IMG/VR virus record: IMGVR_UViG_3300025070_000171
Location: 1 to 27,952 of that record
DNA from: a virus
Length of the DNA stretch: 27,952 nt
Direction: 5' to 3' (one strand)
The translations under genes were made by a program, and so were the position numbers. The notes under the pieces were generated by a model, which searched no databases, was not told where the DNA came from, and saw only the letters and a list, made by a program, of their open reading frames with translations. Position 1 is the stretch's first letter. Every line of letters begins with the position of its first letter. This document shows positions 1 to 27,952 of the stretch, one piece after another.

Positions 1-293
1 ACTTATATCCATTTGTAAATAACTCTGTAGGAACGATGGAGATGCTGTCTGTAACCACAGGTTCAGCAACGGAGTTTCAAACTACATATGATGACCGAAC
101 TCGTTACCTTGTATTAGATGTACAAGATAACAATGTATATGTAACCTTCACAGGGGAAACACCTAGTGCTTCAGTAGGACACGTTCTATATGCAGAAAGA
201 AGTTACACCTGGAATATAGAAACAGCCCAAGCTGCTAAGTTTATCTCAGTTGCAGGTACAGCTATTATAGCCGCTACAGAATTTACTGACTAA
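1..293 (+). CDS. Small phage protein, 5' end cut by window edge
   Basis: The frame is open from base 3 to the stop at 291-293, so the start is probably outside the window; an ATG at 36 would give 85 aa. The visible protein looks beta-rich (alternating polar/hydrophobic stretches such as RYLVLDVQDNNVYVTF) and has no recognisable catalytic motif. Its TAA overlaps the ATG of the next gene (TAATG at 291-295), so the two are probably translationally coupled. Lying directly before virion genes, it is most likely a small structural or decoration protein, but that is inference from position only. Confidence 0.7.
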   Translation, partial: LYPFVNNSVGTMEMLSVTTGSATEFQTTYDDRTRYLVLDVQDNNVYVTFTGETPSASVGHVLYAERSYTWNIETAQAAKFISVAGTAIIAATEFTD

Positions 294-1213
294 TGGAGAG
301 AACGCTATTAGGTTCTGCGGTTGGTACACTAAGCGGTAGCCTTGCTTCTGCATGGAACGGCTTACGTGGTAAATCAAGACCTGGTCCTATACCTGCTACT
401 ATTGCAAGTAGGGCAACATCAATATTTAGTTTTAAGGATGTACTTGGAACGGGAGGAAATGTTGTTCAGTTTTATAATTCAGCATCAAGTCCAACTAGCA
501 AAGATTTTACTGCAACAGAATTAACTGATGGCACTTATACTTCTTGGTACTCAAGTGGGGATACTTTAGTTACTGCAATGTACGACCAAAAAGGATTCGT
601 TGATTTTACTTCTACAACAGGAATTGCTCCGAAATATGACGCTTCTGCAAATATGGGGCTAAATTACAAACCGAATCCTTATGTTATCTCTTATTTAAGA
701 ACTACAACTAATGATTCGGATATAAACTCTACATTTGGAGGAAATTCAGTAGGTCAAGGAGTCACTTTATTGTTGAATATGAAAGACCATGTATTTTCTC
801 CTGCATCTGCTAAAACAGGCATTTTTGGAATTAGAGACGGTAATCCTACAGTTTTCTTAAATGACAGGCATAAAGCTTTAAATATAACTGTTGGAACACA
901 ATATATTGGAGTTTCTGTAAGAGATGATTCTTACACATTATTTGACTCAATGAGCGATGATGCAGTTGACGGCACTTTAAGAAATTATACAGGAGTTATA
1001 AAAAAAGCAAGTGGGACTACTACAGAGCTAAATGCTTATCAAGGAACTACAGAAATAGTTGATGCAGATACAACAACAATTTCAACTGCTATAGAATTAG
1101 AAGAATATACATTAGGACACAGGGAGTTTAGATTTCAAACTGCGATGATGTTTGCTGAAGGACTAAGTGCTGATGATGTTACTACCTTAAACACAGAAAT
1201 AGACGCTTTATAG
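293..1213 (+). CDS. Virion protein with lectin/arabinofuranosidase-like (ConA-fold) signature
   Basis: This is a 306-aa protein. After a short N-terminal region (about residues 1-35), the segment from about 40 to 110 reads as FSFKDVLG, then TATELTDGTYTSWYSSGD, then a YDQKG motif. This order resembles the concanavalin A-like domains of the arabinofuranosidase-B/LamG type often found on phage tail and capsid-decoration proteins, where the usual form is WYDQSG. I see no clear catalytic pair, so binding to host-surface glycans is a better guess than hydrolysis. It starts by a TAATG overlap with the upstream gene and is followed after one base by the next ORF. Family assignment is from motif memory. 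Confidence 0.7.
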   Translation: MERTLLGSAVGTLSGSLASAWNGLRGKSRPGPIPATIASRATSIFSFKDVLGTGGNVVQFYNSASSPTSKDFTATELTDGTYTSWYSSGDTLVTAMYDQKGFVDFTSTTGIAPKYDASANMGLNYKPNPYVISYLRTTTNDSDINSTFGGNSVGQGVTLLLNMKDHVFSPASAKTGIFGIRDGNPTVFLNDRHKALNITVGTQYIGVSVRDDSYTLFDSMSDDAVDGTLRNYTGVIKKASGTTTELNAYQGTTEIVDADTTTISTAIELEEYTLGHREFRFQTAMMFAEGLSADDVTTLNTEIDAL

Positions 1214-1214
1214 T

Positions 1215-1439
1215 ATGTACAAATTTATAATATACGATACAATTGAAGAAGCTTTAGTTAAGGCAGAAGAGGAAGGTAGAGCAGTAGGACTTCCTTGGTG
1301 GGAAAATCCACATTGGAAAATGAAATATGTTTCCTACCCGTTTATAACTGCCGATTCTAAATGGGCATTAGATGTTACCGAGTACACAACTCTTACGAAT
1401 GAAGAAGAATTATTAATTTTAACAACTGTAAATGTATAA
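1215..1439 (+). CDS. Small hypothetical phage protein (74 aa)
   Basis: This 74-aa acidic protein has the pattern DTIEEALVKAEEEGRA, then a Trp-rich stretch (PWWENPHW), then SYPFITADSKWALDVTEY. The combination of an EEA helix followed by a conserved WALDVTEY strand recurs in small proteins in phage structural regions, of unknown function. It starts two bases after the stop of the 306-aa virion protein, and its stop overlaps the next ATG (TAATG), so it belongs to the same late operon. Confidence 0.75.
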   Translation: MYKFIIYDTIEEALVKAEEEGRAVGLPWWENPHWKMKYVSYPFITADSKWALDVTEYTTLTNEEELLILTTVNV

Positions 1440-1612
1440 TGGAAGACTTGGCTAATAGACTATCGGTATCTTTTTTTGGTGTATTAGCATCTTGGGGTTT
1501 AATGGATATAAGTTTAATATTAGCTAGTATTGCATCGGTTGGTACAATAGTGCATACAATTTTAGGAATAAAAAAACTTATAGATGAGCAGAAAAAAGGA
1601 AAATCCGATTAG
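1439..1612 (+). CDS. Small membrane protein, holin-like candidate
   Basis: This is a 57-aa ORF. Residues about 9-20 and 25-44 (LILASIASVGTIVHTILGI) form two hydrophobic segments, followed by the charged tail KKLIDEQKKGKSD. Size, hydrophobicity and a lysine-rich C terminus fit a small class II-type holin or another inner-membrane lysis accessory protein. The ATG overlaps the preceding TAA, and the 3' end overlaps the next gene by 29 bases. No endolysin gene lies nearby, so the lysis role is a proposal only. Confidence 0.65.
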   Translation: MEDLANRLSVSFFGVLASWGLMDISLILASIASVGTIVHTILGIKKLIDEQKKGKSD

Positions 1613-1877
1613 ACGTACGACTAGCAAGGGTGGTAACTATAGACCAACCAAGCAAGGTGCAGGAATGACCAAGAAAGGGGTAGAAGCTTACAAGCGTAAG
1701 AACCCTGGGTCTAAGCTCAAAACTGCCGTTACAGGCAATCCTAAGAAAGGTAGCAAGGATGCAAAGCGTAGAAAGTCTTATTGCGCTAGAAGTGCAGGAC
1801 AAATGAAGAAGTTTCCTAAAGCTGCGAAAGACCCTAACTCAAGATTAAGACAAGCCAGAAGGAGATGGAAATGCTAA
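1584..1877 (+). CDS. Small basic DUF6321-like phage protein
   Basis: This is a 97-aa, very basic protein. Its core reads KKGVEAYKRKNPGSKLKTAV, then KRRKSYCARSAGQMK, ending RRRWKC. That is the pattern I associate with the DUF6321-type proteins of marine phages, whose function is unknown. Lysine/arginine richness and paired cysteines (in SYCARS and at the C terminus) suggest nucleic-acid contact or packing inside the virion. It begins inside the upstream membrane-protein gene (29-base overlap) and ends in a TAATG junction with the next tiny ORF. An antisense ORF in the same place is a shadow. Confidence 0.8.
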   Translation: MSRKKENPIRRTTSKGGNYRPTKQGAGMTKKGVEAYKRKNPGSKLKTAVTGNPKKGSKDAKRRKSYCARSAGQMKKFPKAAKDPNSRLRQARRRWKC

Positions 1878-1960
1878 TGAAAGGTGCTTGTTGTTCAGAA
1901 TGCGCTGCCAAGGCAGTACCACAAAGAAAAACTGTTTCATACAAACGGAGGAAAGTTTAA
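1877..1960 (+). CDS. 27-aa Cys-rich basic peptide
   Basis: This tiny ORF encodes MKGACCSECAAKAVPQRK followed by a basic tail. It is linked by TAATG junctions at both ends. An AGGAGA Shine-Dalgarno-like sequence (about 1860-1865) lies upstream. The CCxxC cluster with a basic tail resembles its neighbours in composition. In-frame upstream ATGs at 1865 and 1871 are alternative starts. No family is recognised. I call it because it exactly fills the gap between two genes and keeps the same coupling pattern. Confidence 0.55.
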   Translation: MKGACCSECAAKAVPQRKTVSYKRRKV

Positions 1961-2127
1961 TGGCTTCTAAGAAAAAAGGAAATAAAATATGCTCTGCAGG
2001 TAAAGCTTGGGCTAGGCGTACATTTGATACATACCCTAGTGCTTATGCTAATATGGCTGCATCTAAGTATTGCAAAGACCCTAATTACGCTAAAGGAGCA
2101 AAGGGTAAGAAAAGAAAGAAGAAGTAA
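1960..2127 (+). CDS. Small basic Cys-containing phage protein (55 aa)
   Basis: The protein begins MASKKKGNKICSAGKAWARR and continues with YPSAYANMAASKYCKDPN and a lysine-rich tail. This pattern of a basic start, CSAGKAWA, PSAYANMAASKYC and KKRKKK recurs in small proteins of uncultured marine phages, of unknown function. The start at 1960 is chosen over the longer in-frame TTG start at 1888 because GGAGGA at 1947-1952 is a good ribosome binding site seven bases before the ATG, and because ATG overlaps the previous TAA. Nucleic-acid or virion association is inferred from charge and position. Confidence 0.75.
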   Translation: MASKKKGNKICSAGKAWARRTFDTYPSAYANMAASKYCKDPNYAKGAKGKKRKKK

Positions 2128-2363
2128 TGGGTGAACTTAAAAAATGGAGAGACCAAAATTGGGTTCGCATCGGAACTGACGGAAAGATTAAAGGGGCTTG
2201 CGGTACATCTAAAAACAAGAAAAAACCAGACAGATGCCTTCCAATGGCTAAAGCCAAGAGTTTATCGCAGTCTCAGCGAGCAGCTACTGCAAAGAAAAAG
2301 AAACAAAGTAAAAAAACCGTAGTAAAGAATACACCTGCGGCAAAAGTAAGGAGTAAAAAATAA
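2127..2363 (+). CDS. Small basic phage protein (78 aa)
   Basis: This is a 78-aa lysine-rich protein. It begins MGELKKWRDQNWVRIGTDGK, then has a GACGTSK segment, a PDRCLPMAKAKSLS segment and a QRAATAKKKK tail. The CG...RCLPxAKA...QRAAT pattern is a recurring small-protein type in marine phages. Two cysteines about 17 residues apart could bind metal or form a disulphide. It is coupled on both sides by TAATG junctions. AAGGAG near its 3' end serves the next gene. Together with 1584, 1877 and 1960 it forms an uninterrupted run of small basic Cys-containing products. Confidence 0.75.
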   Translation: MGELKKWRDQNWVRIGTDGKIKGACGTSKNKKKPDRCLPMAKAKSLSQSQRAATAKKKKQSKKTVVKNTPAAKVRSKK

Positions 2364-2752
2364 TGGACGATTTACAAGCATTAGGATTAGGTAGTGCAAT
2401 GGGTTTTGTATTTAAGCTTATTGGGAGTTTAGTAGAAGCTCAGAAGGCAACTGTACAAACAATTCTAGAAAAGCAAGATATGGCTGACTCTAGTGCAGAT
2501 AGAGCCGCTGCTAGGAACGGTGGGGTCATAGTAAGAAGAACTATTGTAGGAGCTATTTTATTTGCACTTATATTAGTACCCTTTATTTTAGCATTTACTG
2601 ACAGAGGTGTAACTGTACTAGAGGCAAAAAACTTTTTATTTTTTCAATGGTCAACTTGGGAAACTCTTGCAGGTTATGTTATACTACCCGAAGTTAGACA
2701 AACTTTACTCGCCATTGTAGGATTCTACTTTGGTTCATCTCAAATCAAATAA
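2363..2752 (+). CDS. Membrane protein, 3TM-holin-like
   Basis: This 129-aa protein has an amphipathic N-terminal helix with Ala-rich segments (residues about 30-52), a clear transmembrane segment after VRRT (GAILFALILVPFILAF, about 62-78), and a second hydrophobic segment near the C terminus (TLLAIVGFYFGSSQIK). The terminal GFYFGSS closely resembles the end of the 3TM holin family of gene transfer agents and phages. It would act at the inner membrane to allow release of the muralytic enzyme. The ATG overlaps the upstream TAA and has AAGGAG at the expected spacing. No endolysin is present in this window. Confidence 0.65.
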   Translation: MDDLQALGLGSAMGFVFKLIGSLVEAQKATVQTILEKQDMADSSADRAAARNGGVIVRRTIVGAILFALILVPFILAFTDRGVTVLEAKNFLFFQWSTWETLAGYVILPEVRQTLLAIVGFYFGSSQIK

Positions 2753-2756
2753 TATC

Positions 2757-2849
2757 ATGCCCTACGGAAAAGGAACATACGGAACAAAAGTTGGACGACC
2801 ATCAAAGGCTGCTAAGTCTAAAGGGCGTGCAATGAAAAAGAAAAAATAA
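2757..2849 (+). CDS. 30-aa basic peptide
   Basis: The ORF encodes MPYGKGTYGTKVGRPSKAAK plus a lysine-rich tail. A MPYGKGTYG start with a KKKK end is typical of tiny basic proteins in phage structural clusters, function unknown. It sits four bases after the holin-like gene and one base before the next ATG, filling the gap exactly. No strong Shine-Dalgarno is seen, so expression is likely coupled. Confidence 0.6.
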   Translation: MPYGKGTYGTKVGRPSKAAKSKGRAMKKKK

Positions 2850-2850
2850 C

Positions 2851-3150
2851 ATGGCCCCTAAAAAAACAGCTAAAAAGAAAACTTCTGCAAAAAGCCCCAA
2901 AGCCCCAAAGGCTACAGGTGGTAGCAAAATGGCAAAGCTAGAGCAACGTATCTCTGCATTAGAGAAAAAGCTATCTGGTGGACCTGCACAAGCACGACCA
3001 CAAGCACGACCACAAGCGAGACCACAAGCCCCACAAGGTAGACCTCAAATGGCTCAAGGTGGTGCTATGCCACGTCCTCCTATGCCTCGCCCTCAAATGG
3101 GACAAGGTGGAGGTATGCCTCGTCCTCCAATGCCAGGAATGCGTGGTTAG
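2851..3150 (+). CDS. Pro/Arg/Gln-rich disordered protein with short coiled coil
   Basis: This is a 99-aa protein with three zones: a Lys/Ala-rich N terminus (residues 1-25), a short coiled coil (about 26-43, MAKLEQRISALEKKLSG), and a low-complexity tail of ARPQ, QGRPQM and MPRPPM repeats. The tail is partly encoded by a 12-bp tandem repeat. There is no catalytic motif. A coiled coil plus a Pro/Arg-rich tail suggests an oligomeric linker or DNA-contacting virion accessory, but this is inference. It ends six bases before the gp10-like tail gene. Antisense and +1 ORFs here are products of the repeat. Confidence 0.7.
   Translation: MAPKKTAKKKTSAKSPKAPKATGGSKMAKLEQRISALEKKLSGGPAQARPQARPQARPQAPQGRPQMAQGGAMPRPPMPRPQMGQGGGMPRPPMPGMRG
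2987..3034 (+). repeat. 12-bp tandem repeat encoding ARPQ units
   Basis: The 12-mer cacaagcacgac occurs twice in a row (2987-2998, 2999-3010), then as a two-base variant (3011-3022), followed by a partial fourth copy from 3023. The unit length is a multiple of three, so copy-number change would keep the frame and only lengthen the protein's tail. Confidence 0.85.
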
Positions 3151-3155
3151 AATGA

Positions 3156-5372
3156 ATGGCTCGCTACGATACATATGGTGCTACTGATGACCAAATACTT
3201 GAAGACTTAGACAGCAACTTTAAAGGTTTTAACAATCGTTCAAGACCCGATTCGTTAGAGCCTGGTATGTTTCAAGTGGCTAATAATGTTAGATTTGGGC
3301 TTGGAGGTTTAGCACAAAAAAGAAATGCAGTAAATGTTTTAGCTGCTCCTTTTACTGTAGATACTAATACTGCTTTAGTATTACCTTTTAATTTATATGT
3401 AGATGATGCCGCTACAGGCACTACTGAGTCTAGTGGAGTTCTTACATTTGCAGGAATCACAACGACTACAGGCACAGATGCTTCTAATGGTATTATAAAT
3501 AATACTTTAGTATCTGTTACAGGCACTATTAATAATGTAGTAGGATACGTTTCGGGAAGCAACTATATAGCTACTAGAGTAAGTGCTACCGAAATAAGCA
3601 TAAATATTCCTGTTACAACTACAGGTGCTGTAAGTGGTACACCAACTATAGGCGCACCTAAATTATCAAATGCACAAAATACACGAGTAGTAGGTTCTAA
3701 TAATTTTATAGACCCAAGTAATGATAATGAAGAATATATATTGTTAGCAGGTACAGCAAATGCAGTAGCAGTTAAAATTAGTGACGGTACTAGCACAACG
3801 ATTAATTACCCTGGAGGTCATGTAATTAATGAAGACCGAGCAACTGTAATACAAGCTTTTGATAAAGTTTTTATTTTTGAAGAGGGTCACGTTCCTATGT
3901 CTTGGGATTTAAATTTTTCTAATGCTTTTACTAAAGAAGAAAGTGGTACATTTACACAACCTACAATTAAAGCAAGCAATCATACTACGGCTGCTGCAGA
4001 TGGTTTAGTTACAGTAGGAACTATTACCAATACTGGATTCGGAGCATTAACTACAGGAGATGAAATTGTTATTGTAGAATCTAATATGACAGGACTTGAT
4101 GTAGATGCTGGATATCAAGTGGCATCAGCTACTACTACAAGTGTAAGTTTTTACGCAGAAGTACCAGAAGAAGCAGCTAATAAAAATGTTTCTATTATAG
4201 GCAGAGTATCTGGAGGAGCAGGATTTACACACGCTCCTGCACCTGGAGATGCGATAGTTCATCGTAATAGATTGGTGGTACCATATAAGTTTACAGTTGA
4301 TGCAGGAGACGATAGCTATACAGCAAGAGATGTAACTGACGAATTGTTAATTTCTTTTCCATTTAACTCAGAAAAATTTGATACTACATACGGAACATTT
4401 GTTACTGCAGGTGGACAGAATGATAGTTTTGTTGCCGCTTTTTCTTTTGCTGAAGATAAGTTACTTGTTTTTAACAGAAAAAGTATTTCTGTAATAACTG
4501 GAGTTGATAGCTTTAACTTTCAAGAAGCAAGAGTACAAAGCTTGACAAAAGAAGTAGGATGCTTGGCTAAAGATACTATAGTTCAAGTAGGTAATCAAAT
4601 ATTATTCTTGTCTGACAATGGTGTATACGGTGTTAGCTTCCAAGATTTGTATAATTTAAGAGGTAATGATATTCCTTTAAGTGCAGCAATAGACAATAGT
4701 ATGTCTGGTCCAAAATTTTCTCAAGCAGCTAAATTTTCATCAGCGGTTTATTTTGATAATAGATATTATATTGCAGTTCCTGCTAGTATTCTTTCTACAT
4801 CTAATAAGATAGTTTTAGTTTATAACTTTTTAAATAAAGCTTGGGAAAGCATAGACGGCTATGGTAATGCTGATTTTACTATAGATAAATTAATTGTTGC
4901 AGGAAAAAGCGACAAGCGAGGAGTATATGCAGTCAATTCCCAAGGGGGTGTTCATAGACTAGAAGCTTCTTCTACAGATACTCAAGATTCTACAATAACA
5001 GAAATTGGTGGTTCTACAGAGCTAGACAATATTTCTACAGAATTAAGAACTAGACAATATAATTTAAAAACTATAGATAGAAAAAAATGGAATAACTTTG
5101 AGATAGTAATGGGTAATATGAACTCAGTAGGAGTAGATGCAACATCTCAAGTTATATTTTACACTTTTAATAGAGATACTGAAAGCAATGTTACTAATTT
5201 TACAATGCCCGCAGATAATAATGAAAAGGGTATTTCCTTCCGTGGTAGAATAGGTAACAAACGAGCTTATGGTTTAGAAGCAACAATATCCAATCCAGTA
5301 GGCAGGTTTGAGCTTTATCAATTTAAAGTTGCGGGAGCTTTAACTTTCCGTTCACAAAACAAAGCAGAATAA
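3156..5372 (+). CDS. P22 gp10-like tail stabilization / nozzle protein
   Basis: This 738-aa protein starts with a conserved-looking adaptor segment (NFKGFNNRSRPDSLEPGMFQ). Beta-rich repeats follow, then the segment VQSLTKEVGCLAKDTIVQVG, LFLSDNGVYGV and NLRGNDIPLS. That succession is typical of the beta-propeller head-closure/DNA-stabilization proteins of P22-like and other podoviruses. It would sit between portal/adaptor and tail tip, sealing the packaged genome. The middle (about residues 60-350) is Thr/Gly-rich and could hold an inserted Ig-like or decoration domain. It is followed after one base by the tail fibre gene. Orthology to gp10 rather than to the T7 gp12 nozzle is uncertain. Confidence 0.75.
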   Translation: MARYDTYGATDDQILEDLDSNFKGFNNRSRPDSLEPGMFQVANNVRFGLGGLAQKRNAVNVLAAPFTVDTNTALVLPFNLYVDDAATGTTESSGVLTFAGITTTTGTDASNGIINNTLVSVTGTINNVVGYVSGSNYIATRVSATEISINIPVTTTGAVSGTPTIGAPKLSNAQNTRVVGSNNFIDPSNDNEEYILLAGTANAVAVKISDGTSTTINYPGGHVINEDRATVIQAFDKVFIFEEGHVPMSWDLNFSNAFTKEESGTFTQPTIKASNHTTAAADGLVTVGTITNTGFGALTTGDEIVIVESNMTGLDVDAGYQVASATTTSVSFYAEVPEEAANKNVSIIGRVSGGAGFTHAPAPGDAIVHRNRLVVPYKFTVDAGDDSYTARDVTDELLISFPFNSEKFDTTYGTFVTAGGQNDSFVAAFSFAEDKLLVFNRKSISVITGVDSFNFQEARVQSLTKEVGCLAKDTIVQVGNQILFLSDNGVYGVSFQDLYNLRGNDIPLSAAIDNSMSGPKFSQAAKFSSAVYFDNRYYIAVPASILSTSNKIVLVYNFLNKAWESIDGYGNADFTIDKLIVAGKSDKRGVYAVNSQGGVHRLEASSTDTQDSTITEIGGSTELDNISTELRTRQYNLKTIDRKKWNNFEIVMGNMNSVGVDATSQVIFYTFNRDTESNVTNFTMPADNNEKGISFRGRIGNKRAYGLEATISNPVGRFELYQFKVAGALTFRSQNKAE

Positions 5373-5373
5373 T

Positions 5374-6120
5374 ATGGCAAAATTTACAGGTAAAAACAAT
5401 TTCTCAAATGGGGATACCATTACGGCTACATCTCTTAATGATATTACAGACACTTTACTTTTAGCAAGTGATTCGTTTAGTAATACATTTACTGTAAATA
5501 CAGGAGTAGTTACAATTACTAATGGCGCTATTACTACTTCTTTAATAGAAACAAGTACAAGTGAAACTACAGGAGTAACTACTGCTAAAATAGCAGATGA
5601 TGCTATTACTACCGTAAAGCTTCCAGATTCTACAAACACTACAACTGGGGTAACATACGCAAAAATGCAATATGTTTCAGCGACTGCTAAATTATTAGGT
5701 AGAACAACCGCAGGAACTGGAGTAGTTGAAGAAGTAGACATTGATACAGACTTATCTGTAGTAAGTTCTAATGATGATACTATACCTAGTGCTAAAGCTA
5801 CTAAAGCTTATGTAGATTCCAACCCTGGATTGTTACCTGCGGCAGTTGATAATAGTAGCAAGTATACTAAATTTCCTAATGGTTTAATAATGAAGTTCGG
5901 AGAAGTAGCACCTTCCGATGGAACAGTTACACAATCAACAATAACATTTGATAGCACTATAGCCTTTGATACAGTTTTTTCAGTACAGCTTACAGGTCTT
6001 GAAAACGATGATGTAGTATTTACAAATAGTATTTCATTAAAATCTGTAAGCTTAACGCAGGCAGTAGTAAATCACCCTGCAGGCGTAGACAAAATTTATT
6101 ATACAGCAGTAGGAGAATAA
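5374..6120 (+). CDS. Tail fibre protein
   Basis: This is a 248-aa, Thr/Ser-rich protein. The N-terminal part has repeated TTxKLxDxT-like strands. The middle has LLGRTTAGTGVVEEV followed by SAKATKAYVDS, a common phage fibre junction. The C-terminal part has FPNGLIMKFGEVAP and an ITFDSTIAFDTVFSV region resembling gp53-like tail-fibre C-terminal domains. It probably trimerises and contacts the host surface. The position between tail stabilization and ejection-protein genes fits podovirus order. The large antisense ORF in this region is a compositional shadow. Confidence 0.8.
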   Translation: MAKFTGKNNFSNGDTITATSLNDITDTLLLASDSFSNTFTVNTGVVTITNGAITTSLIETSTSETTGVTTAKIADDAITTVKLPDSTNTTTGVTYAKMQYVSATAKLLGRTTAGTGVVEEVDIDTDLSVVSSNDDTIPSAKATKAYVDSNPGLLPAAVDNSSKYTKFPNGLIMKFGEVAPSDGTVTQSTITFDSTIAFDTVFSVQLTGLENDDVVFTNSISLKSVSLTQAVVNHPAGVDKIYYTAVGE

Positions 6121-6121
6121 T

Positions 6122-9100
6122 ATGGGATACGGCAGTCAAGACGGTTATGACTGGATGATGGATACTTATTCACCGAGTAACACTTGGTGGATGCCAGAAG
6201 GATTAAATTTTGACGGAAGTTTATCTGGGGGAGGTTTCGATTTTCAAGAATTTGAAACAGACTTAGGTAACATGGGTATCACCGAAACCGAAAACTTAGG
6301 TTATGGTGGATTTTCTTTAGGCTTTGATGAAGTTAATGCTGTTTTCAATGTATTAGATAAAGATATATTTACTGACGCTTTTACTATTGAAGATAAGTCT
6401 TATTTAAATTCTATAGGAATTGATGCAGACAAACTTGTTAGTGATGCTTTTGGTGAAGATGGTTTATTAGATTTAAGTCAAAATGGAGAAGTTACTCCAG
6501 ATGCAAACCCATCTGTTACAAGGCAAAAAATATTAGACATTTATTCCGACCCTAAAAACTTAGGAGAAGCAGAAGTTTATTTAAGAACTTTTGTAAAAGA
6601 ATTAGACTACTTGCAACACAAGAGAGCTTCTGATAATATACAAAATACTGTTTCAAAAGCTTACGGATTTAGTAATGCAGAAATAAGAGAAATAAATCAA
6701 TTAGCTGATTTAGAAGATTTTAGAAATAGGTTTAATGTAGCTTTACAAGATTTCGTTGATAGTGACTATTATGATGGAAGATTTAATAACCCAGATATAA
6801 TAGATGAAAGAGAAACTATTACATTAGATGAATCTATGGGTTATACTCCAGAATCTGTGGGATACGGAGATGTAGTGTCAAATCCAGATTTTGGTAAATA
6901 TATAGTAGACCAAGATTTAATAAATGACTTTGCTTATGGAGTAGATAAAATAACAGAAGATGATGTAAACGATTCTATTAATAAAATAGATTTATCATTT
7001 GGTCAAAACACAGGAGAAACTATAAGTTCATCTGGTTATTTTATAGCTGTTGCTTTAGATTTGCTAGGTATGTCTGGCGTAGGAACATCTTTATATGTTA
7101 CTCAAGCGGGTTACAATTATGTAGTAAATGGTGTAGAGAGAATAGCTAATAAGTTAACTGGATTAGGATTTGATTTTCCTAATTTAAATATTCACGAAAT
7201 GGCGGCTGAGATACTTAATCAAAAATTTGTTGATAAAGATGGAGAACCAATTCTAGAAGGAATAGCAGATAAAACTAAATACTTAATGCCTTTTCACAAC
7301 CCAGAAGCAACATTATCATTAGCGGGAATGGGTGGTACACAGTTAGGAAAATTTGACCCAACTGGTGAAAATATATTTGAAAACATTGCTGATGCTTTAT
7401 TGGAAGGTAATATTTTAGATGCAGTACAAGAGCAATCAGAAGAAGGTAAATTTGAAGGAGTAGAATCAAACAGAAGAACTGGTGCAATAGGGATGCTTGA
7501 TAGTATAAGCTCATATGTTCAAGGACTTGGAGTAGCGGGTCAAAAGATATTCGGTCCTGGTTTAACTCAAATGATTATAGATAATGCTATTTTTAAAGGT
7601 TATCCAGTATCGGGTTTAGCTAATGGCATTTCAGCAGCAATGGGTCCGCAAAGTGCAAAGGATTGGGTAAGGTATTTAGAAAATAAAGGTATAGACCCTA
7701 ATAATGTACAAGAAGCAGATATATCTTATTGGAGAAGTACATTAGATAATTACTTTGAAGACGATTCAGTATCCGAGCCTAGTAAGACTGGTTTTGATGT
7801 CTTACTAGATAGCGCTAATAAAGGTGGCTTGTCTGCTAAATATTTATCTTCTTTAAGTTCTTATCTAGAAGAAATTACCAACAAGCCTATGGATAGAATG
7901 CAACCTGCGGAAATCATAGCTGTACTAAATGACCAAGTACAAAGTTCAATAGATAGAGGAGAAAAATATGACCCAGAAAACGGACTTGATGTTTTGTACA
8001 AACAACTAGGGGGAACATTTGAAGTAAATGACAAAGTGGGATTTGGAGAAAACAATGAATTTTATTTTGATTTAGAAACAATAAATAGATTAAAAGAAAC
8101 ATTTCCAGACATTACGGATTCAGAATACGAAGCAGGTTTTGATTACTTAATAAGTGAAGGTGCGGAAGGTACGCAATTTACAGAGGGTGTAGACTTTGAG
8201 ATTACATCGGATGCAAGTTTTTTTGCAACCAATTATGTAGAAGAGGAAGATTATATTGTTATGAGAGACGTACCTGCAGTAGCCAGTTATTTTGATTACA
8301 GAACAAACGAGCAAGGTGATGAATTTGTTTATGACCCTATGTCGGGTGTAACATATGAATTTGAACAAGCTAGATTGTTTGATGAGCCTGGCACTAGAGA
8401 TGACCTATATACGTTTCCAAGTTTATCAGCAGAAGATTTAAGGAACTCTGATAGAACACTAAATAAAGAAATATTAAAGGAATTAGCTCTTACTGGTAAA
8501 TTAGAATACAAAGAGTTAAGAGACTTAGTAACTAGTGATTCTTCACTTTTTGGAGGAGGCAACAATAGGAATGTTTTGCACTCGATTGATTTAGAACTAG
8601 GGGATTTTTACTTAAAAAAATACGCAGGTCTAACAGATGAAGAATTAAAAGATTTTAATCAAAGCGATTATCTTTTACCTGGAACGGATTCGCCTATAAC
8701 TAGGTATGGTTCAAGAACAGACCAAATAGCAATAGCGCATTCTTGGAATACACCAGGAGGTAGCTTTGGTCAAGGTGGTTGGAAAACTCCTACTCTTGAG
8801 TATATGTTAATGCTCAATGGTTATACCGATGAAAACTTCGATGTATTACAAACAAACGAAGCATACGATGAAAATTATACAGAAGAAAGTATATTTGAGC
8901 TAAGACCATTTGAAGTCATAGAAGAAGAAAATGGAGTACCTCTTGTTGTTGCAGATACTTTTTATGGTTTTACGGAGTATTATGACCCTAATAGACTTAA
9001 TCCGAATACAGGAGAATATTTATTTAGAGAATATTCTTACGATGAACTAAAATATAAACCATGGACAACTGGTGGATATTCAGATGGTTCGTATAATATT

Positions 9101-12100
9101 ACTCCTGGTCAAAGCTATAGTCCTCTTTACACAAATTCTGACGACAGAGCTAAAGTTTTAAAAAGCTTACTTGAACAAGGTAAAATTACAAAGCAAGAAG
9201 CGGAAGATTTAGATTGGTCATATTACTTAGCGACAAATCCACCTACACCACCTACGGGCTATGACCCTCTTACAGGTCAACCTTTTGGAGACTACACTAC
9301 AGAGGATGATGTATTAGCTCAATGGCAAAGAGACTCAATATTTTACAATTCTAATAATGAACCAAATTGGATAGAGTCTGAAGAATATGCAGCCATTGAA
9401 GAAATTGATTTAAGTACACCAATAGACTATGAAGCTCCTGTAACATCTTTTTATGATTTGCCAGACTTTGTGGTAACAGGTTTTGATGACATTGATACAC
9501 TAGGTGAAGCTTACCAAGATAGGCTAGATTTTATTGATAATACTAATTTTGATTTCAGTACTAAAGAATTTTTAAAAGATAGTGCATTTGATTTATTTAA
9601 GTCAAGAAAAGCTTTTATTGAATTAGATGAGACATCGCAGCAATTAATACTTGATGCACAAGCAGAAGCCACAAGCGACTTTGTAAATTTAGGTGTATTT
9701 ACAGTAACTGCTAATAACATAACTGATTTAGATACTGAATTGCAGACTAGGTTAAATCAAATTACTGCATCCGAATTATCTGAAGGACAAGAGCAATACG
9801 AGATTAATTTAGCAAATGCTATATACAATTCAAAGCTATCGGAAATAAATACTTTAACTTCTAAAAATTTAGCAATTACTACAGCAGAAAATGCTAGAGA
9901 TATTGCAATACAAAATGAAGGTGCATCATCACAGAATGCTGCTAATTTACAAGCTAGAATAAATAAGATAGAATCTTACGAAATACCAGAGTTTAATGTA
10001 ACTGCATATATAGATGCAGAAGACCAAAGTGCGTATATGCAAAACTTTGTTGATGAAGTTATGAAAGGCACTACGGAAGAGTTTGGAAACTTTTTATCTG
10101 CATCAAATGCAGACCAAATATTAGCTAATGTAGCTGCTTTAGCACAATCAGAAACAGATTTAGGCATTGCAGAAACTGCGCAAAAAGAAAATTACGATAA
10201 CTATCAAAAATACTTAGGTTTATATAATACAGCTAATACGCAATTAACTACTGCTAGAGAAACACTAGAAGCAAATGAGCTAACAATAGCAGACCTTGAA
10301 GCGGATTTATACGTAGAGCTAGAGAACTTTGAGGTTACTGCTTCTGATATAGAGGGCGGACAAAGTCAGTTAGATTCCTTTAATGAAGAGATAGACAGAA
10401 TGGTTAGTGACGGAGAGATTACGTCAGAGCAAGGAGAACTAGAAAAGTCATTAGCTACTAATACATTTAATGTATACAAGGCTACTCAAGACATTGCTTC
10501 ACTACAAACAACTTCTGATGCAGAAATAACAAGGTTAAATGATTTGGTAGTTAGTGCTAATAACGAAGCAGATAGAATACAAGGTTTATTAGACAATGCT
10601 GAGACACGAGTATCAGATTTAGAAGCAGAAGAAATAAGATTAGGTAATGATATAGCTGAATTAGATGCACAAGCTTTGACTGATAGTGAAAACTATACAG
10701 CACTACAAACTGAAAAAAATAGAATCAAAGGTTTGTTAGATACTGCTAGAGCCGACAGAGATGCTCAAAAGGCTGCTAAAGAATCAGCTAGAGAAGATGT
10801 ATCTATCTTACAATTACAGTTAGAAACAGCACAAGGGGCAACAGAAGCACTACAAGCATTTTCATTACCAGAGTTTAATGTAACTGCCACTAATCAAGTT
10901 GAACTAGATGCTTATTTAGACAGTTATCAAAGTTATGTAGACGAAGCAGAAGCTAATAAAGACATTAGCGCAGAACAAGCTATTAATTTTGATACTATTA
11001 TTGCTAGTATTAGAAATAACGGTAGTCAGATTTTTACTTTAGAGGCGGCAAACAAAGATAAGCAAGATGAAATAGATGAACTTAAAGGAGTAAATACAGG
11101 ACTAAGTACAACTATAGGTGAGAAAGAAGAACAAATACTAGATTTAACAGGAACTATATCTGTAATCGGTAGTGGATTTGATGTTACTTTGTATGATGAT
11201 ATTGGTGACTTAGAGACAGGTCTTGCATCTTATATACAGGGTATCAATGATTCCGACCTAGATGAAGAGATGAAAGAATCCCAAATAGCATTTGCCGAAA
11301 GTATGGCAGATATGCGTAGAGAGAATCTATTTGTTCCTACATATGAAGCACCAGACTTTAATGTAATAGCCGAAGGAGACCTTACTGGATTGAATCAATC
11401 CTACTCTCAAGCTATGTTTACATTAGATAGTTTCTTAGGTAACGAATATATTACTCAAGAAGAATACGATGCAAATGTATCAGCCTTAAACGAATCGTAC
11501 AATACAAGGAAAGAAACACTCGTACCTGCGTATACATTGCCAGAGTTTACCGTATCTGATTTAGATGCTGAAGGTGGGTTTACAAACCTTGATGCAGAGA
11601 AAGAAGAATTTTTAAATGAGTTACAAAGTTTCTTAGATAATGATTACATTACTAGAGAAGAACATGATGCCCTTGAGGCTCAGATAGAATCTGCTTACGA
11701 TACTAAAAAACGAGATATTACCCCTGTATATGAAGCACCAGACTTTACAGTATATGGGCAGTTAGAGCCTGGAGGAACTTTCGAGGATATAGATGCAGAA
11801 TACAATACTGCTTTTGATGAATTAACATTAAATGCTCGACTAGGATATATTAGTACATCAGATTATATTACTCAATTAAATGACCTACAAACATCTTATG
11901 AAGATGCTAGAAAAGGTATAGCTCCTGCGTATGAGTTGCCAGACTTTAGTGTATATGGACAGATTGCAGAGGGCGATGATACTACAGAGATAGATACTGC
12001 GTACCAAAACGAGCTAACAAGGTTAGAGGAATACAAAGATAGTGGTTACATTAGCCTAAGTGAGTATTATGGTTTCTTAGGAGAGTTAGAAACTGAGTAC

Positions 12101-13678
12101 ACTACAAGAAGAGAAGGTGTACTACCTACTTATACAATGCCAGACTTTAGTGTTACACCTGCTTCATCACTAGCAGAGTTAGCAGAAATGGAGCAAGCGG
12201 CACGAGATAGATTTGGAATGTTTAGCGACCAAGAATATTTCCCAGAGGACTTTGATATTCTTACTGAACAAGGAAACCTAGAGAGTTTATTTGATGCCGA
12301 AAGAGCTAGATTGCAAGGTACATATACACTCCCAGAATTTGCAGTTGAAGATACTAAAGGTTTATTAAAGCAGGAAGATATATCTAACTTATTCTCGGAA
12401 TACGAAGAAGGGCTACAAGAAGATGTAGTATCTGGAATGCTTGGAATAACTGATTTCTTTAGTGCAATGGAAGGTGCAGAAACTATATTTGATGTAGAGT
12501 ACGGGAAGCGCAAACCAATACAACCTAGAGAAGGTGGGTATCAGATTATCCCAGATGCAAATAATGAAGGAGATGGTCCTTCGGACTCAGACTTTTTTGA
12601 TTACGTAGATGATGGAAATTACGCAGACCAATACGGAACTATAGGAGGTATTGATACAAGTGGTATACTAACAGGAAACTATATGGCAAAACTAGACCCA
12701 GCTTATCAATTAGCGGAAATGTTATTAGGCGAAGCGGGAGCAAGAGACTTGTTCCCTACAGGCAAAAGCCGCGGATTAGCCGATGAACAATTCCAAGACG
12801 TAGTCAATCAATTCATGCTTGGACAAGCAGACGATGCTTTCGATATGCAAGCGGGTCTAGCAGGTAAGCAACAGGATTTAACTGACCAACTTACTAGACT
12901 TAAAAGACAATCAGACTTAGACCTTATGGCTGAGTTTGGAGACCCTTATAGGAAACAAATAGAAGACTTATATCCAGGGGCTACTGAAGCACTACAAGCA
13001 CAGCAAGAGATAGCTAGACGTTCTGCTGACAGAGCTAGAGGAGATTTAAGTCCATCTGAGCAATCTGCCTTAGAGCAAAGTTCTTATTTATTTGGAGCAG
13101 GTCGTGGTAGAGAATATGACCCATTTACTTTAGCTAACCAAATTGGTGAAGAATCACAAGTTAGACAGCAACGTGATACTCAAGCATCTAATCAGCAAAT
13201 AGCTGCTATGAATGCAGAGAGAGGTTTATATGGCGACTTGATGAGTATTATAGGTACAGATAGCCCATATGCGCAAGGAGTAGGAGATGTTACTACACCG
13301 TTTAATATTGGAGGTATTATGGATTTAGGTACTGTAGACTACGCAAATCAACAAAGACTACAAGAAGCTCAAATGGCTGTTAGTTCATTACAAAGAGACT
13401 ATGATACAGCTGTAGCATTGAGAGAACCAAGTAGAGCGCAAAGCATACTGAATGACCTTAACCAAGCTAAACAAACAGTAGACACGATTAGCATGGGATT
13501 GAGTACAGCACAGCAAGCTTTCGGTACTGTTAAAGATATATTTGGTGGTATAACTAATATATTTGGTGGAGGACGTTCTGGTATAAATACAAATTCTTTT
13601 AATATAAATGCTCCTACCTCAGTAGATTATGGAGATAAGGATTCGTTTTCAAGATATTTATTCGGAATGGGATTATGA
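6122..13678 (+). CDS. Giant virion protein (2518 aa) with Y-x-x-P-[DE]-F-x-V repeats; probable internal/ejection protein
   Basis: The gene covers over a quarter of the window. Residues 1 to about 1100 are acidic and globular-looking, with a Gly/Ala/hydrophobic patch near 300-345. From residue 1111 to about 2120 there are roughly twelve copies of a strand motif such as YDLPDFVV, YEIPEFNV, YEAPDFNV, YELPDFSV, YTMPDFSV and YTLPEFAV, at residues near 1111, 1191, 1286, 1397, 1580, 1684, 1741, 1804, 1870, 1937, 2004 and 2068. Long charged helices, probably coiled coil, separate them. The C-terminal 300 residues are Gln/Ala/Arg-rich and end in a Gly/Phe-rich segment. It has SD AGGAGA and a 4-base overlap with the next gene. 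Position suggests an internal core protein. No enzyme motif was recognised. Confidence 0.7.
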   Translation: MGYGSQDGYDWMMDTYSPSNTWWMPEGLNFDGSLSGGGFDFQEFETDLGNMGITETENLGYGGFSLGFDEVNAVFNVLDKDIFTDAFTIEDKSYLNSIGIDADKLVSDAFGEDGLLDLSQNGEVTPDANPSVTRQKILDIYSDPKNLGEAEVYLRTFVKELDYLQHKRASDNIQNTVSKAYGFSNAEIREINQLADLEDFRNRFNVALQDFVDSDYYDGRFNNPDIIDERETITLDESMGYTPESVGYGDVVSNPDFGKYIVDQDLINDFAYGVDKITEDDVNDSINKIDLSFGQNTGETISSSGYFIAVALDLLGMSGVGTSLYVTQAGYNYVVNGVERIANKLTGLGFDFPNLNIHEMAAEILNQKFVDKDGEPILEGIADKTKYLMPFHNPEATLSLAGMGGTQLGKFDPTGENIFENIADALLEGNILDAVQEQSEEGKFEGVESNRRTGAIGMLDSISSYVQGLGVAGQKIFGPGLTQMIIDNAIFKGYPVSGLANGISAAMGPQSAKDWVRYLENKGIDPNNVQEADISYWRSTLDNYFEDDSVSEPSKTGFDVLLDSANKGGLSAKYLSSLSSYLEEITNKPMDRMQPAEIIAVLNDQVQSSIDRGEKYDPENGLDVLYKQLGGTFEVNDKVGFGENNEFYFDLETINRLKETFPDITDSEYEAGFDYLISEGAEGTQFTEGVDFEITSDASFFATNYVEEEDYIVMRDVPAVASYFDYRTNEQGDEFVYDPMSGVTYEFEQARLFDEPGTRDDLYTFPSLSAEDLRNSDRTLNKEILKELALTGKLEYKELRDLVTSDSSLFGGGNNRNVLHSIDLELGDFYLKKYAGLTDEELKDFNQSDYLLPGTDSPITRYGSRTDQIAIAHSWNTPGGSFGQGGWKTPTLEYMLMLNGYTDENFDVLQTNEAYDENYTEESIFELRPFEVIEEENGVPLVVADTFYGFTEYYDPNRLNPNTGEYLFREYSYDELKYKPWTTGGYSDGSYNITPGQSYSPLYTNSDDRAKVLKSLLEQGKITKQEAEDLDWSYYLATNPPTPPTGYDPLTGQPFGDYTTEDDVLAQWQRDSIFYNSNNEPNWIESEEYAAIEEIDLSTPIDYEAPVTSFYDLPDFVVTGFDDIDTLGEAYQDRLDFIDNTNFDFSTKEFLKDSAFDLFKSRKAFIELDETSQQLILDAQAEATSDFVNLGVFTVTANNITDLDTELQTRLNQITASELSEGQEQYEINLANAIYNSKLSEINTLTSKNLAITTAENARDIAIQNEGASSQNAANLQARINKIESYEIPEFNVTAYIDAEDQSAYMQNFVDEVMKGTTEEFGNFLSASNADQILANVAALAQSETDLGIAETAQKENYDNYQKYLGLYNTANTQLTTARETLEANELTIADLEADLYVELENFEVTASDIEGGQSQLDSFNEEIDRMVSDGEITSEQGELEKSLATNTFNVYKATQDIASLQTTSDAEITRLNDLVVSANNEADRIQGLLDNAETRVSDLEAEEIRLGNDIAELDAQALTDSENYTALQTEKNRIKGLLDTARADRDAQKAAKESAREDVSILQLQLETAQGATEALQAFSLPEFNVTATNQVELDAYLDSYQSYVDEAEANKDISAEQAINFDTIIASIRNNGSQIFTLEAANKDKQDEIDELKGVNTGLSTTIGEKEEQILDLTGTISVIGSGFDVTLYDDIGDLETGLASYIQGINDSDLDEEMKESQIAFAESMADMRRENLFVPTYEAPDFNVIAEGDLTGLNQSYSQAMFTLDSFLGNEYITQEEYDANVSALNESYNTRKETLVPAYTLPEFTVSDLDAEGGFTNLDAEKEEFLNELQSFLDNDYITREEHDALEAQIESAYDTKKRDITPVYEAPDFTVYGQLEPGGTFEDIDAEYNTAFDELTLNARLGYISTSDYITQLNDLQTSYEDARKGIAPAYELPDFSVYGQIAEGDDTTEIDTAYQNELTRLEEYKDSGYISLSEYYGFLGELETEYTTRREGVLPTYTMPDFSVTPASSLAELAEMEQAARDRFGMFSDQEYFPEDFDILTEQGNLESLFDAERARLQGTYTLPEFAVEDTKGLLKQEDISNLFSEYEEGLQEDVVSGMLGITDFFSAMEGAETIFDVEYGKRKPIQPREGGYQIIPDANNEGDGPSDSDFFDYVDDGNYADQYGTIGGIDTSGILTGNYMAKLDPAYQLAEMLLGEAGARDLFPTGKSRGLADEQFQDVVNQFMLGQADDAFDMQAGLAGKQQDLTDQLTRLKRQSDLDLMAEFGDPYRKQIEDLYPGATEALQAQQEIARRSADRARGDLSPSEQSALEQSSYLFGAGRGREYDPFTLANQIGEESQVRQQRDTQASNQQIAAMNAERGLYGDLMSIIGTDSPYAQGVGDVTTPFNIGGIMDLGTVDYANQQRLQEAQMAVSSLQRDYDTAVALREPSRAQSILNDLNQAKQTVDTISMGLSTAQQAFGTVKDIFGGITNIFGGGRSGINTNSFNINAPTSVDYGDKDSFSRYLFGMGL
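9452..12515 (+). repeat. Protein-level repeat array (about 12 units) inside the giant virion gene
   Basis: Each unit opens with a strand like Y-x-[LAM]-P-[DE]-F-x-V, followed by an Asp/Glu-rich helical hairpin often containing [YE]-I-[ST]-x-x-[ED]. The last six starts (residues 1741, 1804, 1870, 1937, 2004, 2068) are 63-67 residues apart, while earlier ones are 57-183 apart. DNA between units is diverged, so the duplication is old, except that the YEAPDF and Y-[TE]-LP-[DE]-F words recur almost unchanged. Confidence 0.75.
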
Positions 13679-14946
13679 TTAGTGTAACACAAGGACCTAA
13701 GAACAATGCAGCTTTAGCCGCATTAGATTACAATAAGACTTTTGAAGCAGGTGCTGAAGGCGTTAGAAAAATCGCTGAAGCTAAAGAAGCTAAAAACGCA
13801 AGCATTATAAAGGCCGTTGAGGATATGCAGACTCAAATGAAAGAGAGTCAAATTACTGCATCTAAAGTACAGGGTGCAATCAATGAAAACCCTGCGTTAT
13901 TTGAAGGGTTAGAAGAAGGTAACAATCTTACATCTAAATCATTTAAGAGCATCCTCCAAGGTAATGCTAGTCAACAAGATTTTAATAACTTAGCTGCGTA
14001 CATTGATTCTGCGAATACTCAAAAAGAAATAGGGGAAAAGACTAAACTAAGAGAGGACAACACGAAGATTGCTCAAGGAACTGCCGAGGCAGTCTCAATG
14101 ATATTTAGTGGTCTATCCGAAGATGATTACGATAATGTAAGTAAGGCTGATGTAACGATGGCCTTTATGAAGGTATCAGAACAATACGATGACCCTGCGA
14201 TTAAAAACGCTATTAATAATGCAGGTCTTGAATACAGTAACAATATTATAGATACTATTGATAAAACTGCAGGTATTAAAGACATACAGAAAAACACAAG
14301 AGACCTAGACGCATTTAGAGAAGCTTACTTATCTGTTAATGACTTTGAGGCAAATAAAATAATTAGAAGTAATCCCGATTTAGTTAAACAGTATACTGTA
14401 CAAGATGCGTATGGCAATGATATAGGTGTACGTGACGTTGAGTATATAGCTAAAAGTTTGGGCTTAACTAGAATAAAACCTACAGGAGGTGCAGGGGGTG
14501 AAGCAAACGGAACTACATCCGAAGTTCCTGTAAACGAATTAAACATTCAAGAAGCAGAACAAGAATTTTTAGTCGGAGAAGAGTGGACGGGTTCTATGCT
14601 TACTGAAGACCAAGTAATGCAAATGAGTGACAAAGCGATAGAGGCTTATATTTTTAAGTATAATGGTGAGTTTGCAGAGCCAGGGTCAACCGAGCAAGTA
14701 GAGAGCAACGCTATATTAAGTTCAGATGAAATAAAAATTGCAACTATATCAGAACCTGTAAAGCCAAACAAGCCAAACAAGCAATCATATATAGCACAGT
14801 ACGCTAAAGGATTTGCTCGTGGTAGTGAACCATATAAACTTGCAGAAGCTAAGTTTGAAGAAGCTAATGCTATATACAAATCCGCTATGGTTAAGTACAA
14901 AGAGCAAAAGAAAATTTACCAAGAAAATAATCGAAGTAGAAGATAA
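13675..14946 (+). CDS. Helical internal virion protein (423 aa)
   Basis: This is a mostly alpha-helical, charged protein with an Ala/Glu/Lys-rich N terminus (about residues 20-65), a Gly-rich linker (about 264-275, TGGAGGEANG) and a Lys/Ala-rich C-terminal helix ending NNRSRR. No catalytic motif is seen. It overlaps the giant gene by four bases (ATGA) and precedes the glycine-zipper protein by six bases. The three-gene block resembles in order and size class the internal ejection proteins of T7-like phages (gp14-gp15-gp16). Assignment is by synteny and composition only. Confidence 0.65.
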   Translation: MISVTQGPKNNAALAALDYNKTFEAGAEGVRKIAEAKEAKNASIIKAVEDMQTQMKESQITASKVQGAINENPALFEGLEEGNNLTSKSFKSILQGNASQQDFNNLAAYIDSANTQKEIGEKTKLREDNTKIAQGTAEAVSMIFSGLSEDDYDNVSKADVTMAFMKVSEQYDDPAIKNAINNAGLEYSNNIIDTIDKTAGIKDIQKNTRDLDAFREAYLSVNDFEANKIIRSNPDLVKQYTVQDAYGNDIGVRDVEYIAKSLGLTRIKPTGGAGGEANGTTSEVPVNELNIQEAEQEFLVGEEWTGSMLTEDQVMQMSDKAIEAYIFKYNGEFAEPGSTEQVESNAILSSDEIKIATISEPVKPNKPNKQSYIAQYAKGFARGSEPYKLAEAKFEEANAIYKSAMVKYKEQKKIYQENNRSRR

Positions 14947-14952
14947 TGCACT

Positions 14953-17900
14953 ATGGCAAGTCAGTTACAAAAAGTAGAGGAATGGATAAAGAACTCCACA
15001 GTAGAAGAAAAACAAACTCCTTACGGAAGGGGTATGGTAAGGGCTTATGTTAAATTAAAAAAAGAAGCTAAAACAGGCGCTATACAAGTTAGCGAACCTC
15101 AAGAGAATTTACGAGAAGAAGAAGATGTAAGCGTAGGTGGTATAGTCGGTGGTATGGGTGCAGAAATTGGCATTAGTACAGCAGGCAAATACGGTGGAGC
15201 GGCAGTAGGTACTGCTATTCTTCCAGGAGTAGGTACTGCCATTGGTTATGCAGTAGGTGCTATTGGTTCTGGTATAGCAGGAAGTTTTGCTGCACAGAAA
15301 GCAGAAGGCAGAGATACACTAAGTTGGGGACGTGCAATATCTGCAGGTCTAATTAATTTAATACCTGTTCCAGGAGCGCAATCAATAAAGGTTCTTGGTA
15401 AGAGCGCAGGTAAGGGTTTATCTAAGTTAGCCGAAAAGGGTATAAAGTACGGAGCGACAGAAGGTGCGCTTACAGGTGCAGTCGAGGCTCAAGCTACATC
15501 TATTATAGACACAGGTAAAATGGCTAGTGCTACCGAAACTGCTACATATGCAGGTCTAGGTGCTACGTTTGGAGCAGGTCTAGGTTTTGCGGGTAAAAAG
15601 TTAGCTAATAAACTAAAGGGTAAAACTCCCGATGAGATAGAGCAGATTATATTTACTACACCAGAAGGTAAGACGGCTGCAAAAGAATTTACATTTGATG
15701 GGTACAAGGGTGACCACAATGCACCATCCTATGTTTTGGATAGAGAGTTTGAGAGAAGTCGTAATATGTTAATCTCCGATGAATCTATACAGCAATTAAA
15801 TTTTAATTATAACCCAGACTCAGTAGGAACACTTGGTAAAATATATAACAAGTTACCACAGGCTTGGAAGAATAAAATAGCTATGGCTACTCCTTCGTTA
15901 GTCGGTAGAAATATCGCAGATATAGGAATAGATTACAAGAACGCAATCAAAGCAGGAGAAGCATTAGGTAGCCGTACTGCCAAGGCCGTTGCTAGGGAGA
16001 TAGAATTAGACCCTGCATCTAAACCATCCTTTGATAGGTTTTTTGCTACTGGACAAGTAGATAATATACTAAAAGATAAAAAAATAGTTGGTACACTAAG
16101 TGAGTACAGAAGTTTTGTAAGCGAGCAACAGAAAAATTTAATACAACTTATTGACGATGATGCAATTAAAGGACTGACTCCAGAAAATAAAATGTATCTA
16201 CGTGCAAAGATACAGCAATCTTTAGATGATGGTACTTATATGGCAAGAGAGTACGAGATGTATACTAATGCAGATTTCGTAATAGATGCTGCTAAAAAAG
16301 AAAAAGCCATTAAAGAATTACAGAAACAATTGGATAATAAAGAAGATGTTAATATTGACATAGAAGAATTTAATCCAGAGACAGGGGACTTTACTTATGA
16401 AGGTGCTGAAAACATGTTTGGAAATAAAAAGCAGTATTCAAACAATAGAGAAAAAGCAGAAGATATAATAAATAAAATTATTTCTGGAGCTAAAGCTAAA
16501 CATCGAGGTAAACGGATGAAATCTGGTCAAGCTGTAAACGCTCCTATTAGAGCAAGGAACTTAACCGAAGACGCTAATTTCGCACTAATGGATATGATGG
16601 GCGTAATCAGAGACCCAGGAGAAAAGGCTAGAGGAACTGTTGATAGATTAACCAAGCTCGTTGCACGCTCAACTAGTGACAAGAGAATGGTAGAAATGCT
16701 AGAACAGATGGGTCTTGCTAGTAGGAAACAGGTAGAAGGTACAGAACCATTGCATTTACTTGGTGGAGAAAGTGGATTGTACGCTACTCAAGATGTTGAT
16801 ATAGCTGTGCAGCAATTATACGCAAGTGACTTTATAGTAAAAAACATCAATGCCCTTCAAGATGGTATGGGGGATGTAATGAACTCTGGTATAGGTTTAT
16901 CAAAGGCAGTAAAGGTTCTAGGTAATGTACCTTCATATATGGTTCAGATTCCTGGTAATGCTTTTACAGTAATGCAATTAGGAATGAATCCGTTTGATGC
17001 CCCTACAATGTGGAACTCATTGCGAGTTGGTGCTAGTGACATTGATATGTTTGCAAGCAATCAAAAGATGTCTAAAGAAATTCTTGCACAAATTAAAGAT
17101 GCAGAAAAATATGGCATTAAGGGAGGTAACATATTTGCATCGGATATACGTTCTAATTTAGAGCGTGGGGTAGGACCAGTAGGAGCTATGGTAGAACCAT
17201 TCGCTAAAGCTTATCAAGTTCCAGATACTTCTTTTAGATTCTATGCGTGGAAACAAATGCAAGAGCAACTAAAGAAAGTGTATCCCAAAATGCGTGAAGC
17301 AAATCAAGCAGAGAACTTGAAGAATGCAGCGGCTAAGTTGGTCAATGATGTTTACCAGAACTATGATAAAGTAAATCCGTTTTTAAGATATACAACTAAG
17401 GTAGGCCTTACACCGCAGTTCGCTACATTTACAATGGAGCTTTTGAGAAATCAATATAACCAAGGTAGACAAATTAAAGATTTATTTAGGGGCAAACTAG
17501 GAAGTAATCTAGGAATAGATATGGGTCCTCCCGATATGGCTGCCTCAAGGTGGATGGGTGCAAAACGTGCAGCAAGTAGCGCGGCAGTTATAGGAGGCAT
17601 GAGTGCATGGATGTCTTCGTGGGAGAAAAGCCATGGAGTAGATTCGGAAACTAAAAGTGCTTTAATAGAAACATTTACTCCAGAGTACGATGAGAACTCT
17701 CCATTGATGATGGAATTAAGTGCAGATGGTACGAAGTTTAATTATATGAATACTTCTTACCTATTGCCACAACGTATGATTAGCCAAGCTTTTACTGCAG
17801 GTTTTGATGATACTAGTGAAACCAATTTACAACAAATGATTCTACAGGAGTTCAAGGGAGAAGGTGCTTTCTTCTATCTAGGCTTACTGAAGGGTGGATA

Positions 17901-18774
17901 TAACATAAAGGAAATCGGCAAGGAAGATAAGATTACTACAGAAGAAGGTATAAAGGCTTTCCGTGAAATAATAGACTATACTGTAGAGGATATGTTTAAG
18001 CCTGGGCAAGCTAGGGAAGTAGAAAAGTTAATAAAAGCACAGAAGCCTGGAGCAAGGTACACTACTAATCAAGTTTTCCTACGCCAAGCAGGTTGGAGGG
18101 TAAATGCTTTTGAAGTAGAACTAGCGGGCGAAAACAAAGTTCGCAATGATTATGGTAGTTTAAGACAAGAGAAGAACGCATGGGGTACAAAGTTGAGATA
18201 TGAGTTAGAGCAGATGCAATCAACTCCAGGACAATTTCAAAGAGAGTACAATAAGGCTAACGAAAGTTATAAACGATTAATGCAGCGACAAAGAATGCAC
18301 TACAAGAATTTATCTTTTGTTTTAGAAAAACAATATCCTGGACAAGGCCCAGAAAAAGCAGCAGAGGTAATGAAGCGAGCAGGGTTAAGTTCTAAGGAGG
18401 TAGGTTACTTGATGCTAGGAGGAGAAGTCTTACCTAATTTGCCAAAAGATAAGACGCAAAACAATGATGAGATTTTTGAATCAATGGGATTAGATTTATC
18501 TTTAAATACTGAAGCCAACAATCAAAAGATTTACAATGAAATCGGTAAAGTCGAAGACAGGTTCTTGCAAAAGAAATTAGTTAATCATTTCCGCAAAGTA
18601 AGAAGAGGGGCTAGAAAGGGTTTAAGTACCATTGAAGGTATTATAGATGCTCAAGAGACAAGTTCTCAGATAGAGATGCTGCGAGATTTATTTCCAGGCA
18701 ACATCGCTTACTACAAGGAGTTATTGTCCAAGCGTGTAATAACCAAAGAGGCATACTACAAGCTAACCCAATAA
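14953..18774 (+). CDS. Large ejection-type internal virion protein with glycine-zipper segment (1273 aa)
   Basis: Residues about 62-113 form a glycine-rich hydrophobic stretch (GGIVGGMGAEIG, YGGAAVGTAILPGVG, then IGSGIAGSFAAQ), with a second Gly/Ala patch near 195-215. Such segments insert into membranes and are typical of phage DNA-ejection proteins. The rest is long, basic/acidic and mostly helical. I see no lysozyme/transglycosylase motif, unlike T7 gp16. It is the last gene of the plus-strand block and ends directly before a bidirectional hairpin terminator. A role in forming the trans-envelope DNA channel is inferred from the segment and position. Confidence 0.7.
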   Translation: MASQLQKVEEWIKNSTVEEKQTPYGRGMVRAYVKLKKEAKTGAIQVSEPQENLREEEDVSVGGIVGGMGAEIGISTAGKYGGAAVGTAILPGVGTAIGYAVGAIGSGIAGSFAAQKAEGRDTLSWGRAISAGLINLIPVPGAQSIKVLGKSAGKGLSKLAEKGIKYGATEGALTGAVEAQATSIIDTGKMASATETATYAGLGATFGAGLGFAGKKLANKLKGKTPDEIEQIIFTTPEGKTAAKEFTFDGYKGDHNAPSYVLDREFERSRNMLISDESIQQLNFNYNPDSVGTLGKIYNKLPQAWKNKIAMATPSLVGRNIADIGIDYKNAIKAGEALGSRTAKAVAREIELDPASKPSFDRFFATGQVDNILKDKKIVGTLSEYRSFVSEQQKNLIQLIDDDAIKGLTPENKMYLRAKIQQSLDDGTYMAREYEMYTNADFVIDAAKKEKAIKELQKQLDNKEDVNIDIEEFNPETGDFTYEGAENMFGNKKQYSNNREKAEDIINKIISGAKAKHRGKRMKSGQAVNAPIRARNLTEDANFALMDMMGVIRDPGEKARGTVDRLTKLVARSTSDKRMVEMLEQMGLASRKQVEGTEPLHLLGGESGLYATQDVDIAVQQLYASDFIVKNINALQDGMGDVMNSGIGLSKAVKVLGNVPSYMVQIPGNAFTVMQLGMNPFDAPTMWNSLRVGASDIDMFASNQKMSKEILAQIKDAEKYGIKGGNIFASDIRSNLERGVGPVGAMVEPFAKAYQVPDTSFRFYAWKQMQEQLKKVYPKMREANQAENLKNAAAKLVNDVYQNYDKVNPFLRYTTKVGLTPQFATFTMELLRNQYNQGRQIKDLFRGKLGSNLGIDMGPPDMAASRWMGAKRAASSAAVIGGMSAWMSSWEKSHGVDSETKSALIETFTPEYDENSPLMMELSADGTKFNYMNTSYLLPQRMISQAFTAGFDDTSETNLQQMILQEFKGEGAFFYLGLLKGGYNIKEIGKEDKITTEEGIKAFREIIDYTVEDMFKPGQAREVEKLIKAQKPGARYTTNQVFLRQAGWRVNAFEVELAGENKVRNDYGSLRQEKNAWGTKLRYELEQMQSTPGQFQREYNKANESYKRLMQRQRMHYKNLSFVLEKQYPGQGPEKAAEVMKRAGLSSKEVGYLMLGGEVLPNLPKDKTQNNDEIFESMGLDLSLNTEANNQKIYNEIGKVEDRFLQKKLVNHFRKVRRGARKGLSTIEGIIDAQETSSQIEMLRDLFPGNIAYYKELLSKRVITKEAYYKLTQ

Positions 18775-18808
18775 AAAAACGCCCCCTTAAACCAAGAGGA
18801 CGTTTTTC
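18774..18808. terminator. Bidirectional rho-independent-like terminator
   Basis: AAAAACG (18775-18781) pairs with CGTTTTT (18801-18807), with weaker inner CCTT/AAGAGG pairing and a short loop. Reading plus, the stem ends in a T run; reading minus, it ends in a seven-T run. It lies exactly between the converging plus (ends 18774) and minus (ends 18961) operons. Confidence 0.75.
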
Positions 18809-18960
18809 TACAAGAAGAAAAAAGGAATCATATGGAAGAGGAAATGATAAAACTCTCCCTGCCGTAGATTACTCTAGCGGCTTACCTTTGTTCAAATATG
18901 TTAATTAATTATAATACACAATTCAGAAACGAACTATATAAAATCATTCATAAAGGTGTA
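18809..18960. other. Convergent intergenic region
   Basis: This 152-base gap follows the terminator. It holds an AT-rich stretch with TTATAATAC (about 18910-18918) and a short 11-codon ORF at 18832 (ATGGAAGAGG...) behind AAAGGA. I see no supportable gene or RNA. The TATAAT-like word has a TTGTTC 16 bases upstream on the plus strand, but no gene follows in that direction. Confidence 0.4.
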
Positions 18961-19143
18961 CTAAGCCTCTATGCCATTTACTAAAAGCTTTTCTTTTGCC
19001 ATTGTCAACTTAGTTTTAAGATTTTCTACATCTTTATTTAGTATATCGTTCTGTTTAGTGAGTGCTTCACAAGCGACTGTCATCTGGTGCAGTCCCTTAG
19101 TTAATATGTTTTCTGTTGGTTCTCTATATATTGTATCTGACAT
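18961..19143 (-). CDS. Small hypothetical coiled-coil protein (60 aa)
   Basis: This is the last gene of the minus-strand operon. The protein has a heptad-like helix from about residue 25 to 52 (LTKQNDILNKDVENLKTKLT), consistent with a small dimeric coiled coil. Its ATG overlaps the TAA of the DnaB-type helicase gene (TAATG), so it is likely co-translated with the helicase. No family is recognised. A helicase-associated accessory role is possible but unproven. Confidence 0.65.
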   Translation of the reverse strand: MSDTIYREPTENILTKGLHQMTVACEALTKQNDILNKDVENLKTKLTMAKEKLLVNGIEA

Positions 19144-20468
19144 TATTGAAATCTCCCGATTTGGTTTATGAATTTAAATTTACCCATAAGGTCTCTTTCG
19201 CCCTCACGGTTTTTTGCTATTTTGTAATCTAGTTCTAGGTAAGATGTTTTCCCATCAAAAACTCTGCAGTTCTGTAGGTCTCCACCCCTAGCCCACATAA
19301 GTAATATGACATCTGCATCGTTCTCAATATCCCCACTATCCTTGAGGTCGTGCATTGATAGACCAGAGTCTCTCTTTGCTCCCTCTCTGTTGACTTGAGC
19401 CAACAAGATAACAGGAATATTTAGTTCCATTGCTAGTTGTTTAATCCTATGTGAAACTAATGCTATTCCGTCATGCTTACTCATACGAGTATCATATGGT
19501 ATAAGTTGTAGGTAATCAATGACGAGTGCCTCTATTCGGTGTTTACGCTTCATTGACCTAGCCTTTGAACGTAGTTCATCTATGCCCCTAACGAAATGTT
19601 CTACTACAATCGGTGCTTCTTTAACTTTTTTGAGAGATGCAAAGACACGAGCTTTTTCGTCCTCTGTTGCTATATTCTCTCTGATTCGTTTTAGATTTAC
19701 TGCACTTGCTGTTTGTACCATTCGTTTCATTAGTTGCTCTGCAGGCATCTCAAAACTAAATATACCAATCGGTATTCCGTCTTGTACTGATGCCCTTAAA
19801 ACTATGTTCAAAGCCAACTGACTTTTACCACAAGAGGTAGGTGCTGAAACAACAAATACCTCTCCTTTACCAATACCACCTTCGTCAAGTTTCTCGTCCA
19901 GATGCCCGATTCCTGTGCTAAGTGCAGTAAACTTGTAACGGTTTTCTGTCATTGCAGTTAGCTTATCTTGCAATAAATCCCCTGCATCTGCAAAAGATTC
20001 TTCTGTAGCGACCCTGTCGGATATGTCAGATAGTTCATTCTCCATTGCACTTGCCGTTGTATGGGCTTCAGAACCCCCTACAATCGCCTCAATGGTTTTC
20101 CTTGACATACGGATAAGGTTACGAGCTATCGCCTTGTCACGGACGATATTGGCGTAATAACGTGCCGAAGTTACAGTCTGTACTCTATCGGCTACATATT
20201 GTATACCCATAAAGCCCTCGACCTGCTCTTCAAAGCCCATTGATTTAACCCTTTCGAGGAGAGTAATCTCATCTACTGGGTAGTTTTTCTTCTGTAGTTC
20301 CTCTATAATCTTGAATAAGATTCTAGGTCTCTCTACATAAAAATCGTCTGCAGTTAGAACCTGTGTAACATAGTCAAAGACACTTGAGTCTTCGGACTTA
20401 ATTAAACAAGACACAACTGCCTCTTCCGCATCTAATGAGTACGGCTCTTGTAATGCTTTATCCATCAT
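19143..20468 (-). CDS. dnaB: Replicative DNA helicase, DnaB type
   Basis: This is a 441-aa RecA-fold hexameric helicase. Residues 9-110 match the DnaB N-terminal domain (EPYSLDAEEAVVSCLI, then DDFYVERPRILFKIIEEL). The C-terminal domain has Walker A SAPTSCGKS (208-216; TSC instead of the more common SMG), the IFSFEMP element (236-242), Walker B ALVIDYLQL (314-322), QVNREG (358-363) and DLKDSGDIENDADVI (374-388). It unwinds DNA at the phage fork and loads primase. The start has two adjacent ATGs with an A-rich leader and no Shine-Dalgarno. Length is close to typical DnaB (about 450-470). Confidence 0.95.
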   Translation of the reverse strand: MMDKALQEPYSLDAEEAVVSCLIKSEDSSVFDYVTQVLTADDFYVERPRILFKIIEELQKKNYPVDEITLLERVKSMGFEEQVEGFMGIQYVADRVQTVTSARYYANIVRDKAIARNLIRMSRKTIEAIVGGSEAHTTASAMENELSDISDRVATEESFADAGDLLQDKLTAMTENRYKFTALSTGIGHLDEKLDEGGIGKGEVFVVSAPTSCGKSQLALNIVLRASVQDGIPIGIFSFEMPAEQLMKRMVQTASAVNLKRIRENIATEDEKARVFASLKKVKEAPIVVEHFVRGIDELRSKARSMKRKHRIEALVIDYLQLIPYDTRMSKHDGIALVSHRIKQLAMELNIPVILLAQVNREGAKRDSGLSMHDLKDSGDIENDADVILLMWARGGDLQNCRVFDGKTSYLELDYKIAKNREGERDLMGKFKFINQIGRFQ

Positions 20469-20486
20469 TTTTTTATTTATATTTTA

Positions 20487-20663
20487 TTACTTGTACTTAT
20501 CAAGCATCTTGTCGTCTATCAATTTCTTTTCCATAGCCCAATATATATCAGACCTGGCTTGTTTATAAAAATTATCAATAACTTCTTTTTTAGTTTTACC
20601 TGGTATAGATATACCTCTGCGAGCTTTCTTGTACTCGTCTATGTAATCATTTGGTTTGCTCAT
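20487..20663 (-). CDS. Small hypothetical protein (58 aa)
   Basis: The ORF encodes MSKPNDYIDEYKKARRGISI, then PGKTKKEVIDNFYKQAR and a helical C terminus. It overlaps the stop of the upstream DUF5664-like gene by four bases (ATGA), the usual coupling in this operon, and ends 18 bases before the helicase start. It is basic, probably helical, and of no recognised family. The long plus-strand ORF across this region is antisense to two well-supported genes and is not called. Confidence 0.65.
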   Translation of the reverse strand: MSKPNDYIDEYKKARRGISIPGKTKKEVIDNFYKQARSDIYWAMEKKLIDDKMLDKYK

Positions 20664-21004
20664 AAATCATTTAGTTCGTTAGGTAATTGTTTATTGGCAA
20701 TCATTCGCTTAGTCTCAAGCCAACACGCCATATTCCAAAGGACTGCACCGAAGTGGTCTTCATCTACTTCACCATCCTTGCAGGCCATTAAATGCCTAAA
20801 TGCGGCATCGCAATATCTGGATGTAGGAATACCCTTTTGCCAATTATCTTTTCCGTACTTACTTGCTCCGTCCTCGAATCTTCGAGCCATTGCTTTGATA
20901 GCACAGGTAGGAATCATTGAAGGTATACCTTTTCCTTTCATTGAGTCACGGACTGCACCCGTATTGAATGCAGTCCTTGCTCCAGAATCGGGCAACTCCG
21001 TCAT
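20660..21004 (-). CDS. DUF5664-type dATP/dGTP diphosphohydrolase-like protein
   Basis: This 114-aa protein has the signature TGAVRDSMKGKG, AIKAMARRFEDGASKYGKDN, WQKGIP, then FRHLMACKDGEVDEDHFGAV and LWNMACWLET. The GASKYG-NW pair and the ED-DHF/L-x-A-x-x-WN block are characteristic of the phage family annotated as dATP/dGTP diphosphohydrolase N-terminal (DUF5664), all-alpha MazG-like enzymes. It may sanitise or bias the dNTP pool during replication. Some relatives accompany purine-modified genomes, but no PurZ-like gene is visible here. It is coupled to its upstream neighbour by TAATG. Confidence 0.8.
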   Translation of the reverse strand: MTELPDSGARTAFNTGAVRDSMKGKGIPSMIPTCAIKAMARRFEDGASKYGKDNWQKGIPTSRYCDAAFRHLMACKDGEVDEDHFGAVLWNMACWLETKRMIANKQLPNELNDL

Positions 21005-21243
21005 TAGAACGGGGCCTCCTCTGTAACGGAAGAAGAAGCAACTGTCTCTTCTTTCGGTTTTGGTAATTGCATATTACCCCTAAGGTAGCGTGTGCCACCT
21101 TGAGATGTACCACTCCAAGCAGCAAGGTCATACTTTACACCATTAAATGTAAGGTATCCCTTAGTGTTTGGTTTCTTTGAACCCTCTTCTACATCTTGTA
21201 CGAATAGAACGAAGGTCATATTGTCATCATATTGTTTAGCCAT
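21004..21243 (-). CDS. Small hypothetical protein next to ERF (79 aa)
   Basis: The protein has a beta-rich core with GYLTFNGVKYDLAAWSGTS then GGTRYLRGNMQL, and a disordered Glu/Ser/Thr tail ending EEAPF. The core loosely resembles small DUF736-like or single-strand-binding-associated phage proteins. The acidic C terminus ending in a hydrophobic residue is reminiscent of SSB tails. It lies two bases after the ERF gene and overlaps the DUF5664 gene by one base, so a recombination or ssDNA role is a reasonable guess, not a proven one. Confidence 0.65.
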   Translation of the reverse strand: MAKQYDDNMTFVLFVQDVEEGSKKPNTKGYLTFNGVKYDLAAWSGTSQGGTRYLRGNMQLPKPKEETVASSSVTEEAPF

Positions 21244-21245
21244 AA

Positions 21246-21686
21246 TTAGAATATATCTTTATTTTTTGTTGTTGGTTTAGAAATAGTTTTGCCGTGCGTG
21301 TTAGTCGCATCGTCATCTTTGCTATCGTCAAGATTTAGGAGTCCTCCTAAAGCGTATTTTTTTGCATAGGAATCCGAGCTACCAGTCATCTGTGCAGGTG
21401 ACATTCCCTTAGATTCCGTGGCTTCACGAGCCGAAGCACTTACTGAAATACTTTCATCGCTTTCGCAGTCTGCTATTGTAACTGTAGCTTGTACATAGTT
21501 ACTGCCACCGACTTCCAGTATCTCGCTTTGCATTAATAGAACGCATTGTAATTCTTTTAATGGTTGCTTGAGTGCCAATGTTATATCTTCGAGGGAACGA
21601 TATTTATAATTCCCGAATTTGTTATATTGATTTTTAGATACATGCAAAGTTGTTTGCAGTACATTTAATTTTTCTTTTATGTTCAT
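21246..21686 (-). CDS. ERF-family single-strand annealing recombinase
   Basis: This is a 146-aa protein. The N-terminal part has QYNKFGNYKYRSLEDITLAL, typical of the ERF start where a short NFKYR-like word precedes a helix. The diagnostic block is at about 94-126: GMSPAQMTGSSDSYAKKYAL followed by GGLLNLDDSKDDD. ERF proteins anneal complementary ssDNA during phage recombination and genome circularisation or repair. It is somewhat shorter than typical ERF (about 180-210) but has the core. It overlaps the endonuclease VII-like gene by four bases. The nearby nucleases may supply resected ends. Confidence 0.88.
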   Translation of the reverse strand: MNIKEKLNVLQTTLHVSKNQYNKFGNYKYRSLEDITLALKQPLKELQCVLLMQSEILEVGGSNYVQATVTIADCESDESISVSASAREATESKGMSPAQMTGSSDSYAKKYALGGLLNLDDSKDDDATNTHGKTISKPTTKNKDIF

Positions 21687-22123
21687 AAATTTTTAATTAT
21701 ATTCTTATAAAGTTTTACTCTTTCATCGGAGTTAGTGCAAGCATTAATTTCAGATTTCTTTATTCCAAAATTCTTCAATGCAAATTCTTGTTCGTGCTTC
21801 TTGAGTCTACCGAAACGCTTTCCTAGTTGCACCAATCCAGTAGGGTGCATAATGTCAGTACCAGGACTTTTTAAATATTTAACTAAGTTCTCTAAGGTCT
21901 GAATGAAATCTAAACGGCAGTTATTTTTTGCGTACCTACGCCAAGCATTGTAAACTTTACCCTCCCATGCGTTTGCCTGCCTGTGTATTACTCCACGAAC
22001 TAACCCACTATCGTGGTCGTGGTCAACTACTGCATCCGTTAGTTTAATCTCGAAGATAGGACATTCCCTTGGGGCATTGGCTTCTCTCCATTCTTTTATT
22101 TTATTCTGAGTGAGGTAATTCAT
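21683..22123 (-). CDS. Endonuclease VII-like (His-Me finger) protein with a degraded zinc site
   Basis: This is a 146-aa relative of phage recombination endonuclease VII, which resolves branched DNA. The core VVDHDHDSGLVRGVIHRQAN (32-51) contains the catalytic DHDH and the G-LVRG segment of the family, followed by an AWEGKV helix. In the T4 enzyme two CxxC pairs bind zinc. Here the first is CPIF (C21, with F24 replacing Cys) and the second is HRQA (H47, A50), so the zinc site is mostly lost. The C-terminal half is helical. It is coupled to ERF (ATGA) and overlaps the preceding small gene by 23 bases. Confidence 0.8.
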   Translation of the reverse strand: MNYLTQNKIKEWREANAPRECPIFEIKLTDAVVDHDHDSGLVRGVIHRQANAWEGKVYNAWRRYAKNNCRLDFIQTLENLVKYLKSPGTDIMHPTGLVQLGKRFGRLKKHEQEFALKNFGIKKSEINACTNSDERVKLYKNIIKNL

Positions 22124-22265
22124 TGACGACTTGTATGTTTATGTAGGCTTTATTTTTCTTAACGAGCTTTGCCGCGGCTTTAGCATCATTAGCATATCTA
22201 ATGGTATACCCCCTGTAATCTGGGGGCATATCATTATGCGAGTAGATAATTTCAAATTTATTCAT
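22101..22265 (-). CDS. Small hypothetical protein (54 aa)
   Basis: The ORF encodes MNKFEIIYSHNDMPPDYRGY, then TIRYANDAKAAAKLVKK and a short strand ending HSE. It overlaps the methyltransferase stop by four bases (ATGA) and the endonuclease VII start by 23 bases, so it fills the gap and is probably translated. The fold guess is a small alpha/beta protein (strand, Ala-rich helix, strand). No family or function is recognised. Confidence 0.65.
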   Translation of the reverse strand: MNKFEIIYSHNDMPPDYRGYTIRYANDAKAAAKLVKKNKAYINIQVVNELPHSE

Positions 22266-23530
22266 AAAATTCTATTTATTAATGTTAGAAATGCTTTTGC
22301 TGCAGTAGCAGGAACAACGCCATTCCCTAAAGCTCTAAGTCTGTCCACCCTTGTGGAATACCCATTAGATTTTCCACCCAATCTGGATTTAACTTTAATG
22401 ACTCGTTGGGCTTCCCATCCGTATTGTTCTTCGTTGGGTCTAGACGGCCAGTTATTGCTAGAGCTTCTAAGCATTTGCTCGCTTGCGTGTTCCCCTGCAG
22501 TCTGTACTGTTGTTCGTTGGCACTCGGTGTAGGAAAGTCCTTCACTTCTTGACATAGTGGTGGTTTCTGACCTCCGCCTGGATGGTTCTTTCTCTTGGCT
22601 TGTATATTGGCTAAGTCCATCACAGTCGGTGTTGACCAATTCTTCACTTGTTCCGTTAGGCAACCCTCTACATATTTTCTCCCGATGCTCTCTCTGTACT
22701 TCTTGCGTTTCTCCATTCCTTCTGGCGTTCTTTCTATGTCTATCCCCGTTGGTGTTAGCCAATTCCGTTTCACTTGGTCGCCCAAGGGTATTCCCCCCTT
22801 GTTGTTCGGACGACTGTTGTCTATTGCACCTGCCCTCGGTGTAGCCCAGTTCTCCTCGTGAGTCTCTACTGCATCTCTCAGTTTCGCCCCAAAAGTTTGA
22901 TTGCTCTTGTGCCTCTTGCTCTTGAAGCCCACTTCCGTCATCTCCGTCTCGATGCGTCCTCCCTCTGCATCCGATGTTCTCGCTGTGGGCCAACCCAAGG
23001 ATGTAAACTCGCTTTCTCTGGTGTGGCGCTCCGACTTCACTCGCTGAGAATATTCCGACCTCTGTTCTGTAACCCATTTTTTCCAATGTTCTTCCGACAT
23101 ATTTGACCACAGGTTCTCCTTCTCCTGTTTTGCAACTGAGTATCCCTTCGACATTTTCGAGGAAAACAATTCGAGGTTGGCACTCTTCGATTCCTTTTGC
23201 GATGTAGGGGAAAAGGTGTCTTGGGTCTTCGGTAGCTTTTTTAAGGCCTGCTTGAGAGAATGGTTGGCACGGGAATCCTCCAGATAAGATATCCACGAGT
23301 CCTCGAAACTTTCTGTAAGGGAAGGTTTTAAGGTCTGTGTAAATAGGTGCTTCATCCAAAAGACCCTTTTCAATCTTGCTTTCCAAGTTCGCGCAGCAGA
23401 ATCCTTCCCTCTCCACGAAAGCGACTTCTCGCAGGTTTGGTAGAATTGTTCTAAGTCCCATTCCGATTCCTTCGTATCCTGTGCAGAGACTAAGGTGGTT
23501 AATTTTTTCGGTAGTATTATCATAGTTCAT
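22262..23530 (-). CDS. C5 cytosine-specific DNA methyltransferase (Dcm-like)
   Basis: This is a 422-aa protein. Motif I is HLSLCTGYEGIGMGL (12-26), the catalytic Cys motif IV is GGFPCQPFSQAG (84-95, C88), motif VI is FLENVEG (123-129), and motif VIII is QRKRVYILG (171-179). Motif X is RLRALGNGVVP (397-407). Residues 180-380, where the target-recognition domain lies, are unusual: hydrophilic, Arg/Glu/Gln/Asn-rich, with five L-x-[NYH]-[TS] repeats, and without a clear motif IX. The segment looks higher in G+C than neighbouring genes. Modification of phage DNA against host restriction is the likely role. An overlapping +1 ORF covers most of the gene. Confidence 0.9.
   Translation of the reverse strand: MNYDNTTEKINHLSLCTGYEGIGMGLRTILPNLREVAFVEREGFCCANLESKIEKGLLDEAPIYTDLKTFPYRKFRGLVDILSGGFPCQPFSQAGLKKATEDPRHLFPYIAKGIEECQPRIVFLENVEGILSCKTGEGEPVVKYVGRTLEKMGYRTEVGIFSASEVGAPHQRKRVYILGLAHSENIGCRGRTHRDGDDGSGLQEQEAQEQSNFWGETERCSRDSRGELGYTEGRCNRQQSSEQQGGNTLGRPSETELANTNGDRHRKNARRNGETQEVQREHREKICRGLPNGTSEELVNTDCDGLSQYTSQEKEPSRRRSETTTMSRSEGLSYTECQRTTVQTAGEHASEQMLRSSSNNWPSRPNEEQYGWEAQRVIKVKSRLGGKSNGYSTRVDRLRALGNGVVPATAAKAFLTLINRIL
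22327..23523 (-). CDS. Overlapping +1-frame ORF with W-x-TP repeats (candidate dual-coded protein)
   Basis: This 398-codon ORF lies inside the methyltransferase gene, starting from an ATG seven bases after the methyltransferase ATG. The N-terminal 170 residues look like a mixed charged sequence. From residue 177 it contains GWPTARTSD, NWATPRAGAID, NWLTPTGIDIE, NWSTPTVMDLA and DFPTPSANE (W178, W226, W255, W296, F330). Units end in LRDAVE, LGDQVK, LTEQVK and LCQEVK. The C terminus is LNPDWVENLMGIPQGWTD. I recall separate phage proteins with W-[PA]-TP-x-x-x-D repeats and a similar L-N-P-x-W-x-E-x-L-M-G-x-P-x-G-W-T end, often near cytosine methyltransferases, but cannot verify this. Function is unknown, and it could still be a frame shadow. 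Confidence 0.45.
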   Translation of the reverse strand: MIILPKKLTTLVSAQDTKESEWDLEQFYQTCEKSLSWRGKDSAARTWKARLKRVFWMKHLFTQTLKPSLTESFEDSWISYLEDSRANHSLKQALKKLPKTQDTFSPTSQKESKSANLELFSSKMSKGYSVAKQEKENLWSNMSEEHWKKWVTEQRSEYSQRVKSERHTRESEFTSLGWPTARTSDAEGGRIETEMTEVGFKSKRHKSNQTFGAKLRDAVETHEENWATPRAGAIDNSRPNNKGGIPLGDQVKRNWLTPTGIDIERTPEGMEKRKKYRESIGRKYVEGCLTEQVKNWSTPTVMDLANIQAKRKNHPGGGQKPPLCQEVKDFPTPSANEQQYRLQGNTQASKCLEALAITGRLDPTKNNTDGKPNESLKLNPDWVENLMGIPQGWTDLEL

Positions 23531-23898
23531 TTTAATTTTATTAATATTTTTATTGGTAGTAAAATTCCTTTGCTAAGATTATTGTCACCACCTAATCGGT
23601 CTTTATCTGTTCCTAAAAAAGGTCTAACAATATCTTTTAATTTATCTGTAGGTAAAATGATTAGTAGATGTTCAACTGCAATGCAATAAAAATCTGCATT
23701 TGTTTTTGCGATGCCACTAGGCTTGCCCCTGCATTCGTATTCAATAAATACATTGCCAGTATCTTTAGCAATGAAATCTGTCTTAACTTCAATGAGTTTA
23801 TTTCTTAGGATGTCATCAAGTTCTTTTTCTTTAACTTGCCCCACCTCTAAGTCGTGACTGAAATTACTACAGAAATCCATTACTTTGCTCTCATCCAA
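23527..23898 (-). CDS. PD-(D/E)XK-like small phage protein (123 aa)
   Basis: The protein contains LIEVKTDFIAKDTGN then VFIEYECRGKPSGI and KTNADFYCI. The IEVK element (E37, K39) after a helical N terminus, followed by a beta strand and the EYE-RGKPSGI segment, resembles the catalytic core of restriction-endonuclease-fold (PD-(D/E)XK) proteins of marine phages. A DNA-cleaving or end-processing role is inferred. Family members of this kind are usually unannotated. It overlaps the methyltransferase start by four bases (ATGA) and the next upstream nuclease gene by 19 bases. Confidence 0.65.
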   Translation of the reverse strand: MDESKVMDFCSNFSHDLEVGQVKEKELDDILRNKLIEVKTDFIAKDTGNVFIEYECRGKPSGIAKTNADFYCIAVEHLLIILPTDKLKDIVRPFLGTDKDRLGGDNNLSKGILLPIKILIKLK

Positions 23899-24641
23899 TC
23901 CATCCTGTACAATCTGTTTAAATACTTAAACCTGGTTACACCTTTTCTCATTTGAGTAAGCGACCAATTTTTATGGTAATGTTTTTTGCTTTCTGTACAG
24001 ATACATACACTTGTAATTCTTGGCTCGTAATCAAGTTCAAGGTCTTGTTGCAACCACTTAGATTCTATTGCTAACTGCGTGCAATCTTTCTCTTCGTAGA
24101 ACTTGCCACCTGTTCCCTTTGTATCTCTGCACTTGTAATCAAACAAATGAAACTTGCCGTCTATTTTCGCAATGAAATCTACCGACCCTGCACTATTCAT
24201 TTTGTCGCAATACAATATCTTTTCACAAGCAATAGGCTCTACATTATTTTCATCAATGAAATCAATGAAAGGTTCTGCCCAAGGGTCATAAGGTGTTTCC
24301 TCATGCTCAAGGCCTTGCTCCAGGATTCTATTATTTATGATGTCCTCCAGGCGTTCGTGAACCGAAGTACCAAAATGACTAGATGAGATAAAGTCTCCCG
24401 TTGCAGGGCAGACTCTTTGTCCATACTTCAAGTCGTGTATTTCGTGAACCGACATTGCAGGGTATTCCCTTGCAAGCTCTACCAACTTTCGTGGCATCCA
24501 AATATTGTGCAAGAAATCATTCATCTGTATGCTCAATATTGTTGTTACACTAGGATATGCTTTTATTTTCCTAGCCTGTACTGGCGTTCTCGCTTCAGTT
24601 AGAAACGGAACATTTTTGCAATTATAGAAGTGTCCACCCAT
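23880..24641 (-). CDS. PD-(D/E)XK exonuclease, RecB/Cas4-like
   Basis: This is a 253-aa protein. Residues 87-104 read SSSHFGTSVHERLEDIIN, the typical N-terminal helix with a G-x-x-H-E word (H95). The catalytic region follows: E140, AGSVDFIAKIDGKFHLFDYK (151-170) and CRD. The D155-x(n)-D168-x-K170 pattern is the PD-(D/E)XK core of RecB-like phage exonucleases. It would resect DNA ends to give ssDNA for the ERF protein. It starts one base after a lysine-rich out-of-frame stop and has AT-rich spacing. Antisense ORFs across it are shadows. Confidence 0.82.
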   Translation of the reverse strand: MGGHFYNCKNVPFLTEARTPVQARKIKAYPSVTTILSIQMNDFLHNIWMPRKLVELAREYPAMSVHEIHDLKYGQRVCPATGDFISSSHFGTSVHERLEDIINNRILEQGLEHEETPYDPWAEPFIDFIDENNVEPIACEKILYCDKMNSAGSVDFIAKIDGKFHLFDYKCRDTKGTGGKFYEEKDCTQLAIESKWLQQDLELDYEPRITSVCICTESKKHYHKNWSLTQMRKGVTRFKYLNRLYRMDWMRAK

Positions 24642-24661
24642 ATTATTTTTTCTTTTTAGGT

Positions 24662-24805
24662 TTATTTTTCTTTGCTGCTTTTTTGCTTATTAGCTTTATT
24701 GTTCGCATTGGTTTTTTTTCTAGTTGAGGACCAATCTATTGAATCATAATTTGCATCATACTTCTTTTGATTGTATCCAGATTTCGGTTGCATACCCTTT
24801 CCCAT
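24662..24805 (-). CDS. Small basic protein (47 aa) with a possible frameshifted tail
   Basis: The ORF encodes MGKGMQPKSGYNQKKYDANY, then DSIDWSSTRKK and a polar tail ending KQKSSKEK. It starts two bases after the stop of the winged-helix gene. In the +1 frame, the sequence after an A-run continues as KKAAKKNKPKKKK and stops just before the next gene, a tail that looks more like the other small basic proteins here. Either the A-run (six As, about 24680) is a one-base length variant, or the two frames are independent. No family recognised. Confidence 0.55.
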   Translation of the reverse strand: MGKGMQPKSGYNQKKYDANYDSIDWSSTRKKTNANNKANKQKSSKEK

Positions 24806-24807
24806 AA

Positions 24808-25227
24808 TTAATAAGGTTCTATATATATATATTCATTGTTTGGTATTGGTGCGACAGATTTGTCACTCGCTTTTTTGAAATTTTTAGTGCGTTTTTTCCA
24901 ATAATCGTTGCATTCTGCTTCTTGTAGTAACGCATCGTCAACGCTATACCACTTCGTTTTATCGTATCGCATTCTGTTATAATTTCCAACGGAAATGGCC
25001 CCTTGTTCACGAAGTGAACGCAAGGCAGTCCGTATTTGAAACTTGGTAAGGAACGGCATTGATTCAGTCCAACCCTGGTAGGTGTTAAATGTCCAATACT
25101 TTCCATCGTGTTTATTTCTTGCATCTTTTTTATTCTTTAGGACGAAGTAAATAAGATTGTGCAGCACAACGGCAGGCACTAAACCGAAGCGTTTTGCGTG
25201 GTCTGCTTGTAATGTAATGTATTGCAT
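24808..25227 (-). CDS. Winged-helix replication protein, DnaD/O-like N-terminal type
   Basis: This is a 139-aa protein. AKRFGLVPAVVLHNLIYFV begins a helical region. HDGKYWTFNTYQGWTESMPF leads into KFQIRTALRSLREQGAISV, and GNYNRMRYDKTKWY follows. That order (FG-L-AVVL, DGK-W, PFLTK-IR-L--L-EQGAI, NYN--YD-T-WY) is the usual winged-helix domain of phage replisome-organiser proteins. It binds DNA and probably recruits the DnaB helicase. The C-terminal tail is basic and lacks the second DnaD domain. The start overlaps the upstream stop by one base. Confidence 0.8.
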   Translation of the reverse strand: MQYITLQADHAKRFGLVPAVVLHNLIYFVLKNKKDARNKHDGKYWTFNTYQGWTESMPFLTKFQIRTALRSLREQGAISVGNYNRMRYDKTKWYSVDDALLQEAECNDYWKKRTKNFKKASDKSVAPIPNNEYIYIEPY

Positions 25228-25472
25228 TATTCATAACCCTGCATTGATTCAATGGCGTTGTCGAGTTCATTTGACAATAAAAGTTCAAACGGCCTCCCTT
25301 TCGGTTTATACATTTTGCCATAGTGCCGTCCTTGCATTACTGCCGTAATGAAGCAAGACATAGCCCCAAATTCGACTGCTTCCATATAATGCTCCTCTGC
25401 CCCTCGCAAACTGTCAAAGACTGTTATAGTAGAACCTCGCCCCTTTTCTTGTACTGTTACTAAGTATTGCAT
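25227..25472 (-). CDS. Small hypothetical protein (81 aa)
   Basis: The protein starts MQYLVTVQEKGRGSTITVFD and has an EEHYMEAVEFGAMSCFITAV segment, suggesting a beta-alpha-beta fold, then a Gly/Lys-rich stretch. No known family is recognised. It lies between a zinc-ribbon protein and the replication initiator, overlapping both by one base (TAATG). The gene junctions at both ends share a 15-bp identical sequence. Confidence 0.65.
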   Translation of the reverse strand: MQYLVTVQEKGRGSTITVFDSLRGAEEHYMEAVEFGAMSCFITAVMQGRHYGKMYKPKGRPFELLLSNELDNAIESMQGYE

Positions 25473-25642
25473 TATTCAAAGGTCCTTTCTAATTTTGATT
25501 CATCAATTCCAGTACCATCGCAATATTCACAAAACCCGTATTCGGGAAATGGTTCTAAGTCCCAGGTGCCAACGCCTCCACAATGTTCGCATTGGTCGTC
25601 AATCTGGTTCTCTTCGTCTCTATCTTTCGTTAAGTCACTCAT
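25472..25642 (-). CDS. Small zinc-ribbon protein (56 aa)
   Basis: The ORF encodes an acidic N terminus, then CEHCGGVGTWDLEPFPEYG, then CEYCDGTGIDES. Two C-x-x-C-x-G-x-G units (residues 18-25 and 38-45) make a DnaJ-type zinc ribbon, a fold used for protein or nucleic-acid contact. It overlaps the next ATG by one base (TAATG) and directly follows the stop of the 47-aa gene upstream. The plus-strand ORFs here are shadows. Confidence 0.75.
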   Translation of the reverse strand: MSDLTKDRDEENQIDDQCEHCGGVGTWDLEPFPEYGFCEYCDGTGIDESKLERTFE

Positions 25643-25786
25643 TTATATATTTGGTTCAATTTTTATTTTGTGATTCTGTAAGTTATTGTCAACGCTAAAG
25701 TTGTCCGACCTTACAGCCTCTTCGGCTTCTTGGATAGTCGTTGCTTCAATCGTGTAAGTTTCCGTTACTACAAATATTGTTCTCAT
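25643..25786 (-). CDS. Small hypothetical protein (47 aa)
   Basis: The ORF encodes MRTIFVVTETYTIEATTIQE, then AEEAVRSDNF and a polar tail ending EPNI. The pattern strand, alternating Thr/Ile strand, then AEEAV helix is common in small phage proteins. Its ATG overlaps the upstream TGA (ATGA), and its stop directly abuts the next ATG. No function can be given. Confidence 0.65.
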   Translation of the reverse strand: MRTIFVVTETYTIEATTIQEAEEAVRSDNFSVDNNLQNHKIKIEPNI

Positions 25787-26124
25787 AATTCTGCACTAAA
25801 GTTGCACTCGCCAGTTTCCTGCAAGCATTTAAGAATCTTCTTACCAAGTTGATAATCTGCATAGTTTGACAAGGCCTCCGTTGAGATTCCTGCGACTGTA
25901 AGCATTTCATCGTTGTAACTTGTATGTTTCTTAAACAAGGCATCGATTTTCTTGAATGTTTTTTTATCTTCAATTTCTTTAAGGCGCTCTTTAACCTGGT
26001 CAATATCTCCGTCCGTAAAACTAAAAGATAATTCCATATAGCCACCGAATTGTTCAGCGGCATCGGAAGGTTGCAACGCAACCCAGAATTTGCCCTCAAT
26101 ATCTCCGTTGTAGAACCTACCCAT
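25783..26124 (-). CDS. Conserved phage hypothetical (113 aa, MGRFYNGDIEGKF type)
   Basis: The protein starts MGRFYNGDIEGKFWVALQPS, then DAAEQFGG and a strand. It continues in a Lys/Asp/Glu-rich helix and ends in a GKKILKCLQETGEC segment. The MGRFY-GDIEGKF-(F/V)--Q-SDAA--FG start is a pattern I recognise from small proteins in diverse phages, of unknown function. The start is fixed by the conserved N terminus. The gene overlaps the upstream 48-aa gene by eight bases and the downstream one by four. A 117-aa ORF in another frame is a shadow. Confidence 0.75.
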   Translation of the reverse strand: MGRFYNGDIEGKFWVALQPSDAAEQFGGYMELSFSFTDGDIDQVKERLKEIEDKKTFKKIDALFKKHTSYNDEMLTVAGISTEALSNYADYQLGKKILKCLQETGECNFSAEL

Positions 26125-26263
26125 TACGCACCCCCGTTCTTTCTATAACGACATCTTTGTAGCCTTTTGACTTCCATTTTTTGACGGCTATTTCTGCATC
26201 TAGTAAATTACTGAACTGGTCGCCTACGCCACCAATCCAAACAATGAATTTATAATTATCCAT
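26117..26263 (-). CDS. Small hypothetical protein (48 aa)
   Basis: The ORF encodes MDNYKFIVWIGGVGDQFSNL, then an AEIAVKKWKSKGY helix and a VVIERT strand. The beta-alpha-beta layout with VWIGGVGD resembles tiny phage proteins of unknown role. The start is supported by the strongest Shine-Dalgarno of the minus strand (CGGAGGTG four bases before ATG). Confidence 0.7.
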   Translation of the reverse strand: MDNYKFIVWIGGVGDQFSNLLDAEIAVKKWKSKGYKDVVIERTGVRNG

Positions 26264-26546
26264 TTTTCACCTCCGTTCTACTTTCAAGACCACGCATAAA
26301 GTTATCTATTGCATGCCATAAGTCTTTTTTTGTAGTGAAGCCAGTATTTAGAGTGTCGGAAACTCCACCCCCTTCGTTTTCTACCTGGACTAACTTATGG
26401 CCTCCGTAAGCCATGTCTAAATGGTAGTTTCCTTTTTGGGCAGCCAAGCCCCCGTTCGAGTTAGGCAAATATGTTTTTACAGGGTTGCCTGTTATCTTGT
26501 TTAAGTAGTCAATTTTTGACTCTAAGTCTTTTAATGTTATTCTCAT
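26256..26546 (-). CDS. Conserved phage hypothetical (96 aa)
   Basis: The protein starts MRITLKDLESKIDYLNKITG and continues GNYHLDMAYGGHKLVQ, then a Gly-rich patch and a helix KKDLWHAIDNFMRGLES. The order I-T-x-K-x-L--K---LN--TG followed by GNYHL--AYGG and a C-terminal helix is common in small phage proteins of unknown function. It overlaps the 48-aa gene by eight bases. The leader is A-rich (ACAAATCAAAATG) without a Shine-Dalgarno, identical over 13 bases to that of the gene at 27187-27420. Confidence 0.75.
   Translation of the reverse strand: MRITLKDLESKIDYLNKITGNPVKTYLPNSNGGLAAQKGNYHLDMAYGGHKLVQVENEGGGVSDTLNTGFTTKKDLWHAIDNFMRGLESRTEVKNG
26268..26275 (-). promoter_or_regulatory. Strong Shine-Dalgarno (CGGAGGTG)
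   Basis: This ribosome binding site is four bases upstream of the ATG at 26263. It contrasts with the A-rich, Shine-Dalgarno-less leaders of the five genes to its right. Confidence 0.75.
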
Positions 26547-26564
26547 TTTGATTTGTAGTTTTAG

Positions 26565-26756
26565 TTATTGTTTTATCCAACCCAATTTAGGTATTTGAAA
26601 GTATGTTTCTAAAGTCGTGCCGTTAAGCGTTTTAACTTCCAGTAATTGCTTATTAAAAGGGTTTCTAACAAGCTTTAAGTTTTCGGCAATGTCGCTTCCG
26701 TAGTCGTCAATTAAGGCTTTTTTTATAGCGTGTTTATTTATAATATAATTATTCAT
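26565..26756 (-). CDS. Small hypothetical protein (63 aa)
   Basis: The ORF encodes MNNYIINKHAIKKALIDDYG, then SDIAENLKLV and a strand-rich end LGWIKQ. There is no recognised family. The leader contains a hairpin (26806-26832) and an A-rich stretch directly before the ATG. Confidence 0.6.
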   Translation of the reverse strand: MNNYIINKHAIKKALIDDYGSDIAENLKLVRNPFNKQLLEVKTLNGTTLETYFQIPKLGWIKQ

Positions 26757-26787
26757 TTTTACTTATGGTTTAATAGTTATTATTTAA

Positions 26788-26832
26788 GAGTTTAAAAACT
26801 CAAGAGAAGCCTTGCCAGTCACGGAAGGCTTC
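26788..26832 (-). terminator. Hairpin between two minus-strand genes, terminator or attenuator
   Basis: GAAGCCTT (26806-26813) pairs with AAGGCTTC (26825-26832), extended by a CC/GG pair past a bulge. On the minus strand this is followed by a short stem GAGTTTTTAAACTC containing five Ts. It lies in the 85-base gap between the genes ending at 26842 and starting at 26756. It could end transcription of the right-hand genes, act as an attenuator for the 63-aa gene, or mark an mRNA-processing site. Confidence 0.5.
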
Positions 26833-26841
26833 AATGAATCT

Positions 26842-27012
26842 TTAAGCAATCTTCTCAAAGACAATCTTCCATTTGTCAAAGCCTATGTTTTGAGTAAAAG
26901 ATTCTTTAAAGCCGTTATTTTCAAACCAGTTCTTTTTTCTTTCGGCTTTCTGGATAGAATAAGGGTCGTTGTAGTCAAAGACTATGACATTTTTATTTTT
27001 ATTATTTTTCAT
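26842..27012 (-). CDS. Small hypothetical protein (56 aa)
   Basis: The ORF encodes a short Lys/Asn-rich start (MKNNKNKN), then VIVFDYNDPYSIQKAERKKN and ends IGFDKWKIVFEKIA. The length and strand-helix-strand layout suggest a small alpha/beta protein. No family known. It overlaps the upstream gene by 11 bases and has an A-rich leader. The plus-strand ORF across it is a shadow. Confidence 0.6.
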   Translation of the reverse strand: MKNNKNKNVIVFDYNDPYSIQKAERKKNWFENNGFKESFTQNIGFDKWKIVFEKIA

Positions 27013-27190
27013 TTATTTTAGTTTTATTTATTGTTTTAATTAATTGTACTATTGAATTTAAAATTTCATAGTATTTTTTAGAGTTCTCTAAGTCTTCAGT
27101 TATAAGAAAGTCTTTTTCTTTACTGTTTAAATTTTTTCTTATTGTTTTATAAAGAACAAAGTCAATTTTTTCTATTTTGTCGTTTTTCAT
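27002..27190 (-). CDS. Small hypothetical protein (62 aa)
   Basis: The ORF encodes MKNDKIEKIDFVLYKTIRKN then a strongly charged helical region (DLENSKKYYEILNSIVQLIK). Composition is Lys/Asn/Ile-rich, more AT-driven than genes to the left. No family is recognised. It overlaps the upstream gene by four bases and the downstream one by 11. Support is mainly the operon packing. Confidence 0.55.
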   Translation of the reverse strand: MKNDKIEKIDFVLYKTIRKNLNSKEKDFLITEDLENSKKYYEILNSIVQLIKTINKTKINEK

Positions 27191-27420
27191 AGTTTATTGA
27201 TTGAAATTCCGTCAATAGTTTCTTGCGACATTTCCCTTGCGTTTCTTCCGTCGAGATAAGCGTTTAAATGTCTTGTCGTAGTTCGTGAATAGTAACGGCT
27301 AGTTTTAAAGTAGCCGTGAGTGTCACGCCCTGCAACTGGCGTTTGATAAGAGAAGAATAATTCAATACCGTTTGGCAATTCAACTATAGTTTGATTATTT
27401 GCGAGTGTTTTTAATTTCAT
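27187..27420 (-). CDS. Conserved small phage protein (77 aa, DUF8033-like)
   Basis: The protein reads NNQTIVELPNGIELFFSYQT, then PVAGRD, YYSRTTTRHLNAYLDG and REMSQETIDGIS. The order ELPNG-ELFFSYQTPVA followed by a YS-TTTRH-N-YL-G helix is a pattern I recognise from many small phage early proteins, of unknown function. The leader is ACAAATCAAAATG with no Shine-Dalgarno. Confidence 0.78.
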   Translation of the reverse strand: MKLKTLANNQTIVELPNGIELFFSYQTPVAGRDTHGYFKTSRYYSRTTTRHLNAYLDGRNAREMSQETIDGISINKL

Positions 27421-27452
27421 TTTGATTTGTTTTTTAATGATTAATATTTATT

Positions 27453-27952
27453 TTAAGAAAGTTTTTTATTCCAGTAGTCACTTAAAGACATTGCAAGCGA
27501 AAGTTCGCAAGGTTGCATTTTGTCTTTATGCTTTGTTATAAATTCGTCTAAGGGAATTGCATCGTCAAATCTCATATTATTTGATAAGCAAAACGATTCT
27601 TGAAAACGGCTTATAGTGTCGCAAGCAAATGAGTGTTCTTTTAAATAAATTTTTCTATCAATTTCCTGCAATGCTTTTAAAAGCGAATCAATCAATAGTT
27701 GTTCAGTAGTTAGAATAAAGTCTTTGCCGTCTCTATCGTATGAATAAAGGCTTATATTTTCGCCTTCAATTTGCCACGAATAACTGGCAAACTCTTCCTT
27801 GTCCCAATCAGTAAATTTTGCGTTAGGAATAAAAATTGATATTATTAAGCCTTTATACCCTATGTCTATTCGGTGGTTTAAGTCGTTGCCGTAGCAAGCA
27901 TTATCGGCTTCTAAACCATAGTTTAAAAGGTTTTTCGCAAGTGAATAAGCCA
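27453..27952 (-). CDS. Hypothetical phage protein, 5' end cut by window edge
   Basis: The reading frame is open from the window edge to the stop at 27453-27455. A start at the TTG near 27695 would wrongly shorten it. About 165 residues are visible. They include DLNHRIDIGYKGLIISIFIP, FASYSWQIEGENIS and a helical C-terminal part with LLKALQEIDRKIY and ELSLAMSLSDYW. The N-terminal half looks beta-rich and the C-terminal half helical. No family is recognised. The true start is outside the window. Confidence 0.65.
   Translation of the reverse strand, partial: AYSLAKNLLNYGLEADNACYGNDLNHRIDIGYKGLIISIFIPNAKFTDWDKEEFASYSWQIEGENISLYSYDRDGKDFILTTEQLLIDSLLKALQEIDRKIYLKEHSFACDTISRFQESFCLSNNMRFDDAIPLDEFITKHKDKMQPCELSLAMSLSDYWNKKLS

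Follow-up and report, generated by a model that had tools for sequence, protein, structure and literature searches.

Two open reading frames at one locus

The window, by which we mean the whole stretch of DNA that was analysed, is a virus record of 27,952 bases. Its minus strand carries two open reading frames, denoted α (422 aa) and β (398 aa), which lie exactly where an earlier reading, made from the sequence alone, had placed them. β is read in the +1 frame of α and falls entirely within the α coordinates, covering 94% of the α length with approximately 1.2 kb common to both. The features of the locus are:

23527..23898, minus strand: upstream gene, 123 aa (phrog_13596, unknown); its TGA stop shares ATGA with the α start
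23521..23530, minus strand: paired starts ATGAACTATG, with the α ATG at 23528-23530 and the β ATG at 23521-23523
22262..23530, minus strand: α, 422 aa, C5 cytosine methyltransferase (PF00145, E 8e-36; phrog_363, E 7e-50)
23462..23494, minus strand: α motif I, SAM-binding, LSLCTGYEGIG
23246..23278, minus strand: α motif IV, GFPCQPFSQAG, with the catalytic cysteine of PCQ
22313..22351, minus strand: motif X in the α frame, RVDRLRALGNGVV (from sequence; phrog_1008 positions 286-319)
22327..23523, minus strand: β, 398 aa, +1 frame of α (phrog_1008, E 1.4e-17; stop avoidance and conservation)
22993..23523, minus strand: β residues 1-177, N-terminal part, over α motifs I-VIII (alignments and stop counts)
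22849..22992, minus strand: β unit 1, WPTA ... LRDAVETHEEN (from sequence; cassette M0)
22762..22848, minus strand: β unit 2, WATP ... LGDQVKRN (from sequence)
22639..22761, minus strand: β unit 3, WLTP ... LTEQVKN (from sequence; cassette M13)
22537..22638, minus strand: β unit 4, WSTP ... LCQEVKD (from sequence; cassette M3)
22393..22536, minus strand: β unit 5, FPTP ..., reaching to motif IX (from sequence)
22345..22392, minus strand: motif IX in the β frame, LNPDWVENLMGIPQGW (from sequence; profile alignment, E 0.058)

Direct reading of the α chain gives motifs I, IV, VI (ENVEG), VIII (QRKRV) and X, the five that the sequence-only reading had named, and motif IX is absent. With I, IV (PC), VI (ENV) and VIII in one chain α meets that criterion for a C5 methyltransferase (PF00145); the further criterion, that motif IX and a variable region between VIII and X be present in the same chain, is not met. 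In the window motifs IX and X share 7 nt, which end the former and, read in the other frame, begin the latter. Genes near the pair are those of phage replication and recombination (a DnaB-like helicase, an Erf-like annealing protein, endonuclease VII, an exonuclease and a replication initiation protein), and the neighbour genes scanned in the window gave no recognisable restriction endonuclease. The longest ORF of the window by far is one of 2518 codons on the plus strand (6122-13678).

Alignments of β with its relatives give an N-terminal consensus SLxWRSKPS..RTW..RWKR..W..HL.GR.L.PS and a conserved C-terminus LNPxWVExLMGLPxGWT. Between the N-terminal part and motif IX there are 0-8 W-x-TP units per locus, with a median length of about 36 aa. 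In the window five units begin at W178, W226, W255, W296 and F330, as had been described before, the first of them being WPTA and not W-x-TP; the proposed closing pattern L-x-x-[AQE]-V-[EK] is present in four units (LRDAVE, LGDQVK, LTEQVK and LCQEVK) and does not extend to all five. Several unit types reappear at differing positions in different phages, and cassette M0, the type of unit 1, occupies unit positions 0-3 elsewhere among the loci. Two near-identical β frames (L006 967-2199 and L007 776-2059) differ in that one W-x-TP block has been replaced by another, an apparent cassette exchange; the swapped block occurs in L005 and L012 too.

A profile of the β C-terminus, compared with single-chain C5 methyltransferases, aligns at the place of motif IX (RrlTpREaarlqGFPdd). 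The match is weak (E 0.058) because it is short, and it falls at the correct place among 419 columns. β matches phrog_1008, annotated 'DNA methyltransferase', over residues 213-396 (E 1.4e-17), and the match runs on into the motif X region of α (α 383-419), so that a known family holds in one chain what the window divides between two frames. All of the 98 β proteins scanned match this family. No Pfam or NCBIfam family was matched by β, and a PDB sequence search gave nothing above chance. AlphaFold models of β alone, calculated for β with 92 sequences and for a compact β with 70, are of low confidence (pLDDT 59 and 57, pTM 0.27 and 0.23, respectively), which would fit a subunit that acquires its fold on the partner and proves nothing.

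Selection on the second frame

In the window there are no stops in the β frame and 32 in the third frame, and 5000 synonymous-codon shuffles of α gave a mean of 8.5 β-frame stops without once reaching zero, bearing out the impression of the sequence-only reading that the +1 frame is not random-looking. A frame could nevertheless remain open merely through the codon usage of α and repeats that make stops rare; the α variable region is repetitive and has few stops, the expectation for it being only about 1-2.5 per single gene, and in one genome this could suffice. Relatives were assembled in overlapping sets, consisting of 26 viral loci found with the window β, 80 viral and 80 genome loci found by β alignment and 80 viral loci found by α alignment. 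In 186 of the 275 loci with an α match the α frame has motifs IV and X and the +1 frame has motif IX; the others are partial, outside the search patterns or have a truncated α, and motif IX was found in α's own frame in none of the 275. Among 68 complete genes from loci fetched by α only, 66 have no +1 stop from approximately motif I to near the end, and the third frame has a mean of 15 stops and is never without one.

A pair test was carried out with 65 locus-disjoint pairs drawn from 161 distinct loci, with α identities of 51-94%. Codon pairs were shuffled between columns that had the same amino-acid pair, preserving both α proteins and all codon changes and breaking the link to β. The half containing motifs I-VIII has 12 β-frame stops, compared with 300±14 expected, and between VIII and IX there is 1 where 47 are expected. 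Third-frame stops are near expectation in both parts (918 vs 956 and 532 vs 535, respectively), as are +1-frame stops past the end of β (78 vs 79), and related β proteins are more identical than in the permutations (z of 15 over I-VIII and 11.5 between VIII and IX). As a control, single-chain C5 methyltransferases encoded in the same genomes show no avoidance, with 46 stops vs 47.7 expected. Near-copy loci, which could have simulated an open frame, are excluded by the independence and the divergence of the pairs. The stop counts refute an accidentally open frame, and the conservation of β above expectation, the absence of stop avoidance in the single-chain enzymes, the conserved pairing of starts and the continuation of β beyond the end of α (both below) speak against it as well; we give it practically no chance.

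A rate model yields ω values for α of 0.31 in the catalytic half and 0.91 between VIII and IX, where, to judge from these rates, the α amino acids would be hardly constrained. For β the values are 0.70-0.71, with 0.36 around motif IX. The multiplicative model is biased by position, however, giving 0.76 for the +1 frame even in the tail and more than 1 for the +2 frame; the permutation tests were for this reason used in its place and the β values are not relied on. Lying as near as they do to the biased tail baseline, ω values of 0.70-0.71 would not by themselves decide the matter. The criterion for an overprinted pair, protein-level selection in both frames, is met, and we consider dual coding almost certain, being supported as firmly as sequence comparison allows. 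The proposal of the sequence-only reading that one stretch encodes an overprinted pair, which frequent +1 stops among homologues would have undone, has thus come through.

The two frames also begin together. In the window the α ATG overlaps the TGA of the upstream gene (23527-23529, in the frame of β), and the β ATG follows three bases later, 7 nt downstream of the α start. The α and β starts are at most 13 nt apart in 128 of 139 loci with a full-length β. Most often, in 88 loci, the starts form ATGTG or GTGTG, comprising the first codon of β and, two bases on, an α GTG; in most of the GTG loci the α start is a prediction. β starts at +4 in 20 loci (ATGnATG or GTGnATG), at +7 in 7 loci, like the window, and at -5 in 7 loci. 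In 66 of these loci the starts are preceded by a Shine-Dalgarno-like stretch, and none is clear before the start pair of the window. Given its absence there, the position of the α ATG on the upstream TGA and the proximity of the β ATG, reinitiation is the likely route to both window products, although this is an inference.

Loci with a truncated α frame

In 13 loci α ends soon after motif VIII, or before X, and β remains open for a further 124-339 codons. Beyond its end the α frame of these loci has 165 stops, compared with 180 expected from the β codons, which is the neutral level. The absence of stops in the variable region in this comparison, and in the N-terminal region of full-length loci, depends in part on the way in which loci were selected; the +1-frame results from the N-terminal half of the pair test and from the loci fetched by α alone do not. 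A tree built from the catalytic part of α shows, by well supported branches, no fewer than 8 changes between the truncated and the fully overlapping state. Since β stays open past the end of α it appears to be a protein in its own right, with the VIII-X stretch of α a labile linker. Homologues of the +1 product without a full methyltransferase overlap, whose lack would have told against the overprinted pair of the sequence-only reading, are thus available in these 13 loci as well as in the phrog_1008 family.

Six of the truncated loci (L063, L072, L171, L178, L215 and L235) have IX and X both in β, in canonical order. They speak for a programmed ribosomal frameshift, by which the N-terminal half of α would continue in the +1 frame after motif VIII as a single long chain, since α with motifs I-VIII followed by the later part of β (variable region, IX and X) amounts to a canonical enzyme, and in several loci α indeed stops just past motif VIII. 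Such a mechanism requires neither a +1 frame that is open over the first 170 codons nor paired starts, however, and both are conserved. Moreover, the common class has motif X in the α frame, hence two shifts would be required, and we regard a frameshift as improbable.

Reassignment of stop codons as the origin of truncated α frames was rejected, the α-frame stops being many and of all three kinds. In one locus (L098 2461-3675) a single TAA splits α, with the frame beyond it open and motif X still there, so that α looks to be in two pieces or recently broken. In another (L195 226-1936) α, with motifs IV and VI, overlaps the ORF containing motif IX by only ∼166 nt and in another register, a layout nearer to an M.AquI-like arrangement.

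A putative two-polypeptide enzyme and its relatives

We propose that α and β are the subunits of a single two-polypeptide C5 cytosine methyltransferase, to which we assign a probability of approximately 0.88, both translation and activity being inferred. α would contribute motif X and the core for SAM binding and catalysis (motifs I-VIII), and β an N-terminal domain together with motif IX and, between them, the variable W-x-TP region. The pair would assemble, by inference again, to methylate cytosine, the DNA target being picked mainly by β; a role in protection from host restriction is likewise inferred. Both chains would come from one place on the mRNA, where in the window terminating ribosomes could restart in either frame, and where in other loci a Shine-Dalgarno-like stretch is followed by an interlocked pair such as ATGTG.

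The sequence-only reading had taken the +1 product for a distinct repeat protein and had put the recognition region in the methyltransferase frame, and here we differ. The +1 product is very probably the other subunit, with motif IX and the variable region, and the recognition region is most likely in β because the variable region of α is nearly unconstrained (ω 0.91) and repeatedly absent. It might still be argued that β has a function apart from methylation, as a DNA-binding or anti-restriction protein for example, and merely overlaps a methyltransferase. It has no Pfam match, its N-terminal part is without a known counterpart, and we have not found W-x-TP repeats described as recognition modules in the literature consulted. 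Yet β ends in the very motif that α is missing and accompanies α in practically all loci; where α loses motif X it is β that carries X, in six loci; and PHROG and several annotators label β a methyltransferase. A separate function is, in our estimation, very unlikely. In known C5 enzymes the region between VIII and IX holds the target recognition domain (PMC3404938). By analogy, exchange of W-x-TP units in β may change the specificity of methylation.

M.EcoHK31I, with target YGGCCR, and M.EaeI are natural two-polypeptide C5 methyltransferases. The small subunit of the former, about 176 aa, is encoded inside the α gene in another frame and starts within it, and the window β is similarly encoded within α. 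In M.EcoHK31I motifs I-VIII and X are in the large polypeptide, which also has the predicted recognition domain, and IX is in the small one (PMC3404938). The division of motifs in the window is the same, so that the criterion for likeness is met, and by analogy the window system would work like M.EcoHK31I, a need of both chains for methylation being inferred. It differs in that β has 398 aa, spans 94% of α, starts at +7 nt and contains W-x-TP units, with a large N-terminal part over the catalytic core, and in that the type is widely spread. In M.AquI the chains part at a point after motif VIII and before the variable region ends (PMC3404938), an arrangement that resembles the truncated-α loci; its small subunit contains IX and X, a criterion met in the six loci listed above and not in the window, where X is in α and the genes overlap almost completely.

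PHROG 1008, with its match to all 98 β proteins and to the motif X region of α, is a sequence cluster whose record is silent on an overlap or a partner subunit. Two overlapping 'DNA cytosine methyltransferase' genes, with motif IX in β, are annotated in Paenibacillus phage Bloom and its relatives, but this β, of 234 aa, begins inside α, and over motif I its N-terminal half is not open. Four loci, including Bloom, have such a short β, starting about 140-170 nt past motif I, and cluster on the α tree with long branches. Full-text literature searches returned no account of the α/β family beyond M.EcoHK31I and M.AquI. What is new relative to known systems is the near-complete overlap, the interlocked starts, the cassette-like W-x-TP units and the wide spread.

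Hundreds of phages and prophages have kept the double reading. Phage hosts include Acinetobacter, Synechococcus and Paenibacillus, plus a Klebsiella-phage group, and genome contigs with the pair are from Pseudomonadota, Bacteroidota, Verrucomicrobiota and others. Independent isolate genomes with the pair include C75C1, ABMM1 (an Acinetobacter phage), Bloom and K1ind2; these and hundreds of contigs rule out an assembly error. To our knowledge, few long same-strand overlaps with conservation of both frames are known except in small viruses. It is possible, though we hold this only tentatively, that the loci represent a large and mostly unrecognised phage and prophage class in which two full subunits share one stretch with interlocked starts, the N-terminal half of β being a new domain born by overprinting of the catalytic core and the W-x-TP units exchangeable specificity cassettes by which a phage could switch the target it methylates, dragging the α frame along. 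The natural variants (full β, short β and truncated α) allow direct tests of why such an overlap persists and of translation in two frames from one site.

If the proposed enzyme is correct many annotated phage 'DNA methyltransferases' would be half an enzyme and many public genome records would show one half only; one would expect clones of α alone to be inactive, and the target specificity of enzymes annotated from α would have to be sought in the unannotated frame. Public annotation is uneven, with α only in C75C1 and ABMM1, β only in VB_PaD_phPA-G, and both frames in Bloom, K1ind2 and ArV1. In Pseudomonas phage VB_PaD_phPA-G (L308 1488-2229) the β frame is deposited as 'hypothetical protein' and the α frame, with motifs I, IV, VI and VIII, is unannotated in the record. 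Arthrobacter phage ArV1 (L306 954-2424) has two 'DNA methyltransferase' entries, one per frame, and Escherichia phage K1ind2 (L307 1002-1931) a 'C-specific methylase' and an 'Mte8-like protein'.
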